From Aequorivita aquimaris (GTDB lineage: Bacteria; Bacteroidota; Bacteroidia; Flavobacteriales; Flavobacteriaceae), in contig NZ_JRWG01000001.1 in the NCBI RefSeq assembly GCF_001573155.1, forward strand, positions 1 to 64,000: a DNA stretch of 64,000 nucleotides, given 5' to 3'. The notes below the pieces were generated by a model. It worked only from the letters and a program-made list of their open reading frames with translations, searched no databases and was not told the origin of the DNA. Numbering within the stretch: position 1 is the first letter of the stretch; every line of letters starts with the position of its first letter. A program made the translations under genes and the position numbers. Of this stretch, positions 1 to 64,000 are shown piece after piece.

Positions 1-32
1 CATCCTGAGCCAGGATCAAACTCTTCATCGTA
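1..32 (-). rRNA. rrs: 16S rRNA gene, 5' end only
   Basis: The reverse complement of the first bases reads GAAGAGTTTGATCCTGGCTC, the conserved start of bacterial 16S rRNA (the 27F primer site). Only about 30 nt lie in the window; the rest of the rRNA operon continues to the left. The exact mature 5' end (about position 30-32) is estimated from the family. Confidence 0.96.
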
Positions 33-242
33 TAATCTTCAATAATATTGCGACCATACACCAAAAGAGCCCGACTCTCAAAAAAATTCAGGAATTCTCA
101 CTTAGTTTAGTTTTCTCTGTCGGTCGACCACCTCTCCAGGTGGCGACCTACGCTGTCAATTTCAATATCTCAATGAACTTTTTTATCTAGTTTTGCTCGC
201 CGACAGATCGTGTTCTGTAGTCACTCATTGTCTAAGCGGGTG

Positions 243-273
243 CAAATGTACAACTCTTTTTTAATCCCGCAAT
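243..273 (-). promoter_or_regulatory. rRNA promoter proximal to 16S
   Basis: On the minus strand there is ATTG (270-273), a 19-bp spacer, and TACATTTG (243-250). This fits the Bacteroidota housekeeping promoter TTTG-N19-TAnnTTTG with one mismatch in the -33 box. The start of transcription is expected a few bases downstream, near 236-238. Confidence 0.85.
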
Positions 274-359
274 ACCTTTTTAAAAAAATATTTCAAAAAA
301 AATTTAAGACCGTTGTTTTGCTTTGCCGAACAGCTTGTGGTTGTTCTTTTAAGCGGGTG

Positions 360-390
360 CAAATATAGAACCCTTTTCCGTTCCCGCAAA
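360..390 (-). promoter_or_regulatory. rRNA promoter distal to 16S
   Basis: On the minus strand there is TTTG (387-390), exactly 19 bp, then TATATTTG (360-367): a perfect match to the Bacteroidota -33/-7 consensus. The bases after the -7 box (GCACCCGCTTA) are the same as at the proximal promoter, so the two look like a duplicated promoter block. Confidence 0.87.
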
Positions 391-615
391 CTTATTGCCA
401 AGGTTTTTTCGGTAAATTTCACCAACAAGTAATAACGTTTTGAAACCTAGATTTTTAGTGGTAAAAATATTTTTCTTTATGGATAAATTAATTTTTAAAC
501 TACACTTAAATCAGTTTTTAAACCAAGGCACTGTTATGCTGATTGTTATGAAAATATAAAAGAGCGAACTACAAACATAACATGTTTTAAAATAATACGC
601 AACTACCTGATTACC

Positions 616-1317
616 TTAGTTATTAACAGTTTTTTTGTTCCAATGTGCCTTTAAATCGAGATAGTCTATTGGAAATGCAGGATTTTGTCGTTCGAGTTTA
701 TTTTCTTGAAAGGATCTTTCTAAAATATCTTCAATTAAATAGTCTTCTTTTATCTCAAAAGGATTGTATTCTTCTTTTAAGGAAATTTCAAAAAGATTGG
801 CCGTTGTATTGTACCAAAAAGCGCGCCAGCCCGTCCGTAGTTCTTTTACAAGCTCAAACGCTGTGCGACCGGTCTGTCTGTGGATAAGCTTTACTAATAT
901 CTGTCCTTCAGTGTGGGTCAATTTCTTTAGTTTTTCTGAAAATTCGCCTTCTATGTATTTTTGAATACGTTTGGTATATCTTTTTTTGTCCCTATTGCTT
1001 TTAATTGTTTTCAACCGTTCGGTCATAGTGGTCAACCGTTCAGAGGCCAATTTGGCATACGGATATACTTTTCTGGTTTTTCGGCGAAGGATGAGATATC
1101 GCCTTCTGTCCTGCTCTGATTTAAATTTTAGTTTGTCTAACAAAATCACTTCATCAAGATCAATCATTTCACGAGCTATAGTATCACCCTCGATTATATA
1201 ATACATAACCTCTGTAGAATCCTTTTGTTTTTTTAAAAACTCAGTATCCGTCTGACCATATATAGGGCTCAGGTTAAAAAACAGCACACATATATATATA
1301 GGTATGAAAATCTTCAT
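616..1317 (-). CDS. DUF4294 domain-containing protein
   Basis: A 233-aa protein with an N-terminal signal peptide (about residues 1-21, ending near IYGQT). The rest is a charged, helical region with the conserved block LRRKTRKVYPYAKLA (about 77-91), which I recognise as the DUF4294 family of Bacteroidota. The function of the family is not known. The protein is probably exported to the periplasm or outer membrane. It stands alone between the rRNA promoters and the divergently transcribed M42 peptidase gene. The start codon ATG at 1317 gives a sensible signal peptide. Confidence 0.85.
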   Translation of the reverse strand: MKIFIPIYICVLFFNLSPIYGQTDTEFLKKQKDSTEVMYYIIEGDTIAREMIDLDEVILLDKLKFKSEQDRRRYLILRRKTRKVYPYAKLASERLTTMTERLKTIKSNRDKKRYTKRIQKYIEGEFSEKLKKLTHTEGQILVKLIHRQTGRTAFELVKELRTGWRAFWYNTTANLFEISLKEEYNPFEIKEDYLIEDILERSFQENKLERQNPAFPIDYLDLKAHWNKKTVNN

Positions 1318-1445
1318 TTATAAATTTTTATATGAAAAGCTATACATCATCCAAAAACGTTCCAAAAATAAGCAAATTGCCTTGTGGGTCTCCATAAGAA
1401 ATCACTAATTTTACCATACTTGAATCTTTTCAGAAAAATGAATTT

Positions 1446-2531
1446 ATGACTACATCAATATTGAATGACAAATCACTTAAATTTTTAGAGGAATATTTAA
1501 ACAATGCGGCACCTACAGGTTACGAATGGGACGGTCAAAAGCTGTGGATGAACTATTTGAAACCATACGTAGACGAATTCTTCACAGATACCTACGGAAC
1601 TGCTGTAGGCGTTATCAATCCTAAGGCAAAATTTAAAGTAGTTATTGAAGGCCACGCTGATGAAATTTCGTGGTATGTTAATTATATATGTGACAATGGG
1701 CTGCTTTATGTAATAAGAAATGGTGGCAGCGACCACCAAATAGCACCTTCAAAAATTGTAAATATCCATACGAAGAATGGAATAAAAAAGGGCGTTTTTG
1801 GATGGCCTGCTATCCACACACGCGATAAATCAAAAGAAGAGCCCCCAAAACCCGAAAACATTTTTATAGATGTGGGGGCAAAAAACAAAGAAGAAGTTGA
1901 GAAAATGGGGATCCACGTGGGCTGCGTCATTACGTATCCCGATCAATTCCATATTTTAAACGAGGATAAATTTGTTTGCCGAGCCTTGGATAATAGAATG
2001 GGCGGTTTTATGATTGCCGAGGTGGCCAGATTGCTGCACGAGAACAAAAACAAACTTCCTTTTGGTCTTTATATTACCAATTCAGTACAAGAAGAAATAG
2101 GACTACGAGGCGCCGAAATGATCGCAGATCGAATTAAGCCAAATGTGGCAATAGTTACCGATGTAACACACGACACCACTACCCCAATGATTGACAAAAA
2201 GAAACAGGGCCTGGCAGAAATTGGATGTGGTCCAGTAATCGCCTATGCGCCCGCCGTCCAACAGAAACTGCGGGATCTTATAGTTGAAACTGCCGAAAGA
2301 AAAATGATTCCCTTCCAGCGAGCAGCACTTTCTAGAGCTACCGGGACTGATACAGATGCCTTTGCGTATAGCAATGGCGGGGTGGCAAGTGCATTAATTT
2401 CATTGCCTTTGCGGTATATGCACACTACAGTGGAAATGGTCCACCGCGATGATGTTGAAAACGTCATTAAGCTTATTTATGAGACGTTATTAAATATTAA
2501 CGATGGAGAGACTTTCAGTTATTTTGAATAA
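1446..2531 (+). CDS. M42 family metallopeptidase (glutamyl aminopeptidase / endoglucanase-like)
   Basis: A 361-aa cytoplasmic protein of the M42 family, dinuclear-metal aminopeptidases that trim peptides. Visible family motifs are EGHADEISW (about 69-77, first metal His-Asp), DNRMGG (about 182, bridging Asp), VQEEIGLRGAE (about 215-225, catalytic Glu pair), TDVTHDT (about 239, metal Asp) and the C-terminal metal-binding block near YMHTTVEMV. All metal ligands appear present and the length is normal. The gene is monocistronic and followed by a strong terminator at 2573-2619. Confidence 0.93.
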   Translation: MTTSILNDKSLKFLEEYLNNAAPTGYEWDGQKLWMNYLKPYVDEFFTDTYGTAVGVINPKAKFKVVIEGHADEISWYVNYICDNGLLYVIRNGGSDHQIAPSKIVNIHTKNGIKKGVFGWPAIHTRDKSKEEPPKPENIFIDVGAKNKEEVEKMGIHVGCVITYPDQFHILNEDKFVCRALDNRMGGFMIAEVARLLHENKNKLPFGLYITNSVQEEIGLRGAEMIADRIKPNVAIVTDVTHDTTTPMIDKKKQGLAEIGCGPVIAYAPAVQQKLRDLIVETAERKMIPFQRAALSRATGTDTDAFAYSNGGVASALISLPLRYMHTTVEMVHRDDVENVIKLIYETLLNINDGETFSYFE

Positions 2532-2572
2532 TAAAAATAAAAATTCAGTAGGTTAATTTTTACTTCTGAATC

Positions 2573-2619
2573 AAAAAAGAGACCGCTAGAATCTAAAATT
2601 TGTAGCGGTCTCTTTTTTG
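2573..2619 (+). terminator. Rho-independent terminator after the M42 peptidase gene
   Basis: AGAGACCGCTA and TAGCGGTCTCT form an 11-bp perfect stem with a 14-nt loop. It is flanked by A-runs on the left and T-runs on the right, so it could work in both directions. Confidence 0.93.
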
Positions 2620-2647
2620 TTATATTTACCGCAAAATCCAGCAAACC

Positions 2648-4078
2648 TTGTTATTCAATTCCTTTTCATTTGGATTGTTTCTTCCCATTACCCTCCTGCT
2701 CTATTGGGCTGTGGGTTTTAAAAGAATAAAAGCACAAAACCTCATTTTGCTTGCAGCTAGCTATTTTTTTTACGGGCTGTGGGATTGGCGATTTCTTTTT
2801 TTAATAGTCGCTAGTTCTTTGGTAGATTATTTTGCCGCACTAGCTATTAAAGGTTCTGAGAGTTTTAGTAGAAAAAAAATCTTTCTTTATAGCAGTATTA
2901 TTTGGAATTTGGGAGTACTCTTTCTTTTTAAATATTACAATTTTTTTATTGATGAATTCGCGTTGCTTTTCAATATGCAACAGGGAGAATATGCTTTTAG
3001 CACACTAAACCTAATACTTCCGGTCGGGCTAAGTTTCTATACTTTCCAAACTATGAGTTATACCATAGATGTGTATAAAAATAGAGTTACGCCTACAAAT
3101 AATTTACTTAACTTTTTGTGTTTTGTGGGTTTCTTTCCTCAATTGGTCGCAGGGCCAATTGAAAAAGCCTCTGATTTGTTACCGCAATTCAGCAAAAAAA
3201 GATCATTTGATATAGATCAAGTTAAAGAGGGGTTACGGCAAATACTTTGGGGGCTTTTCAAAAAAATGGTGATTGCTGATAACGCCGCCTATGTTGTAAA
3301 TATGGTATATGCAAGCCCAGAAGACTACGGTAGTTTTTCCTTGCTTTATGCTTCGATACTTTTCTTTTTTCAAATTTATGGTGACTTTTCGGGTTATTCA
3401 GATATTGCCATAGGTACCGCAAAGCTTTTTGGTTTTAAGCTGAGCAAAAACTTCAATGTTCCGTATTTGGCAAAAAGCGTTACGGAATTCTGGCAACGAT
3501 GGCATATTACGCTCACAAGATGGTTTACGGATTATGTATACTTCCCAATAATTCAAAAAAACCTGCGAAGTAATACACGCCGCAATATTGCTGTCTATTT
3601 AACCATGGGGCTCATTGGTCTCTGGCACGGAGCCGACTGGACTTTTGTGATTTTTGGACTTTTTCAAGGGTTTTTGATTGTTTTGGAAAGAACTCCTTTA
3701 ACAAAGGATAGAAAATCAAGTCTATTTCATAAGTCTTCAAAGCTAAGTTTTCTGCTGCCCCTCTTTTTTGTTCTTATAGCTAGTTTATCCTCAGTCCTTT
3801 TCAGAAGTCAGAATATTGATGACGCCTGGGTTGTGGTCCAGCGTATCTTAAGTTTTATTCCCAGTACACAAATTAGTCAATTAATAAATAAATATTTTTT
3901 GATATTTACCGCATTGATGCTGACTTCTGAAATATTAACCCGCCGTAAGGATTTTCCGTTAAGTCAATTGGAAAAACATATCAGACGGCCCCTTCGTTGG
4001 ATTATATATTATATATTTATTTTTATCATTTTTCAATATGCCGGATTTCAAGAAGATTTTATCTATTTTCAATTTTAG
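2648..4078 (+). CDS. MBOAT family O-acyltransferase (AlgI/DltB-like)
   Basis: A 476-aa integral membrane protein with about ten hydrophobic segments. MBOAT enzymes move an acyl group, often acetyl, across the membrane onto cell-surface polysaccharide or other exported acceptors. The family signatures are visible: GLSFYTFQTMSYTIDVY (about 126-142), VAGPIEKASDLLPQF, and GLWHGADWTFVIFG with the invariant catalytic His at residue 327. The start used here is TTG at 2648, because it keeps the family's typical N-terminus (LFNSFSFGLFLP). It overlaps by 41 bp the next gene, an SGNH-like protein, a pairing typical of AlgI-AlgJ/X-type acetylation systems. Confidence 0.9.
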   Translation: MLFNSFSFGLFLPITLLLYWAVGFKRIKAQNLILLAASYFFYGLWDWRFLFLIVASSLVDYFAALAIKGSESFSRKKIFLYSSIIWNLGVLFLFKYYNFFIDEFALLFNMQQGEYAFSTLNLILPVGLSFYTFQTMSYTIDVYKNRVTPTNNLLNFLCFVGFFPQLVAGPIEKASDLLPQFSKKRSFDIDQVKEGLRQILWGLFKKMVIADNAAYVVNMVYASPEDYGSFSLLYASILFFFQIYGDFSGYSDIAIGTAKLFGFKLSKNFNVPYLAKSVTEFWQRWHITLTRWFTDYVYFPIIQKNLRSNTRRNIAVYLTMGLIGLWHGADWTFVIFGLFQGFLIVLERTPLTKDRKSSLFHKSSKLSFLLPLFFVLIASLSSVLFRSQNIDDAWVVVQRILSFIPSTQISQLINKYFLIFTALMLTSEILTRRKDFPLSQLEKHIRRPLRWIIYYIFIFIIFQYAGFQEDFIYFQF

Positions 4079-5024
4079 TAAATCAATACAAGAGTTCTTA
4101 AAATACTGCGTATTTTTTTTCACTCCTGTCGTAATGACGTATTGTTTCTTGGAGGTTTTAGCCCTGCAAATTCCAATTACATTCAAAGTTGTGGGAGATT
4201 ATCTAGAATCAAACTCTACCAAAATTGAGCTAGTTGCTCTAGGTTCTTCACAAGTAAAATGCAGTTTTAATCCTGCTCTTTCACATGTACCTGCAATTAA
4301 TATGGCTTCATCTTCCCAACATCATAAGGAAGATTATTTGATTTTAAAAGGTGTTATAGATAAGCTTCCAAAACTAAAATATATCTTGTTTGAGGTTTCA
4401 TACATGCATTTGGAATTGCCTTATCACTCCCAAAATTACTGGAAAAACAATATTTACTTGAATTATTATGGAATCAATACTTTTGAACGGCAGACCTATT
4501 TTAAGGATAAACTCATCTATCTTTCCCACCCTCGATATTTTTCCTCCAAAATAAAAGACTATTATTTTGATGAGAACAAGAAAAACGGAGAACAATTAAA
4601 TGAATTTGGTTTCGATATCAATAAATATTATGGTTCATTTCATAAGTTAAAATATGATACTGCTCAAATAAAAAATAAATATTTCAAAATTTATACCCAC
4701 GAAAATCCAGATATTTTTAAAAAAAATACTGCTTTTCTATTCAAAATGCTAGACCATATGAAAGAGAAAAAATTGAAGGTTATAATTTCCACCATACCGT
4801 TATATAAAACTTATTTAAATAAAAGAAACCCAAACATCGTACGCCGTCGTGACAGTGTGCTGTCAGAGATTTTGAAAAAATATAAAAATGTGACTATTTT
4901 GGATAAAGAAACCGATACGCTTCAATTTACGGCAAAAGATTTTTTAAACGAAAACCATTTAAATCCCGATGGCGCAAAGAAGTTCACAGCATTAGTGAAC
5001 CGAAAATTGGATAGTTTGCATTAA
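4038..5024 (+). CDS. SGNH-hydrolase-like protein paired with the MBOAT acyltransferase
   Basis: A 328-aa protein with one N-terminal membrane segment (about 21-45) and an exported domain. The block VALGSSQVKCSF (about 67-77) has the shape of the SGNH nucleophile motif, and ENHLNPDGAKKF near the C-terminus has that of the catalytic His block. Similarity to named families is weak, so the assignment rests on these motifs and on the tight overlap with the MBOAT gene. By analogy with AlgJ/AlgX and PatB, it may pass acyl groups from the MBOAT protein to an exported glycan. The target glycan is not evident from the neighbourhood. It meets the symporter gene tail to tail. Confidence 0.62.
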   Translation: MPDFKKILSIFNFSKSIQEFLKYCVFFFTPVVMTYCFLEVLALQIPITFKVVGDYLESNSTKIELVALGSSQVKCSFNPALSHVPAINMASSSQHHKEDYLILKGVIDKLPKLKYILFEVSYMHLELPYHSQNYWKNNIYLNYYGINTFERQTYFKDKLIYLSHPRYFSSKIKDYYFDENKKNGEQLNEFGFDINKYYGSFHKLKYDTAQIKNKYFKIYTHENPDIFKKNTAFLFKMLDHMKEKKLKVIISTIPLYKTYLNKRNPNIVRRRDSVLSEILKKYKNVTILDKETDTLQFTAKDFLNENHLNPDGAKKFTALVNRKLDSLH

Positions 5025-6394
5025 GACTCTTTCAACTTTTCAAAATAAATCTTCGCTTCCTTTATCACTTTCGGCGCCAGAATAATGGTTGCCGTCATTG
5101 TAGGGATAGCCATCAACGCAAAGAAAGTATCAATCAAATTTATCATCATACTTAAAGAAGTAGTAGCTCCCACAAGAATACTAATTATATAGAAATAGTT
5201 ATAAATTCCTTTGTTTTTTACCCCAAAAAGAAAAGACATGCACTTACTGCCATAGTAGGAATATGAAAAAAGCGATGAGATACTAAAAATCGCAATACAC
5301 GCCAATAATCCATATTTACCAAAGGTTGGCATACTTTCCTCAAAAGCTGAAGCCGTTAAGCTCACCCCATTGGCATCGCTACTTTGCCATACGCCCGTAA
5401 CCAAAATCGCCAGGGCAGTAAGCGTACAAATTATTAGGGTATCAATTGCTGGGCCCAGCATGGCCACCAAACCTTCACGAATGGGTTCATTAGTTTTTGC
5501 GGCACCGTGCGCCATTGGCGCGGTCCCTATCCCCGCTTCATTTGAGAAAGCACCACGACGGATTCCCAAAAGAATAATTCCGCCAATAACCCCACCTAAA
5601 AATGCATCACCTTTATAAAAATTTGCAGAAAAGGCATCGGTAAAAATTAATCCCAAATATTGTGGAACTACATCTATATGCACGCCGAGAATAATCAGCA
5701 CCAAAGCAAAATAGAGTACAACCATGGCTGGAACCATTTTCGAAGCAGTTTTACTAATTCGCGACAACCCACCTAAAACAACAAAGGCAGTAATAGTAGC
5801 CAAAACAAGCCCAATAATTAAATCTGTTTTAAAACCACTGTAAAGTCCGGCAGGTTTCAAAAGAATGTCGTTGATGGCCTGTGTAAGTTGGTTAACATTG
5901 AAAACCGGCAAGGCTCCAACCAATCCGGCAACACTAAACAGAACGGCCATTGGCATCCACTTTTGGCCCAATCCTTCAGTAATAAAATACATTGGCCCAC
6001 CTTGAATTTTTCCGTCACTATCCTTTCCTCGGTAAAGAATGGCAAGCGTAGCAGTGAAAAATTTAGTGGACATTCCAATTACCGCACTTACCCACATCCA
6101 AAAAACAGCTCCGGGTCCACCAATGGCTATTGCCACAGCAACTCCCGCAATATTGCCCATTCCCACGGTAGCGGAAAGTGCAGTTGTCAATGCCTGAAAA
6201 TGGGTGATTTCACCAGCATCGCTTTCGCTATCATACTTTCCTCTGAGCACTGCAATTGCATGACCCAAATAACGAAATGGTAGAAATTTAATCCTGATTA
6301 AAAGGTACAAACCACCGCCAATTAAAATAATCAATAATGGCAAACCCCATGCATATGAGGCCATTTCGGCAATAAAATTATCTACTCTTTCCAA
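5021..6394 (-). CDS. Alanine/glycine:cation symporter, AGCS family
   Basis: A 457-aa inner-membrane protein with about eleven hydrophobic segments, of the AGCS family that takes up alanine or glycine with Na+. Typical blocks are TTALSATVGMGNIAGVAVAI (about 67-86), IGGPGAVFWMWVSA, KIQGGPMYFI and RRGAFSNEAGIGTAPMAHGA (about 279-298). It ends with a short charged tail (EAKIYFEKLKES). The stop codon overlaps the stop codon of the opposite-strand SGNH gene in the tetranucleotide TTAA. No partner gene is adjacent. Confidence 0.94.
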   Translation of the reverse strand: MERVDNFIAEMASYAWGLPLLIILIGGGLYLLIRIKFLPFRYLGHAIAVLRGKYDSESDAGEITHFQALTTALSATVGMGNIAGVAVAIAIGGPGAVFWMWVSAVIGMSTKFFTATLAILYRGKDSDGKIQGGPMYFITEGLGQKWMPMAVLFSVAGLVGALPVFNVNQLTQAINDILLKPAGLYSGFKTDLIIGLVLATITAFVVLGGLSRISKTASKMVPAMVVLYFALVLIILGVHIDVVPQYLGLIFTDAFSANFYKGDAFLGGVIGGIILLGIRRGAFSNEAGIGTAPMAHGAAKTNEPIREGLVAMLGPAIDTLIICTLTALAILVTGVWQSSDANGVSLTASAFEESMPTFGKYGLLACIAIFSISSLFSYSYYGSKCMSFLFGVKNKGIYNYFYIISILVGATTSLSMMINLIDTFFALMAIPTMTATIILAPKVIKEAKIYFEKLKES

Positions 6395-6473
6395 AGGAAA
6401 TGATTAAAATTTACAACGAATGTAAGTTTTAAATTTTTAAAATTAACGAGGAAATTGTTACTTGCAGCACCAA

Positions 6474-7739
6474 ATGAAAAAACAACTAACCATTTTCCTT
6501 CTTTCCGTAACCTTTTTTTCTTTCGCTCAAACTGAGAACGATTGGAAAAAAAGTGCTTTTACTTTTACCCCTGAAGTTCTCTTAGGGCTTACAATGGAAG
6601 CAAACCACGGTTTTCCCGATACTCAATTACAGAAACAAATTGTCCTTAATTTTGGGCGTGATCATACAAACAACCCACAACAATGGGCACAACGCTTGAA
6701 AGATCCGAAAACAGGGTTCTCGATAGGAATAACCGATTTTGGAAATCTAGATAGCTTAGGGTATGCTATTACCGCAATGCCGTATATAGAATTTAAAGCT
6801 TTTGGAAGTGAAAAATGGAGCGTATTGACTGGAATGGGAGCTTCTTATTTCACAAAAAAATTTAATGCAGAAACAAATCCTCTAAATCAAGCTGTAACCA
6901 CTGATGTTACTTGGGCTTTCAGAATGTATCTTTATTATAAATTTCTTTCATTAAAAAGTTCCGATTTGCGGGTTGGCGTGGGGTATTCGCATCATTCCAA
7001 CGGACATACGCGTTTATTGAACCAAGGATATAATTCATTTTTGTTGAGCCTTTCCGCAGCTATAAAAAATCCTTTAAAATATCCTGAAATTGATTCTGAA
7101 GAAAATATTCCACTATACAAAAAGACAGTTTATAATTACTTCGCATTGCGCGGTGGACTTGGACAGAATGTTTTTGCATTGGCTTTTAACGACAAAAAAA
7201 ATGTTTATACATTCGCTGGCGAATATGGTCGTGTCTATAATAATACCTTTAAAATTGGATTAGGTTTTTACTATCGCTTCTACCAGCATTATTACGATTA
7301 TATTGAAGGAAATGAATCTTTGGTGCAGGCCGGAAGGGAGTTTGATTATTTCAAAGGCAATCCTTGGTATTATGCATCCAATCTGGGTATAACCGTACAC
7401 GGCGAAATATTCCTGAACCATGTGGGTATTGATCTGCAATTGGGTTACAACCTGCACAAACCAGCATACAAGCTTGAATGGCGAATTAATGAAGGATGGG
7501 ATAATACGCCAAGAGTAATTTCAAAAACTTGGGTTTTGGGCGAGCTGGATGGTAGCTACAAAAGAAAGCATCGTATATCTTCCCGTTTGGGGCTTAAATA
7601 TTATTTGAAAGGTATGGAAAAGGCTCCTAAAAATAATTTTTATTTAGGTGCCCACCTAAATGCAAACTTGGGACAAGCTGATTTTACAGAGTTAAGTTTT
7701 GGCTATGTTCACAGTTTTAACTTTCAGGAACGTAAGTAA
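6474..7739 (+). CDS. Acyloxyacyl hydrolase / PagL-like lipid A deacylase
   Basis: A 421-aa outer-membrane beta-barrel protein with a signal peptide (KKQLTIFLLSVTFFSFAQT). The block VGVGYSHHSNGHT (about 167-179) contains the HxSNG motif of the PagL/acyloxyacyl hydrolase family; the His and Ser are the catalytic residues in PagL, which removes a 3-O-linked acyl chain from lipid A. The protein is much longer than PagL itself (about 150 aa), as is usual for Bacteroidota members. I start it at ATG 6474 rather than the upstream TTG at 6462, because the signal peptide then begins cleanly with MKK. It converges with purC, 4 bp apart. Confidence 0.82.
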   Translation: MKKQLTIFLLSVTFFSFAQTENDWKKSAFTFTPEVLLGLTMEANHGFPDTQLQKQIVLNFGRDHTNNPQQWAQRLKDPKTGFSIGITDFGNLDSLGYAITAMPYIEFKAFGSEKWSVLTGMGASYFTKKFNAETNPLNQAVTTDVTWAFRMYLYYKFLSLKSSDLRVGVGYSHHSNGHTRLLNQGYNSFLLSLSAAIKNPLKYPEIDSEENIPLYKKTVYNYFALRGGLGQNVFALAFNDKKNVYTFAGEYGRVYNNTFKIGLGFYYRFYQHYYDYIEGNESLVQAGREFDYFKGNPWYYASNLGITVHGEIFLNHVGIDLQLGYNLHKPAYKLEWRINEGWDNTPRVISKTWVLGELDGSYKRKHRISSRLGLKYYLKGMEKAPKNNFYLGAHLNANLGQADFTELSFGYVHSFNFQERK

Positions 7740-7743
7740 AATT

Positions 7744-8700
7744 TTAATTAGAATTTGAAAGATATTTCAATACATTCTTCTCAATGCGCTCCTGAATGTT
7801 TGAAACATCAGCTTTTACAAATTTTTCTCCAGTGATATTTTCATAAAGTTCAATATATCTTTCTGAAACGGTCTCAATATATTCATCGCTCATCGTAGGC
7901 ACTTTTTGCCCCTCCAATCCCTGAAAACCATTTTGAATCAACCATTGGCGTACAAACTCTTTCGAAAGTTGTTTCTGTGGTTCATTGTTTTTTTGCCTTT
8001 CTTCGTAGCCTTCCGCGTAAAAATAGCGTGATGAATCAGGGGTGTGGATTTCATCAATAAGAACTATTTTTCCATCCTTCGTTTTTCCGAATTCATATTT
8101 GGTATCCACCAAAATCAACCCTCTTTTTGCAGCAATCTCGCTACCACGCTGAAAAAGTTTTCGGGTATAATCTTCCAACTGAAGATAATCTTCTTCGGAA
8201 ACAATTCCGCGTTTTAAAATATCTTCCCGCGAAATATCTTCGTCGTGATCGCCCATTTCGGCCTTAGTGGCTGGAGTAATTATTGGTTGCGGGAATTTAT
8301 CGTTTTCCTTCATTCCTTCGGGCATAGCAACGCCACAAAGTATTCTCTTTCCAGCTTTATATTCACGAGCGGCGTGACCACTCATATAGCCACGGATTAC
8401 CATTTCAACTTTAAAAGGTTCGCAAGCCTCACCAATAGCAACGTTTGGATCGGGTGTAGCTATCAACCAATTGGGTACCAAATCTTGCGTATCGCGCATC
8501 ATTTTAGTTGCAATTTGGTTCAAGATTTGGCCTTTGTATGGGATTCCCTTGGGCATAACTACATCAAAGGCACTCAACCTGTCGGTGGCAATCATTAAAA
8601 GTATATTGTTTTCCAAAGTATAGACTTCGCGGACCTTTCCGTGGTAAACACTTTTCTGTCCGGGGAAATTGAAATCTGTTGAAATTATGGTATTACTCAT
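7744..8700 (-). CDS. purC: Phosphoribosylaminoimidazole-succinocarboxamide synthase
   Basis: A 318-aa SAICAR synthase, which joins CAIR and aspartate with ATP in de novo purine synthesis. Recognisable blocks are [12 protein letters not shown] (about 20-31, nucleotide-binding glycine loop), [19 protein letters not shown] (about 39-57), [18 protein letters not shown] (about 98-115) and [20 protein letters not shown] (about 195-214). The size matches the monofunctional long form found in Bacteroidota. It follows phoH on the same strand at 66 bp; that gap is filled by a heptamer repeat. Confidence 0.97.
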
Positions 8701-8701
8701 T

Positions 8702-8750
8702 TTGATTTTAGATATACGATTTTCGATTTAAAAATTGGAATTTGGAGTTT
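8702..8750. repeat. Heptamer tandem repeat between phoH and purC
   Basis: Read on the minus strand, the 49 bp split into seven 7-mers, most of the form AAATCnn: AAACTCC, AAATTCC, AATTTTT, AAATCGA, AAATCGT, ATATCTA, AAATCAA. The array is imperfect but keeps a strict 7-bp register. It lies immediately upstream of the purC start codon. Confidence 0.7.
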
Positions 8751-8766
8751 AATATTTTGGGATTTC

Positions 8767-9756
8767 TTAATCTACGTTCTCAATTTTCTTATAGGCGGCA
8801 ATTACTTCTTTCACCAAACGGTGGCGGATTACGTCTTTGTCGTCCAAATATATAATTCCCACCCCTTTCACATCCTTTAAAACCAGCAAGGCTTCCTTTA
8901 AACCCGAAATCACCCGCCGCGGAAGGTCAATTTGTCCCGGATCGCCCGTAATCATAAACTTGGCATTTTTTCCCATACGGGTCAAAAACATCTTCATCTG
9001 TGCGTGGGTAGTGTTTTGGGCTTCGTCCAAAATTACAAAGGCATTGTCCAAAGTACGGCCGCGCATAAATGCCAAGGGCGCAATCTGAATGACGCCCGTC
9101 TCAATATGTGATGCCAGCTTTTCCGCGGGTATCATATCGCGAAGGGCATCGTATAGCGGCTGCATATACGGATCGAGCTTTTCTTTTAAATCGCCCGGAA
9201 GGAAACCCAGATTCTCCCCAGCCTCCACCGCAGGCCTTGTTAAGATAATGCGCTTTACTTCTTTATCTTTGAGTGCTTTAACAGCAAGGGCAACACCAGT
9301 ATATGTTTTTCCGGTTCCGGCGGGGCCCACTGCAAAAACCATATCATTTTTGCGCATAAGCTCTACCAATTTCCGTTGGTTCGCCGTTTGTGCCTTTACA
9401 GGTTTTCCGCTCACCCCGTGCACTATCACTTCCTTATTATTGAATTCGGGAGTTTCGTAATCTTCCTTGCTACGGCTCAACAGTACACGCTCAATTACGT
9501 TCTCGTCAATTTTGTTGTATTTCATATACTGTTCGAGCAGCATGGTAATGCGCCTATCAAACTCCTCCAGCACGTCCTCATCGCCATAGGCCTTTATTTT
9601 ATTGCCGCGGGCAACGATTTTAAGTTTTGGAAAATACTTTTTAAGAAGGTCAATATTAGCGTTTTCAAGTCCGAAGAATTCCCTTGGACTGATCTCTGTA
9701 AGTTCGATGATAAGTTCGTTCAAAAGGCGTGCTTTTTTATTATTTGGAATATGCAA
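8767..9756 (-). CDS. PhoH family ATPase
   Basis: A 329-aa cytoplasmic PhoH-like ATPase (PhoH/PhoL type) with an N-terminal KH-like RNA-binding region (about 20-95). The P-loop is FAVGPAGTGKTYTG (about 140-153) and the Walker B block is AFVILDEAQNT (about 239-249). The sequence LTRMGKNAKFMITGDPGQIDLP is strongly conserved in the family. PhoL proteins are linked to RNA and ribosome maintenance; the exact role is not certain. The gene is divergent from the SAM-hydroxide adenosyltransferase gene and probably in one transcript with purC. Confidence 0.95.
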   Translation of the reverse strand: MHIPNNKKARLLNELIIELTEISPREFFGLENANIDLLKKYFPKLKIVARGNKIKAYGDEDVLEEFDRRITMLLEQYMKYNKIDENVIERVLLSRSKEDYETPEFNNKEVIVHGVSGKPVKAQTANQRKLVELMRKNDMVFAVGPAGTGKTYTGVALAVKALKDKEVKRIILTRPAVEAGENLGFLPGDLKEKLDPYMQPLYDALRDMIPAEKLASHIETGVIQIAPLAFMRGRTLDNAFVILDEAQNTTHAQMKMFLTRMGKNAKFMITGDPGQIDLPRRVISGLKEALLVLKDVKGVGIIYLDDKDVIRHRLVKEVIAAYKKIENVD

Positions 9757-9764
9757 AAAATAGT

Positions 9765-9794
9765 TTTGCCACTAACAAAAGTAACCTATTTTTG
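9765..9794 (+). promoter_or_regulatory. Promoter of the SAM-hydroxide adenosyltransferase gene, overlapping a divergent phoH promoter
   Basis: TTTG (9765-9768), an 18-bp spacer and TATTTTTG (9787-9794) match the Bacteroidota consensus on the plus strand. On the minus strand TACTTTTG occupies 9776-9783 and is a candidate -7 box for phoH. The two promoters would interleave, so polymerase binding at one may interfere with the other. Confidence 0.7.
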
Positions 9795-9830
9795 TGGTAA
9801 ATCTTTTAAGAAAATATCAACAATCCATTT

Positions 9831-10679
9831 ATGGCCATAATCACACTTACTACTGACTTTGGAGAGAAAGATCACTTTGTTGGCGCGGTTAAAGGAGCTA
9901 TTTATACTGAAATGGAAGATGCCAAAATTGTTGATATCTCTCACTCCATTTCACCATTTCACTTACACGAAGCTGCATACATTATTCAGAATGCCTATAA
10001 AAGTTTCCCTCCCGGAAGTATACACGTAATTGGGGTAGATTCTGAATTAAATCCTGAAAATAAGCACATTGCCGTATTGATGGACGGCCATTATTTTGTG
10101 TGTGCGGACAATGGCATTATCTCTATGCTCACTTCGGAAATACGACCCGAAAAAATAGTTGAAATAAACATCCACGATCGCATTATAAGTAATTTCCCGG
10201 TACTCGATGTTTTTGTAAAAGTCGCTGGCCACATTGCCCGCGGCGGGACGCTGGAGGTAATTGGAAAGCCTATTTCTGAAATAAAAGAGCTAACGGGCAT
10301 TCGCCCCGTGGTAAACAACAACGAAAGCCAAATAATCGGCAATGTTATCTATATTGACAATTACGGAAATGTGATCAGCAATATTGGCAGAAAGCTGTTT
10401 GAAAGCGTGGGTAAGGGAAGGGAATTTTTAATTAACGCACGTTCTGAGAAATTCAATAAAATACACACCCACTACAGTGATGCCATTAACTTTGAGCAAC
10501 CTCCCGAAAAACGTGAAGAGGATGGAAAAAGGCTTGCACTTTGGAATTCATCACAGTTTTTGGAACTGGCCATTTATAAGAGCAATCCCACTTCAGTTGG
10601 TGGCGCTGCGAGCTTGTTTGGGCTTGAGTTTCGCGATACCATCACGATTAATTTTATTTCGGAAGGGGTTAAGGGTTAA
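9831..10679 (+). CDS. SAM-hydroxide adenosyltransferase (DUF62 family)
   Basis: A 282-aa enzyme of the family that splits S-adenosylmethionine with hydroxide into adenosine and methionine, related to fluorinase and chlorinase. The N-terminus ITLTTDFGEKDHFVGAVKGA (about 3-22) carries the conserved Asp-Phe-Gly and the Asp of the substrate site; NGIISML and YIDNYGNVISNI (about 173-184) are also typical. The protein ends EGVKG inside a 7-bp repeat array, so its last residues depend on repeat structure. The physiological purpose of the reaction is not settled. Confidence 0.9.
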   Translation: MAIITLTTDFGEKDHFVGAVKGAIYTEMEDAKIVDISHSISPFHLHEAAYIIQNAYKSFPPGSIHVIGVDSELNPENKHIAVLMDGHYFVCADNGIISMLTSEIRPEKIVEINIHDRIISNFPVLDVFVKVAGHIARGGTLEVIGKPISEIKELTGIRPVVNNNESQIIGNVIYIDNYGNVISNIGRKLFESVGKGREFLINARSEKFNKIHTHYSDAINFEQPPEKREEDGKRLALWNSSQFLELAIYKSNPTSVGGAASLFGLEFRDTITINFISEGVKG

Positions 10680-10714
10680 GGGTTAGGTGTTATGTGTTAT
10701 GTGTTAAGTGTTAA
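10666..10714. repeat. Heptamer tandem repeat overlapping a stop codon
   Basis: Seven consecutive 7-mers: GGGTTAA twice, GGGTTAG, GTGTTAT twice, GTGTTAA twice. The first two units encode the end and stop codon of the adenosyltransferase gene. The array ends 10 bp before the start of the ABM-domain gene. Confidence 0.9.
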
Positions 10715-10724
10715 GTGGAAGATT

Positions 10725-11021
10725 ATGTTTACAAGAATAGTTAAAATGGAGTTTGAAAAGGAGAATATCCCTGCGTTTCTGGCTAATTTTGAGACCGTGA
10801 AAGAAAAAATCCGAAATTTCCCGGGCTGCACTTTTCTGGAACTTTACAAGGATAAGAATGACGAAACAATCTTTTTCACCTACAGCCGTTGGAATGATGA
10901 AACCGATTTGGAAAACTATAGAACAAGTGAACTTTTCAAAAACGTTTGGAGCGTTACAAAACCGATGTTTAAATCAAAAGCGGAAGCATGGAGTGTAGAC
11001 ACTTTACATTCCTTAAAATAA
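10725..11021 (+). CDS. Antibiotic biosynthesis monooxygenase (ABM) domain protein
   Basis: A 98-aa protein of the dimeric alpha/beta-barrel ABM family (quinol monooxygenase-like). Family features are MFTRIVKMEFEKENIPAFLA at the start, FPGCTFLELYKD (about 34-45) and FFTYSRWNDETDLENYRTS (about 51-69). The substrate cannot be inferred. I choose ATG 10725, not the upstream in-frame ATG at 10692, because the extra residues would be translated from the heptamer repeat. It is 4 bp upstream of gldF, so it may share a transcript with gldFG. Confidence 0.82.
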   Translation: MFTRIVKMEFEKENIPAFLANFETVKEKIRNFPGCTFLELYKDKNDETIFFTYSRWNDETDLENYRTSELFKNVWSVTKPMFKSKAEAWSVDTLHSLK

Positions 11022-11025
11022 TTAG

Positions 11026-11733
11026 ATGCTCACAATAATAAAACGCGAAATAAACTCCTTCTTTTCCAGCACCATTGGGTATTTGGTGATTGCCGTGTTT
11101 TTGGTGATCAATGGGCTGTTTCTTTGGGTTTTTAGCGGCAACTTCAACATTCTCGATTCTGGGTTTGCGGACCTTTCCCCCTATTTTGAACTCGCGCCAT
11201 GGGTATTGTTATTCCTGATTCCCGCAGTATGTATGCGCGCCTTTAGCGACGAAATGAAAATGGGTACGTTGGAACTTTTATTGACGAAACCCATTTCGCT
11301 GAAACAAATCGTTTTGGGAAAATATTTTGGCGCCGTTATTTTAATAGTAATTGCGTTAATTCCAACAATTCTATACATTTTTACAATTTCAGAATTGGGC
11401 AATCCGCCCGGTAATTGGGACGTGGGCAGCACCATCGGCTCCTACATCGGGTTGCTGTTTTTGGTATTTGCCTATACTTCCATCGGCATCTTTTCATCCA
11501 CGCTTTCGCAGAACCAAATTGTGGCCTTTATCATTGCGGTATTTCTGTGTTTTGCGCTCTATTATGGGTTTGAAGGTTTTACCTCCTCCACTTTCGATGT
11601 TTCAAATTTGGGAATGAAGGCGCATTTTGACAGCGTGGCGCGCGGCGTTTTGGATACACGGGATTTGATTTACTTTTTGAGCGTAACTGTATTTTTTATC
11701 GCACTGACTATTTTAAAATTGAAGAAACAATAA
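11026..11733 (+). CDS. gldF: Gliding-motility-associated ABC transporter permease GldF
   Basis: A 235-aa inner-membrane protein with six hydrophobic segments, beginning LTIIKREINSFFSSTIGYLVIAVFL as in GldF proteins. It belongs to the ABC-2 permease class. In Flavobacterium, GldA (ATPase), GldF and GldG form an ABC transporter linked to gliding. No gldA is next to it, which is normal in this group. Its stop codon overlaps by 1 bp the start of gldG. Confidence 0.93.
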   Translation: MLTIIKREINSFFSSTIGYLVIAVFLVINGLFLWVFSGNFNILDSGFADLSPYFELAPWVLLFLIPAVCMRAFSDEMKMGTLELLLTKPISLKQIVLGKYFGAVILIVIALIPTILYIFTISELGNPPGNWDVGSTIGSYIGLLFLVFAYTSIGIFSSTLSQNQIVAFIIAVFLCFALYYGFEGFTSSTFDVSNLGMKAHFDSVARGVLDTRDLIYFLSVTVFFIALTILKLKKQ

Positions 11734-13421
11734 TGAAGACTTCAATTAAAAAAAATATCGTTTCAATAGCCCTTTTGGTCGGAGGTTTACTTCTTTTGAA
11801 TATCCTCGGAAACTATTTCTACAAACGTTTTGACCTTACGCAGGACAAGCGTTTTACCCTTTCCGCGGAAGCAAAGGAAATTGTTGATTACGTAGATTCT
11901 CCCATTATAGTCGATGTTTTTCTAAAAGGAAATTTCCCCCCGGAATTCCGAAGGCTACAAAGTGAGACCGAGCAACTTTTGGAGGAATTTTCCGCATATA
12001 ATTCAAATATAATGTTTGATTTCATCAATCCCACCGAAAAAGGAAACGAAGCCTTTCAATCGCAATTTGAAAAGTTTGGATTGACCCCCGCACAGGTTTC
12101 CGTGACCGAAAGTGGTAAGCAGAGCACCGAACTCGTCTATCCTTGGGCGTTGGCGCATCACGATGGCAAATCAGTCAAAATTCCGTTACTCAAAAACCAA
12201 CTGGGTGCCACTTCCGAAGAACGCGTGAACAGCTCCCTCCAGAATCTGCAATATGCTTTCGCAGACGGTTTTAAGAAACTGGCCACGCAAAAATCGAAAA
12301 AAATTGCGGTTCTGAAAGGAAATGGAGAATATGACGATCGCTACATTGCCGACTTTTTCGCAACACTTCGGGAGTATTATTTTATCGCGCCTTTTACCTT
12401 GGATTCGGTAGCAACAAACCCTGAAAAAACCTTAAATGCACTGAACGGTTTTGATTTAATAGTTGCGGCCCAACCTACGGAACCATTCAGCGATGCGGAA
12501 AAATATGTACTGGACCAATTTATTATGAACGGCGGTAAATCGCTGTGGTTGATGGATGCCACACAAATGCAGATGGACACCATAAGTGGAAATATGTTCG
12601 CCTTTGGAAAGGATTTGAATTTAAATGATTTCTTCTTCAAATACGGAATCCGCATCAATCCAAATTTGGTGAAAGACGTCTATTCCGCCCCTATCGTTCT
12701 GGCAAGTGGCGACGAACGCGAAGCGCAGTACAACCGCTATCCGTGGTTTTTCAGTCCGTTGAGCAGCAGTGCAAACAATCACCCCATAGTTTCAAACATC
12801 GAGGCCGTTAAATTTGATTACGCCAGCGCCATCGATACGCTGCCGAACAACATTAAAAAGACCGTGCTGCTTTCCACTTCGCCTATTTCAAAAATAGTGG
12901 GACTTCCCTTTCCTATTGACTTTGACGTGGAAATCCCGAAGAATTTGCAGGTAGTAAATGAAGGCCCAAACCCAAATGAGTACAATGCAGGGGAAATTCC
13001 GCTTGCGGTTTTGTTGGAAGGACAGTTCACTTCAGTATTCAAAAATCGTGTGAAGCCACTTAAGCTTAACGTGAAAAATATAGATGACGGCAAACCTTCA
13101 AAAATGGTAGTGATAAGCGACGGCGATGTGATAAAAAACCAATTGCAGGGCAATCGCCCGCTCGAGCTTGGCTTCGATAAAATGACCAATCAGTTCTACG
13201 GAAATAAGGAATTTCTGCTGAATACCGTCAATTACCTTTTGGACGACAGCGGACTTATAAACATTCGCACGCGGCAAATTGCAGTGCCATTTCTCGATCC
13301 ACAAAAAACGGTGGAACAGCGCTCAAAATGGCAAACGCTTAACCTGCTGTTACCGTTGGGCTTACTTGCACTTTTTGGAATCGCTTTCAACTTCTACCGC
13401 AAACGGCGATACACCCGTTAA
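11733..13421 (+). CDS. gldG: Gliding-motility-associated ABC transporter component GldG
   Basis: A 562-aa protein with one membrane segment near the N-terminus (about 9-28), a large exported domain and one membrane segment near the C-terminus (about 532-552) followed by basic residues. The sequence NYFYKRFDLTQDKRFTLSAEAKEIV is typical of GldG and related auxiliary ABC components, as is SLWLMDATQMQMD in the middle. It forms a translationally coupled unit with gldF. Its role is presumed to be the periplasmic part of the GldAFG transporter. Confidence 0.93.
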   Translation: MKTSIKKNIVSIALLVGGLLLLNILGNYFYKRFDLTQDKRFTLSAEAKEIVDYVDSPIIVDVFLKGNFPPEFRRLQSETEQLLEEFSAYNSNIMFDFINPTEKGNEAFQSQFEKFGLTPAQVSVTESGKQSTELVYPWALAHHDGKSVKIPLLKNQLGATSEERVNSSLQNLQYAFADGFKKLATQKSKKIAVLKGNGEYDDRYIADFFATLREYYFIAPFTLDSVATNPEKTLNALNGFDLIVAAQPTEPFSDAEKYVLDQFIMNGGKSLWLMDATQMQMDTISGNMFAFGKDLNLNDFFFKYGIRINPNLVKDVYSAPIVLASGDEREAQYNRYPWFFSPLSSSANNHPIVSNIEAVKFDYASAIDTLPNNIKKTVLLSTSPISKIVGLPFPIDFDVEIPKNLQVVNEGPNPNEYNAGEIPLAVLLEGQFTSVFKNRVKPLKLNVKNIDDGKPSKMVVISDGDVIKNQLQGNRPLELGFDKMTNQFYGNKEFLLNTVNYLLDDSGLINIRTRQIAVPFLDPQKTVEQRSKWQTLNLLLPLGLLALFGIAFNFYRKRRYTR

Positions 13422-13431
13422 ATGTTAATAA

Positions 13432-13468
13432 GTTTGTTTTAACAAACACTTCAATTGAAATATATTTG
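13432..13468 (+). promoter_or_regulatory. dnaN promoter with an upstream palindrome
   Basis: TATATTTG (13461-13468) is a perfect -7 box for dnaN, whose ATG is at 13526. Upstream, 13432-13447 is a perfect palindrome, GTTTGTT-TT-AACAAAC. No good -33 box is at 19 bp, so the palindrome may take part in recognition or regulation. Confidence 0.6.
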
Positions 13469-13525
13469 TAGGTATGCTAAAACCAAGGCATTTATCATTA
13501 TTCTGATCAAAAAAATAAATATTCA

Positions 13526-14644
13526 ATGAAATTCATCGTATCGAGTTCGTATTTATTAAAGCAACTGCAAGTTTTGGGTGGTATTATCAACAATAATAAT
13601 ACGCTTCCTATTTTAGATAATTTTCTGTTCAATTTGGATGGAAAATCCCTTACCGTTTCCGCTTCCGATTTGGAAACAACCATTTCCTCAAAATTGGAAG
13701 TGGAAAGCACCGAAAAAGGAATGGTCTGTATTCCCGCAAGACTTTTGCTGGAAACCCTAAAGACATTTCCGGAGCAACCTTTGACATTTACCGTTGAAGA
13801 CAACAACACCATTGAAATAAGCAGCAACCACGGTAAATATGCCCTTGCCTATGCCAGTGGCGAGGAGTTTCCAAACGCCGTGGAATTGAAGGATCCTTCT
13901 TCCACAGTGGTCCAGGGCGATGTGCTGGCTACGGCCATCAGCAAAACGATTTTTGCTTCGGGAAATGATGATTTACGTCCAGTAATGAGCGGGGTCTTTT
14001 TTCAGTTTTCAACAGATAATCTAGTGTTCGTTGCCACCGATGCGCACAAATTGGTAAAATATACCCGTGATGACATCAGCGCTTCGCAAACCGCGGAATT
14101 TATTATGCCGAAAAAGCCCTTAACGCTTTTAAAAAGCATACTTGCCGGCAGCGAGGAAGACGTAACCATAGAATACAACGACAGCAATGCCAAATTCAGT
14201 TTTGACAATACCGAAATGATCTGCCGGTTGATTGATGGGAAATACCCCAATTACGAAGCAGTTATTCCGAAGGAAAACCCCAATAAATTGGTGATTGACA
14301 GAAACCAGTTTTTGAATTCAGTTCGTCGTGTCTCCATCTTTTCCAGCAAGACGACGCACCAAATCCGCTTGAAAATTGCTGGGGCCGAGTTGAACATTTC
14401 AGCAGAGGATATTGATTACAGCAACAAAGCAGAGGAGCGCTTGACCTGCGATTACCAAGGCGACGATATGCAGATTGGCTTCAACAGCCGTTTCCTTACT
14501 GAAATGTTGAACAATCTAACTAGCGATGAGGTTTCTTTAGAAATGAGCTTGCCTAATCGCGCAGGAATTCTTACCCCTGTTGATGGTTTGGATGAGGGCG
14601 AAACCGTTACCATGCTCGTAATGCCGGTGATGTTGAATAATTAG
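13526..14644 (+). CDS. dnaN: DNA polymerase III beta sliding clamp
   Basis: A 372-aa sliding clamp of normal length with the threefold repeated clamp fold. It begins MKFIVSSSYLLKQLQVLGGI, contains LRPVMSGVFFQF (about 151-162), FVATDAHKLVKY (about 168-179) and ends MLVMPVMLNN, a typical clamp tail. The protein tethers the replicative polymerase and many repair enzymes to DNA. In this genome it is not next to dnaA but downstream of gldFG. It has its own promoter and terminator. Confidence 0.97.
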   Translation: MKFIVSSSYLLKQLQVLGGIINNNNTLPILDNFLFNLDGKSLTVSASDLETTISSKLEVESTEKGMVCIPARLLLETLKTFPEQPLTFTVEDNNTIEISSNHGKYALAYASGEEFPNAVELKDPSSTVVQGDVLATAISKTIFASGNDDLRPVMSGVFFQFSTDNLVFVATDAHKLVKYTRDDISASQTAEFIMPKKPLTLLKSILAGSEEDVTIEYNDSNAKFSFDNTEMICRLIDGKYPNYEAVIPKENPNKLVIDRNQFLNSVRRVSIFSSKTTHQIRLKIAGAELNISAEDIDYSNKAEERLTCDYQGDDMQIGFNSRFLTEMLNNLTSDEVSLEMSLPNRAGILTPVDGLDEGETVTMLVMPVMLNN

Positions 14645-14685
14645 CACTTTAGCTTGTTTGATTTTTAGATTGTTAGATAATTTTT

Positions 14686-14715
14686 AAAAAATCCGCTTTC
14701 TGCGGATTTTTATTT
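14686..14715 (+). terminator. Rho-independent terminator after dnaN
   Basis: ATCCGC (14691-14696) and GCGGAT (14702-14707) form a 6-bp stem, extended by A/T pairs to 11, with a 5-nt loop and a downstream T-run. Confidence 0.87.
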
Positions 14716-14802
14716 TTACAAATAGTGATGATATTTTACCGTGGCTTACGATGGGTTGTAAGTTTAATCCTTAAAAAATCTTATTAACCTAAAACAAATC
14801 AC

Positions 14803-15303
14803 ATGAAAACCTTAAAAATTCTTTGCATTTTATTCTTATCGGCAGCAATAATTTCCTGTTCAAAAAAAGACGATGATGGCGGCGGAAGTGCTCCGGAAGC
14901 ATCGTTCAATGCAACCATAAATGGCGGAAGTTTTGGCAGCAATTATTCCTCAAGATTAGGATTTTATTCTACCACAACCGCAAATGGTATCACCATTGCC
15001 GTTACCGACCAAAACCAGAATATTATCAGATTTTTCTTAAACGAAACCGGCGGTTTTGACACTGTTATCAAAGAAATTGGAAATGTTGATGATAATGGCT
15101 TTGTAACAAACGTTATTATTCGCGATCAAGAAGCAATGATTACCTACAATTCTTCCGAAGGACAAATCGTTATTTCAGAAAATAAATCGAATCCCGAAAT
15201 TGAAGGCGGCAGATTGATTTCAGGAAATTTTGATATTACAGCAGTAGTAAATACAGGAGAAACCATAACAATGACAGGGACTTTTAAAAATATTGCTTAC
15301 TAA
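14803..15303 (+). CDS. Putative secreted lipoprotein of unknown function
   Basis: A 166-aa protein with a lipoprotein signal (ILFLSAAIISC, lipid-attachment Cys at about residue 20), followed by a Ser/Lys/Asp/Gly-rich linker. The mature part (about 32-166) looks all-beta, with many short alternating Thr/Ile/Asn segments such as SFNATINGGSFGS and GNFDITAVVNTGETITMTGT. This resembles small beta-sandwich lipoproteins of Bacteroidota, but I cannot assign a named family. It is monocistronic, with a terminator downstream. Confidence 0.75.
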   Translation: MKTLKILCILFLSAAIISCSKKDDDGGGSAPEASFNATINGGSFGSNYSSRLGFYSTTTANGITIAVTDQNQNIIRFFLNETGGFDTVIKEIGNVDDNGFVTNVIIRDQEAMITYNSSEGQIVISENKSNPEIEGGRLISGNFDITAVVNTGETITMTGTFKNIAY

Positions 15304-15331
15304 TTATTTTTAATGAATTATTTAGCTTTAA

Positions 15332-15362
15332 AGAGGGTAGTCTTGGTGCTGCCCTTTTTTTA
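15332..15362 (+). terminator. Terminator after the lipoprotein gene
   Basis: AGGGTAG and CTGCCCT form a stem (one G-U pair) around TCTTGGTG, followed by a run of seven T. Confidence 0.75.
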
Positions 15363-15392
15363 TTTAATAAATTTTATGGTTTCAAAAATTAG

Positions 15393-15400
15393 TATTTTTG
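15393..15400 (+). promoter_or_regulatory. -7 box of mnmE, nearly touching the start codon
   Basis: TATTTTTG matches TAnnTTTG. Transcription should begin about 5-8 bp downstream, at or just before the ATG at 15407, so the mRNA would have little or no leader. Confidence 0.65.
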
Positions 15401-15406
15401 CAGCCA

Positions 15407-16795
15407 ATGACACAAACAGATACTATCGTGGCAATGGCAACCCCGGCGGGTTCTGGGGCAATCGCAGTTTTGCGGCTTTCCGGGCAAGATGCTATTGCAA
15501 TTGCTTCTTCTATTTTTTTTTCCGTTTCGGGGAAGCAGCTTTCCAATCAAAAATCGCACACGGTGCATTTGGGCCAAATTAAGGACAGCGAACGTGTAAT
15601 TGATGAAGCGCTTGTAACTATTTTCAAAAACCCAAACAGTTATACCGGCGAGGATGTTGTTGAAATTTCCTGCCACGGAAGCAATTATATTCAGCAGGAA
15701 ATTATTCAATTATGCCTTCGGAAAGGCTGCAGAATGGCTCAAGCTGGAGAATTTACGCTTCGCGCATTTCTGAACGGTAAAATGGATTTGAGCCAGGCCG
15801 AAGCCGTAGCAGATCTTATTGCAAGCGATAGCGCAGCAAGCCATCAATTGGCAATCCAGCAAATGCGCGGTGGTTTTTCTTCGGAAATAAAGAAATTGCG
15901 CGAAGAGCTTTTGAATTTCGCCTCACTCATTGAACTGGAACTGGATTTTGCCGAAGAGGATGTTGAATTTGCTAACAGAGTGGAATTCCAAAAACTCATT
16001 TCAAAAATAACGCAGGTCCTTAAGCGATTGATAGATTCCTTTGCCACAGGAAATGTTTTGAAAAATGGTATTCCCGTGGCCATCGTTGGCGAACCCAACG
16101 TTGGAAAATCGACGCTTTTAAATGCTTTGCTAAATGAAGAACGCGCTATTGTAAGCGACATTGCCGGAACTACCCGTGATACCATTGAAGACGAAATAAT
16201 TATTGGAGGCATTGGTTTCCGATTTATTGATACGGCGGGAATTCGAGAAACGGTGGACGTTATTGAAGGTTTGGGAATTCAAAAAACATTTCAAAAAATA
16301 GACCAGGCGCAGGTTGTAATTTATCTTTTTGATGCTGAAAAGTTCAAAGTTCAACGTTCAAAGTTTAAAGTGGAAATTGAAACCATTAAAAATAAATACC
16401 CTTCAAAAAATCTTTTGATTGTTGCCAATAAGGTTGATAAACTTTCGAACGAAGAAATAGAAAATCTACAATCCGCAATCGGCAATCTTCATTTATTATC
16501 CGCAAAGACTGGGCAAGGCGTTGAGAAAATTCAAAATAAATTGCTCGAGTTTGTAAACACTGGCGCGCTTCGTAATAACGAAACCATCGTTACCAACAGC
16601 CGCCATTATGACGCCATGCTAAAAGCTTTGGAAGAAATAATTAAAGTACAGGAAGGTATTGACAATGGTTTAAGCGGTGATCTTTTGGCCATAGACATCC
16701 GGCAGGCGCTCTATTATTTTGGTGAAATAACCGGTGAAATTTCTAATGACGAACTGCTTGGTAATATTTTTGCCAATTTCTGTATCGGGAAGTAA
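15407..16795 (+). CDS. mnmE: tRNA uridine-5-carboxymethylaminomethyl(34) synthesis GTPase MnmE
   Basis: A 462-aa protein that works with MnmG to modify the wobble uridine of several tRNAs. It has the N-terminal folate-binding domain (DTIVAMATPAGSGAIAVLRL), a helical domain, and a G domain with P-loop GEPNVGKSTLLNALL, switch II DTAGIRET and NKVD. The C-terminus FCIGK keeps the zinc/C1-binding CxGK motif. ATG 15407 is chosen over TTG 15398, which lies inside the promoter. Two heptamer repeat arrays (16340-16374 and 16469-16489) are translated inside the G domain. The last codons are the attachment site of the downstream element, and the gene stays intact after integration. Confidence 0.96.
   Translation: MTQTDTIVAMATPAGSGAIAVLRLSGQDAIAIASSIFFSVSGKQLSNQKSHTVHLGQIKDSERVIDEALVTIFKNPNSYTGEDVVEISCHGSNYIQQEIIQLCLRKGCRMAQAGEFTLRAFLNGKMDLSQAEAVADLIASDSAASHQLAIQQMRGGFSSEIKKLREELLNFASLIELELDFAEEDVEFANRVEFQKLISKITQVLKRLIDSFATGNVLKNGIPVAIVGEPNVGKSTLLNALLNEERAIVSDIAGTTRDTIEDEIIIGGIGFRFIDTAGIRETVDVIEGLGIQKTFQKIDQAQVVIYLFDAEKFKVQRSKFKVEIETIKNKYPSKNLLIVANKVDKLSNEEIENLQSAIGNLHLLSAKTGQGVEKIQNKLLEFVNTGALRNNETIVTNSRHYDAMLKALEEIIKVQEGIDNGLSGDLLAIDIRQALYYFGEITGEISNDELLGNIFANFCIGK
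16340..16374 (+). repeat. Heptamer repeat translated inside mnmE (first)
   Basis: AAGTTCA, AAGTTCA, ACGTTCA, AAGTTTA, AAGTGGA in strict 7-bp register. It encodes the Lys/Phe/Val-rich stretch KFKVQRSKFKVE between the switch II and NKVD motifs. Confidence 0.85.
16469..16489 (+). repeat. Heptamer repeat translated inside mnmE (second)
   Basis: CAATCCG, CAATCGG, CAATCTT: three 7-mers, total 21 bp, so in frame. It encodes the stretch around QSAIGNL just after the NKVD motif region. Confidence 0.7.
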
Positions 16796-16800
16796 CTTGC
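16784..16800 (+). repeat. attL of the island (17-bp direct repeat)
   Basis: ATCGGGAAGTAACTTGC is identical to 51630-51646. With one mismatch the match extends to 20 bp on the left (TGYATCGGG...). It spans the final Ile-Gly-Lys-stop of mnmE, so the crossover restores the reading frame end exactly. Confidence 0.93.
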
Positions 16801-16881
16801 TTTCTTTTATTTGTTAATGTATTGATTTTAAAGGTTTTTATCTTCTCTTTTTTGTTGCTTTTTTGCTCTTTTTTAACTAAA

Positions 16882-16935
16882 TTTGTTGTATATCTGTTGC
16901 CTTATATACGGATTTGTTGCCCAAATCTGTTGGCA
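16882..16935 (+). promoter_or_regulatory. Cluster of likely recombinase arm-type sites, left end
   Basis: Four related blocks occur within 54 bp: ATTTGTTGTA, TCTGTTGCCT, ATTTGTTGCCC and TCTGTTGGCA. The third is part of a 15-bp sequence (16912-16926, ATTTGTTGCCCAAAT) found again at 51576-51590 near the right end. Such clusters next to the core site are typical of integrase arm-type or excisionase sites. Confidence 0.6.
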
Positions 16936-17003
16936 AAAAGATTAGCGAAATGATGCACCATATTACCCCACGTTGCACCATAACGCTACATAAAGCACCA
17001 TTT

Positions 17004-17369
17004 ATGAGCAGTAATTTATACATCCCAAAAAGCTGTAAACATTGCGGTAATGCCTTTACAGCACGCACAACAGTAACTAAATACTGTGGTGATACTTGTG
17101 CTAAAAAAGCCTATAAGGCACGTAAGCGTAAAGAAAAAATTCAAGCTACTCTTACAAAGGATATGCAGCACCAAAAAGAAGCTGCCCAAATTCCAAACCT
17201 CAACACGGTAAATAATAAAGATTTTTTAAGCGTTACTGAAGCCTCACAATTAATTGGTGTTAGTAGATGGACCATTCAAAGAATGATTCAACAAGGACGT
17301 TTAAAAGCAGTCCCTTTTGGAAGAAAACGTATTGTAGCCAGATGGCAAATAGAAAACCTCTTTAATTAG
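17004..17369 (+). CDS. Small zinc-finger and excisionase-type HTH protein
   Basis: A 121-aa protein in two parts. Residues about 8-35 hold CKHCGN and CGDTCAKKAYKARKR, a four-Cys zinc ribbon followed by a basic helix. Residues about 72-120 hold an excisionase/MerR-type HTH (FLSVTEASQLIGVSRWTIQR) with a wing PFGRKRIVARW. It is probably a recombination directionality factor or a regulator of the integrase gene, which begins 6 bp downstream. The frame is open further upstream to TTG 16914, but that would run through the arm-type sites, so I prefer ATG 17004. Confidence 0.78.
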   Translation: MSSNLYIPKSCKHCGNAFTARTTVTKYCGDTCAKKAYKARKRKEKIQATLTKDMQHQKEAAQIPNLNTVNNKDFLSVTEASQLIGVSRWTIQRMIQQGRLKAVPFGRKRIVARWQIENLFN

Positions 17370-17375
17370 CATCCT

Positions 17376-18470
17376 ATGAAAGTAACATTAAGACAACGCA
17401 AAAAGAATGATAAAATAAGTCTGTATTTAGATTACTATCATAAAGGAAAACGCAAAACCGAGTATTTGCGATTATACCTTACACCTAATCCTAAAACTAA
17501 AACTGAAAGAGAGGTAAACAAGAAAACCAAACAATTAGCAGAAACCATTTGCGCACAACGCCAAATAGAAATTCAAAATGGTATTTATGGCTTTCAGGAT
17601 ATTGAGAAATTAAAAGGAAGTTTTATTACTTATGTTACAGCTTTAGCTGAAAAGAAAAATACAAGCTCTGGCAACTATGGGAATTGGAATAGTATGCTAA
17701 AACATTTAAAGACCTTTTGTCCTACAGATGTTAGTTTTCAAGATTTGGATAAATCATTTGTAGAGCGTTTCAAAGAGTATTTAGACAAAGATGCAATGGC
17801 CAGAGCAGGTAAAAAATTGTCTCAAAACTCTAAATATTCATACTATGGTAAATTTTGCGCAGCTTTAAAGCAAGCAGTTAAGGATGGTATTTTAAAAGTC
17901 AATCCTACTAATGGTGTAGACTATTTCAAACAAGGAGAACCTCAACGAGAATTTTTAACGCTTGATGAATTGCAAAAAGCAGTTAATACAGAATGTGAAT
18001 TACCACTATTGAAAAATGCTTTTATATTTTCAGCCCTTACCGGATTGCGTTGGTCAGATATTGAAAAATTACTGTGGTCAGAAATCCAACACTCTAAAGA
18101 AATGGGTTATTATATACGTTTCAGACAAAAGAAAACCAAAGGAGCTGAAACTTTACCAATTTCAGAACAAGCAAGAGAATTATTAGGTGAAGCAGGAAAA
18201 CCCGAAGTAAAAGTTTTTGAAGGCTTACATTATAGTGCCTGGTCAAACCTTAAATTGCAACAATGGATGATGAAAGCAGGTATTACAAAAGAGATTACCT
18301 TTCATTGTGCGCGTCATACCTATGCAACTTTACAGTTAACTTTGGGTACAGATATTTACACAGTATCAAAATTATTAGGGCATAAAGAATTAAGAACAAC
18401 ACAGATTTATGCCAAAGTAATTGATGATAAAAAGAAAGAAGCTGCTAACCGTATTCAATTGGATTTATAA
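17376..18470 (+). CDS. int: Tyrosine-type site-specific integrase
   Basis: A 364-aa recombinase with the arrangement of Bacteroidota element integrases: an arm-binding N-terminal domain (about 1-75), a SAM-like core-binding domain (about 82-180) and a catalytic domain. The catalytic residues are visible: Arg225 (TGLRWSDI), Lys near 253 (RQKKTKG), His310 and Arg313 (FHCARHTYAT), His336 (LLGHKE) and nucleophile Tyr345 (TTQIYAKV). It should cut and rejoin DNA at the 17-bp core in mnmE. The next gene starts within its stop codon (TAATG). Confidence 0.96.
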   Translation: MKVTLRQRKKNDKISLYLDYYHKGKRKTEYLRLYLTPNPKTKTEREVNKKTKQLAETICAQRQIEIQNGIYGFQDIEKLKGSFITYVTALAEKKNTSSGNYGNWNSMLKHLKTFCPTDVSFQDLDKSFVERFKEYLDKDAMARAGKKLSQNSKYSYYGKFCAALKQAVKDGILKVNPTNGVDYFKQGEPQREFLTLDELQKAVNTECELPLLKNAFIFSALTGLRWSDIEKLLWSEIQHSKEMGYYIRFRQKKTKGAETLPISEQARELLGEAGKPEVKVFEGLHYSAWSNLKLQQWMMKAGITKEITFHCARHTYATLQLTLGTDIYTVSKLLGHKELRTTQIYAKVIDDKKKEAANRIQLDL

Positions 18471-19420
18471 TGAAAGGAAATGTATTTGCAAGTTTGGTAT
18501 CAATTACTAACGGTTTACACAGAAACAATAGATCAGAAAGAGAATTTAATATTCTGAACTCTGAATTAAAGAAGTTACCAAAAGCTACTAATGCGGCCTT
18601 TAAAATAAACTTTAAAAGACCTTTAAACAGTAAAAAAGAATATTACTTTAAGTTGATTTCAAATGATACTGAAACTGAATTAGCAGGATTAAAATCCGAA
18701 TTCCCAACCGATGCAGGAGAACCTGAAAGCAAATACAGATATACAAGACAGTTTAATAAGTATGATAAGTATCTAAAGGATATTGCCAAATACATCAAAA
18801 AGCAGTCTATAAATAACGATTTGGGCGACGATACCGATTACATCATCAATTACCTAAAAGTGTCCGCAATTCGCCTATACATTGAACTACAAGAGCAATA
18901 CGGACAATTTTCAGATACTGCGTTATTCTCAATTCAAGAAATAGCAGAAAAGTATTTTAATGATACAGATTTTGATACATCAGTATTTGTAAAATTAGAA
19001 GCTGATAAAAAAGAGGTAGTTAAAAAGCCATCTAAACAAAAAAGTAAGCATAAAACCTCATTTGGCTATAAAAATAGAGATACTTCAAAATTACTTTCAG
19101 TTATAAAGCAATTACATTTTAGGATTGAACTATTAGACAATAGAACGACCCCAGAACAATTGGAAAAACTGCTATTAGCAGAAAACTTCAACGATATAGA
19201 TTATTTGATTTACTTGCAATGTGAAACAACACAATTCAGTTATGTTGTAAAAGAATTGAAATCTTATTTCCATAATTTGAAGCCAACAACTATAGAACGT
19301 TCAGGAAAGTTTATAACTAAAACTGGAGCAGCTTTAAGAGCAGGAAATTTATACAAAAACAAGATTGATAGCCCGAAAGAAAAAGAAGAAATCGATAAAA
19401 CAATACAACAACTGCAATAA
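18470..19420 (+). CDS. Hypothetical protein coupled to the integrase gene
   Basis: A 316-aa, Lys-rich soluble protein that I cannot assign to a named family with confidence. It begins one base inside the integrase stop codon, so translation is probably coupled. The N-terminal half contains an alpha-helical region (KYDKYLKDIAKYIKKQSI), the middle a basic linker (KKPSKQKSKHKTSFGYK, about 187-203), and the C-terminal part a helical block with FNDIDYLIYLQCETTQFSYV. Proteins of this kind accompany integrases in Bacteroidota islands. It could be a DNA-binding helper, but nothing in the sequence proves it. Confidence 0.7.
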   Translation: MKGNVFASLVSITNGLHRNNRSEREFNILNSELKKLPKATNAAFKINFKRPLNSKKEYYFKLISNDTETELAGLKSEFPTDAGEPESKYRYTRQFNKYDKYLKDIAKYIKKQSINNDLGDDTDYIINYLKVSAIRLYIELQEQYGQFSDTALFSIQEIAEKYFNDTDFDTSVFVKLEADKKEVVKKPSKQKSKHKTSFGYKNRDTSKLLSVIKQLHFRIELLDNRTTPEQLEKLLLAENFNDIDYLIYLQCETTQFSYVVKELKSYFHNLKPTTIERSGKFITKTGAALRAGNLYKNKIDSPKEKEEIDKTIQQLQ

Positions 19421-19421
19421 A

Positions 19422-19452
19422 AAACAGTAAGATTAGTAAGAAATCTTACTGT
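19422..19452 (+). terminator. 12-bp perfect inverted repeat after the integrase operon
   Basis: AACAGTAAGATT and AATCTTACTGTT pair over 12 bp with a 7-nt loop (AGTAAGA). It begins directly after the stop codon of the 316-aa gene. There is no strong T-run, so it may be a weak terminator, an mRNA 3' stabiliser or a protein-binding site. Confidence 0.6.
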
Positions 19453-19514
19453 TCTCTTACCCTTATTTTACACTCTTACTAAAATCCGATAGCCAATTTT
19501 AAACCTTTGTCCTG

Positions 19515-19550
19515 TTCTTGAAAACCAAGAATGACATTTGGCCAGATGTC
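19515..19550 (+). promoter_or_regulatory. Two palindromes upstream of the paired HTH genes
   Basis: The first is TTCTTG-AAAAC-CAAGAA (19515-19531). The second is an 18-bp near-perfect palindrome, GACATTTGGCCAGATGTC (19533-19550), with one T-G mismatch pair. They sit 29-64 bp upstream of the first HTH gene and are good operator or recombination-factor sites. Confidence 0.6.
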
Positions 19551-19578
19551 CATTTCTATTACTTAAAATTAATTAGTT

Positions 19579-19878
19579 ATGGACGAAATATTAGAACGTC
19601 TTAAAATTATTGAAGCACATGTTTTAGACAGAAACATTATTGTAAAAAACGTATTGACTTTTAACGAAGCCTGTAAATTTTTGGAATTATCACAATCCCA
19701 TTTATACAAGCTTACGAGTACCGGAACCATTCCACATTACAAGCCGAATGGTAAGAAGATTTATTTCAACAGAGCAGAATTAGAACAATGGTTATTGAGT
19801 AACCGTGTCGATTCACAAGATGAAATCGAACAACGAGCTGCCGATTACTTAATTAAGAAAGGAGCGGTGAAGTTATGA
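19579..19878 (+). CDS. Helix-turn-helix excisionase-like protein 1
   Basis: A 99-aa protein with an HTH_17/excisionase domain (about 25-78): LTFNEACKFLELSQSHLYKLTSTGTIPHYKPNGKKIYFNRAELEQWL, where a helix-turn-helix is followed by a beta wing. Related pairs of such proteins in Bacteroides CTnDOT-type elements (Xis2c/Xis2d) control excision, which makes a similar role likely here. Its stop overlaps the start of the next HTH gene by 4 bp (ATGA). Confidence 0.88.
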   Translation: MDEILERLKIIEAHVLDRNIIVKNVLTFNEACKFLELSQSHLYKLTSTGTIPHYKPNGKKIYFNRAELEQWLLSNRVDSQDEIEQRAADYLIKKGAVKL

Positions 19879-20171
19879 CTGAAATAATCGATTTACTCTT
19901 GGCGCTCTCACAAGAAATAAAGGACTTAAAAGCACGTATCGAGTTATTAAGACATTCGAGAGCAGAAGTATTAAAAGATACGTGGATAGACAACCAAGAC
20001 GTATTGCAGACCTTACACATCAGTAAGCGAACCTTACAGACCTTTAGAGATAACGGAACACTGCCTTATAGCAAGGTAAAGGGTAAGTTTTATTATAAGG
20101 TGTCCGATGTAGAGCAGTTGCTTCAAGATAACTACTACAACCATAATTTCAAAAGAGATGGAAGTAAGTAG
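19875..20171 (+). CDS. Helix-turn-helix excisionase-like protein 2
   Basis: A 98-aa protein starting with a short coiled-coil segment (IIDLLLALSQEIKDLKARIELL, about 3-25) and then an HTH_17 domain (about 38-88: WIDNQDVLQTLHISKRTLQTFRDNGTLPYSKVKGKFYYKVSDVEQLL). It resembles its upstream neighbour in fold but not in the N-terminal helix, so the two may form a heteromer. Its end overlaps the start of the next gene by 14 bp. A role in excision or regulation is inferred from family and context. Confidence 0.88.
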   Translation: MTEIIDLLLALSQEIKDLKARIELLRHSRAEVLKDTWIDNQDVLQTLHISKRTLQTFRDNGTLPYSKVKGKFYYKVSDVEQLLQDNYYNHNFKRDGSK

Positions 20172-21066
20172 AGAGGCAATTTTAGACAAAACACATTACG
20201 GCTTAAAAATTTATGCCTACGTGTTAAGACAGTATTATCCTGAAACAACAGTCCTTTCTGTAAAAGGAAGGGACTGCGGGATAACCCGAAACCCTTTTAA
20301 TGGTGGTAAAGAAACCTTACGGATTCATATTGATGGTGTAATAGCAACACATCGAGACACAGAGCTAAAGACCTTTAGCGGTGATGTGTTCGATTTTGCG
20401 CAATACCATTTTAGAATAACCGATGAAGAAGAATTGTTGCTCAAGATTAACCAAGAGTTGCATCTCAATTTAGAAGTAAAGGAAAAAGATGAATTAGATT
20501 GGTTGAATGGTCCAGACGATACCTGGTATGCTTACTGTAGCTTTTTCAAATCCCCAGTCCGCAATGTGTTTCCTTCGGAAACCTTGCGATTACATCAAGT
20601 ATTTGCATTAATCACAAGTGATAAATACAAAAAGATTACTGAAGATTTAAGAGCAATAACCGATGTAAAGGAAGCACGTAAATTCAAAGCTAATCGCTTT
20701 GATTACGTCACCTTTTCAGGAACGTTTGAAAAGCGAAACGATAACAATTTGTTAGAGCATTCCAATCTATTAACTATTGATTTCGACCATTTGGATAATC
20801 TTCAAGAGTTAAAAGCACAATTACTGAACGATGAATACTTTGAAACCGAAATGCTATTCACATCACCATCTGGTGATGGACTAAAATGGATTATCAGGAT
20901 AGATGTTTCAGAAGTAAAACATTCGGAGTATTTCACGGCAGTAGCCAATTATATTAAGCATACATATAACATTGAGGTTGACCAGTCAGGTAAAGACGTT
21001 TCCAGAGCGTGTTTTTTACCATACGACCCAACAGCCTTTTTACATAAAAGACACCAAGCATTATGA
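20158..21066 (+). CDS. BT4734/BF3469-type protein (VirE N-terminal / primase-associated)
   Basis: A 302-aa protein whose second half (about 140-300) matches the BT4734/BF3469 (VirE-N) family: NLLTIDFDHLDNLQELKAQL, LFTSPSGDGLKWIIRI and GKDVSRACFLPYDP. The Asp residues in TIDFDH and the Ser/Gly block resemble the active region of archaeo-eukaryotic-type primases, and the family commonly precedes a DUF3987/PriCT helicase-like gene, as here. A role in replication of the excised circle is inferred. It overlaps the next gene by 4 bp (ATGA). Confidence 0.82.
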   Translation: MEVSREAILDKTHYGLKIYAYVLRQYYPETTVLSVKGRDCGITRNPFNGGKETLRIHIDGVIATHRDTELKTFSGDVFDFAQYHFRITDEEELLLKINQELHLNLEVKEKDELDWLNGPDDTWYAYCSFFKSPVRNVFPSETLRLHQVFALITSDKYKKITEDLRAITDVKEARKFKANRFDYVTFSGTFEKRNDNNLLEHSNLLTIDFDHLDNLQELKAQLLNDEYFETEMLFTSPSGDGLKWIIRIDVSEVKHSEYFTAVANYIKHTYNIEVDQSGKDVSRACFLPYDPTAFLHKRHQAL

Positions 21067-22817
21067 CTAAAATATTTAATCCAAAAGAATGGTTGGAAGT
21101 TCCAGAAGAACAACCGCAACCAATAAGCAACAACGCAACAACTAATGTTGTTGCTGTTGCTGATAACGACATTGGAACCTATATTTCTACAATTGAGCAA
21201 TCAGGTATAGACATCACGGGAAATTATACCACTTGGAGAGATTTAGGCTTTGCTTTAGCTGAAGAATATGGAGAAACAGGAAGAGACTATTTCCACCGTA
21301 TAAGCAAAAACTATGTAGGTTATGATTCAAAAGAATGTGATGAGCAATTCAATAATTGTCTAAATGCTAAAGGGCACGGTATTACCATTGCTACTTTTTA
21401 CCATTATGCGCATCAGGCAGGTATAAAACCAATGAAGCAACAACACAACAACGAGGTTGCAACAAATGTTGCAACTGTTGTTGATGTTCCAGAACAAGCA
21501 ATGCCAACAATACCGGATAAGGTATTTAATACCTTACCGCAGTTTTTACAACAAGTTGTAAATCCTGCAAGTAGTAAAGAGGAAAAGGACATTTTGTTGT
21601 TAGGAGCTTTAACCGCCTTTAGTGCCTGTTTTCCTAAACTTTTTGGTGTCTACGACCAACGTAAAGTGTTTGCCAATTTATATCTTTTTGTAACTGCACC
21701 TGCATCTGCAGGTAAAGGCAGACTCAACCAAATTAAAAATTTGGTAGATCCTGTTCATAAATTAAAACGTGAGCAAGCCAAAGTATTAAAGCAGCAATTT
21801 AATACAGAAATGGCAACCTATAATATGAACAAGGGTAAAGATGAAAACTTGGAGAAACCCGGTAAACCGCCTGAAAGAATGTTGTTTATACCTGCCAACA
21901 ATAGTGTTACTGGTGTATATCAATTAATTTCTGATAATGAAGGTAAAGGACTAATCTTTGAAACCGAAGGCGATACATTAGCACAAGCATTTAAAAGCGA
22001 TTACGGTAATTATAGCGATGGTTTTCGGAAAGCGTTTCATCACGAAACCATTAGCTATTATCGCAGAACCGACAGAGAATATGTAGATATTGAAAAACCG
22101 TGTTTATCTACAGTGTTGTCAGGAACACCCAAGCAAGTAGCTACCTTAATCCCGAATGCCGAAAATGGTTTGTTCAGTCGTTTTATGTTCTACTATATGA
22201 ATATAAAACCCACTTGGAAAAACGTATTTTCAAGCAATAACAATGTGGGTTTAGATGATTACTATTCGCAATTAGGAAACGAGTTTTTAGGCTTATATAA
22301 AACATTAAAGAATAATCCAGAAATTGAAGTAAGGCTATCAATACCTCAACAACAGCAATTCAATACATTTTTTGAATCCTTACAAACCAAATACATCAAC
22401 TTACAGCCAGAAGAATACATTGCAACAATAAGACGTTTAGGTTTAATTGCGTTTCGTGTTATTATGCTATTCACAGCATTTCGTATTATGGAGGATGGTG
22501 ATGTGAATCAAGTAAAAGAATGTGAGGATGTCGATTTCCAAAATGCGCTAACTATTATTTCTATTTTAGTAAAGCATAGTAGTAAAGTGTTTAATGATTT
22601 ACCTATTGAGCAAAAAACGGTAAAACGCCTGAATCGTAAAGAACGCTTTTTAGAGAGTTTACCAAAACAGTTTGATAGACAAGATTATTTAGATTTAGCA
22701 ACCAAACAAAACATTCCACATAAAACAGCAGAAGGTTACATTACAAAGTTTGTTGATGCAGGGTTAATACATAGAGAAGCTCATAATAACTATTCAAATC
22801 CTGCAAAATCATTATAA
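21063..22817 (+). CDS. DUF3987 ATPase with PriCT-2 domain
   Basis: A 584-aa protein. Residues about 37-115 form a primase C-terminal (PriCT-2) domain (TTWRDLGFALAEEYGETGRDYF, GHGITIATFYHYAHQ). Residues about 150-540 are the DUF3987 ATPase, with the P-loop APASAGKG at 212-219 and the block GLIFETEGDTLAQAF as a likely Walker B region. Such proteins supply helicase-like activity for plasmids and integrated elements. It follows the VirE-N-type gene with translational coupling, making a primase/helicase pair. Confidence 0.88.
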   Translation: MTKIFNPKEWLEVPEEQPQPISNNATTNVVAVADNDIGTYISTIEQSGIDITGNYTTWRDLGFALAEEYGETGRDYFHRISKNYVGYDSKECDEQFNNCLNAKGHGITIATFYHYAHQAGIKPMKQQHNNEVATNVATVVDVPEQAMPTIPDKVFNTLPQFLQQVVNPASSKEEKDILLLGALTAFSACFPKLFGVYDQRKVFANLYLFVTAPASAGKGRLNQIKNLVDPVHKLKREQAKVLKQQFNTEMATYNMNKGKDENLEKPGKPPERMLFIPANNSVTGVYQLISDNEGKGLIFETEGDTLAQAFKSDYGNYSDGFRKAFHHETISYYRRTDREYVDIEKPCLSTVLSGTPKQVATLIPNAENGLFSRFMFYYMNIKPTWKNVFSSNNNVGLDDYYSQLGNEFLGLYKTLKNNPEIEVRLSIPQQQQFNTFFESLQTKYINLQPEEYIATIRRLGLIAFRVIMLFTAFRIMEDGDVNQVKECEDVDFQNALTIISILVKHSSKVFNDLPIEQKTVKRLNRKERFLESLPKQFDRQDYLDLATKQNIPHKTAEGYITKFVDAGLIHREAHNNYSNPAKSL

Positions 22818-22932
22818 GGAAATTGAGGAAATAAAGGAATTAACGTATGTGTTCCCTTAAATCCTTAACTTCTTCACTTTCTGTTAATAACTGTTTATAT
22901 CTTTTTGGTTTCCTTTAGCTTCCTTTTCTTAA

Positions 22933-22958
22933 ATTAGACAAAATCTGACAAGTCTAAT
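22933..22958 (+). promoter_or_regulatory. Inverted repeat upstream of the XRE regulator
   Basis: ATTAGAC (22933-22939) and GTCTAAT (22952-22958) are a perfect 7-bp inverted repeat with a 12-bp spacer. The right arm ends 10 bp before the XRE start codon. This placement suits an autoregulatory operator, as with controller proteins of defence loci. Confidence 0.65.
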
Positions 22959-22968
22959 AAATGCTATT

Positions 22969-23265
22969 ATGGAGTTTGGCGAATACATACGCTCATTGCG
23001 CGAAAAGCGCAATTTGCTATTAAGGGAAATGGCTGCAAATATCAATATGGATGTGGCTTATTTAAGCAAGATTGAACGAGGAAACCGTATGGCAAGACGA
23101 GAGCAGGTAATAGCATTTGCAAAAGAATTAAAAGAAGATGAGAACAAATTAATTAAGCTTTGGATGTCCGAACAGATTGTACAAATGATAAAAAACGAAA
23201 AGGACAGTACGGAAATCCTCAAAATAGCTGAAGAAAAAATTAGTAAGATTGTTAAAAAGCAGTAA
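22969..23265 (+). CDS. XRE-family transcriptional regulator
   Basis: A 98-aa protein with an HTH_3 domain (about 5-62: EYIRSLREKRNLLLREMAANI, DVAYLSKIERGNRMARREQV) and a C-terminal helix (LKIAEEKISKIVKKQ). It resembles controllers of restriction and other defence loci. It is 7 bp upstream of the ApeA-like gene, so it probably controls that transcript and possibly also its own, through the inverted repeat at 22933-22958. Confidence 0.92.
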   Translation: MEFGEYIRSLREKRNLLLREMAANINMDVAYLSKIERGNRMARREQVIAFAKELKEDENKLIKLWMSEQIVQMIKNEKDSTEILKIAEEKISKIVKKQ

Positions 23266-23272
23266 AAATTAA

Positions 23273-24502
23273 ATGTTTAAAGAGAATAAATATTTCGGTG
23301 AGGTTTGGTTTGAGGAATCACAAGATGTGAAGTGCTTCTGCGTACTTGAGCTAAAACATAACAAGATATTTATAACCACAAATTTGAATAAGAAATATGC
23401 AGCATACCAAATTGAAGTGATTTATGGAATGTTCACAGGTTTAGGTTATGTAACCTTTGTTAATTGTAATATACAAAATAGTAGTACAGGTATAATTGAA
23501 ACTAAAGTATATCACCCTAAATATACATTTGTGTGTGCTCATCACTTAATAGAGCCAATAAATTTAAAAGTGAGTGAATTTCAAATTGACAATGCAGCAA
23601 TTGTAAAGTGGGTTAGAAAAATGAACTGGTATAATTCAATCGAAGATAAGGTTGAAAAACAAGAAGACATAAAACACCAAACAGTCATTTCACAAGACTT
23701 AACTTTAACAATAACAAAATCTACTTCATACACTTCCAATCACGACTTTTTAAGAATGGATAACATAGGCTATGTAGACTTCAAGTCTACAAAGAATTTG
23801 AGTATTCTGGAAAGCATTGAACTTTACAATTCATTTCAAAAAATATTTCATTTCATTTACGGTAAATCTGTTCAGTTTAAGTCCTTTAATTTTAAGTGTT
23901 TAAGTTGTGGTGAGTGGGGTTCATTATATTACAAGGATGATTTTAATAAGGAGAACATTTCTGGTTTTATTACACTTGATTATGATACAATTAATGAAGA
24001 CTTATCTAAATTAATCAAACATTGGTTTACGAATCCAGACATTACTTATTGTGCCGATATAATAATTGAAAATTTATTAACTGTAAAGACAAGTCATAGT
24101 AGAAGGTTCACTAATTCATATTCAGCCTTTGAAGCTTACAGTTTTAAATTTGGTAAAACTCATAAAAACCCAACTGTAGAAAAATATTTATTAGAACATA
24201 AAGAGTTAATTCATAGAATTACTTCAATTCCAGAAAGCGAAATCAAAGGTTATGTTTCTAAAATAGTAAGACATAGGGATTATCTAACTCATCGAAATAA
24301 GACAAAGAATAACATTTTTTCTCAATTTGAGTTGCTATACATTTCCTTTTTATTGGATTATATTGTTGGTATAGGTTTAATGAAAAAGATGGAAGCTTCA
24401 GAAGAAGTAATTGAGAAGATAATGTTAAGGGCAAAATCTACTTATCAAGATATGCAGTCGGTTAATAAATTGTTGAATAAAGATATTTTAGAGAACTCAT
24501 AA
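23273..24502 (+). CDS. ApeA-like HEPN defence protein
   Basis: A 409-aa protein. The N-terminal half (about 4-125) fits the ApeA N-terminal domain: GEVWFEESQDVKCFCVLELK, YVTFVNCNI and a strand-rich region ending AAIVKWVRKMNWYN. The middle has one CxxC (FKCLSCGEW, about 206). The C-terminal part (about 265-400) is an ApeA-like HEPN region with the RNase motif RDYLTH at 335-340 (Arg-x4-His). HEPN proteins of this family are anti-phage RNases. The assignment is from motif and layout, not from a search. The gene follows the XRE regulator directly, in one probable transcript. Confidence 0.68.
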   Translation: MFKENKYFGEVWFEESQDVKCFCVLELKHNKIFITTNLNKKYAAYQIEVIYGMFTGLGYVTFVNCNIQNSSTGIIETKVYHPKYTFVCAHHLIEPINLKVSEFQIDNAAIVKWVRKMNWYNSIEDKVEKQEDIKHQTVISQDLTLTITKSTSYTSNHDFLRMDNIGYVDFKSTKNLSILESIELYNSFQKIFHFIYGKSVQFKSFNFKCLSCGEWGSLYYKDDFNKENISGFITLDYDTINEDLSKLIKHWFTNPDITYCADIIIENLLTVKTSHSRRFTNSYSAFEAYSFKFGKTHKNPTVEKYLLEHKELIHRITSIPESEIKGYVSKIVRHRDYLTHRNKTKNNIFSQFELLYISFLLDYIVGIGLMKKMEASEEVIEKIMLRAKSTYQDMQSVNKLLNKDILENS

Positions 24503-24518
24503 ATGAGTATAAAAACAA

Positions 24519-24549
24519 AAAATATGGTAAAAAGTAGTAAAATATGGTA
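24519..24549 (+). repeat. Direct repeat upstream of the hairpin RNA
   Basis: AAAATATGGTA occurs at 24519-24529 and again at 24539-24549, a 20-bp period (about two helical turns). The second copy ends 9 bp before the -7 box at 24559. It is a candidate activator or repressor site. Confidence 0.6.
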
Positions 24550-24558
24550 TAAAGTTTG

Positions 24559-24566
24559 TACTTTTG
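24559..24566 (+). promoter_or_regulatory. -7 box for the hairpin RNA / abi-ago transcript
   Basis: TACTTTTG is a perfect TAnnTTTG. Transcription would start near 24571-24574, just before the hairpin. There is no clear -33 box; the direct repeat at 24519-24549 covers that region. Confidence 0.68.
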
Positions 24567-24571
24567 CAGTA

Positions 24572-24632
24572 ACAGTACACACCACGCTACCCATTAGAAC
24601 AGCGTCCCAGGGTGTGTCTTTTGCTTTATATA
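24572..24632 (+). ncRNA. Candidate structured RNA upstream of the Abi gene
   Basis: A two-part hairpin is encoded here. ACACACC (24577-24583) pairs with GGTGTGT (24611-24617), and directly stacked ACGCT (24584-24588) pairs with AGCGT (24601-24605). The loop is 12 nt (24589-24600) and the 3' side has a 5-nt bulge (24606-24610). The twelve pairs are all Watson-Crick. A T-rich stretch follows. It starts immediately after a consensus promoter and ends 34-49 bp before the Abi start codon. AbiF proteins are known to be linked with a conserved upstream noncoding RNA that acts as an antitoxin, so this is a good candidate; the extent of the transcript is a guess. Confidence 0.6.
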
Positions 24633-24665
24633 CCTTCCTTTTGTTAAACAATAAGACGTTTTTAT

Positions 24666-25583
24666 ATGTTTAGCAAAAAGCCCACTACCATACAAGAGCA
24701 GATTGCCCAATTACAAAAGAGGGGCTTGCAAATTCCCAATGTTCCATTAGCAGAAAAGTACTTGGCTAATATAAGTTACTACCGTCTCGGTGAATATTGG
24801 TATGTGATGCAGGAAGATAAAGAGAAACATACCTTTAAGCCAAACAGTAGATTTTCAGATGTAATTGCCTTATACAATTTTGATGCAGAATTACGATTAT
24901 TGTTGTTTGATGTAATTGAAAAAATTGAAATCAGTTTACGCACCAAACTGATATATAACTTATCTCACGAAATAGACCCTTGGTGGTTCTCTAACTCAAG
25001 TATTTTTATTGATACCCTACAATTCACCAGAACCCTCTCAAAAATTGAAGAAGAAATTACGAGAGCAAGAAGTAAGGATGTAACTATTAAAAGCCATTAT
25101 AACAAACACAAGGATGATTTAAGGTTTCCACCCTCTTGGAAAAGTTTAGAACAAGTAAGTTTTGGTAACTTATCAAAGCTCTATGGTAATCTCATACATA
25201 CAGTTAAAGCAAAAGATGGTATAGCACAAGAATTTGGAGCAGTAAACCATACCTATTTACCAAGTTGGTTACAATCTATTGCTCAAATTCGCAACTTTTG
25301 TGCACATCATTCAAGATTATGGAATAGAAACCTACCCGGAACGGTAAAGTTACTACCTAAACCACCAAATCCTTGGATTATAGATAGCGACAATGTCCCA
25401 AAACAGCACGAGTTCAGTAAACTCTATGTACATATGTGTTTAATGAAATATTTATTAAATACCATTCAGACTAACAACCAATTTACAACACGTTTAAATG
25501 ATTTATTTATAAAGTACCCTAATGTAGACCCTAATGCATTAGGTATGAAGCCTGATTGGGATAAAGAACCATTATGGCAATAG
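24666..25583 (+). CDS. Abi family (Abi_2, AbiD/AbiF-type) HEPN protein
   Basis: A 305-aa protein of the Abi_2 family. The N-terminal part has the family hallmarks: TIQEQIAQLQKRGLQIPN, YLANISYYRLGEYWY (about 28-49) and FDAELRLLLFDVIEKIEISLRTKL (about 76-99). The C-terminal half holds RNFCAHHSRLWNR with the HEPN RNase motif Arg209-x4-His214. AbiD/AbiF proteins abort phage infection, and AbiF is thought to be related to the ancestor of Cas13. The gene is preceded by a strong hairpin RNA candidate and followed 19 bp later by an Argonaute gene. It could be a toxin held by that RNA. Which Abi subtype it is would need a tree. Confidence 0.88.
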   Translation: MFSKKPTTIQEQIAQLQKRGLQIPNVPLAEKYLANISYYRLGEYWYVMQEDKEKHTFKPNSRFSDVIALYNFDAELRLLLFDVIEKIEISLRTKLIYNLSHEIDPWWFSNSSIFIDTLQFTRTLSKIEEEITRARSKDVTIKSHYNKHKDDLRFPPSWKSLEQVSFGNLSKLYGNLIHTVKAKDGIAQEFGAVNHTYLPSWLQSIAQIRNFCAHHSRLWNRNLPGTVKLLPKPPNPWIIDSDNVPKQHEFSKLYVHMCLMKYLLNTIQTNNQFTTRLNDLFIKYPNVDPNALGMKPDWDKEPLWQ

Positions 25584-25602
25584 CTAAAACACCTCATTAT
25601 CT

Positions 25603-27714
25603 ATGCAAGAACACTTAAAAACCAACATACTCAATTTTAAATGGCCAAGTAGTACACCTGTCATATATTTATCGTTAGAAGATATAGAAGGTAGCCACCC
25701 AATCCATAAATCAAAGTTTTCAAAGCAGATAAAAGAGGCGTTTCCAGATACAGATTTATCAAGTTTAGAGCATATTTTCACCACATTTACTCAAGAAATA
25801 CCCAATGCCCCAAGTATCAAAATAAATTTAATAAAGGATAAAGAACTACGCATTTACAAGCAATTCCTTAAACACCAATTAAAAACTTATTTTTTAGAAA
25901 AGGGTTACATCGTGGTCAAAAACTTTGTACGTGATGTACAAGTATGGATGCCTTCAAAAAAAGGGAATACAGCAGACTATAATTTATACTATAAATTCTC
26001 ATTCAAAATACAGTTTGCAACACTCACTGACTTACCAGAACTTGTAGTATCGTATGATGGTACGTCAAAAGTCCTCACAAAATCAGTTAAGGATATTGAG
26101 GAAACAGAGTATATTAAGCGTTGTGTGTATGGTCAAAAAACCTTCAATTACCAAATGAACCTCGACACAGAGGATAAGGAAGAATTTTACAACAGTATAG
26201 AATTTGCTCAAGCCTTTCCAATATTCAATTTACAATTGGCAAGAGCCTTAAACATCCCTATTGAAGAACCAGACAGACCAAAGAACAGATACCAAAAGTA
26301 TGTAGCACTCATCACTACATTTGCTAAAAACTATTTGTTTACAGAAGAATTTAAAACCTTGTTTCCTTTTAAACAAGATGCCTTTATAGATGTTCCTGGC
26401 AATCGCATCAATCACATTAACCCCAACTTGGGTTTATTAGAGTTTGGTAAAGACCAATATGGTAATAAAAGAACCCATTTAGTGCCTAAAAAGGCAATGA
26501 ACATTCTAAACCCTTACAGACGTCCAAGCAATCAAAATATCAAGATATTTTTCATTTGCCATACCTCTCATAAGGATTCGGTATTGTCTTTCTATCAAAA
26601 TTTAAAAGAAGGTGTAAATACTGAAAAGAACTATTATAAAGGATTAGAAGCCTATGTAAATATCAAGGCTACAGCATCAAAAGAGCATTTTATTGAGTTC
26701 ACCAATGAAAATGACCCAATACCTGAAATAGTTGTGCAGCTTGAAAGTTTAACTTTTGACCACGAAAATGTAAAGTATGCAGCCTTTTACATCAGTCCTT
26801 TCGATAAGTTTACACCAGATCCTGACGATAGGGAAATTTACATCCGCATTAAAGAACTGTTTTTAAATGAAGGCATTGTAACCCAAGTGGTAGATTACGA
26901 AAAGATGATTGTAAACATCCAAGACCAATACAATTTTCAGTTTTCGTTGCAAAATATGGCATTGGCAATTCACGCTAAATTAGGTGGTGCACCTTGGAAA
27001 CTGGCAGTAACCGATAAGAAAGAATTGGTAATTGGAGTAGGAGCATTTACCAATCAAGGTGAAAACAGACGGTATATAGCAAGTGCATTTAGTTTTCAAA
27101 ACAATGGTTTGTTTAGAAATTTTGAATATTTCAACCAAAACGAAACAAAACTATTAGCAGGTAGTATATTAAAGGCCATTAGAGATTTTACATCAGTAGC
27201 TCAAGCAGACAAAGTAGTGATTCATTTTTATAAAGAAATGAGTTACGAAGAACTTCAGCCTATTGTAGATGGGATGAACAAACTAAAATTAGGAGTGCCT
27301 TTATATATTTTGAATATAAACAAAACCGAAGCAGAAGATATGATTGCTTACGATGTAAATTGGGGAGATAAATTAATGCCTGTAAGTGGTACATACATTC
27401 GCATAGGTGTAAATAAATTTTTACTATTTAATAATGCACGTTACCCAAATGATATTCATTATGCAGATACAGATGGTTACCCATTTCCTATAAAGATAAA
27501 AATAAGCAGTCCGGATGATGATGCTTTTGAAGATGTTGAGGTGATTGAAGAATTGTTAACCCAAGTATATCAGTTCAGTAGATTATATTGGAAATCTTTA
27601 CGCCAACAAAATGTACCAATTACCATAAAATATCCCGAAATGGTAGCCCAAATAGCACCTCGTTTCGAAAACGGTGTTCCAGAGGACGCTAAAGATACGT
27701 TGTGGTTTTTATAA
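25603..27714 (+). CDS. Prokaryotic Argonaute, PIWI catalytic residues apparently lost
   Basis: A 703-aa protein, the size of a long Argonaute. The N-terminal 300 residues are not typed. Residues about 305-450 look like a MID domain (NIKIFFICHTSHKDSVLSFY; IYIRIKELFLNEGIVTQVV), and 450-703 like PIWI: LQNMALAIHAKLGGAPWKL (KLGGxPW at 459-465), KVVIHFYKEMSYEE (537-550) and NVPITIKYPEMVAQIAPRF at the end. The usual first Asp after KLGGxPW is Gly480 (LVIGVGAF), and the usual HRDG is HFYK (541-544). So guide-directed cleavage is unlikely. Inactive Argonautes bind a guide and signal to a partner effector; the Abi HEPN gene 19 bp upstream is the natural candidate. Confidence 0.88.
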   Translation: MQEHLKTNILNFKWPSSTPVIYLSLEDIEGSHPIHKSKFSKQIKEAFPDTDLSSLEHIFTTFTQEIPNAPSIKINLIKDKELRIYKQFLKHQLKTYFLEKGYIVVKNFVRDVQVWMPSKKGNTADYNLYYKFSFKIQFATLTDLPELVVSYDGTSKVLTKSVKDIEETEYIKRCVYGQKTFNYQMNLDTEDKEEFYNSIEFAQAFPIFNLQLARALNIPIEEPDRPKNRYQKYVALITTFAKNYLFTEEFKTLFPFKQDAFIDVPGNRINHINPNLGLLEFGKDQYGNKRTHLVPKKAMNILNPYRRPSNQNIKIFFICHTSHKDSVLSFYQNLKEGVNTEKNYYKGLEAYVNIKATASKEHFIEFTNENDPIPEIVVQLESLTFDHENVKYAAFYISPFDKFTPDPDDREIYIRIKELFLNEGIVTQVVDYEKMIVNIQDQYNFQFSLQNMALAIHAKLGGAPWKLAVTDKKELVIGVGAFTNQGENRRYIASAFSFQNNGLFRNFEYFNQNETKLLAGSILKAIRDFTSVAQADKVVIHFYKEMSYEELQPIVDGMNKLKLGVPLYILNINKTEAEDMIAYDVNWGDKLMPVSGTYIRIGVNKFLLFNNARYPNDIHYADTDGYPFPIKIKISSPDDDAFEDVEVIEELLTQVYQFSRLYWKSLRQQNVPITIKYPEMVAQIAPRFENGVPEDAKDTLWFL

Positions 27715-27720
27715 ATACTT

Positions 27721-27755
27721 TGCAACACCATTGCATTAAAATATTTTTATCTTTG
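27721..27755 (+). promoter_or_regulatory. Promoter and operator of the DUF6660-czcA operon
   Basis: TATCTTTG (27748-27755) is a perfect -7 box. Thirteen bases upstream lies a 15-bp palindrome, TGCAA-CACCA-TTGCA (27721-27735). A second copy with one change is at 34134-34148, at nearly the same distance from a -7-like box. The start codon is at 27761, so the mRNA leader would be very short. It is probably the operator of the Fur-family regulator at 33716. Confidence 0.68.
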
Positions 27756-27760
27756 TCTCA

Positions 27761-28072
27761 ATGAAAGTTTTAGCACTCATATTATCTATTTATATCTTTG
27801 CGCTCAATTTAGTGCCTTGTGAAGATAATGGTATACCTGATAATGAGGTTAAAACTGAAATTTCTCAAGCGTTAGACAACGACCATCAACACCAAGGAGC
27901 AGATTTATGCTCACCATTTTGCCAATGCCACTGTTGTCATATTCACGTTACACATTTTAATGTTGTAGATTACAGTTTATCTAATACTGTTATTCCAACT
28001 CAATTATTCTACTATTTTGATGGTCTTGAAAAAGACTTCAATACTACCCTTTTACAACCACCACAGGTTTAA
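27761..28072 (+). CDS. DUF6660 family small exported Cys/His-rich protein
   Basis: A 103-aa protein with a signal peptide (VLALILSIYIFALNLVPC) and a mature part with a metal-binding look: DNDHQHQG and CSPFCQCHCCHIHVTHF (about 48-64), six Cys and several His within 20 residues. I recognise it as the DUF6660 type, which commonly precedes CzcA/CusA-type pumps in Bacteroidota. It may bind metal in the periplasm before export, but this is not proven. It is the first gene of the pump operon. Confidence 0.78.
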   Translation: MKVLALILSIYIFALNLVPCEDNGIPDNEVKTEISQALDNDHQHQGADLCSPFCQCHCCHIHVTHFNVVDYSLSNTVIPTQLFYYFDGLEKDFNTTLLQPPQV

Positions 28073-28168
28073 TGAATACCTGCGTATGCAGGTATCTTAT
28101 AAATTCAAGTAACCCATTTTTGTAATAGGTTGCTTATCTCTATTTATAAATACATTATAACCATTCTT

Positions 28169-31100
28169 ATGATTAATAAAATCATTGATTTTTCAATCAA
28201 TAATAAATTCATTATTGGTTTGCTAACGCTTACCATTATTGGAGCAGGTATCTGGAGTATGACAAAAGTACCCATAGATGCCGTTCCCGATATTACCAAC
28301 AACCAAGTTCAGGTAATAACGCAATCCCCAAATTTAGGTACAGAAGATATTGAGCAAATAGTTACCTATCCTGTTGAGGTGGCAATGAGCAATTTGCCCA
28401 ATGTGGAAGAGATTCGCTCAATTTCACGCTTTGGTCTGTCAGTAGTAACTATTGTATTTGATGATGATATGGGTACATATCTTCCGAGACAATTGGTAGC
28501 AGAAAAACTCAACGAAGTAAAAGAACAAATTCCTGCGGGTTTTGGAGAACCTACAATGGGGCCTATATCCACAGGTCTGGGAGAGATATACCAATACACA
28601 TTAAAAGTAAAACCAGAATATCAAGATAAATATTCCATTTCAGATGTGCGTACAATGCAAGACTGGATTGTACAACGCCAAATGGCAATGGTTCCTGGTG
28701 TTGTCGAGGTCAACGCTATTGGAGGTAAAATAAAACAATATGAAGTTGCTGTAGACCCTAACGAGCTTAAATCTATTGGGATTACCATTACAGATGTATT
28801 TGAAGCCCTCGAAGCCAATAACCAAAATACGGGTGGTGCTTATATCGAAAAAAACCATCAGGCTAATTTTATACGAGGGGAAGGATTGGCAAGAAGTTTA
28901 GACGACATTAAAAAAATTACGGTTAAAACCATTAATAATGTGCCTATAACCATTGGCGATATAGGAACGGTTCAATTTGGTTCAGCCATTCGTTATGGAG
29001 CATTAACTCAAGACGGAGAAGGAGAAGTTGTCGGTGGCTTGGTGATGATGCTTAAAGGTGCAAATTCCAATGATGTGATTGCCAATGTTAAAGAGCGAAT
29101 GGTTCAAATTCAAAAATCGCTGCCAGAAGGTGTTATTATTGAACCACTTTTAGACAGAAGTAAGTTAATTGGTGAAACCACTTCTACAGTTGCTACAAAC
29201 CTTATTGAAGGGGCTTTAATCGTTATTTTCATCCTCATTTTCTTGTTGGGTAATTGGCGAGGTGGCTTAATTGTAGCTTCAACCATTCCATTATCGTTAC
29301 TGTTTGCATTTATTTTAATGAATGTATTCAACGTATGGGCAAATCTGATGAGTTTAGGAGCTATAGACTTCGGAATTATTGTAGATGGTGCAGTAATTAT
29401 TGTGGAGTCTACGGTATTTCTTATCGCTTCCCAAGTACTTAAAAAGAAAAAAATAACAAACAAGGAGCGTGATGAGGTTGCTGCATCGGCTTCCAAAAAA
29501 ATGATGAATGCAGCTTTCTTTGGTCAGTTGATTATACTTATTGTGTTTCTTCCCATTTTAGCCTTACAAGGCATTGAAGGGAAAATGTTCAAACCAATGG
29601 CATTGACTTTTATTTTCGCAATGATTGGAGCTATGGTTTTGTGTCTTACCTACGTACCAATGATGTCTGCTTTGGTATTGAGAACACCAAAAAATGATAA
29701 ATTATCTTATGGTGATAAATTTGTGCATTGGGTTGAAAATAAGTACAAACCTTTATTGGAAAAAGCCCTTCTAAAAGGCAAATTAATTGTAGGAATTGCT
29801 GTGGCACTATTTGCGGTAACAGTCTTTATGTTTACCCGAATGGGAGGTGAGTTTATCCCACAACTCGATGAAGGTGATATAGCATTCCACGCCATTTTAA
29901 AGCCGGGTAGTTCACTGTCTGAAACCGTAGAAACTACTACCAAAATCGAGCAGATTGTTAAGGCGAAATTTCCTGAAGTCGAAAAAATTGTGAGCCGTAT
30001 TGGTGTTGCAGAAATACCAACTGATCCAATGCCTATGGATATTGCCGATGTATTCGTCATACTGAAACCTAAAAATGAATGGACTACGGTAGAGACAAAA
30101 GATGAGCTTATTGAAGCAATGAAAGAAGCTGTTGAAATTATCCCTGGAGTCAATTATGAATTTACCCAACCCATAGAAATGCGTTTTAACGAGTTGCTTG
30201 AAGGAGTGCGCGAAGATATTGCTATTAAATTATATGGCGAAGACATCGAGGTCTTATCTCAAAAGGCAGAAGAAATAACAAAAATAATTGCAGGAACACC
30301 AGGTATTGGTGATATGAAAGCCGAAGCCACAACAGGTCTGCCTCAAATGACTATAAACTATAGTAGAGATAAGTTGGCCCAATATGGACTGCAAATCAAC
30401 ACACTTAACAAAATGGTGCAATCGGCATTTGCAGGAGGAAATGCAGGCGTTATTTTTGAAGGCGAAAAGCGGTTTGATTTGGTAGTTCGTTTAAATCAAC
30501 ACAACCGTAAGGATATATCAGATATTCAAAATCTGTTTATCAATTTGCCTTCAGGGGTACAAATTCCACTTCGTGAAGTAGCTGATATATCCTATAAATC
30601 AGGCCCGATGCAAATCAGTAGGGACAATACCAACCGCAGAACCTATGTAGGGATCAATGTAAGAGGACGTGATGTAAAGTCGTTGGTAGAAGAAATTAAA
30701 ACCAAATTAGATGCACAATTGGAATTACCCTCTGGCTATTTTGTACGCTATGGCGGTGCTTTTGAAAATTTGGAACGAGCCAGTAACCGCTTACAAACCG
30801 TAGTACCTATTGCCTTACTACTTATTTTCGTACTGATATACTTTGCTTTAAAATCAGTACCACAAACCTTAATGATATACATTGCTATTCCAATGGCTAC
30901 CATTGGTGGTGTGGTGGCGTTGTGGCTACGAGATATGCCCTTTAGCATTTCGGCAGGTGTTGGTTTTATTGTATTGTTTGGCGTGGCCGTATTAAACGGC
31001 TTGGTAATGATAAGTGGCTTAAATGAATTGAAAGAAGAAGGTGTTATCAATTTAAAAGAACGGATTTTGGAAGGCACAAAGCGAAGAATACGCCCCATTA

Positions 31101-32503
31101 TGCTCACTGCTTTTACAGATGTATTGGGCTTTTTACCAATGGCTGTTTCAGCATCGGCAGGTGCAGAAGTACAGCGTCCGTTGGCAACGGTAGTTATTGG
31201 CGGATTATTGACTTCTACATTACTCACCTTATTTGTATTGCCTATATTATATCATTGGGTAGAGAATAAGAACTTTAGGTTAAAGCCGAACAAAAAAGTA
31301 GTGAGTGCAGCCGCAGTACTGGTTTTAATGTTTGTGTTTTCAACTCGAAGTAATGCACAACAAATCACGGATACCTTGCCTAAAATTTCGTTGAACGATG
31401 CTGTTGCTTTATCTAAAAAGAACTATCCACTATTGAAGCAAAAACAATTGGAAGTTACCAAACAAGAAAACCTAAAATCCACAGCATATGATTTTGGTTC
31501 TACTCAAATCTTTACAGGAGGTGAAGAAGTGAAAGATGGAACAGGAATCTACACAACGGTCGGTGTTGGACAATCAAATATGGATGTGTTTGGAATCGGA
31601 GCAAAACGAAAACTGCAACAACAACGCATTGAGTTGTCTCAAAAAGCATTGCAATTATCTGAATTGGAGGTAGAACTGGAAGTGAAAAAAGCGTGGGCAA
31701 AATGTTATCAGTCTATGAGAAACTTTCAGTTGTACAAAGAGCTTGATTCCATCTATGGTAATTTTGAACAAGCAGTTACGCTGAACTTTGAAGTGGAAGC
31801 CATTTCTAAATTGGAGTATTCAGCGGCAAAAAATCAAGTGTTTCAAATTCAAAATAAAAAAGTACAGGCATACAGAGATTACCTCATAGCCATACAACAG
31901 TTAAATCTTTGGTTATTTGAAGACGAAATTTATACTGTATCAGAAGAATTGGAAAACATTGCAACGATTGAAACTGATAGCTTATCAACAAATGAACATC
32001 CAATGGTTACTGTTTCAGAAAATCAATTGAATGTCGCCGAAGCAGAATTGAGGGCAGCAAAAGCTGATAATTTACCAAAATTGAACCTTCAGGGTGGTTT
32101 ACAAAAAGTTAATGGTAATTCAGGTTTTTATACCTATCAAGCAGGAATTTCCATTCCATTCCTGTCAGGTTCAAACAAAGCCCGAATTAAATCAGCAAAA
32201 ATTGACAATGCTATTGCAGAAAGTAATTTGTTATTCAAAAAACAAGAATTACAATCACAATATGCACAAGCAAAAGAAAATTATTTAAAATGGAAACTGT
32301 CTTGGGAATTTTACGAAACACAAGTGTTACCGTTAACCAAAGACCAGAAATCAGGAGCGTTGTTGGCGTATAAGGAAGGAGAAATAGATTATACCACCTT
32401 TACACAATTGGTAAAAGAAGCCGTACAGTCAGAACTGGAAGCTCAAAACGCTTTATTCAATTATTTAGAAAGTGCATTTCAATTACAATATTTCAATCAA
32501 TAA
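28169..32503 (+). CDS. czcA: CzcA-type RND heavy-metal pump fused to a TolC-like outer-membrane protein
   Basis: A 1444-aa fusion. Residues 1 to about 1050 form an RND pump with twelve membrane segments. The fourth segment contains LGAIDFGIIVDGAVIIVEST, the motif of divalent-cation (Co/Zn/Cd) pumps, and MGGEFIPQLDEGDIAF follows. Residues about 1060-1444 are a TolC/CusC-like barrel-and-coiled-coil protein, including its own signal-like hydrophobic stretch (VLVLMFVFSTRSNAQ). Thus pump and exit channel are made as one chain with an added membrane crossing. The start ATG 28169 is chosen over the upstream TTG. The adaptor gene begins 4 bp after its stop. It exports Zn, Co or Cd from periplasm or cytoplasm. 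Confidence 0.93.
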   Translation: MINKIIDFSINNKFIIGLLTLTIIGAGIWSMTKVPIDAVPDITNNQVQVITQSPNLGTEDIEQIVTYPVEVAMSNLPNVEEIRSISRFGLSVVTIVFDDDMGTYLPRQLVAEKLNEVKEQIPAGFGEPTMGPISTGLGEIYQYTLKVKPEYQDKYSISDVRTMQDWIVQRQMAMVPGVVEVNAIGGKIKQYEVAVDPNELKSIGITITDVFEALEANNQNTGGAYIEKNHQANFIRGEGLARSLDDIKKITVKTINNVPITIGDIGTVQFGSAIRYGALTQDGEGEVVGGLVMMLKGANSNDVIANVKERMVQIQKSLPEGVIIEPLLDRSKLIGETTSTVATNLIEGALIVIFILIFLLGNWRGGLIVASTIPLSLLFAFILMNVFNVWANLMSLGAIDFGIIVDGAVIIVESTVFLIASQVLKKKKITNKERDEVAASASKKMMNAAFFGQLIILIVFLPILALQGIEGKMFKPMALTFIFAMIGAMVLCLTYVPMMSALVLRTPKNDKLSYGDKFVHWVENKYKPLLEKALLKGKLIVGIAVALFAVTVFMFTRMGGEFIPQLDEGDIAFHAILKPGSSLSETVETTTKIEQIVKAKFPEVEKIVSRIGVAEIPTDPMPMDIADVFVILKPKNEWTTVETKDELIEAMKEAVEIIPGVNYEFTQPIEMRFNELLEGVREDIAIKLYGEDIEVLSQKAEEITKIIAGTPGIGDMKAEATTGLPQMTINYSRDKLAQYGLQINTLNKMVQSAFAGGNAGVIFEGEKRFDLVVRLNQHNRKDISDIQNLFINLPSGVQIPLREVADISYKSGPMQISRDNTNRRTYVGINVRGRDVKSLVEEIKTKLDAQLELPSGYFVRYGGAFENLERASNRLQTVVPIALLLIFVLIYFALKSVPQTLMIYIAIPMATIGGVVALWLRDMPFSISAGVGFIVLFGVAVLNGLVMISGLNELKEEGVINLKERILEGTKRRIRPIMLTAFTDVLGFLPMAVSASAGAEVQRPLATVVIGGLLTSTLLTLFVLPILYHWVENKNFRLKPNKKVVSAAAVLVLMFVFSTRSNAQQITDTLPKISLNDAVALSKKNYPLLKQKQLEVTKQENLKSTAYDFGSTQIFTGGEEVKDGTGIYTTVGVGQSNMDVFGIGAKRKLQQQRIELSQKALQLSELEVELEVKKAWAKCYQSMRNFQLYKELDSIYGNFEQAVTLNFEVEAISKLEYSAAKNQVFQIQNKKVQAYRDYLIAIQQLNLWLFEDEIYTVSEELENIATIETDSLSTNEHPMVTVSENQLNVAEAELRAAKADNLPKLNLQGGLQKVNGNSGFYTYQAGISIPFLSGSNKARIKSAKIDNAIAESNLLFKKQELQSQYAQAKENYLKWKLSWEFYETQVLPLTKDQKSGALLAYKEGEIDYTTFTQLVKEAVQSELEAQNALFNYLESAFQLQYFNQ

Positions 32504-32507
32504 CATT

Positions 32508-33713
32508 ATGAAAAAAACAGCATACAAATACATCGCAGTCATTTTTGCAGCACTTTTTATGGTGTCTTGTGGCAATAAAAAAGACCATTCAGAAAATGAT
32601 GGACTTTCTCACGATAAAACAGAACAAACCAGTGAAAATGAAGAACACCACGAAGAAGGCGAAGTAACGCTTAATCAGCAACAGTTTGATGCCTTAAAAA
32701 TGAAAATAGACACCTTGGGCTTACGCAATATGAGTGGCTATGTTGAGGCAAACGGCACATTGGAAGTACCACCCCAAAACGAAGCTGCTATTACTTCTGT
32801 TATAGGAGCAAATGTAACATTCATAAAAGTCATTGAAGGCGATAAAGTTGAAAAAGGTCAGGTAGTGGCTTATTTGTCACATCCAAATATTATAGCCTTA
32901 CAGACCGATTACCTAAACGCTTATAGCAATAGCGAACTTTTAAAGAAAAATTACGAACGCCAAAAAAAATTATACGATGCAGGAGTAGGATCTGGTGCTA
33001 ATTTCCAAAAGGCAGAAGCAGAATACAAAGGTTCAACTGCATTAGTAAATGGTTTGGCAGCTCAACTGAAAATTTTGAATATCAATACAGCATCAGTTCG
33101 TAATGGGAGTATCGCTCAACAAATTCCGCTACGAAGCCCCATTGAAGGTTTTGTGCAAAAAGTCGAGGTTAAGACAGGGCAATATGTAGAACCACAAACT
33201 GAACTGTTCGAGATTGTAAACACACACCACGTGCACGCAGATTTAATGGTGTTTGAAAAAGATGTCTATAAAGTAAAACAAGGGCAAAAGGTAACTTTTA
33301 GTGTGCAATCCATACCAGATGCAGAACTTACGGCCGAGATTTACTCGGTAAGCAAAACCTTTGAAGACAACCCTAAAGCGGTTCACGTGCACGCCGAAAT
33401 AGAAAATAAATCAGGTAATCTCATTCCAGGTATGTACATTCAAGGAAGAATACAAACCGATAATGCTTTAACAAAGGCATTGCCTGAAAGTGCCATTGTA
33501 AAAGATGGCGATAGATTTTTTGTTTTTACGATAGAAAAAGAAGGTGAAATTTGGGCTTTTAAGCCTGTAGAAGTAATAACTGGAGAAAAAGATGGAGATT
33601 GGATTGAAGTTACTTTTTCAGAAGAAGTATCCGCTAATACCAAATTTGCTTACAATAATGCGTATTACCTTATAGCAGAAATGAAAAAAGGAGAAGCAGA
33701 ACACGCTCATTAA
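32508..33713 (+). CDS. czcB: RND periplasmic adaptor lipoprotein (CzcB-like)
   Basis: A 401-aa membrane-fusion protein. The start MKKTAYKYIAVIFAALFMVSC gives a lipoprotein signal; the His/Glu-rich linker (DHSENDGLSHDKTEQTSENEEHHEEGE) may bind metal. A biotinyl-lipoyl-like domain, a coiled-coil hairpin (LQTDYLNAYSNSELLKKNYERQ) and beta-barrel domains follow in the usual order. It joins the pump to the channel across the periplasm. The in-frame ATG at 32472 would overlap the pump gene and spoil the lipoprotein signal, so 32508 is preferred. It is 4 bp after the pump gene. Confidence 0.93.
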   Translation: MKKTAYKYIAVIFAALFMVSCGNKKDHSENDGLSHDKTEQTSENEEHHEEGEVTLNQQQFDALKMKIDTLGLRNMSGYVEANGTLEVPPQNEAAITSVIGANVTFIKVIEGDKVEKGQVVAYLSHPNIIALQTDYLNAYSNSELLKKNYERQKKLYDAGVGSGANFQKAEAEYKGSTALVNGLAAQLKILNINTASVRNGSIAQQIPLRSPIEGFVQKVEVKTGQYVEPQTELFEIVNTHHVHADLMVFEKDVYKVKQGQKVTFSVQSIPDAELTAEIYSVSKTFEDNPKAVHVHAEIENKSGNLIPGMYIQGRIQTDNALTKALPESAIVKDGDRFFVFTIEKEGEIWAFKPVEVITGEKDGDWIEVTFSEEVSANTKFAYNNAYYLIAEMKKGEAEHAH

Positions 33714-33715
33714 TT

Positions 33716-34129
33716 ATGGAAACGATAGAACAAGTATTAGAGTCAAAAGATATTCGCGTAACAGCAATGCGGTTGCTAATTTATAAGTTTCTTGCGGAAA
33801 AGAATGTTGCAGTAACCTTAAGTGATATTGAAAATGCTTTTGGAAAAGCAGATAGAACAACGCTTTACAGAACAATAAAAACTTTTGAGGAAAATGATAT
33901 TGTACATCAAATAGACGATGGCACAGGGATAACAAAATATGCGTTATGCGAAAAGGGATGTAATTGTGATATAAAAACCGATTTACACTTACATTTCCAT
34001 TGTAACAATTGCAATGAAACGATTTGCCTAACAGAACATAAAATACCGCAAATTAAAGTACCTGATGGTTTTGTGTCAGAGAATGTAAATTTGGTGGTAA
34101 AAGGTATTTGCGATAAGTGTAGTGGCTAA
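33716..34129 (+). CDS. Fur-family transcriptional regulator (Zur/Fur type)
   Basis: A 137-aa protein with a winged-helix domain (about 1-80: RVTAMRLLIYKFLAEKNVAVTLSDIENAFGKADRTTLYRTIKTFEENDIVHQ) and a metal-binding C-terminal domain. LHLHFHCNNCNETICL (about 92-107) has the family's His-rich ligand site and the first CxxC; GICDKC at the end is the second CxxC of the structural zinc site. It probably represses the flanking pump and MerTP/ATPase operons through the 15-bp palindromes at 27721 and 34134. It lies 2 bp after czcB. Confidence 0.93.
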   Translation: METIEQVLESKDIRVTAMRLLIYKFLAEKNVAVTLSDIENAFGKADRTTLYRTIKTFEENDIVHQIDDGTGITKYALCEKGCNCDIKTDLHLHFHCNNCNETICLTEHKIPQIKVPDGFVSENVNLVVKGICDKCSG

Positions 34130-34133
34130 TAAT

Positions 34134-34169
34134 TGCACTTCCATTGCACTTACTATTAAAGTACATTTA
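34134..34169 (+). promoter_or_regulatory. Promoter and operator of the DUF3703-merTP-ATPase operon
   Basis: TGCAC-TTCCA-TTGCA (34134-34148) is the same operator as at 27721 with one arm base changed. TACATTTA (34162-34169) is a one-mismatch -7 box, 14 bp after the palindrome (13 bp at the other site). The equal spacing supports a shared regulator. Confidence 0.6.
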
Positions 34170-34185
34170 TCCAAAATTAGTGGAT

Positions 34186-34548
34186 ATGAAGTTTAATACT
34201 AAAATACCTAAACATCTGAAACAGGCGTATAACGAAGAATTAAAACTATACAGTTTCTGTTTAGAAAATAAGCATTTTAGCAATGCTTGGTATCATTTAG
34301 AACGTAGTCATATAATAGGACAATCTTATCCTATAGAGCATACCTATTCACATTGGCTAATGCTAAAGTTTGGATTTAGACAAAAAGATACTAAAGAAGT
34401 ATTCGGTCAAATTATTAGATTGCTTGTTGGTGGCTGGAAATCATTTATAAATCACGTTCCTCTTGGTAACACAGGTGGCGCAAACGTACCACCATTAAAA
34501 CGTATGCCTATTCCAAATGACATTGAAAAATTATTATATATAGAATGA
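34186..34548 (+). CDS. DUF3703 domain-containing protein
   Basis: A 120-aa protein of the DUF3703 family, seen in metal resistance islands. The core is AWYHLERSHIIGQSYPIEHTYSHWLMLKFGFRQKDTKEVFGQIIRLLVGG (about 30-80), followed by GNTGGANVPPLKRMPIP. Its role is unknown; the conserved His residues may bind metal. I choose ATG 34186 rather than TTG 34144, which lies inside the operator. It overlaps merTP by 4 bp. Confidence 0.82.
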   Translation: MKFNTKIPKHLKQAYNEELKLYSFCLENKHFSNAWYHLERSHIIGQSYPIEHTYSHWLMLKFGFRQKDTKEVFGQIIRLLVGGWKSFINHVPLGNTGGANVPPLKRMPIPNDIEKLLYIE

Positions 34549-35132
34549 AAAATAAATTAGCGGTTACAAGTATCCTAACAGCAATCACAGCTTCATTGTG
34601 TTGCATCACACCTGTTTTGGCATTAATTGCAGGTACAAGTGGTGTAGCTTCAACTTTTTCTTGGATAGAACCATTTAGACCTTACTTAATAGGGCTAACT
34701 ATATTAGTTCTTCTCTTTGCTTGGTATCAAAAATTAAAACCAGAAAAAGAAATCGACTGTGAATGTGAAACGGATAAAAAACCAAAATTTATTCAGTCAA
34801 AAACCTTTTTAGGAGTTGTAACAGTATTCGCAATAGTGATGTTGGCATTACCATACTACTCAAGTATGTTTTATCCAAATTCAGAGAAACAAATTGTTAT
34901 CGTTGATAAATCAAATATCAAAACAACAGAGTATAAAATAAGTGGAATGACTTGTGCCAGTTGTGAAGCTCACGTAAACCACGAAGTAAATAAACTTAAC
35001 GGAATTGTAAACTCAAAAACATCATACAAGAATGGTAACGCAATCATTGAGTATGACCAAACTAAAACTAATGAATTAGAAATTGAGAAAGCAATTAATT
35101 CTACGGGTTATAAAGTAACTGATAAAAATTAA
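34545..35132 (+). CDS. merTP: Mercuric transport protein MerTP (MerT-MerP fusion)
   Basis: A 195-aa protein. The first 110 residues are MerT-like: three membrane segments and the Cys pair SLCCITPVLALIAG (about 17-30). The last 70 residues are a MerP-like HMA domain with GMTCASCEAHV (about 132-142). In mercury resistance it brings Hg(II) into the cell for MerA. No merA is found in this window, so its use here is uncertain: it may serve another metal, or merA may be elsewhere. It is followed 5 bp later by the GDCC protein gene. Confidence 0.9.
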   Translation: MKNKLAVTSILTAITASLCCITPVLALIAGTSGVASTFSWIEPFRPYLIGLTILVLLFAWYQKLKPEKEIDCECETDKKPKFIQSKTFLGVVTVFAIVMLALPYYSSMFYPNSEKQIVIVDKSNIKTTEYKISGMTCASCEAHVNHEVNKLNGIVNSKTSYKNGNAIIEYDQTKTNELEIEKAINSTGYKVTDKN

Positions 35133-35137
35133 AATTG

Positions 35138-35344
35138 ATGCAAACTATATTAAAATCGGAAATCACTTGCCCAACCTGTGGTCATAAAAAGAAAGAAGAT
35201 ATGCCAACTAACGCTTGTCAATTCTTTTACGAGTGTGAGCATTGTAAAACGGTTTTGAAACCAATCGAAGGAGATTGTTGTGTGTATTGTTCTTATGGTA
35301 CAGTTCCTTGTCCACCAATTCAACAAAACAAAAGTTGTTGCTAA
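35138..35344 (+). CDS. Small Cys-rich GDCCVxC-type protein
   Basis: A 68-aa protein with several Cys pairs: ITCPTCGHKK, YECEHCKT, GDCCVYCSYGTVPCPP and a terminal KSCC. The GDCCVxC domain is a common companion of MerT genes in Gram-negative bacteria and is likely to bind or shuttle thiophilic metal. No signal peptide is visible. I use ATG 35138; the TTG at 35135 is also in frame. It is part of the operon ending in the P-type ATPase. Confidence 0.88.
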   Translation: MQTILKSEITCPTCGHKKKEDMPTNACQFFYECEHCKTVLKPIEGDCCVYCSYGTVPCPPIQQNKSCC

Positions 35345-35355
35345 AACAAAACTAA

Positions 35356-37308
35356 ATGAAAAAAAAGAAAGTCAATTTAAGAGATTTAAAACCAAATTCA
35401 GAAGAACAACATTCTCACGATGATGGTCACGACCACGGAGATGGAAGTGCATTCAAGACATACATTCCTGCTATTATAAGTTTTGTTATGTTAATGGTAG
35501 GTATCGCTGTAGATTATTTTGATGCGATTCCTCAATTTGAAGGATTGATTCGAGTAGTTTGGTACACTTTAGCATATATTCCAGTTGGATTTCCTGTAAT
35601 TAAAGAAGGATGGAAAAGTCTTATAAAAGGCGATGTTTTTACCGAGTTCTTTTTAATGTCTATTGCCACCATTGGTGCGTTTATCATTGGCGAATATCCC
35701 GAAGGTGTTGCAGTAATGCTATTTTATGCAGTAGGAGAATTATTTCAAAACGCAGCAGTTAATAGAGCAAAAGGAAATATTAAAGCCTTATTAGATGTTC
35801 GACCAAAAGAAGCTAATGTATTTCGTGATGGTGATTATATAAGTGTGTCGCCAGAAGCTGTAAATATTGGCGAGAAAATACAAATTCGAGTAGGTGAAAA
35901 AATTCCATTGGATGGTATTTTATTATCCGAAAAAGCATCTCTAAACACCGCAGCATTAACAGGCGAAAGCAAACCAGATTCTATTCAGAAAGATGCAAAG
36001 GTTTACGCAGGTAGTATCAATTTAGAAAGTGTTGTTGAAGTTGAGGTAACCAACACCTTTGAAGATAGTTCTATTGCGAGAATATTAGACTTGGTTCAAA
36101 ATGCTACAGCTCGTAAGTCTAAAACAGAATTATTCATCAGACAGTTTGCTCGTATCTACACACCAATTGTAGTGTTTTTAGCTATTGGTGTAACTTTTAT
36201 ACCATACTTTTTTGTAGATGATTATGTGTTTAGAGATTGGTTATACAGAGCATTAATTTTCCTGGTAATATCTTGTCCTTGTGCGTTAGTGATTTCAATT
36301 CCATTAGGATATTTCGGTGGATTGGGAGCAGCTTCAAAAAATGGAATATTATTTAAAGGTGCTTCATTTTTAGATGCAATGACCAAGATAAATACTTTGG
36401 TAATGGACAAAACAGGAACGGTAACCAAAGGAGTTTTCAAAATCAAAAGCATTAAGACCTTTGATTGGGATGAAGAAGAATTTATGAACTATCTAATGGC
36501 AATGGAAGAGCAATCTACACATCCTATTGCTAAAGCTATTATGGAATACCAGAAAGGAACCAACAATTTTGAAGCAAATAAGGTTTCTGAAGTTGCAGGA
36601 AAAGGGTTAAAAGGTATGGTAAAAGGTAAAGAAGTTTTGGTTGGAAATAAGGCTTTAATGGTATCCAATAATATAGAAGTGCCTAATGAAACTGAATCTA
36701 TCGTGGAATCTATTGTCTTGGTAGCTATTGATAATGTTTTTGCAGGTTATGTGGTAATTGCGGACGAATTAAAGGAGGATGCTAAAGAAACCATATCAAG
36801 TTTACATAGGGTAGGGATTAAAAAAATAATGATGCTTTCAGGAGATAAAGATTCCATAACTCAACAAGTGGCAAAGGATTTAAAAATAGAAAATGCCAAG
36901 GGAGGTTTATTGCCAGAGGATAAATTAAATGAAGTTGAAGCATTAAAGAAAAATCCACAAAATAAAGTAGCCTTCATTGGTGATGGTATTAATGATGCAC
37001 CTGTTTTAGCAGCAAGTGATGTAGGTATAGCAATGGGCGGATTAGGTAGCGATGTAGCCATAGAAACAGCCGATGTTATCATTCAAACCGACCAACCTTC
37101 AAAAGTAGTGAGAGCTATTAAAATAGGCAGTTCCACTCGAAAAATTGTATGGCAGAATATCATTTTGGCTTTTGGTATTAAAGTAATTGTACTGATTTTG
37201 GGAGCAGGAGGTTTGGCAACAATGTGGGAAGCTGTATTTGCAGACGTAGGCGTGGCTTTATTAGCAATTCTAAATGCGGTAAGGTTACAGAAAATGAAAT
37301 GGAGTTGA
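35356..37308 (+). CDS. Heavy-metal P-type ATPase, Zn/Cd/Co-type (ZntA/CadA-like)
   Basis: A 650-aa P1B ATPase without an N-terminal HMA domain; instead residues about 18-30 form a His-rich head (HSHDDGHDHGDG). It has six or more membrane segments, the metal site SCPCALVISIPLG (about 307-319), the phosphorylation site DKTGT, HPIAKA, and GDGINDAP. The final membrane segment contains the AVFADVGVALLAILNAVRL block, with the Asp typical of Zn/Cd exporters (P1B-2). It should pump Zn(II), Cd(II) or Pb(II) out of the cytoplasm. It closes the DUF3703 operon. Confidence 0.94.
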   Translation: MKKKKVNLRDLKPNSEEQHSHDDGHDHGDGSAFKTYIPAIISFVMLMVGIAVDYFDAIPQFEGLIRVVWYTLAYIPVGFPVIKEGWKSLIKGDVFTEFFLMSIATIGAFIIGEYPEGVAVMLFYAVGELFQNAAVNRAKGNIKALLDVRPKEANVFRDGDYISVSPEAVNIGEKIQIRVGEKIPLDGILLSEKASLNTAALTGESKPDSIQKDAKVYAGSINLESVVEVEVTNTFEDSSIARILDLVQNATARKSKTELFIRQFARIYTPIVVFLAIGVTFIPYFFVDDYVFRDWLYRALIFLVISCPCALVISIPLGYFGGLGAASKNGILFKGASFLDAMTKINTLVMDKTGTVTKGVFKIKSIKTFDWDEEEFMNYLMAMEEQSTHPIAKAIMEYQKGTNNFEANKVSEVAGKGLKGMVKGKEVLVGNKALMVSNNIEVPNETESIVESIVLVAIDNVFAGYVVIADELKEDAKETISSLHRVGIKKIMMLSGDKDSITQQVAKDLKIENAKGGLLPEDKLNEVEALKKNPQNKVAFIGDGINDAPVLAASDVGIAMGGLGSDVAIETADVIIQTDQPSKVVRAIKIGSSTRKIVWQNIILAFGIKVIVLILGAGGLATMWEAVFADVGVALLAILNAVRLQKMKWS

Positions 37309-37352
37309 GCATTAAACTTCTGTTAATTAAATAAGTATTTGTTAAAATTTCG

Positions 37353-37360
37353 TAACTTTG
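37353..37360 (+). promoter_or_regulatory. -7 box of the HYC_CC_PP gene
   Basis: TAACTTTG fits TAnnTTTG, 8 bp before the start codon. As at 27748, the leader is predicted to be only a few bases. No copy of the TGCAA palindrome is present here, so this operon is probably under other control. Confidence 0.65.
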
Positions 37361-37368
37361 CAATTACA

Positions 37369-37782
37369 ATGAAAAAAGTATTGCATAAAATAATGGCTTT
37401 CGCAATGGCTTTTGTAGTGTTATTCTCTACAATGTCATTTACTGTGAATATGCATTATTGCGGAGATACGTTAGTAGAAACTGCTATTTTTCATAAAGCC
37501 AAAGGGTGCGGAATGGAAATGGAAAAGCCTTCAACCGAAGGATGTTCTATTACCAAGAAAAATTGTTGTGATGATAAACAATTAGCAATTGAAGGTCAAG
37601 ACGAATTACAATTGCAAGTTGACAAAATCACATTTGAACAACAAGTATTTTTAGCTTCATTTGTTTACACTTACATCAACCTTTTTGAAGGTTTAGAAAA
37701 AAACGTAACGGCTTACGAAGAATACAAACCGCCACTCGTCATAAGGCGTATCTACAAGATTGACGAGACCTATTTAATTTGA
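37369..37782 (+). CDS. HYC_CC_PP family small exported protein
   Basis: A 137-aa protein with a signal peptide (MKKVLHKIMAFAMAFVVLFSTMSFTVN). The mature part starts MHYCGDTLVE and contains CGMEME, CSITKKNCCDD and, near the end, YKPPLV: the His-Tyr-Cys, Cys-Cys and Pro-Pro features that name the family. It is likely a periplasmic copper- or thiol-binding protein of Bacteroidota. It precedes the CusA-type pump by 108 bp. ATG 37369 is chosen over the earlier TTG 37339, because it lies after the promoter and starts the signal peptide. Confidence 0.8.
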   Translation: MKKVLHKIMAFAMAFVVLFSTMSFTVNMHYCGDTLVETAIFHKAKGCGMEMEKPSTEGCSITKKNCCDDKQLAIEGQDELQLQVDKITFEQQVFLASFVYTYINLFEGLEKNVTAYEEYKPPLVIRRIYKIDETYLI

Positions 37783-37808
37783 TTCTTAAACTTTAGACTG
37801 TGTTATTC

Positions 37809-37825
37809 TATGGCTTTTTGCCATA
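37809..37825 (+). other. Small hairpin between the HYC_CC_PP gene and cusA
   Basis: TATGGC and GCCATA pair over 6 bp with a T5 loop. There is no T-run beyond it, so it is more likely an RNA structure in the transcript or a binding site than a terminator. Confidence 0.4.
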
Positions 37826-37890
37826 AGGATAATTTGCTGTATTCGGTGTTGTCCTATCACCAATGTCTAACTGTTTAATAATCAAAGCCA

Positions 37891-40800
37891 ATGCTCAATA
37901 AAAGCATCAAATTTTTAATAGAAAATAAACTCGTTGCAGTTCTGCTACTCGTCCTTTTTGTAGGATGGGGAACGGTTAATGCACCTTTCAATAGGGATAC
38001 TGGTTTCTTACCAAGTAATCCAGTTGCTGTAGATGCCATACCAGATATAGGCGAAAACCAACAAATCGTTTTTACCAAATGGGATGGTCGCTCACCACAA
38101 GATATAGAAGACCAAATTACCTATCCATTAACCACATCATTATTGGGTATTCCTGGAGTAAAAACCATTCGTAGCTCGTCTATGTTTGGCTTTTCCAGTA
38201 TCTACATCATTTTTGAAGAAGATATAGAGTTTTACTGGAGTCGAAGTCGCATTCTCGAAAAACTAAATTCCTTACCAAGTGGTTTATTACCTGATGGTGT
38301 TAATCCTGCTTTGGGACCAGATGCTACAGGATTAGGTCAAATATTTTGGTACACACTCGAAGGTCGTGATGAAAATGGAAATGTAACGGGTGGTTGGGAT
38401 TTGCACGAATTACGTAGTATTCAAGATTACTATGTAAAATATGCATTGTCATCTGCAAGTGGTGTATCTGAAGTTGCATCTATTGGTGGTTACGTGCAAG
38501 AATATCAAGTTGATGTAAACCCAGAGTTAATGCGTCAATATAATATTGGCTTGCACCATATTGTAAAAGCAGTTAAAGAAAGTAACCGAGATATTGGAGC
38601 ACAGACTTTAGAAATCAATCAAGCCGAATATCTGGTACGTGGTTTGGGTTATGTGAAATCCATAGCAGACATCGAAAATGCAGTTGTAACTTCAGAAGAT
38701 TACACAGCTATCAAAATTAAAGATGTGGCAAAAGTGTCTTTAGGTCCTGCAACAAGACGTGGAATTTTAGACAAAGAAGGTGCAGAAGTGGTTGGTGGTG
38801 TTGTAGTAGCACGTTATGGCGCTAACCCAATGGAAGTGATTAATAATGTAAAAGCCAAAATAAACGAATTAAGCGCAGGACTACCTACAAAAACGTTGGC
38901 AGATGGTAGAACATCACAAGTAACTATAGTACCATTTTACGACCGTACAGAATTGATTCAAGAAACATTGGGTACACTCAATGAAGCCTTAACTTTAGAA
39001 ATACTCATTACCATTTTGGTCATTATCATAATGGTATTTAATCTTCGTGCTTCCGTATTGATTTCAGGGCTATTACCTGTTGCGGTGTTAATGGTATTTA
39101 TAGCAATGAAGCTCTTTGGTGTCGATGCCAATATTGTAGCACTATCAGGCATTGCTATTGCTATTGGTACAATGGTAGATGTTGGTGTCATACTTTCAGA
39201 AAACATCGTAAGGCATTTAGACGAAAACGAAAACAAATTACCAATAAACACAGTCGTTTACAACGCAACAGCAGAAGTATCTGGTGCAATCGTAACCGCA
39301 GTAATGACAACCATTATCAGTTTTATTCCTGTATTTACAATGATTGGTGCAGAAGGAAAACTATTTAGACCATTAGCATTTACTAAAACCTTTGCTTTAA
39401 CAGCGTCCATAATTGTAGCCTTATTTCTAATACCACCGTTTGCGGCCTTTTTATTCCGAAAAAAGAGCATTCAAAAACATTTTAAATATGCTTTAAACGG
39501 TGTTTTAATAGTATTAGGAATAGCAGCAATAATTTATGGATATTGGTTAGGTGTCATACTCATCGCTTTTGGTGTCACAGCTTTATTAAATCTTCAAAAC
39601 AAGATTTCAGATAAACAAGCAAACTTTGCCAACATCATCATTTCTGCTTCGGCAATTGTATTCTTATTAGCAGAATATTGGCGACCGTTAGGAGTAAACG
39701 AAAGCATCTTCTTAAACCTCATTTTTGTAGCTATTATTTGTTTTGGCTTGTTAGGTGTATTTGGATTATTCATTAAATACTACACACGTATTTTAAGATG
39801 GTGTTTAGACAATAAATTATTATTTCTTTCCATACCTACAGCAATTGTCATAGCAGGCTTTTTCATAATGAAAAACACAGGTAAAGAGTTTATGCCATCC
39901 TTAAACGAAGGTTCTTTTCTATTAATGCCAACTTCAATGCCACACTCTGGAGTAGAAGAAAATAAGCGCGTTTTACAGCAATTGGATATGGCAGTAGCCA
40001 GTATTCCAGAGATTGAAACCGTTGTGGGTAAAGCAGGAAGAACAGAATCAGCTTTAGATCCTGCACCATTATCAATGTATGAAAACATCATTCAATACAA
40101 ACCTGAATATATGCTGAATGATAAAGGAGGGCGTCAACGCTATAAGGTCAACAATGATGGTGAGTATGTATTAAAAAACGGAATGTCATTGCGAGCGGAA
40201 CAACGTGAAGCGTGGCAATCTCTAAATGTAAAAGAACAATTAATCCCAGACGATGATGGCGAGTTTTACCGAAACTGGCGACCAGAAATACAATCACCAG
40301 ACGATATTTGGAACGAAATTGTAAAAGTCACCAAATTACCAGGCGTCACATCAGCACCAAAACTACAACCTATTGAAACCCGATTGGTAATGCTACAAAC
40401 AGGAATGCGTGCACCAATGGGAATCAAAATAAAAGGACAAGATTTAAAAGAAATTGAAGCCTTTGGAATGCAGTTAGAAACCATTTTAAAAGAAGCTGAA
40501 GGTGTAAAGGATGAAGCCGTTTTTGCAGACCGTATTGTAGGTAAACCGTATTTACTTATTGATATTGACAGAGAAAAAATTGCACGTTATGGTGTAAGTA
40601 TTGAAGAGGTGCAAAACGTATTAAAAGTAGCTGTTGGTGGTATGTCATTAACCCAAACCGTTGAGGGTCGTGAGCGTTATGGCGTTCGTGTACGTTATCC
40701 AAGAGAATTACGAGCAAATCCAACCGACTTACAACAAATTTATGTACCTGTTGAAAAAGGCAGTCCTGTACCTTTAAACGAATTGGCAACCATTCGTTAC

Positions 40801-41592
40801 GAACAAGGACCACAAGTCATAAAAAGTGAAGATACCTTTTTGGTAGGCTATGTGTTATTCGATAAAATGGATGGTTTTGCAGAAGTCAATGTGGTAGAAA
40901 ATGCACAAACCTTAATTCAAGAAAAGATAGATAGTGGTGAATTGGTAGTCCCAAAAGGTATCAACTACCAATTTACGGGAACGTATGAAAACCAATTAAG
41001 AGCAGAAAAAACCTTGTCGGTTGTTGTGCCTTTAGCGTTGGCAATCATTTTCTTAATTCTGTATTTCCAATTTCGTTCAGTAGGGACATCACTAATGGTA
41101 TTCACAGGTATTGCAGTTGCTTTTGCTGGTGGTTTTGTAATGATATGGCTCTATGGTCAAGATTGGTTTTTAAACTTCAGTGTCTTTGGTGAAAACCTAC
41201 GTGATTTATTCCAAATGCACACCATTAATTTAAGTGTAGCTGTTTGGGTAGGCTTCATTGCTCTATTTGGTATAGCAACCGATGACGGAGTAGTAATGGC
41301 AACCTATTTAACACAAACATTTGACAGAAATTCACCAGAAACAAAAAAGGAAATTAGAGCCTCTATTGTAGAAGCAGGCGAGAAGCGTATTAGACCGTGT
41401 TTAATGACTACAGCAACAACCATTTTAGCACTCTTGCCTGTACTCACATCAACAGGACGAGGAAGCGATATAATGATTCCTATGGCCATACCAAGTTTTG
41501 GCGGAATGCTTATCGCTTTAATCACCTTGTTTGTTGTACCAGTTTTGTATAGCTGGAAAGCCGAAGTTCAACTTAAAAGTGCATCAAAATGA
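37891..41592 (+). CDS. cusA: CusA-type RND copper/silver efflux pump
   Basis: A 1233-aa RND pump, longer than E. coli CusA (1047 aa) because of an extra hydrophobic stretch of about 100 residues (about 525-625) after the sixth membrane segment and a longer periplasmic insert (about 740-800). The fourth membrane segment has AIAIGTMVDVGVILSEN, the pattern of monovalent Cu/Ag pumps, unlike the DFGIIVDG of the first RND pump in this island. Met-rich regions (FLLMPTSMPHS; MLQTGMRAPMGI) fit the Cu(I) path. It should export Cu(I) or Ag(I) from the periplasm with the TolC and CusB proteins encoded downstream. Confidence 0.93.
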   Translation: MLNKSIKFLIENKLVAVLLLVLFVGWGTVNAPFNRDTGFLPSNPVAVDAIPDIGENQQIVFTKWDGRSPQDIEDQITYPLTTSLLGIPGVKTIRSSSMFGFSSIYIIFEEDIEFYWSRSRILEKLNSLPSGLLPDGVNPALGPDATGLGQIFWYTLEGRDENGNVTGGWDLHELRSIQDYYVKYALSSASGVSEVASIGGYVQEYQVDVNPELMRQYNIGLHHIVKAVKESNRDIGAQTLEINQAEYLVRGLGYVKSIADIENAVVTSEDYTAIKIKDVAKVSLGPATRRGILDKEGAEVVGGVVVARYGANPMEVINNVKAKINELSAGLPTKTLADGRTSQVTIVPFYDRTELIQETLGTLNEALTLEILITILVIIIMVFNLRASVLISGLLPVAVLMVFIAMKLFGVDANIVALSGIAIAIGTMVDVGVILSENIVRHLDENENKLPINTVVYNATAEVSGAIVTAVMTTIISFIPVFTMIGAEGKLFRPLAFTKTFALTASIIVALFLIPPFAAFLFRKKSIQKHFKYALNGVLIVLGIAAIIYGYWLGVILIAFGVTALLNLQNKISDKQANFANIIISASAIVFLLAEYWRPLGVNESIFLNLIFVAIICFGLLGVFGLFIKYYTRILRWCLDNKLLFLSIPTAIVIAGFFIMKNTGKEFMPSLNEGSFLLMPTSMPHSGVEENKRVLQQLDMAVASIPEIETVVGKAGRTESALDPAPLSMYENIIQYKPEYMLNDKGGRQRYKVNNDGEYVLKNGMSLRAEQREAWQSLNVKEQLIPDDDGEFYRNWRPEIQSPDDIWNEIVKVTKLPGVTSAPKLQPIETRLVMLQTGMRAPMGIKIKGQDLKEIEAFGMQLETILKEAEGVKDEAVFADRIVGKPYLLIDIDREKIARYGVSIEEVQNVLKVAVGGMSLTQTVEGRERYGVRVRYPRELRANPTDLQQIYVPVEKGSPVPLNELATIRYEQGPQVIKSEDTFLVGYVLFDKMDGFAEVNVVENAQTLIQEKIDSGELVVPKGINYQFTGTYENQLRAEKTLSVVVPLALAIIFLILYFQFRSVGTSLMVFTGIAVAFAGGFVMIWLYGQDWFLNFSVFGENLRDLFQMHTINLSVAVWVGFIALFGIATDDGVVMATYLTQTFDRNSPETKKEIRASIVEAGEKRIRPCLMTTATTILALLPVLTSTGRGSDIMIPMAIPSFGGMLIALITLFVVPVLYSWKAEVQLKSASK

Positions 41593-42812
41593 AATCTATA
41601 AAAACAGTCTTTTTTCTTTTTTCTATTCTCTTTTGTCTCAAAGGAAACGCCCAACAATTAGAAACATTAATTAACGAGGCGTTAGAGAACAATCCCGAGA
41701 TTCAAAAATTCGAGTTGCAATACAAAAGAGTTTCAGAAAAAGTAAACGAAGTCAATACCATTCCAAATACAGAATTTGGTGTTGGCTACTTTGTTAGCGA
41801 ACCCGAAACACGAACAGGCGCACAACGGTTTAAAGTATCAGCAAAACAAATGTTGCCTTGGTTTGGTACAATTACCTCTCGTGAAGATTATGTAACATCA
41901 CTTGCAGATGCGAAGTATGAAGAGATTGTTATTGCCAAACGTAAACTAATGGCTTCGGTATCTCAATCCTATTACAATCTGTATGCAAACCAAGCAAAAC
42001 AGCAAGTGTTGAGTGATAATATTAAATTGTTGGAAACCTATGAAACAATGGCATTGACTTCTGTTGAGGTAGGTAAGGCGTCAGCAGTAGATGTATTACG
42101 TTTGCAAATGCGTCAAAACGAAATGCAACAATTAAAAGATGTATTGCAACAACAGTTTTTAGCGGAACAAACTAATTTTAATAATCTATTGAATAGAGAA
42201 AATGATGTTGTGGTAAACGAAATCGAAGAATTGATGATGCCTTTAGAAGACTTTGATACTACAACTCAAAATTTAGCATTGCATCCTGAACTGCTCAAAT
42301 ATGATAAACTCTACCAATCCGTAGAACAATCCGAATTATTAAACCAAAAAGAAAGCAGTCCGATGATTGGCTTTGGGTTGGATTATATCAATGTTGAGAA
42401 GCGACCAGATATGGATTTTAGCGATAACGGAAAAGACATTATAATGCCAATGGTATCAGTATCAATTCCAATATTCAACAAAAAGTACAAATCACAAACC
42501 AAACAGAATGAGTTGCAACAACAAGAAATTCTTTCACAAAAACAAGAACGCTTAAATACTTTGGAAACCCTTTTAAGCAAAGCCATTAACGAACGAATTT
42601 CTGCAAGAATTAGTTATGCCACCCAAACCAAAAACTTAAAACAGGCTAAAGATGCAGAAGATATTTTAATCAAAAGCTACGAAACAGGAAACATTGATTT
42701 TAATGATGTTTTGGATATACAGGAATTGCAATTAAAGTTTCAAATGAACCAAATAGAATCTGTTAAGTCCTACTATGTTCAAAGTGCCATAATTAATTAT
42801 TTAATTCAGTAA
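41589..42812 (+). CDS. TolC family outer-membrane efflux channel (CusC-like)
   Basis: A 407-aa protein with a signal peptide (IKTVFFLFSILFCLKGNAQQ) and two repeats of the TolC coiled-coil plus strand architecture (about 22-215 and 216-407). It overlaps cusA by 4 bp. It is the exit channel for the CusA pump, whereas the first pump carries its own fused channel. Typical phrases are ALENNPEIQKFELQYKRV and SYETGNIDFNDVLDIQELQLKF. Confidence 0.92.
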   Translation: MKSIKTVFFLFSILFCLKGNAQQLETLINEALENNPEIQKFELQYKRVSEKVNEVNTIPNTEFGVGYFVSEPETRTGAQRFKVSAKQMLPWFGTITSREDYVTSLADAKYEEIVIAKRKLMASVSQSYYNLYANQAKQQVLSDNIKLLETYETMALTSVEVGKASAVDVLRLQMRQNEMQQLKDVLQQQFLAEQTNFNNLLNRENDVVVNEIEELMMPLEDFDTTTQNLALHPELLKYDKLYQSVEQSELLNQKESSPMIGFGLDYINVEKRPDMDFSDNGKDIIMPMVSVSIPIFNKKYKSQTKQNELQQQEILSQKQERLNTLETLLSKAINERISARISYATQTKNLKQAKDAEDILIKSYETGNIDFNDVLDIQELQLKFQMNQIESVKSYYVQSAIINYLIQ

Positions 42813-42815
42813 ACA

Positions 42816-45317
42816 ATGAAACATACATATCATATACACGGAATGACTTGTAACGGTTGTCGTACTCACGTAGAGGAAACACTTTCAAAAGTACAAGGCG
42901 TTTCAAAAGTAACTGTTAACCTTGAAAAAGCCGAAGCTACCATCGAAATGGAAAAGCATATTCCGTTAGAAATCTTTCAAAAGGCCTTAAAAGATGATGG
43001 TGGTAGATACAGCATTCATAACCAAGGGGAACATCATCATCATTCAAAACAGAAAACGGAGAAAACCCAAAAAGGCAAAGGAACAGGTACTTTTTACTGC
43101 CCAATGCATTGCGAGGGTGATAAAACCTACGATAAATCAGGCGATTGTCCTGTATGCGGAATGGATTTGGTTGAAGAACAAAATCTATCAACATCAAATG
43201 CAGAACAATGGACGTGTCCAATGCATCCTGAAATTGTAAAAGATGAAGCAGGTTCCTGTCCCATTTGCGGTATGGATTTAGTACCAATGCAACCAGATCT
43301 TTCTGCTGAAGAAAAGACTTATAAAAAACTATTGAAAAAGTTTTGGATAGCAACAGCATTTACATTACCAATTTTCTTAATAGCAATGAGCGAAATGCTA
43401 CATAACAATCCGTTATACGATATAATGGAACAGAAATATTGGAATTGGATTCAGTTTGCTTTATCCATTCCAGTGGTATTTTATGCTACGTGGATGTTTT
43501 TTGAACGCGCTTATCGAAGTATAAAAACGTGGAATCTCAATATGTTTACACTTATCGGTATAGGAGCAGGTGTAGCGTGGTTGTTCAGTGTTTTTGGTAT
43601 GTTATTTCCTGATGTATTTCCCAATGAGTTTAAAACTGAATCTGGAGCAGTTCACGTGTATTTTGAAGCAGCAACGGTAATTCTAACTTTAGTGCTTTTA
43701 GGTCAATTATTGGAAGCTCGTGCTCACAGTAAAACCAATTCCGCAGTAAAAGAATTACTAAAATTAGCACCTAATAAAGCCATTAAAATGGTAGATGGTG
43801 AAGAAGTTGAAGTCAGTATAGATAAGATAGAACTTAACGATATTTTGAAGGTAAAACCAGGAGATAAAATCCCTGTTGATGGTATTATTACAGAGGGTGA
43901 AACCAGTATTGACGAATCAATGATTACAGGTGAACCTATTCCTGTTAACAAAATTAAAGATGATAAAGTTAGTAGTGGCACAATAAATGGCAACCAAGCA
44001 TTCTTAATGAAAGCTGAAAAAGTAGGTAGCGATACACTGTTATCACAAATTATACATATGGTAAACGATGCCAGTAGAAGTCGAGCACCTATTCAAAATC
44101 TTGCGGATAAAGTATCGGGTTACTTCGTACCTGTAGTAGTCATTATTTCTGTTATCACTTTTATTGTTTGGGCTATTTGGGGTCCAGAACCTGCCTATGT
44201 ATATGCATTAGTCAATGCAATTGCAGTTTTGATTATTGCGTGTCCGTGTGCTTTAGGTTTAGCAACACCAATGTCTGTAATGGTTGGTGTTGGTAAAGGA
44301 GCTCAAAATGGTGTGCTGATTAAAAATGCAGAAGCTCTTGAAAAAATGGATAAGGTTGATACTTTAATTGTAGATAAAACGGGTACGATTACCGAAGGAA
44401 AACCCACAGTTGAAACCGTAAGTGCTTTTAGTGATGATTATAACGACAAAAAGGTACTTCAATACATCGTTTCATTAAATACCAATAGTGAACATCCTTT
44501 GGCAGAAGCGACAGTTAAATATGGTAAAGAACATAACGCTGAAATAATAAAATCTGAAAACTTTAGTGCTGTCACAGGAAAAGGTGTTGAAGCGATAATA
44601 AATGATAAAAAAATAGCATTAGGAAATCCTAAAATGATGGAATATGCCAACGCAGATATTACTTCTAAAATGAAAGACGAAGCTAAATCTTACCAAAAAC
44701 AAGGTAAGACAGTTTCTTATTTATCATTAGATGAAACCGTTGTAGGATATGTGGTTATAGGAGATAAAATAAAGGAAACAAGTGCCAAAGCGATTAAGGA
44801 ACTTCAAGAAAAAGGCATTGATGTAATAATGTTGACAGGAGATAATCATGATACAGCTCAAGCAGTAGCTTCTGAATTAAATATGGCAGATTTTAAAGCG
44901 AGTATGTTACCCGAAGACAAATTAAAAGAAGTTGAGAAACTTCAAAACAACGGTAAAGTGGTTGCTATGGCAGGTGATGGTATTAACGATGCACCAGCTT
45001 TAGCAAAAAGTGATGTAGGTATTGCAATGGGTACAGGAACAGATGTCGCTATTGAAAGTGCTATGATTACATTGGTAAAAGGCGATTTACACGGTATAGT
45101 AAAAGCTCGTCATTTAAGTAGTGCAGTAATGAAGAATATCAAACAAAATCTATTCTTTGCGTTAGTTTATAATACGTTAGGTGTACCTATAGCAGCAGGT
45201 GTGTTGTTTCCATTTTTTGGAATTTTATTATCACCTATGATAGCTGCTTTAGCAATGAGTTTTAGTTCGGTGTCAGTTATTGCAAATGCGTTACGTTTAA
45301 GAAGGATAAAAATATAG
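42816..45317 (+). CDS. copA: Copper-exporting P-type ATPase (CopA)
   Basis: An 833-aa P1B-1 ATPase. Order of parts: an HMA domain with GMTCNGCRTHV (about 6-16); a His-rich linker (GEHHHHSKQK); two heavy-metal-binding modules, YCPMHCEG...CPVCGMDLV (about 93-120) and WTCPMHPE...CPICGMDLV (about 129-157); then the ATPase core with IIACPCALGLATP (metal site), DKTGT, GDGINDAP and, in the last membrane segments, VYNTLGV and MSFSSVSVIANALRL, which mark Cu(I) transport. It pumps copper from the cytoplasm to the periplasm, where CusA takes over. It begins 3 bp after the TolC gene. Confidence 0.96.
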   Translation: MKHTYHIHGMTCNGCRTHVEETLSKVQGVSKVTVNLEKAEATIEMEKHIPLEIFQKALKDDGGRYSIHNQGEHHHHSKQKTEKTQKGKGTGTFYCPMHCEGDKTYDKSGDCPVCGMDLVEEQNLSTSNAEQWTCPMHPEIVKDEAGSCPICGMDLVPMQPDLSAEEKTYKKLLKKFWIATAFTLPIFLIAMSEMLHNNPLYDIMEQKYWNWIQFALSIPVVFYATWMFFERAYRSIKTWNLNMFTLIGIGAGVAWLFSVFGMLFPDVFPNEFKTESGAVHVYFEAATVILTLVLLGQLLEARAHSKTNSAVKELLKLAPNKAIKMVDGEEVEVSIDKIELNDILKVKPGDKIPVDGIITEGETSIDESMITGEPIPVNKIKDDKVSSGTINGNQAFLMKAEKVGSDTLLSQIIHMVNDASRSRAPIQNLADKVSGYFVPVVVIISVITFIVWAIWGPEPAYVYALVNAIAVLIIACPCALGLATPMSVMVGVGKGAQNGVLIKNAEALEKMDKVDTLIVDKTGTITEGKPTVETVSAFSDDYNDKKVLQYIVSLNTNSEHPLAEATVKYGKEHNAEIIKSENFSAVTGKGVEAIINDKKIALGNPKMMEYANADITSKMKDEAKSYQKQGKTVSYLSLDETVVGYVVIGDKIKETSAKAIKELQEKGIDVIMLTGDNHDTAQAVASELNMADFKASMLPEDKLKEVEKLQNNGKVVAMAGDGINDAPALAKSDVGIAMGTGTDVAIESAMITLVKGDLHGIVKARHLSSAVMKNIKQNLFFALVYNTLGVPIAAGVLFPFFGILLSPMIAALAMSFSSVSVIANALRLRRIKI

Positions 45318-45319
45318 TT

Positions 45320-46027
45320 ATGGTAAACAGACACACAGCTTTAAAAATCAGAAAAACACATCGCTATTTAGGTCTCTTTTTAGGCATTCAATTCCTGTTT
45401 TGGACAATTAGTGGTTTGTACTTCAGTTGGACAAATATAGACGACATACACGGCGACCATTTCAAGAATTTGGATTATCAACCACAAGCTTTCAATAATT
45501 TAATAAGCCCATCAACACTAAATATTGCTAATGGTGTCAATACTATTGAATTAAGAGATATAAATAATACACCCTACTATTGGGTAAATAATGAGCAATT
45601 ATATAACGCTTTAGACGGAACAAAAAAGAATTTTATTTCAAAAGAAGAAGCGCTTTACATCGCAAAAAATTATATGAAAAGTGGTTTAGAAGTAGAATCA
45701 ATAGAGCAAATAAATGAGGTAGGTAAACACCACGAATACAGAGAACGTTTATTACCTGCTTATGTGATTTCTTATAAATCTGATGAAGTATTAAAAGCCT
45801 ATGTGTCTGTTAAAGATGGAAAATTTCAAACTGTAAGACATCGTAGTTGGCGTTGGTTCGATTTTCTATGGATGACGCACACTATGGATTATGAAGGAAG
45901 AGACAATTTTAATACAACTGTTTTAAGGGCATTTTCATTGTTAGGCTTAATAACGGTTTTAAGTGGCTTTTTACTATGGTACACATCCTCACCATCAATT
46001 AGAAAATTATTAAAAAGAAAATTATAA
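45320..46027 (+). CDS. PepSY domain-containing membrane protein
   Basis: A 235-aa protein with an N-terminal membrane segment beginning HRYLGLFLGIQFLFWTISGLYFSW, a periplasmic PepSY region (about 100-165: FISKEEALYIAKNYMKSGLEVESI) and a second membrane segment near the C-terminus (ALSLLGLITVLSGFLLWYTS-like, about 200-222). Proteins of this form (PepSY_TM) are common in Bacteroidota copper islands and are related to ferric reductases; a redox or metal-handling role is plausible. It lies 2 bp after copA. Confidence 0.85.
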   Translation: MVNRHTALKIRKTHRYLGLFLGIQFLFWTISGLYFSWTNIDDIHGDHFKNLDYQPQAFNNLISPSTLNIANGVNTIELRDINNTPYYWVNNEQLYNALDGTKKNFISKEEALYIAKNYMKSGLEVESIEQINEVGKHHEYRERLLPAYVISYKSDEVLKAYVSVKDGKFQTVRHRSWRWFDFLWMTHTMDYEGRDNFNTTVLRAFSLLGLITVLSGFLLWYTSSPSIRKLLKRKL

Positions 46028-46045
46028 TCATTAAAATTTAAAATT

Positions 46046-46531
46046 ATGGAAAAACACAAACACGACGAAAAAGGTATGAGCAACTACACAAAATTCTTTT
46101 TAATGTTAGGCTCATCATTTGTAGCAATGTACATAACGATGTATTTAAACACCTATTCCATAGACCACGTATGGTTTAGTCTAACACGATTTTATATGGT
46201 CTGTTTAGGTATTGCAGCTATGGCTTTAATTATGTTTTTCTTTATGAAGAATATGTACAAGAATAAAAGGAAAAATTTGGGTATTGTATTAGGTAGCATC
46301 GTCCTTTTCCTTGGTGCTTTAGGTTTAGTACGTGACCAAAAATCAACCGTAGGTGATGTACTTTGGATGAAGGGTATGATACCACATCATTCCATAGCAA
46401 TTCTAACAAGCGAAAGAGCAGATATAAAAGACCCAGAAGTTAAACAATTAGCAGAGGATATTATTAAAGCACAGAAAAAGGAAATAGAAGAAATGAAAGC
46501 AATGATAAAACGATTAGAAAATGAAAAATAA
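46046..46531 (+). CDS. DUF305 domain-containing membrane protein
   Basis: A 161-aa protein with three membrane segments in the first 95 residues and a DUF305 region at the end: GDVLWMKGMIPHHSIAILTSERADIKDPEVKQLAEDII (about 103-140). The MKGMIPHH motif is a likely metal site; the family occurs in copper resistance operons. The His-rich N-terminus (MEKHKHDEKG) fits this. It overlaps the adaptor gene by 11 bp. Confidence 0.87.
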   Translation: MEKHKHDEKGMSNYTKFFLMLGSSFVAMYITMYLNTYSIDHVWFSLTRFYMVCLGIAAMALIMFFFMKNMYKNKRKNLGIVLGSIVLFLGALGLVRDQKSTVGDVLWMKGMIPHHSIAILTSERADIKDPEVKQLAEDIIKAQKKEIEEMKAMIKRLENEK

Positions 46532-48296
46532 TAAAATAGTCATATACATAGGTTTGTTGGCAGTAGGTTTGCTCTTGGGTTGGTTCCTATTTGGTGGTTC
46601 ATCAAAAGAAGAAGCAGACCATAATCACAATGAAGTTACACAAACCAATCAAATGTGGACTTGCTCTATGCACCCACAAATTATGCAGCCTGAACCAGGC
46701 GATTGTCCTATTTGTGGAATGGACTTAATTCCTGCTGAAGCTGGTGCAGATGGTTTAACAGCAGACCAGTTTAAATTAACAGCTAATGCGATGGCTTTAG
46801 CAAACATTCAAACTATCGTTGTTGGTAATGGTTCAGTCGAAAATGGAATCATAAAATTATCAGGAAAAATAGCCGAAAACGAAGAAGCAAATGCAGTACA
46901 AGTGAGTTATTTTTCAGGGAGAATTGAACGCTTAAACATTAGTTTTACTGGCGAAGAAGTTCGTAAAGGACAATTATTGGCAACTATTTATTCACCCGAA
47001 TTATATGCAGCACAACAAGAATTAATCACAGCAGCTTCTTTAAAAGAATCTCAACCTGCTTTATACAAAGCAGTCCGTAATAAATTGAAATTATGGAAAC
47101 TCTCTGAAAATCAAATCAACCAGATTGAAGAAACAGGAAAAGTAAAAGAAAACTTTCCTGTTTATGCAACCGTTTCGGGTACTGTTACAGAAAAATTGGT
47201 AGAGCAAGGCGATTACATCAAACAAGGACAACCCTTATTAAAAATTGCCAATCTCAACACAGTTTGGGCAAATTTTGATGTGTATGAAAATCAAATTGAA
47301 CTTTTCAAAAAAGGGCAAGAAGTTAAAATAATCACCAATGCCTATCCTAATAAACAGTTTAAAGGAAAAGTAGATTTTATAGATCCAATTTTAAATACCA
47401 AAACTCGTACTGTTGATTTACGTGTGGTTTTAAATAATAAAGAAACCATTTTTAAACCAGGAATGTTTGTAACCGCAGCAATTGAAAGCTCTAAAACCAA
47501 TGCAAATGAAGTAATAATGATACCATCTTCGGCAGTACTTTGGACAGGCGAACGCTCTGTAGTCTATCTCAAATCAAATCCTAATGAACCTGTTTTTGAA
47601 TTGAAAGAAGTTGCTTTAGGTAACAAAATAGGTGATAATTATGAGGTGTTGGAAGGATTGTTCGTAGGAAATGAAATTGTTACCAACGGAACATTTACTG
47701 TAGATGCTGCTGCACAACTACAAGGCAAAAAATCAATGATGAACAAGCAAGGTGGTAAAACTATGTCAGGTCACGAAGGTCATTTAGGTATGGATAATAA
47801 TGCATCAAAAAAGGAAAGTGACCATACTCATATGAATGAACGCTTAAAAGTGTCAGAGAAATTTCAAGAGCAATTAAAAGAGGTGTACAATGATTACATC
47901 AATTTAAAAGATGCTTTAGTAAAAGAAGACTCAAAAGGTAGTTCACAAAATGCAACTTCTTTACTATCAAATTTGGGTAATACAGATATGAAATTGCTTA
48001 AAGATGAAGCACACAATCATTGGATGTCATTAATAGATGAGATAAAATCTTCTACAACTTCAATAGCCGGTTCACAAGACATTAAAACCCAAAGAAATCA
48101 CTTTAAACACTTGTCTTCATATTTAATAAAAGCGGTTCAAATATTTGGTGTAAATGAAAAGGTATATGTAGAATTTTGCCCTATGGCAGATAACAATAAC
48201 GGAGCCTATTGGTTAAGCAAAGAAGAAAAAGTAATCAATCCATATTTTGGCGAAGCAATGCTAACCTGTGGTGAAGTAAAACAAGTAATAGAATAA
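46521..48296 (+). CDS. cusB: CusB-like RND adaptor with heavy-metal-binding and DUF3347 domains
   Basis: A 591-aa membrane-fusion protein. Residues 6-23 are a membrane anchor; WTCSMHPQIMQPEPGDCPICGMDLIP (about 47-71) is a heavy-metal-binding module as in CopA; the standard lipoyl-like, coiled-coil and barrel domains follow (about 100-410); a His/Met-rich linker (MSGHEGHLGMDNN); and a C-terminal DUF3347 domain (about 440-580) with HNHWMSLIDEIK and YVEFCPMADNN. It completes the Cu(I) export set with CusA and TolC, although it lies 4.9 kb from cusA. Confidence 0.93.
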   Translation: MKNNKIVIYIGLLAVGLLLGWFLFGGSSKEEADHNHNEVTQTNQMWTCSMHPQIMQPEPGDCPICGMDLIPAEAGADGLTADQFKLTANAMALANIQTIVVGNGSVENGIIKLSGKIAENEEANAVQVSYFSGRIERLNISFTGEEVRKGQLLATIYSPELYAAQQELITAASLKESQPALYKAVRNKLKLWKLSENQINQIEETGKVKENFPVYATVSGTVTEKLVEQGDYIKQGQPLLKIANLNTVWANFDVYENQIELFKKGQEVKIITNAYPNKQFKGKVDFIDPILNTKTRTVDLRVVLNNKETIFKPGMFVTAAIESSKTNANEVIMIPSSAVLWTGERSVVYLKSNPNEPVFELKEVALGNKIGDNYEVLEGLFVGNEIVTNGTFTVDAAAQLQGKKSMMNKQGGKTMSGHEGHLGMDNNASKKESDHTHMNERLKVSEKFQEQLKEVYNDYINLKDALVKEDSKGSSQNATSLLSNLGNTDMKLLKDEAHNHWMSLIDEIKSSTTSIAGSQDIKTQRNHFKHLSSYLIKAVQIFGVNEKVYVEFCPMADNNNGAYWLSKEEKVINPYFGEAMLTCGEVKQVIE

Positions 48297-48328
48297 TAAA
48301 TCAAGTAATAACAATTAAATTTTAAACA

Positions 48329-48823
48329 ATGAATTTTTCAAAGAAAAATCACGAACACAAAAACAAAAATGTAATCGACGTGAGTAAAAAAGTAATTTTA
48401 AGTGTAGCTGTAATAGCAGCATTAGGTTTAACAAGTTGTAAAAACGAAACCAAAAAAGAAACAGAAACCACAACTACTGAAATGTCAAAAGATATGGCAA
48501 TGACAGACCTGTCTTTTGGTGTAAGAGGAAATTGCGGAATGTGTAAAAACACTATCGAAAAAGCAGCTAACGGTGTTGAAGGTGTTGCAAGTGCTAATTG
48601 GGATGTCGATAAAAAGAAGATTGATGTGTCTTTTGATGATACAAAAACCGATGCAATGGCAATCCATAAAGCAATCGCAGCTTCAGGATATGATACCGAA
48701 AAAGTAGCAGGTGATGAAGAAGCATATGATGGTTTACCAGGTTGTTGTAAATACGACCACGAAATGATGATGAATCAATCTGGTGAAGAAGAAAGTGATG
48801 ACCATTCAAATCACGACCATTAA
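48329..48823 (+). CDS. HMA-domain lipoprotein
   Basis: A 164-aa protein with a lipoprotein signal (ILSVAVIAALGLTSC), a Thr/Glu/Lys linker, and an HMA domain (about 66-133) with the metal motif GNCGMCKNTIEKA in place of the usual GMTCxxC. After it come GLPGCCKYDHEMMMN and DHSNHDH, more Cys, Met and His. It is probably a membrane-anchored periplasmic copper carrier or buffer. It is the last gene of the copper operon. Some 20 charged residues precede the hydrophobic stretch; a later Val or Met start is possible but the ATG at 48329 is well placed. Confidence 0.88.
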   Translation: MNFSKKNHEHKNKNVIDVSKKVILSVAVIAALGLTSCKNETKKETETTTTEMSKDMAMTDLSFGVRGNCGMCKNTIEKAANGVEGVASANWDVDKKKIDVSFDDTKTDAMAIHKAIAASGYDTEKVAGDEEAYDGLPGCCKYDHEMMMNQSGEEESDDHSNHDH

Positions 48824-48834
48824 GCAATAATGAA

Positions 48835-48864
48835 AGAGTCTTTTTCGGAAGGCTCTTTTTTATT
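48835..48864 (+). terminator. Terminator of the copper operon
   Basis: AAAGAGTCTTTTT and the partly matching GAAGGCTCTTTTTT form a GAGCC/GAGTC-type stem with a T-run, 12 bp after the stop codon. Confidence 0.8.
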
Positions 48865-49123
48865 CCCCACAACCCAAAACCCAGTTTTTTCGCTTGCCTT
48901 GGCTTGAGCCTGTCGAAAGCTCAAAATCCTCTGTCTTTTGTGTTGTTCCGCGCGCCAATGCATAATTGGTTTTATGTCATAATACTTGTATCTAAAGCTA
49001 TAATGGCACATTGCTTGTTTTATTTAAACGTCGTTATTTTATAAAATTGGTACAATAAAAAAGCAAAGAGCCATTGCCAACGCTCAAACAACTATTACGC
49101 CACAAAACCAATCCCAAGCTATG

Positions 49124-49215
49124 TTACATAATAGAAGTTATAGGAGCAAAAATCCTTTCAAAGGTTGCCTACGGCGTTTTATTATATTTTCGTCGCTATA
49201 ACTGCTATTATGTAA
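49124..49215. repeat. 20-bp imperfect inverted repeat, attC-like size
   Basis: The arms TTACATAATAGAAGTTATAG (49124-49143) and CTATAACTGCTATTATGTAA (49196-49215) match at 19 of 20 positions and are separated by 52 bp. The total of 92 bp and the long arms resemble integron attC-type or other folded single-strand recombination sites, but no integrase of that kind is nearby. Confidence 0.72.
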
Positions 49216-49566
49216 AATATCCACTCACCATCCGCACAAATCGGAACTAAAATTAAACTGTGGATATTCACGAGTACATTAATTTAAAATAAAAATGAAA
49301 CGAGCTAAATATCCGCTCATCCAACGCTCACATCCGAACATTTAACTATATTTTGAACTATTATTAAACAGTAGAAAGTTTAAGTTAATTATAATATTAG
49401 TTATCTCATTCAACTGCACAAAACCATCGTTAAGTCCAAGTATTCCTTACCTCAAGTCTTTGTTTGTTTCATTTCGCTAACAAATATAAAAGTCCACTTT
49501 TCCCCACCACCCAAGAAATAGGATATAAAAAAATAGGTTTACAATATTTATAGTACGCCATAGCAC

Positions 49567-49623
49567 ATTACTTTTTATCGCTCGCCTTGTCTCGAGCGCC
49601 AGTCGAGAGGTCAAAAAAGTAAT
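49567..49623. repeat. Nested inverted repeat
   Basis: The outer arms ATTACTTTTT (49567-49576) and AAAAAGTAAT (49614-49623) enclose CGCTCG (49579-49584) / CGAGCG (49593-49598). The outer arms can be prolonged with a few mismatches (CATAGC / GCTATTG). Confidence 0.65.
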
Positions 49624-49938
49624 AAGCTATTGTCTAAAAGTCCTGTATAAGTAGCTTGTTTAAATGCTGTTTTATCAAACAACTATTTAAAATTCTACCC
49701 ATACAAACGCTTCACCCACCGCTCAATGCGTTTAGTAAACCTATTTTTTTAAGAGTTAATTCCCCAGAAAATTTAAAAGCAAATTGAATCAAGTTTAAAC
49801 CAATTTGAAATATTAAAATAAAAAAAGATGGCAAATATATGTGGCTACCTTTGCCAACCGCACAAGGCTATAAAGGTCAAGCCCTACGGGTTTTCTAAAA
49901 AATTTTGCCCCAAGATTAAGTCGTTCCTGCTATCGCCA

Positions 49939-49965
49939 TTTTGTGAAGCAATATTTTTCACAAAA
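49939..49965. repeat. 9-bp inverted repeat, candidate transfer-origin hairpin
   Basis: TTTTGTGAA (49939-49947) and TTCACAAAA (49957-49965) are exact, with a 9-bp spacer. It is followed by CTTGACAGTATGTC. Short hairpins of this kind are often next to relaxase nicking sites, but there is no relaxase gene to support it. Confidence 0.45.
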
Positions 49966-50118
49966 AACTTGACAGTATGTCTACGCCATTAAAGAATCTA
50001 CTTTCTTTTTTCTTTTTCTTTTGAAAAAACATTATTGTTTTTGTCTTTAGACAAAAGGATGATAAACAACTTGCATCTGATTATATAGGATAAAAAACTC
50101 AAACAAAAAGCAAAGGTA

Positions 50119-50160
50119 CAGGCGTGCGGATGCGAGAGCCACAAGGGTTCGCTTCGCCTG
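50119..50160. repeat. GC-richer inverted repeat
   Basis: CAGGCG (50119-50124) and CGCCTG (50155-50160) flank inner matching parts (TGCGA / TCGCT). It stands out as GC-rich in an AT-rich stretch. Confidence 0.5.
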
Positions 50161-50465
50161 TTGAAAAAAATCTCCACCCTTAATTTTTTCTGCTATTATA
50201 ATTTTTATGTCATTGATAATATGGTCTTTAACAGACAACTGCAAACTAAAAATCCGGGTAGTATTTTTTCCATAGCCCTTGCACCAATCGCACCGTCCTG
50301 TGAAATAGGGGCATTATGTTTAAGTTTTTATTTAGAGTCCGTTTAGGTAGCAGATGGTTGCTGGCGGGCATACGTACATCAGGTAGTCCATTCCATTTAG
50401 GTGTTCATTACGTTGGCTTTAAAGAGTACACGTTGCGCATCTTTTGGTTTGAGTGCTGTCTTTCA

Positions 50466-50494
50466 GAGCTTCCTTTTTAGGGGGCTCTTTTTTT
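50466..50494 (+). terminator. Terminator-like hairpin
   Basis: GAGCTTCC and GGGGGCTC pair with small interruption around TTTTTA, then eight T. It lies far from any gene, which suggests an unrecognised RNA or a lost gene upstream. Confidence 0.65.
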
Positions 50495-50814
50495 ATTCGA
50501 TTCTAAAAAAAAAAGATGTAACCAAGAATATCTTGAATAATTATAACCATTAGAACAATTGGATTGAACAAGTAGAATCTTGCCGATTTGACGCAATCCT
50601 GCTCACTGTCAAAATATCCATCTGTCAAAGGAATAAACCAAATCAAAAGTTTGATAATCTTGACAGTAATGCAATGGAATGCAAATCAGCGCAACATAAT
50701 CTTGATTGAATTGAATGCATAATTATTGCCATATATTTCAACGGAAGGTACAACTTCGTGTCAAGTCCGTACCAAGTCCGAAGAAAAGTAAGTTTCATTT
50801 AAATTATTTATGTT

Positions 50815-51456
50815 ATGGGTAAAATTGCTCAAGGAATTTTAGGAGGGCTTTCCGGTAAGGTTGGAAACATTATAGGTGGAAGCTGGAAAGGTATTGACTA
50901 CATCAGAATTAAACCTTCAAGTGTAGCCAATCCAAGAACTGTAGGTCAGGTAAACCAAAGAACCAAGTTTACTGTGACTTTAGAATTTATTCAGGCTGTA
51001 AAACCATTTGTCCAAAAAGGATATAAGTTTTTAGCAGTGAAGAAAACAGCATTTAATGCTGCGATGTCTTATGTGTTGAATAATGCCATCACAGGAGTCG
51101 AACCTGACTTTGAGGTGGATTATGCAACCGCATTAGTAAGTAGAGGAGGTTTGTCAGCTGCTTTGAACCCTTCTACAGATCTTGCAACAGCTGGAGAGGT
51201 AACTTTTAACTGGGATGATAACTCTGCTGAAGGTAACGCAAATGCTACCGATAAAGCAATGTTATTGGTTTACAATCCATCAAAGAAAGAATCTATTTCT
51301 TTAACAGATGGAGCCGACAGAACAGTAGGGACTCAAATTGTTGCAATTCCAACAACCTACGCAGGAGATACTGTAGAGCTATTTATGGCATTTATAACTG
51401 CCGATGGTAGCCAAGTGTCAAACAGTACTTATTTAGGCTCTGGGATAGCCAATTAA
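50815..51456 (+). CDS. DUF6266 family protein
   Basis: A 213-aa protein starting MGKIAQGILGGLSGKVGNII and going on with IGGSWKGIDYIRIKPSSVANPRTVGQVNQRTKF (about 19-52), a typical beginning for the DUF6266 family of Bacteroidota. The second half (about 110-213) looks like a beta-sandwich (GEVTFNWDDNSAEGNANATDKAMLLVYNPSKKES). No signal peptide is seen, and the function is unknown. It is the last gene before the right end of the island. Confidence 0.85.
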   Translation: MGKIAQGILGGLSGKVGNIIGGSWKGIDYIRIKPSSVANPRTVGQVNQRTKFTVTLEFIQAVKPFVQKGYKFLAVKKTAFNAAMSYVLNNAITGVEPDFEVDYATALVSRGGLSAALNPSTDLATAGEVTFNWDDNSAEGNANATDKAMLLVYNPSKKESISLTDGADRTVGTQIVAIPTTYAGDTVELFMAFITADGSQVSNSTYLGSGIAN

Positions 51457-51476
51457 TAGCTTGGTGCTTTTATTTG

Positions 51477-51504
51477 AAAACCGCTCAAATCGAGCGGTTT
51501 TTTT
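51477..51504 (+). terminator. Terminator after the DUF6266 gene
   Basis: AAAACCGCTC and GAGCGGTTTT form a 10-bp perfect stem with a 5-nt loop (AAATC) and a T-run. Confidence 0.94.
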
Positions 51505-51575
51505 ATGTTATATTCGTAAGTGAATTTATTAATGATTGCTCTTGTTTTACTCTTTTTATGCATTTTTTGTATCCT

Positions 51576-51590
51576 ATTTGTTGCCCAAAT
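51576..51590 (+). repeat. Right-end copy of the likely arm-type site
   Basis: ATTTGTTGCCCAAAT, identical to 16912-16926 and in the same orientation, 39 bp from the right core site. The sequence is itself partly palindromic (ATTTG/CAAAT). Confidence 0.65.
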
Positions 51591-51629
51591 GCTGTAACTA
51601 TCGTAAAATCAAGGATAATTACATATTGC

Positions 51630-51646
51630 ATCGGGAAGTAACTTGC
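51630..51646 (+). repeat. attR of the island (17-bp direct repeat)
   Basis: Identical to attL at 16784-16800. Here it is not part of a gene; chromosomal DNA with a TetR gene on the minus strand begins right after it. Confidence 0.93.
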
Positions 51647-51690
51647 CTTCATTAACATGCAGGATTTAAATTTAAAAAGAGCTGAATAAA

Positions 51691-52257
51691 TTATTGTCTT
51701 TTAATAATACCATTCAGGCTCACTCTAATAGTGTTGTCCAATAGGTCTTGCAAGCTATATTCCATAAGTGCGGTTTTATGGCTTATTACTTGATCCAGAT
51801 TTATCAGATGAAATTCACAAAACAACTGGGTATTGATTGTGGGGTCTATATCACCACTCCTTTGCCCCTTTTTCAATAAGGTTTTAATTATACCAAAAAC
51901 TATTTTACCGCGTTGAAGGGCATAAAACTGATAGGTTTCCGGATAACCTCTTTTTAAATCAAAATAAAAATTAGGTGTAACTTTTATTAAATGTTTTACG
52001 GCGTATTCATAAATCTTTATTATTTTCTCTATCGGTGTTCCCCTTTCATCTTGAATCCTTTTGATATTTGAAAAATGTAAATCAAAAAGATGGTGAATAC
52101 ATTTTTGAACCAATTCCTTTTTACTGCCATAATGAAGATAAATGGTCTTCTTTGATAAACCCATTTCTCGGGCTATATCATCCATTCTAACGGTCTTGAT
52201 TCCATGGGTTTGAAAAAGCACAAGTGACCTAACCAATATGGTTTTTGACAGGGACAT
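51691..52257 (-). CDS. TetR/AcrR family regulator
   Basis: A 188-aa repressor type with an N-terminal TetR HTH (about 8-54: ILVRSLVLFQTHGIKTVRMDDIAREMGLSKKTIYLHYGSKKELV) and a helical ligand domain. It is the last gene of a minus-strand group with DoxX and YgiD, 18 bp after the DoxX gene. It probably controls that group in response to a small molecule that cannot be named. Confidence 0.94.
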   Translation of the reverse strand: MSLSKTILVRSLVLFQTHGIKTVRMDDIAREMGLSKKTIYLHYGSKKELVQKCIHHLFDLHFSNIKRIQDERGTPIEKIIKIYEYAVKHLIKVTPNFYFDLKRGYPETYQFYALQRGKIVFGIIKTLLKKGQRSGDIDPTINTQLFCEFHLINLDQVISHKTALMEYSLQDLLDNTIRVSLNGIIKRQ

Positions 52258-52275
52258 AGCTGTAGATATCTATTC

Positions 52276-52692
52276 TTATAGTTGATAGTTTTTCAAAATA
52301 GCATCAAAAGAATATTTACCGCTGCCAAGTATTAACAAAACTACATAGGCCAACAAGTAAAACAGTCCTAATTCTTTCAAGGCATATGGATCGCTACCGT
52401 GAATCATTAATACGGCTACCAACATGGTTATAATCAATGGAATGGCCGCTATTCTGGTAAAAAGTCCAATTAGCAATAATATAGAGCATAAAACTTCTGC
52501 AACCACAGTTAATACTAATGAAAACGTTGCGCTCATCCCCATAACAATGGGAAACTGAATATCTCCGCTAAACAGCATGTATAGTTTTGGAATTCCATGA
52601 ACAAGCATCATTATACCCACACCCAACCTTAATAATAAGACAGCCATACCAACTGTGTTCTCTTTTAATTCAATATCCAGTAATTTTTTCAT
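52276..52692 (-). CDS. DoxX family membrane protein
   Basis: A 138-aa protein with four membrane segments; the start VGMAVLLLRLGVGIMMLVHGIPKL (about 14-37) and the AEVLCSILLLIGLFTRIAAIPL block (about 65-86) are typical of DoxX. Members take part in redox or quinone-linked tasks, mostly undefined. It is 17 bp after the YgiD-like gene and 18 bp before the TetR gene. Confidence 0.92.
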   Translation of the reverse strand: MKKLLDIELKENTVGMAVLLLRLGVGIMMLVHGIPKLYMLFSGDIQFPIVMGMSATFSLVLTVVAEVLCSILLLIGLFTRIAAIPLIITMLVAVLMIHGSDPYALKELGLFYLLAYVVLLILGSGKYSFDAILKNYQL

Positions 52693-52709
52693 AATTCATT
52701 GTTTTGTTT

Positions 52710-53591
52710 CTAACCTATCTTTACTGAAGTCATTGTAAGTGAACCTCCAACAGGTTTGTCGTTAAATATTGTTATTTCTTCATTTTTGGTCTTTAATGCC
52801 AAGGTGTAAATCAACGGCAAATAATGTTCGGGCGTTGGGATGGCTAACTCAAAAGCTTTTCCTTGGGATTTAAAGTCAATTAAACTTTTGTGATCTTCGT
52901 TAACGATAAAGTGTTTCATCTTTTCGTTGGCCTCTATAGTCCAATCGTAGGCATATACTTCGTTTAACCTTTTCCATGAAACCATGCGAAGATTGTGTAC
53001 CATATTTCCACTTCCCACAATTAGAACACCCTTTGTGCGAAGGCCATTCAATTCCTTTGCTAATTCATAGTGATATTTTGCAGGCTGTGTATAATCAATG
53101 CTCATTTGAATTACCGGGATATCGGCATTGGGATAGAGATGTTTTATAACGCTCCACGCTCCGTGGTCGAGCCCCCATTTATCATCTAATCCTACATTTG
53201 TTTTTGTTATTATCGCTTTGGTCTGTTTTGCCAGTTGAGGGCTTCCCGGTGCTGGGTATTGTACTTCAAAAAGCTCCTGTGGGAAACCTCCAAAGTCATG
53301 AATGGTAGGAGGATTTTGCATTGCTGTTACATATGTGCCATTCGTTTCCCAATGGGCAGAAATACAGAGTATTGCATTGGGGCGTACCAATTCATTTCCC
53401 AGCCGTCTAAAATTTGCCACAAATTCATTTTCCTCAATGGCATTCATAGGGCTTCCATGACCCAAGAATAGTACAGGCATTTTTTCTGTACTACTCATTG
53501 TTGCTGTCATTTTATTTAAATCTTTCAATTTCATACTTGAACCTATTAGCGGCAATAGTGCCATTGATTTTAAAAATTGTTTTCTATTCAT
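52710..53591 (-). CDS. ygiD: Extradiol ring-cleavage dioxygenase, YgiD/DODA type
   Basis: A 293-aa protein related to 4,5-DOPA extradiol dioxygenase, class III. The metal site is seen as LGHGSPMNAI (about 43-52), ISAHWET (about 77-83) and GLDHGAWSVIKHLYPNADIPVIQMSI (about 139-164), which hold conserved His residues. The first 25 residues look like a twin-arginine-free export or membrane signal (RKQFLKSMALLPLIGSS), unusual for YgiD; it may be cytoplasmic with a later start at Met34. The natural substrate is unknown. Confidence 0.88.
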   Translation of the reverse strand: MNRKQFLKSMALLPLIGSSMKLKDLNKMTATMSSTEKMPVLFLGHGSPMNAIEENEFVANFRRLGNELVRPNAILCISAHWETNGTYVTAMQNPPTIHDFGGFPQELFEVQYPAPGSPQLAKQTKAIITKTNVGLDDKWGLDHGAWSVIKHLYPNADIPVIQMSIDYTQPAKYHYELAKELNGLRTKGVLIVGSGNMVHNLRMVSWKRLNEVYAYDWTIEANEKMKHFIVNEDHKSLIDFKSQGKAFELAIPTPEHYLPLIYTLALKTKNEEITIFNDKPVGGSLTMTSVKIG

Positions 53592-53711
53592 TGACGTAAT
53601 CTAACTACGAAACTTGCTTTGCCATACACGTCTTCTCTGCTTATCTTTTGGATTTTAAACTTTTTCATGATTTCTAAATTCAAAATATGAATAACTTCCC
53701 TTTAAATAGTT

Positions 53712-54281
53712 TTACTGTTTGGCGAACTGTAGATGAACTACAATATCCACATCCTTACCAATACCAGTTGCGGTAGGGTCAAAATTAATGTTATAGTCAA
53801 ACCTGTTGATAGTGGTTTTCGCTTTCAAACCTAATTTTTCACCTTGGTCGCTCTTGGCAGTTCCCCCGTAGTACACATCAAAAATTACTGGTTTTGTAAC
53901 TCCTTTAATAGTAAGCTCTCCATACAATAAAAAATGTTCTGGTTTACCCGTCGCTAAAATTTTAGTGCTTTTAAAGGTCATCGTCGGATAGGTTTCCACC
54001 TCAAAAAAATCGGCACTTCTCAAGTGTTTGTCCCTCGCATCTACATTGGTGTTGATACTTGCCACTTGCACGTTAAAATTAAATTGTGCATCACTCAAGG
54101 CCTCGCCATTGGTGGTTAAACTACCTGTGTAGTCTAAAAAGTTGCCATTCACCAAACTAATGCCTGAATGCTTGATGCTAAAGTTTAGCGAAGAGTGGTT
54201 TGGGTCTACCTGCCATTGGGTCTGTGCAAAAGCTCCTATTGTAAATAGGGACATTACAACTAAAATCAGTACTTTTTTCAT
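53712..54281 (-). CDS. YceI family periplasmic protein
   Basis: A 189-aa protein with a signal peptide (KKVLILVVMSLFTIGAFAQ) and a YceI beta-barrel: WQVDPNHSSLNFSIKHSGIS (about 21-40), RDKHLRSADFFEVETYPTMTF and GELTIKGVTKPVIFDV (about 120-135). YceI proteins bind isoprenoid or other hydrophobic ligands. I use the second ATG (54281) so that the signal begins MKK; the first at 54287 is possible. It is the middle gene of the minus-strand group after the AraC regulator. Confidence 0.94.
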   Translation of the reverse strand: MKKVLILVVMSLFTIGAFAQTQWQVDPNHSSLNFSIKHSGISLVNGNFLDYTGSLTTNGEALSDAQFNFNVQVASINTNVDARDKHLRSADFFEVETYPTMTFKSTKILATGKPEHFLLYGELTIKGVTKPVIFDVYYGGTAKSDQGEKLGLKAKTTINRFDYNINFDPTATGIGKDVDIVVHLQFAKQ

Positions 54282-54378
54282 AATCATTTAGAATTAAATT
54301 GTAATTAATTATTTGATTACAAAAATAGTAGCAATACGGATGTTAAGAATTACACTTTTCGGTAGTAGAGGTATAATT

Positions 54379-55206
54379 TTAGGAAGTTAACAGGCTTCGC
54401 ATTTCATCCCGAAACTCACCTGGTGTTTGCCCCGATTTCTTTTTGAAAACATTAGAAAAGTAAGAATTTTCATTATAACCCAATTCGTAGGCTATTTCGG
54501 CAATGGTTTTATCCGTGGAAATCAGAAGGTTTTTGGCTTCAATCAATTTTCTGGTTTCAATGATTTCCGACACACTTTGCTGTAGAATATTTTGGCAAAT
54601 TAAATTTAAGTTCCGTGTGCTCATAAACAATTTTTCTGCATAATATCCCACGCTCAAGGGGCGCCGAAAATTTTCTTCCAAAATGGCGAGAAAATTGGTA
54701 AACGTCTCATTTTGGTTTGAGGAAATAGCTGTGGGCTGCTGTTTCTGTTTTTCTGATAATACAATCGAAATAACGGCATTGAGCAAATGGCGAATGACGG
54801 AAAAATCAGGATTTGATTGTCTTAATTCATTATACATCATTTCAGTCAAAACAGGAAGGCGGCCGGTAAACCTTTCCACCGGCCAAAATATATTAGCCGT
54901 ATTGTGGAATGCAGCGTAAAGTTGAAAAATAATTTCAGCTGCAAATTCACTACCAAACCTAATTACCCAAACATCGCACTTACCATCTTTTACTATAGGC
55001 TTTACTCTGTGAACCTTACCTTTGCTTACAAAACAAACATAGGGAGCATCTACGGTTGTGGTTTCAAAATCTATGAAATGCTCAATAGAACCCTCCATTC
55101 CTATAAGGATTTCTTCAAAATCGTGGATATGAGGTTCATTAGTTGAAGAAGCAACTTTTTTTGCCTCTTCAACGTCAAACCTAAATATTTTTACTGGTTG
55201 GTCCAT
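54379..55206 (-). CDS. AraC family transcriptional regulator
   Basis: A 275-aa regulator with an N-terminal cupin ligand domain (about 20-90: EPHIHDFEEILIGMEGSIEHFID) and a C-terminal AraC DNA-binding domain (about 170-270: SVGYYAEKLFMSTRNLNLICQ; KTIAEIAYELGYNENSYFSNVFKKKSGQTPGEFR). It is 97 bp upstream of the YceI gene on the same strand and probably activates the YceI-YgiD-DoxX set. Confidence 0.95.
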   Translation of the reverse strand: MDQPVKIFRFDVEEAKKVASSTNEPHIHDFEEILIGMEGSIEHFIDFETTTVDAPYVCFVSKGKVHRVKPIVKDGKCDVWVIRFGSEFAAEIIFQLYAAFHNTANIFWPVERFTGRLPVLTEMMYNELRQSNPDFSVIRHLLNAVISIVLSEKQKQQPTAISSNQNETFTNFLAILEENFRRPLSVGYYAEKLFMSTRNLNLICQNILQQSVSEIIETRKLIEAKNLLISTDKTIAEIAYELGYNENSYFSNVFKKKSGQTPGEFRDEMRSLLTS

Positions 55207-55408
55207 TGCTTAATTACTGATGTAGTGTAAAAACTAAATTTACAAATTTTAAATCAGTTCTCTTCATTATCCCCCACCACCTCTTATACAAGGGTAAATC
55301 CGTTAATATTTCCATAAATCTCAGGATTAATGGTTCTTTTCTGTGGAATTGGCAATGCAAACCCATAGTTTTGCCCCCTTATTGAACAATAATTGAAAAA
55401 ACAAAATT

Positions 55409-55837
55409 ATGAGTCAAGTACAAGGAAATGAAACCGTAAAACTTCACTACACAGGAAAATTGAACAACGGACAGGTTTTCGATAGTTCCGTTCAACGTGA
55501 GCCGCTGGAAGTGAAATTGGGTGAAGGCAAGCTAATTCCGGGGTTTGAAAAAGGATTGGTCGATATGAAAGTGAATGAAAAGAAAACAATTACCATCCCA
55601 AAGGAAGAAGCTTACGGCGAAGTTCAAAAGTCGCTTTTTCAAAAAATTCCAAATGAAAACCTTCCTCCGGAAATAAAACCTGAAGTGGGAATGGGTCTTG
55701 TTTCAAAAAACCCCGATGGCAGCGAACGCCAACTTCGTGTAGCCGATGTAAAAGACGGGTTTATTATTGTAGATGCAAACCATCCATTGGCTGGGCAAGA
55801 TCTTACCTTTGAACTCGAGCTCCTCGCAATAAAATAA
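55409..55837 (+). CDS. FKBP-type peptidyl-prolyl cis-trans isomerase (SlyD-like)
   Basis: A 142-aa protein: the FKBP part begins VKLHYTGKLNNGQVFDSS (about 10-27) and PGFEKGLVDMKVNEKKTITIPKEEAYGE (about 46-73), then an inserted flap domain (about 74-120), then VDANHPLAGQDLTFELELL (about 121-139), characteristic of the SlyD class. It lacks the His/Cys metal tail of E. coli SlyD. It speeds up proline isomerisation and acts as a chaperone in the cytoplasm. It is monocistronic. Confidence 0.95.
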   Translation: MSQVQGNETVKLHYTGKLNNGQVFDSSVQREPLEVKLGEGKLIPGFEKGLVDMKVNEKKTITIPKEEAYGEVQKSLFQKIPNENLPPEIKPEVGMGLVSKNPDGSERQLRVADVKDGFIIVDANHPLAGQDLTFELELLAIK

Positions 55838-55858
55838 ATTTGATAACCGTATCGATGC

Positions 55859-55892
55859 AAAAAAGACTACCAAAAAAAGTAGTCTTTTTTTA
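55859..55892 (+). terminator. Terminator after the FKBP gene
   Basis: AAAAGACTAC (55861-55870) and GTAGTCTTTT (55879-55888) form a 10-bp stem with an 8-nt loop, then a T-run. Confidence 0.93.
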
Positions 55893-55939
55893 TTTCCAAT
55901 TAAAAACAAAAAAGTAATTAAGAATGGAGAGGTTTTTAT

Positions 55940-57298
55940 TTATTTCTTTATAAACTTTTTATAAAATACACCATCCGCATTTTCAAATACGCAAAAATAG
56001 ATTCCCGAACGTAATGTTTCAATGTTAATAGTATTGATAACCGGAAAAATTTCCATCACATTTCTTCCTTGCATATCCCTAATTGAAACAGAATTAGGTT
56101 GGGTGCCTTCTTCCCATTGCAAATAAATGTTGTGTTGCGCAGGATTGGGATATATCGAAAAAGGCACAGCTTGTACAGTATTTATTTCCAAGGTGCCGGT
56201 ATAACGCATCACAGTAGCCTTTTCTCCATTACTTGCATCTAAATAGGCCACATAAGGCATACCCGTATTGCTGAATGCAAGTGAGGTATAACCCGTTGCT
56301 CCTTCCGAAAATCCTTCCGTTCCAAGGGCTACCCAATCTGTCCCGTTATAAAACATTGTAGTTGCCTTATTTGCATTTGCTTTATCCCGAAAAGCTATAT
56401 ACGGAGCTCCAGCATTACTGAATGCAAGCGAGGTAAATGAAACTTCATCTTCCGAAAATCCGGTATTCCCAACCGGTATCCAGTTGTTCCCATCAAATTT
56501 CATTACAGTCGCTTTACCTTCATTTCCACCATCTGTGTAAGCCACGTGCAAATCATTATTACTATCAAAAGCAAGTGATGGATATATAATATTACCCGCT
56601 GAGAATCCTGGAATTCCTACATAAACCCAAGTATTTCCATCAAATTCCATCACGCTCATCTTGCTTGCATTTCCAGCATCACGAAATGCCACATAAAGAT
56701 TGCCACTATTGCCAATGGCGAGAGCAGGATCGGTATAAATTGAACCACCACCGGAAAATCCAGGACTGCCCACAGGTATCCAGTTGCTTCCATTAAATTT
56801 CATAACAGTTACATTATAACCTTCCGCCCAATCTTGGTATGCGACAAATAATTCACCAGTGTTGCTAATTGCGAGGGAAGTGTGATATGCAGTATCTGCA
56901 GAAAAACCAGCAGTACCAACAACTACCCAGTTGGTGCCATCAAACTTCATTACCGTTGCTTTTGAGTCAAGTGAACTGTCGGAATATGCTATGTACGGCG
57001 TTCCACTATTGTCTATGACGAGCGAAGTATAACTTACTTCCCCGGGAGTAAATCCTGCTGTTCCAACAGAAGTCCAGTTATTTCCATTATGCCTCATCAC
57101 AGTAGCTTTAAATGAATTACCACCATCCCTATAGGCAACATACGGTTCTCCATTAGTATTAAATACTAAGGAAATATCCTGAACAATTCCCGCTGAAAAT
57201 CCGGGAATACCAACCACTTCCCAATCCTGTGAAAAGGCGGCTGTAGTCATAAATATTATTAATAAAGAAAATAAGTGTCGTAATTTTTTTTTCATCAT
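55940..57298 (-). CDS. T9SS-secreted protein with seven ~48-aa repeats
   Basis: A 452-aa protein with a signal peptide (about 3-23) and a C-terminal type IX secretion sorting domain (about 380-452: FSIYPNPAQHNIYLQW; SGIYFCVFENADGVFYKKFIKK). Between them are seven similar repeats of about 48 residues, each starting W-x-x-VG-x-x-GF and containing xxxSLAxxNxGxPYVAYxDxxNxxKATVMxFxG. Seven repeats of this length suit a seven-bladed beta-propeller. The protein should be released or attached at the cell surface; its ligand is unknown. It is monocistronic, convergent with the FKBP gene. Confidence 0.9.
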   Translation of the reverse strand: MMKKKLRHLFSLLIIFMTTAAFSQDWEVVGIPGFSAGIVQDISLVFNTNGEPYVAYRDGGNSFKATVMRHNGNNWTSVGTAGFTPGEVSYTSLVIDNSGTPYIAYSDSSLDSKATVMKFDGTNWVVVGTAGFSADTAYHTSLAISNTGELFVAYQDWAEGYNVTVMKFNGSNWIPVGSPGFSGGGSIYTDPALAIGNSGNLYVAFRDAGNASKMSVMEFDGNTWVYVGIPGFSAGNIIYPSLAFDSNNDLHVAYTDGGNEGKATVMKFDGNNWIPVGNTGFSEDEVSFTSLAFSNAGAPYIAFRDKANANKATTMFYNGTDWVALGTEGFSEGATGYTSLAFSNTGMPYVAYLDASNGEKATVMRYTGTLEINTVQAVPFSIYPNPAQHNIYLQWEEGTQPNSVSIRDMQGRNVMEIFPVINTINIETLRSGIYFCVFENADGVFYKKFIKK

Positions 57299-57509
57299 AA
57301 AATCATTTTTTAATTATAGGGATTGGTTTCCATCCCCTTTAAAAGTCCATCGAATTTCTTTGTGAAATGTCATCACTTGGGTTTCCACAAAACAAATTAT
57401 CTGGATAAAAAATAGAAAATGGCGAAGTATTTATTGTAAGTATGCAAGAATGGAATAGAAAAAAAGGAAAGAAATCCTTGAAATTGCTTACAGTAGTATG
57501 GTTGTGGAA

Positions 57510-59075
57510 TTACAGCTTTCTTGTTTCTAATTTAAGAACAATCACATCCACACAATTAATCCCATCAATGGCTGCGGAAATTATTCCCCCGGCATAACCT
57601 GCGCCTTCGCCACAAGGATACAAACCTTTTATTTCAATATGTTCAAGCGTTTCAGAATTTCTTGGAATTGCTATGGGGGAAGAAGTTCTACTCTCCGGCG
57701 CATGCAAAACTGCTTGGTTTGTATAATATCCTTTCATTTTTTTTCCGAAGATAACAAAGGCCTTTTTCAATCTTTTTGAAAGCAATGGTGGCAGTACTTC
57801 ATTCAAATCCGCCGAAACAATTCCGGGTTGGTACGATGTTTTTGGAAAATCCTCAGAAATTTTTCCTTCCACAAAATCAATCATCCGCTGGGCAGGGACT
57901 TTTTGGGTCTTCCCTCCTGCTTCCCAACAACACTTTTCCACTTCCTTCTGAAAATTTAAGCATACAAAAGGATCGTCTTTTTTATAGTTTGGCAAATCCT
58001 TCGGCTCCACACTCACCACAATGCCACTGTTTGCGTACGGATTGTTGCGCTTGCTTGGGCTCCAACCGTTGGTAACCACCTCCTCCTGCTCGGTGGCGCA
58101 GGGCGCTATTATTCCGCCGGGACACATACAGAAAGAATACACACCCAATCCATCCACCTGCTCCACTAAGGCATAACTGGCCGGTGGCAGGTACGGATTG
58201 TCCACCTCGCCGTGATATTGAATATAATCGATAAGTTCCTGTTGGTGCTCCACCCGAACCCCAATGGCAAACGGTTTGGCTTCAATCTTAATATTTTTAT
58301 CGTGAAGCAAATAGAAAATATCCCGTGCGGAATGGCCGGTTGCAAGTATTACATTCTCAAACCCAAACCATTTTTCGTTATTTATTTGAATGGCTTCAAT
58401 AGCATTCGCTTTCAGCTTTAAGTCGGTCAATTTTGAATTGAAATGCACTTCACCACCATTTTCGATAATAGCTTCCCGCATTGCAGTGATTATCTTTGGA
58501 AGTTTATTGGTGCCAATATGCGGGTGCGCATCAACCAGTATATCTTCATCGGCGCCAAAGTGCACAAACCATTCCAAGGCTTTCAGTACATTTCCACGCT
58601 TTTTTGAGCGCGTATATAGTTTCCCATCGGAATAGGTTCCCGCGCCGCCTTCCCCAAAACAATAATTGCTTTCCGGGTTTACAATTTGGTCTTTGTTGAT
58701 GGCCGCAAGATCCCTTCTGCGCTCGCGGACGTCTTTTCCGCGTTCAAAAACAATCGGTTTCAATCCAGCCTCAATTGCCCGAAGCGCTGCGTAAAGCCCT
58801 GCCGGCCCAGCGCCAATGATCGCTATTTCCTTTGCTTTTGAAACATCTTGGGGCACGAATGGCGGAATGGTTTCCCTTTTCTCACCTTTCAGCCACAGTT
58901 CAATCTGCAGATTTATTTTTATGGGTTTCCGGCGTGCATCAATGGAGCGCTTGCGAATCCGCCAGTCACTAATTCCATCCCTGCGCAGCTTCTCTTTTTC
59001 CAAAGCAAGTTCAAGGATATAATCCAAATCTTCCTGTTGCCGCGGTAATATCGCAATTTGTACCAATCTGCCCAT
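57510..59075 (-). CDS. FAD-dependent oxidoreductase (COG2509-type)
   Basis: A 521-aa flavoprotein with an N-terminal leader domain (about 1-85, RRDGISDWRIRKRSIDARRKPI) and an FAD-binding Rossmann fold, AIIGAGPAGLYAALRAIEAGLKPIVFERG (about 88-116). Other blocks are NYCFGEGGAGTYSDGKLYTRS (about 145-165), LATGHSARDIF and GLYPCGEGAGYAGGIISAAIDG near the end. Its reaction is unknown. The start ATG at 59075 is chosen over 59138, as it gives the usual N-terminus for the family (MGRLVQIAILP). Confidence 0.9.
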   Translation of the reverse strand: MGRLVQIAILPRQQEDLDYILELALEKEKLRRDGISDWRIRKRSIDARRKPIKINLQIELWLKGEKRETIPPFVPQDVSKAKEIAIIGAGPAGLYAALRAIEAGLKPIVFERGKDVRERRRDLAAINKDQIVNPESNYCFGEGGAGTYSDGKLYTRSKKRGNVLKALEWFVHFGADEDILVDAHPHIGTNKLPKIITAMREAIIENGGEVHFNSKLTDLKLKANAIEAIQINNEKWFGFENVILATGHSARDIFYLLHDKNIKIEAKPFAIGVRVEHQQELIDYIQYHGEVDNPYLPPASYALVEQVDGLGVYSFCMCPGGIIAPCATEQEEVVTNGWSPSKRNNPYANSGIVVSVEPKDLPNYKKDDPFVCLNFQKEVEKCCWEAGGKTQKVPAQRMIDFVEGKISEDFPKTSYQPGIVSADLNEVLPPLLSKRLKKAFVIFGKKMKGYYTNQAVLHAPESRTSSPIAIPRNSETLEHIEIKGLYPCGEGAGYAGGIISAAIDGINCVDVIVLKLETRKL

Positions 59076-59222
59076 AGAGCGCAAATATAAATTTTTAATG
59101 GCGAAGTTTTTCACAATAATCAATCCTGAAATATTCACTAACCCCTAGTTAAAAATTGATTAAACTTATAAAGTGTGCCTCCTTTCGTCTAGTTATTGGC
59201 TATTTTTAAATCAAATAATTTT

Positions 59223-61514
59223 ATGGGAAAAACATTTCACAGTACGCTGGCCACTATTTTTATAATCGCCATATTAAATACCTTGCAAGCCCAGCAATTG
59301 AAGGGCTTTGTATTTGATACATATAATTCCCCAATACCTGAGGTTTCGGTTTTTGTGAATGGTGAAAAGACTGTTGAAACCAATAACGAAGGATTATTTA
59401 AGCTTTCCGAAGTATTCAAACTCCCCTTAAAAATAACCCTTCGGCATCCAGATTTTTACAATGTTACCGTGCAAATGACCAAGAATAACGAGGCTTTTCA
59501 ACTTTCACCGCTATCCAAATCTGAAAATCTAGATGAAGTGATCATTTCTTCAACCTATCAAAAAGAAAGCAAGATCCTGATTCCCACGAAAAAAATTTCC
59601 GCTGAAAAATTTGAGGAATACAGCCCCAGGGATTTAGTTTCAGCCATCAATGAAACGCCCGGGGTTTATATACAGAGCGGGGCCATCAATACCAACCGGA
59701 TCGTAATTCGGGGCGTAGGCTCGCGCACGCTTTATGGTACCAATAAAATCCGCGCCTATTTTAACGGAATTTCTCTTACCAATGGCGGTGGCGAAACGGC
59801 AATAGACGCGATTGATCCCGAGCATATTCAGACCATGGAAATAGTAAAAGGGCCCAAAGCCACTCAATACGGCACCAATTTGGGCGGAACCCTGCTGATA
59901 AATTCCAAACAGGCTGCCGTGGGCAATTCTTTCTTGGCCACCAACCTTTCCGTTGGCTCCTTTGGACTGATTAAAAACACGGTCGCCGCCGCGACTGCAA
60001 CCGACAGGTTTTCCTTAAATTTAAATTACGACCACTTGGAAACGGACGGCTTTCGCGAGAATAGCGATTATGATAGGAAAACCTTGTTACTTACTTCCTC
60101 ATATAAATTGAATCCTAAAAACGAAATCGATTTACTGGTTAATTATGTGGACTATCTCGCCCAGATTCCCAGCTCCATTGGCAGGACGGCTTTTGAGGAA
60201 GACCCTTCCCAAGCGGCCTTTACGTGGAAGGCTGCGCAGGGTTTTGAGGATAATAAACAGACCTTGTTGGGAATGAGCAATACACATCGATTTTCCGAAA
60301 ATTTCACCAATACCAGCAGTGTTTTTTATACCTATTTGGACCATTATGAGCCGCGGCCTTTTAATATTTTGGATGAATACACCATCGGTTACGGCGCACG
60401 GACGGTTTTTGCAAAAGACTTTTCATTTTTAAAAAATAAAGCCAATCTCAGTTTTGGAGGGGAATTTTACAAAGATGAATACAACTGGAAAACGATTGAA
60501 AATTTATATGAGGAAAACAATGGCAACGGCAGTTTGGAAGGACAATTGTTAAGTGATAATATTGAAAAAAGGGACAATTTGAATGTTTTTGCGACCGTGA
60601 CCCTTCCCTTTACCCAAAAGTTGAAAGGTCAGTTTGGCCTCAATTTTAACCAAACCACTTATGATTTTACCGACGACTTTAACGAAGGGGCTTCCAATAA
60701 AAGTGCGGAACGCAATTTTGAGCCCATTCTGGCGCCGAATGTAAACTTATTATATCAATTCACTGAAAATAGTAGCGTTTATTTCAACTTTAGTCGCGGC
60801 TTTAATTATCCTTCCATTGAGGAGACCCTTACGCCAAACGGAGTCGTAAATCCCAACCTCGGGCCGGAGAAGGGTTTCAATTATGAATTGGGAAGTGAGC
60901 TTTTTCTTTTTAGGAGAAAACTTCACCTTCAGGTGAATGCCTATCTGTTGGATATTGACGACTTACTGGTAGCGGAGCGCGTTGGCGACGATCAGTATAT
61001 TGGCAGAAATGCGGGCAAAACGGAACACAAAGGGATTGAATTAAATATTTCCTATAACCAATCCGCAGGACGATTTTTATATATCTCGCCCTATTTAAAT
61101 GCGGAAATTACGGACCATACATTTATCGACTTCGTGGATGGCGACAGTGATTTTTCGGGAAACCAACTTACGGGAGTCCCCGATAAAAAAATAAACGGAG
61201 GCATAAATCTTGGTTTTAAAAACTTCAGTTTGAGTTCTAATTTTCTTCATATTGGGGAAATTCCACTTAACGACGCCAACGCGCTTTATTCAGAAAAATA
61301 TACGGTTTTCAATACTAAGGCTTCCTATAAAAATCAACTTTCAAAAGCGCTCTCTTTTGAAATAAATGCAGGCATAAATAATTTTACGGATGAAAAATAT
61401 GCCTCCTCGGTTTTGATAAATGCCACAGGCTTTGGGGGCTCCGAACCGCGATACTACTACCCCGGCATGCCTCGAAATTGGTATAGCGGCTTTAAACTAA
61501 AGTATCAACTTTAA
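59223..61514 (+). CDS. TonB-dependent outer-membrane receptor
   Basis: A 763-aa receptor: signal peptide (about 1-25), a CarboxypepD-regulatory-like domain (about 26-100: LKGFVFDTYNSPIPEVSVFVNGEKTVETNNEGLFKL), a plug domain (about 120-235: RDLVSAINETPGVYIQSGAINTNRIVIRGVG) and a 22-strand barrel. PNLGPEKGFNYELGSE and the final FSL-rich strand are typical. It resembles iron(III)-dicitrate/siderophore receptors (FecA group), but the substrate is not certain. The ATG 59223 is chosen over 59196 because it starts the signal peptide. Confidence 0.94.
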   Translation: MGKTFHSTLATIFIIAILNTLQAQQLKGFVFDTYNSPIPEVSVFVNGEKTVETNNEGLFKLSEVFKLPLKITLRHPDFYNVTVQMTKNNEAFQLSPLSKSENLDEVIISSTYQKESKILIPTKKISAEKFEEYSPRDLVSAINETPGVYIQSGAINTNRIVIRGVGSRTLYGTNKIRAYFNGISLTNGGGETAIDAIDPEHIQTMEIVKGPKATQYGTNLGGTLLINSKQAAVGNSFLATNLSVGSFGLIKNTVAAATATDRFSLNLNYDHLETDGFRENSDYDRKTLLLTSSYKLNPKNEIDLLVNYVDYLAQIPSSIGRTAFEEDPSQAAFTWKAAQGFEDNKQTLLGMSNTHRFSENFTNTSSVFYTYLDHYEPRPFNILDEYTIGYGARTVFAKDFSFLKNKANLSFGGEFYKDEYNWKTIENLYEENNGNGSLEGQLLSDNIEKRDNLNVFATVTLPFTQKLKGQFGLNFNQTTYDFTDDFNEGASNKSAERNFEPILAPNVNLLYQFTENSSVYFNFSRGFNYPSIEETLTPNGVVNPNLGPEKGFNYELGSELFLFRRKLHLQVNAYLLDIDDLLVAERVGDDQYIGRNAGKTEHKGIELNISYNQSAGRFLYISPYLNAEITDHTFIDFVDGDSDFSGNQLTGVPDKKINGGINLGFKNFSLSSNFLHIGEIPLNDANALYSEKYTVFNTKASYKNQLSKALSFEINAGINNFTDEKYASSVLINATGFGGSEPRYYYPGMPRNWYSGFKLKYQL

Positions 61515-61527
61515 GCCTTGAAGTTTG

Positions 61528-61535
61528 TACCTTTG
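61528..61535 (+). promoter_or_regulatory. -7 box of the lipoate ligase gene
   Basis: TACCTTTG matches TAnnTTTG, 17 bp before the start codon and 13 bp after the receptor stop codon. Confidence 0.65.
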
Positions 61536-61552
61536 CGAAAACTTTTAACATC

Positions 61553-62551
61553 ATGATTTTCCTAGAAAACGAAGGCAATACCAATCCACGACTTAACCTT
61601 GCACTCGAAGAATACGCCCTGCGGAACTTTAGCGCAGATAATGATTATCTGCTCTTCTACATAAACGAGCCGTCGATTATTATTGGCCGTAACCAAAACA
61701 CCTTGGAAGAAATTAACCACGAGTATATTGAGCAGAACAATATTCACGTAGTGCGAAGGGTTTCAGGCGGGGGTGCGGTATATCACGATTTTGGGAACCT
61801 CAATTTCAGTTTTATTACCGATCACGATATAAAAAGTTTGAACAACTTTAAAAAGTTCACCGCGCCCGTAATAAAGGTTTTGAACAGTTTGGGCCTAAAC
61901 GCTGAACTAAAGGGCCGCAACGACATTCAGGTTGATGAAAAGAAAATTTCTGGCACTGCGCAGTTTTCTACCGGAAAGCGGATGGTAAGTCACGGCACAC
62001 TTTTGTTTGATACGGTTTTGGGCGAAGTGGTAAACGCGCTTAACGTCAAAATGAGTAAAATTGAGAGCAAGGGCCATAAATCGGTACGCAGCCGCGTGGC
62101 CAATATTTCTGAATTTTTAAAGCAACCTTTAAAGATTGAAGAATTCAGAAAATTGTTATTGGAAGGACTATATGAGGAAAGTGAACCGTTTGAGAGTTAT
62201 CATTTAACGCCCGAGGAATGGAAAGCTGTCCACGAATTGAAAGAAGAGAAATACGACACTTGGGATTGGAACTTCGGACGTTCCCCAAAATTCAACATAC
62301 AGCGGAGCAAACGTTTTCCAATTGGTGAAATTGATCTTCGTATTTTTGTGGAAAAGGGACACATCAAGGATTTTAAAATCTACGGCGATTTCTTCGGAAA
62401 AGAGCCCGTGGAAAAGCTTGAAAAACTATTGGAAGGCGCCCGTTATGAAAAAGAAGACATTTCAGAATTGCTGAAAGATATTGAAGTTAAAGAATATTTT
62501 GGAGACATTCCAAAAATTGATTTTATTGAATTGGTTTATGGGGGAGATTAA
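61553..62551 (+). CDS. lplA: Lipoate-protein ligase
   Basis: A 332-aa LplA-type enzyme that attaches lipoate to the E2 and H proteins via lipoyl-AMP. Signature blocks are YINEPSIIIGRNQN (about 30-43), VVRRVSGGGAVYHDFGNLNFSF (about 63-84), LKGRNDIQVDEKKISGTAQ (about 123-141) and HGTLLFD (about 151-157), with the conserved Lys in VDEKKISG for the adenylate. A C-terminal accessory domain (about 240-332) is present, as in E. coli LplA. It has its own promoter. Confidence 0.95.
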   Translation: MIFLENEGNTNPRLNLALEEYALRNFSADNDYLLFYINEPSIIIGRNQNTLEEINHEYIEQNNIHVVRRVSGGGAVYHDFGNLNFSFITDHDIKSLNNFKKFTAPVIKVLNSLGLNAELKGRNDIQVDEKKISGTAQFSTGKRMVSHGTLLFDTVLGEVVNALNVKMSKIESKGHKSVRSRVANISEFLKQPLKIEEFRKLLLEGLYEESEPFESYHLTPEEWKAVHELKEEKYDTWDWNFGRSPKFNIQRSKRFPIGEIDLRIFVEKGHIKDFKIYGDFFGKEPVEKLEKLLEGARYEKEDISELLKDIEVKEYFGDIPKIDFIELVYGGD

Positions 62552-62582
62552 GTTGATGGTTTCAAGTTTTTAGTGTCTATTT

Positions 62583-62609
62583 CCTAATCCCTAATCCCTA
62601 ATGCCTATT
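62583..62609. repeat. Short heptamer repeat upstream of the 46-aa gene
   Basis: CCTAATC, CCTAATC, CCTAATG and a partial CCTATTT in 7-bp register. It starts 32 bp after the lipoate ligase stop. Confidence 0.7.
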
Positions 62610-62624
62610 TTAAAAACTCTTCAA

Positions 62625-62765
62625 ATGAGCAAAAACACTAAAATCATCCTTATGGTAGCGGCGGCGGTAGTGACCATCGTGGGGCTGATAACGGGAAGGT
62701 ACCTATTTATTTTTTTGATGCTGCCCTTGGGTTTTCTCCTTAAGGGAAAAAACATCGACAAATAA
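62625..62765 (+). CDS. 46-aa single-pass or hairpin membrane protein
   Basis: The frame ATG AGC AAA AAC ... to TAA 62763 gives 46 residues: a basic start (MSKNTK), two hydrophobic stretches (IILMVAAAVVTIVGLITG and YLFIFLMLPLGFLL) separated by Arg-Tyr, and a basic tail (KGKNIDK). The layout fits a small membrane protein with two short crossings. A T-run terminator follows directly. Function is unknown; no family is recognised. It is too short for many gene finders but the frame is clean and ends just before the terminator. Confidence 0.68.
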   Translation: MSKNTKIILMVAAAVVTIVGLITGRYLFIFLMLPLGFLLKGKNIDK

Positions 62766-62793
62766 AAAAGCCGCAATATAGATTGCGGCTTTT
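62766..62793. terminator. Bidirectional terminator between the 46-aa gene and azurin
   Basis: AAAAGCCGCAAT and ATTGCGGCTTTT form a 12-bp perfect stem with a 4-nt loop (ATAG). It has an A-run before and a T-run after, so it can serve both converging genes. Confidence 0.95.
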
Positions 62794-62816
62794 AAAAGAT
62801 ATTTTGATTAATCCGA

Positions 62817-63326
62817 TTATTCTACGATAAACTTACCCTGCATTAAAGCATAGTGCCCAGGGAAGGTACACATAAAAATATAAGTGCCTGGAGCAGGAGC
62901 GTCAAATTCAATGGTGTCGCTTTCACCCCCACCAAGCATTTTGGTATGCGCTATAAACTTATCTGTCATATCCGCAGGAATATAGTCGTTATCTTCCGCA
63001 ACAGCTGCAGCCTGTCCCACGGTAGCCATATCGGCATCCTGAGTAAGCAGTGCCCAGTTATGGCCCATTACTGTTTTTTGCATTGTCCCAACGTGCTTTA
63101 AGGTAAGTCTTACTTTTTGACCCGCTTTTACGCGAATTTCACTTTTATTGAATTTCATCTGGTCGTTTCCGGTAATCGTAACCTCGGTTACCGAATCATC
63201 AGTAGTCTCGGCAGGAGTGGTTTCCTCTACCGGAGCACCGATCTTTAAATCATTTTTTTCTTCTTTCTTGTTGTCGCCACAGCTTATTGCAAGGACGGCC
63301 GCGAATACTAAAATTAGTTTTTTCAT
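62817..63326 (-). CDS. Azurin-like cupredoxin lipoprotein
   Basis: A 169-aa lipoprotein (signal KKLILVFAAVLAISC) with a Glu/Thr-rich linker (about 20-48) and an azurin domain (about 48-169). The copper ligands are visible: His in MGHNWALL (about 88), then Cys, His and Met in CTFPGHYALMQG (about 152-163). It carries electrons, possibly to a cytochrome c peroxidase or an oxidase in the periplasm. It is monocistronic and lies outside the metal island. Confidence 0.96.
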   Translation of the reverse strand: MKKLILVFAAVLAISCGDNKKEEKNDLKIGAPVEETTPAETTDDSVTEVTITGNDQMKFNKSEIRVKAGQKVRLTLKHVGTMQKTVMGHNWALLTQDADMATVGQAAAVAEDNDYIPADMTDKFIAHTKMLGGGESDTIEFDAPAPGTYIFMCTFPGHYALMQGKFIVE

Positions 63327-63461
63327 TGTATTGTAGTTTATATTGATTATAAATAAAAGACAAAATTAACGGCTATTTTCTGTTCCACCAAAGTTAATTG
63401 ACTTCATTTCAAAAAAATTATGAAAATAGTAACATTTAAAAAAGACAGGAATTCCTGAAAA

Positions 63462-64000
63462 TTAAAACTGGTACGAATAGGCCAAGCCAGCACCAAAAAC
63501 CGTAGAGCTTCTGTTAGAAAAATCGACACCTCCCATCGCCGTGAAAATACCCAGTTTTTCAGTTTTATACGATAGCGAACCATAGTTATACCAATACTTC
63601 CACTCCGGATATAAAGGGGCGCCATAAGTGCCGAGATATTTTGAATAAGTGGTTTTTATTTTCCAGGTTAAGTTATTGAACTGTCCCATAATCCCCAAAT
63701 GGTGTGTTTTGGATCTGTTGCTAATATACCGCGGTTCCGTACTCTCCAAGGACAGTTCCTTATTGTATAAAATAAACGGGACGCCAATTACATTCTCCTC
63801 ATAGGTCCAGCCGCTCCTGTAGATGGAATTGCTAAAATAATTGTCCTTTCCGCTGCCAACTGATATCCCACTTTGGTCCACGGTGTCGATGTATTCATAG
63901 AGTATCGAACTTATAATACGCTGGTTGTTCGGTTTAAAATAGATACCCCACAGCCCATCGGGAAAATTCGCCCATCGAGTGCCACTTCCATCCTCAATAT
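63462..64000 (-). CDS. Capsule assembly Wzi family protein, 3' part
   Basis: The frame is open from the right edge of the window to the stop at 63462, giving about 179 C-terminal residues. They include WANFPDGLWGIYFKPNN, YRSGWTYEENVIGVPFIL and YLGTYGAPLYPEWKYWYNYGSLSY, with the many aromatic beta-strands of an outer-membrane barrel, and end FGAGLAYSYQF. This fits the Wzi type (capsule anchoring) of Bacteroidota. The start lies beyond the window; the GTG at 63881 is internal. Confidence 0.82.
   Translation of the reverse strand, partial: IEDGSGTRWANFPDGLWGIYFKPNNQRIISSILYEYIDTVDQSGISVGSGKDNYFSNSIYRSGWTYEENVIGVPFILYNKELSLESTEPRYISNRSKTHHLGIMGQFNNLTWKIKTTYSKYLGTYGAPLYPEWKYWYNYGSLSYKTEKLGIFTAMGGVDFSNRSSTVFGAGLAYSYQF

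Follow-up and report, generated by a model that had tools for sequence, protein, structure and literature searches.

AbiF systems are type III-like toxin-antitoxin modules, exemplified by PbAbiF-AbiFr (structure 8vz6) and AbiFCd-RCd22, in which an Abi_2 HEPN protein is encoded directly downstream of a structured RNA (AbiF function is treated in PMC12373285 and PbAbiF in PMC12737573, as far as the accessible parts of both articles go). Toxins are also known from type I restriction-modification (R-M) operons, as in the case of Abi2 and of DarTG2 within an RptR island. The long-B prokaryotic Argonautes (pAgos) stand beside effectors in the BPAN, BPAS and BPAM systems, and one long-B subgroup has og_54 (VirE-N) genes located 2-8 genes upstream, according to the accessible text of PMC10620215 and PMC6299218. 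The window described here, that is, the whole stretch of 64,000 nucleotides at the start of Aequorivita aquimaris contig NZ_JRWG01000001.1, likewise contains an Abi_2 HEPN gene preceded directly by a structured RNA with its own promoter-like box, and a long Argonaute, predicted to be inactive, beside this putative toxin (Table 1). The first-pass annotation had joined the hairpin RNA, the Abi protein and the Argonaute into one three-part system, a union that our comparison of relatives does not support. The locus probably represents a defence slot with exchangeable content, set in an integrative element, where the AbiF module and the Argonaute are neighbours and not parts of a three-part machine.

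Table 1. Features of the carrier element, the defence slot and its borders, in window coordinates.
Feature	Position	Strand	Basis
Tyrosine recombinase (integrase) of carrier element	17376-18470	+	Phage_integrase, Phage_int_SAM_5, Arm-DNA-bind_5
BT4734-like_N gene of carrier element	20158-21066	+	Pfam
PriCT_2/DUF3987 gene of carrier element	21063-22817	+	Pfam
Small HTH regulator (XRE / control-protein-like), slot 5' border	22969-23265	+	HTH_31, HTH_3; PADLOC control protein
ApeA-type HEPN protein, slot cassette, RDYLTH motif	23273-24502	+	ApeA_NTD1, HEPN_Apea
Direct repeat AAAATATGGTAAAAAGT / AAAATATGGTATAAAGT, candidate operator, 5' of RNA promoter	24519-24555	.	17 nt, 94% identical, spacing 20
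-7 type box TACTTTTG of hairpin RNA, TAnnTTTG	24559-24566	+	Fixed distance to stem in relatives
abiF-like antitoxin RNA (candidate)	24573-24622	+	Covariance model R1, 77.6 bits; pair counts
Abi_2/AbiF HEPN ribonuclease-like putative toxin	24666-25583	+	Pfam Abi_2, 182.6 bits; PADLOC AbiD; chain 8vz6_A
Long-B-like prokaryotic Argonaute, replaced PIWI catalytic residues	25603-27714	+	Pfam Piwi, 45.5 bits; PADLOC pAgo, 936.7 bits, full length
DUF6660 gene, slot 3' border	27761-28072	+	Pfam DUF6660
RND metal-efflux-like gene, slot 3' border	28130-32503	+	Named by reading of the sequence, without profile scan

The Abi protein is a full-length relative of PbAbiF, matching chain 8vz6_A over residues 2-305 (E 5.1e-57), and it carries the Rx4H motif (RNFCAH) noted in the first-pass annotation. 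This motif is found in 34 of 35 Abi sequences, several of which are the same genome taken twice, and the lone Abi that lacks it (locus L091) is also without an assigned hairpin. The hairpin upstream spans positions 24577-24617 and has 7+5 pairs, confirming the 12 pairs first proposed, with a loop of 12 nt and a 3' bulge of 5 nt. The perfect -7 box was equally borne out. For 25 of the 28 motifs upstream of Abi genes (the window counted), a TAnnTTTG box ends 9-11 nt 5' of the stem, compared with 1.5% when these 24-nt stretches are shuffled. A search with a -33/-7 pattern gave 9 matches against 7.56 expected, none of them at the hairpin RNA.

Taken alone, the folding of the hairpin is mildly unusual (z -2.04, with 5 of 200 shuffles equally stable), but its pairing is kept in all cells of the pair counts across relatives and both sides change in 12 cells. 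The hairpin is thus a genuine structured RNA, and this covariation rules out a chance origin in spite of the weak single-sequence signal. Moreover, the covariance model R1, run over 81 sources (1.19 Mb), found 19 places, all 19 of them 5' of an Abi gene, and gave no match in the Argonaute loci of these sources that lack Abi; the score of the window RNA (Table 1) comes from a model whose training set includes the window's own sequence as L062. The hairpins of L078, L081, L082 and L084 were assigned by eye instead of by the hairpin finder. These results support the expectation that the hairpin is kept, and covaries, where Abi is kept, as an RNA antitoxin of the AbiF type should; this holds also for the Abi loci L121-L131, where the RNA is retained although no Argonaute is adjacent.

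The window RNA shares with the Rfam abiF family (RF03085) an outer stem, an inner stem, a large loop and a 3' bulge, but its stems and loop are slightly longer, and the Rfam scan of the window gave no RF03085 match at either the gathering or the permissive threshold. Membership in any Rfam family was rejected, with no match at gathering and a single permissive one, to a microRNA family whose cut-off of 80 bits exceeds the 21.4 bits obtained. When RF03085 was scanned against 16 relatives, L087 exceeded the cut-off of 37 with 42.5 bits, and L090 and L089 reached 28.8 and 28.5 bits, respectively. The window RNA thus resembles the Rfam abiF RNA without matching its model. By analogy with the characterised systems, the hairpin RNA and Abi are best read as an AbiF-type toxin-antitoxin module, with a putatively toxic protein and an RNA that would neutralise it.

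The Argonaute begins 19 bp after Abi (gap 25584-25602), as the first-pass annotation stated, and from this spacing it is plausible that the hairpin RNA, abi and ago form one transcription unit. The protein has 703 residues, and of the N, PAZ-like, MID and PIWI domain order of long-B pAgos the family match covers the MID-PIWI part only. Where the catalytic motif would have its first PIWI aspartate, the sequence is IGVGAF, and its G478 and G480 do not vary among the 23 aligned sequences; the second site reads IHFYK, with H541, Y543 and K544 equally invariant. These sites (GVG, HFYK) were compared in the aligned family and in alignments with AF1318 and 5awh/6d8a, which together with EcAgo are the best solved sequence matches; 5awh/6d8a is presumably RsAgo. 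The PIWI residues are replaced, in line with the earlier description, and judging from sequence the Argonaute is likely, though not certainly, nuclease-dead. Residues Y413, K417, Q428 and K459, which align to AF1318 and correspond to what we take to be the Y-K-Q-K motif of the 5' guide pocket, are intact and invariant in 23 of 23 sequences. A YK motif is present in long-B pAgos (accessible text of PMC6299218), and the window Argonaute fits the long-B group found near VirE-N genes. The AlphaFold model built from 28 close relatives had a pLDDT of 41.5, too low for use. A search of viral contigs gave five pattern matches and no relative, and one of plasmids gave 11 records, which are 22-26% identical and cover no more than 65% of the query.

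The association between Abi and the Argonaute was followed in 48 Argonaute loci, comprising 50 loci found by exact 8-residue patterns with Argonaute as bait, plus the window, minus L049, L054 and L056, in which the start of ago is cut off. Since the 50 loci were collected with Argonaute as bait, the constancy of the Argonaute among them is partly a matter of selection, and some of them come from the same organisms as loci of the genome search. The HTH, Abi and HEPN11 family counts refer to samples of 397 genomes, and one further family sample comprised 344 genomes. HEPN11, TM23, TM20 and sm13 are cluster names coined in this analysis. The immediate 5' neighbour of ago is ApeA in 10 loci, sm13 in 8, HEPN11 in 7, TM23 in 6, Abi in 6, a type IIG R-M enzyme in 5, TM20 in 2 and Bflower in 2 (a masked Bflower gene lies 5' of ago at L040), while 2 have none; L031 and L034 have a slot without a cassette. 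Besides Abi, the neighbours include other HEPN proteins and membrane proteins. The abi-ago pair exists in other genomes but is largely unconserved, an outcome that the first-pass annotation had named as refuting its reading. Of the 41 Abi matches from the family sample, only 4 adjoin ago.

Mapped on a 43-row Argonaute tree, the identity of the neighbour requires 25 changes, against 29.2 (24-33) for shuffled labels, and 6 of 300 shuffles are as low, a weak trace of inheritance. The six Abi tips require six changes (shuffled labels 5.8, range 3-6), a scatter no different from that of shuffled labels, in a test of low power in which 238 of 300 shuffles with these few tips also give 6. Recombination inside ago could distort the Argonaute tree. 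Identical Argonautes carry different cassettes in L046 and L047, the nearest relative of the window Argonaute (L012, 99%) is without Abi, and the slot recurs at L121 with genes for HTH, type IIG and Abi proteins and with no Argonaute. The company of Abi and Argonaute is nonetheless recurrent, as the divergent loci L132 (Argonaute 36% identical) and L151 (39%) have Abi, an hsdR-like gene and Ago in one run. A dedicated, co-evolving pair was rejected on the adjacency counts and on the scatter, the latter a low-power result obtained on the Argonaute tree only; as neighbouring defence genes, the two may still cooperate.

The abi-ago spacing, which is 17 bp in five loci and 19 bp in the window, and the triggering of toxic effectors by long-B pAgos (PMC10620215) would suit a mechanism in which a guided, non-cutting Argonaute acts as the sensor of an invader and frees the AbiF RNase of its antitoxin RNA. 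This mechanism is highly improbable, considering that 42 of the 48 Argonautes do not have Abi as their 5' neighbour, that Abi retains its RNA without Ago and that no shared history is visible on the Argonaute tree. The published long-B systems, moreover, have matching Argonaute and effector trees and ago in the 5' position, according to the same article, whereas here abi is 5'; unlike in BPAN, BPAS and BPAM, there is no sign of joint Argonaute-Abi inheritance, and Abi lies upstream, not downstream. No title or abstract among the literature matches listed, as far as these sources were accessible, describes an Argonaute-Abi/HEPN pair, and publication elsewhere is possible.

Abi also occurs in another kind of operon. 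Eleven close Abi loci have no Argonaute next to them, and in 6 of these Abi lies between hsdS and hsdR (two with other genes in between); the order hsdS-abi-hsdR recurs in L084 and L087. As in the known toxin-bearing type I R-M operons, these relatives have Abi and its RNA between hsdS and hsdR, with a small regulator gene first; in the window slot, on the other hand, an Argonaute is present, type I R-M genes are absent, and Abi does not lie between R-M genes. This order, the description of Abi2/AbiF/AbiD as "embedded in R-M operons" (PMC3710099) and the position of DarTG2 inside a type I system (PMC12255303), both from the accessible parts of these articles, could reflect a back-up toxin, with AbiF guarding immune operons (type I R-M or Argonaute) and firing upon phage shut-off or attack of the operon. 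We regard this as very unlikely for the window, where the slot has no type I system, and embedding points at most to shared transcription, not to guarding.

A better lead to a partner of this Argonaute clade is HEPN11, which adjoins the Argonaute at 13 of 19 places in the 397-genome family sample and is thus the likelier partner than Abi. The pair is kept in L160, with the Argonaute 56% and HEPN11 59% identical. Its designation as a HEPN protein relies on the Rx4H motif and a single weak PADLOC match (E 6e-4); Pfam gave no match for it. In 28 of the 48 loci, ago has a HEPN-type gene as its direct neighbour on one or both sides. These observations would accord with swappable effectors, the Argonaute being a general sensor that activates whichever killer adjoins it (HEPN11, ApeA, AbiF, TM23 or sm13), an unlikely reading given the slots without a cassette at L031 and L034, the type IIG R-M enzyme or 107-residue protein without family among the neighbours, and the AbiF with its own RNA control and its presence in R-M operons without Ago. 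A related version, which is quite unlikely, sees in the clade a constant guided sensor whose effector socket takes exchangeable occupants, mostly HEPN RNases (HEPN11, ApeA, AbiF), HEPN11 being the regular partner where present and the RNA-silenced AbiF occupying the socket in the window; if true, guided recognition in the window would feed an RNA-antitoxin switch.

Since Abi-Argonaute adjacency is scattered, the neighbours of ago vary and Abi loci without Ago lie between hsdS and hsdR, the RNA-Abi pair and the Argonaute are read as two modules sharing an HTH-headed exchangeable slot. In the 397-genome family sample, 27 genomes carry the HTH regulator, 25 of them together with the Argonaute, and the ApeA-type cassette is alone in the slot in 10 relatives. 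The direct repeat is present in all six Abi-Ago loci, with single changes. The BT4734-like_N and PriCT_2/DUF3987 genes occur in the same order 5' of ago in many relatives, and DUF6660/RND homologues lie 3' of ago in many relatives. A tRNA search found none. The BT4734-like_N gene is possibly the "VirE-N" og_54 neighbour of the published long-B surveys, and the window resembles that subgroup in its replaced PIWI catalytic residues, the BT4734-like_N gene 5' and the RND efflux genes nearby, a likeness drawn without orthogroup assignment. It differs in its exchangeable operon neighbours and in that the BT4734-like_N and RND-type genes look as if they belonged to the carrier element and to the slot border.

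According to the exchangeable-slot reading, the small HTH regulator opens the slot and the long-B-like, presumably non-cutting Argonaute closes it; the unrelated defence cassettes between them turn over, as the relatives show. One of the window cassettes would be a complete AbiF module, whose own promoter may produce a short hairpin RNA; bound to the HEPN RNase, this RNA would hold it inactive, as in the characterised AbiF systems. Infection could then lower the RNA or disturb the complex, so that the free RNase would cleave RNA and growth would stop. The Argonaute, with its kept guide pocket, should bind guided invader nucleic acid and might then block it or switch on a partner. AbiF and Argonaute probably share transcription and mobility in the window, which would result in a layered defence.

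A striking gene pair is thus resolved into two testable modules. An abiF-like RNA of Flavobacteriaceae, overlooked in the window by the Rfam model, now has a covariance model of its own, and relatives of this RNA were located with Abi genes in R-M operons and in Argonaute operons. The VirE-N and RND genes reported near some long-B Argonautes may belong to a carrier element and to the edge of a defence slot. Additionally, for this Argonaute clade a different HEPN protein, HEPN11, is indicated as the more probable partner, a proposal that is directly testable.

The -7 box, the hairpin, the Abi gene and the Argonaute gene are all present in the window where the first-pass annotation had placed them, the two genes 19 bp apart, but whereas these parts are real, there is no good evidence that the AbiF module and the Argonaute form the single system proposed, Abi lying directly upstream of ago at 6 of 48 loci. 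The Argonaute carries the sequences IGVGAF and IHFYK, which we take to be its PIWI sites, and Y413, K417, Q428 and K459, presumably guide-pocket residues, which align with AF1318; the key positions of both sites and the four residues are invariant in all 23 aligned Argonautes (the window and 22 relatives, 34-98% identity, one partial). According to one survey, the catalytic tetrad is absent from all long-B pAgos (PMC6299218). Residues 2-305 of the Abi protein align with chain 8vz6_A (E 5.1e-57), described in a review as a PbAbiF-RNA complex (PMC12737573).

Coordinates of the features discussed (window positions, or fetched relative loci where an L-number is given)
Feature	Position	Remarks
Direct repeat	24519-24555	17 nt, AAAATATGGTA(A/T)AAAGT; just 5' of the RNA promoter
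Hairpin RNA	24577-24617	
HTH regulator and ApeA-type HEPN gene	22969-24502	precede the AbiF module; two HEPN genes in this slot
abi	24666-25583	Pfam Abi_2, 182.6 bits; PADLOC AbiD
ago	25603-27714	Pfam Piwi match; PADLOC pAgo model, full-length match
Two hairpins before one Abi gene	L078:2437-2553 (-)	R1-type, then abiF-like (by eye)
sm13	L023:5646-5969	107 residues
Slot before ago	L014:3344-5961	a pair of TIR genes from a single cluster (ThsB models match one of them); PDC-M50A gene; predicted membrane protein
Slot with HEPN11	L022:3200-5242	deaminase-type defence gene (PADLOC dCTPase) alongside HEPN11
HEPN11 flanking the Argonaute clade, either side	L013:5247-5954; L034:8125-8859; L038:8122-8856; L160	
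Abi between hsdS and hsdR	L123, L125, L126, L128, L129, L130	other genes also between in L125 and L128
Other close Abi loci without adjacent ago	L121, L122, L124, L127, L131	

Retention of the hairpin with Abi in other genomes is borne out by covariation and by a model search. Of 30 Abi upstream regions from the family sample, that of the window among them, 28 were assigned a hairpin (24 by a hairpin finder and four, L078, L081, L082 and L084, by eye). The two without an assigned hairpin are L088, where the Abi copy is broken, and L091, where Abi has no Rx4H motif either. A TAnnTTTG box lies 9-11 nt 5' of the stem in 25 of the 28. Every cell is paired in an alignment of 13 hairpins (12 distinct, 11 pairs), with both-side changes in four pairs (12 cells), while the seven pairs that never vary are uninformative either way on covariation. 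Shuffles equalled the observed cell count in 0/500 and the pair count in 12/500 cases, and slid structures paired 22-55% of cells. Run over 81 sources (1.19 Mb; the window, 50 Argonaute loci and 30 other loci) with E allowed up to 5, R1, a covariance model built from the window-type hairpin, matched 19 places, all upstream of an Abi gene and none in Argonaute loci without Abi; 15 of these are training-set members or identical to one, and those in L126, L128, L132 and L151 are new. Among 11 further loci, R1 found four (L071 and the by-eye hairpins of L078, L081 and L084) and missed seven (L082, L085, L087, L088, L089, L090 and L091). The Rfam abiF model (RF03085) has no match in the window; over 16 relatives it passes in L087 and scores below cut-off in L089 and L090, the match in all three lying immediately 5' of Abi. 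From these placements of R1 and Rfam matches, we favour reading the window RNA as a divergent abiF-like RNA. An RNA of this type is reported to neutralise AbiF in C. difficile (PMC12373285).

The tandem hairpins of L078 resemble the two abiF motifs of RCd22, and Rfam reported no match for the second. The direct repeat of the window is a candidate operator; a similar repeat pair also precedes the distant Abi of L084.

When the window is added to 50 loci with close relatives of its Argonaute, 48 retain the ago start and upstream sequence, four of them with an ago truncated 3'. The gene directly upstream is ApeA in 10, sm13 in 8, HEPN11 in 7, TM23 in 6, Abi in 6 (the window, L020, L024, L036, L059 and L061), a type IIG R-M gene in 5, TM20 in 2, Bflower in 2 and none in 2 (HEPN11, TM23, TM20 and sm13 being our cluster names). 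sm13, the second commonest neighbour, had no match in Pfam or PADLOC. The interval between the HTH gene and ago holds 17 different cassette combinations over 39 of the loci with an HTH gene called. This regulator occurs in 27/397 genomes, 25 of them with the Argonaute; of the 39 genomes in which an Argonaute is matched, 14 lack the regulator at the cut-off used. More divergent Argonautes directly follow the HTH gene in L133-L137 and L147, and come after R-M-like genes in L138; in L132 and L151 they directly follow hsdR-like genes in operons also containing Abi, with an ApeA gene downstream of ago in L151.

The abi-ago pair is largely not conserved across the 397 genomes of the family sample, where Abi has 41 matches in 38 genomes (a single broken copy accounts for two of the matches), and the Argonaute is matched in 39. 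Only four Abi matches adjoin ago (G000, G109, G156 and G422), or 4/14 among those of at least 72% identity; in G202 both are present with an hsdR-like gene between. Six of 11 close Abi loci without adjacent ago lie between hsdS and hsdR, and L121 keeps HTH, type IIG and Abi in slot order with the Argonaute absent. Members of this Abi family have been described before as embedded in R-M operons (PMC3710099).

On a tree of 43 Argonautes (quick method, 10/36 inner branches starred), the upstream neighbour changes 25 times, against 29.2 (24-33) with shuffled labels (25 or fewer in 6/300), and Abi six times for six tips, against 5.8 (six reached in 238/300). By this comparison descent has left only a weak trace in the neighbour and none is seen for Abi, for which the power is little. 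Identical Argonautes stand beside different neighbours in L046 and L047; recombination can blur such a tree.

HEPN11 (about 235-244 aa, with Rx4H) is a better partner lead than Abi, and possibly a true partner of the window-type Argonaute clade. It matches at 19 places in 17/397 genomes, with no match in the window's own genome, and lies directly beside this Argonaute at 13 (two in G163, its ago split over two contigs), beginning 6-10 bp past the ago stop codon in eight and upstream in five; the other six are G212, a second copy in G179 and four weak matches. ApeA has seven matches in 344 genomes, three within the slot.

The window also holds an RND gene and a gene of BT4734-like_N (PF08800), presumably the former VirE_N. 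Matched by description, the latter fits the long-B subclade, of function left open, in which Song et al. describe a VirE-N protein, og_54, usually encoded 2-8 genes upstream (PMC10620215), and the former the RND transporters of 14% of long-B operons in Ryazansky et al. (PMC6299218); both seem to belong to the carrier element or to the border of the slot. We conclude that the hairpin RNA and Abi are best read as an AbiF-type RNA toxin-antitoxin module of known kind, and that the Argonaute is long-B-like and sits in an exchangeable defence slot.
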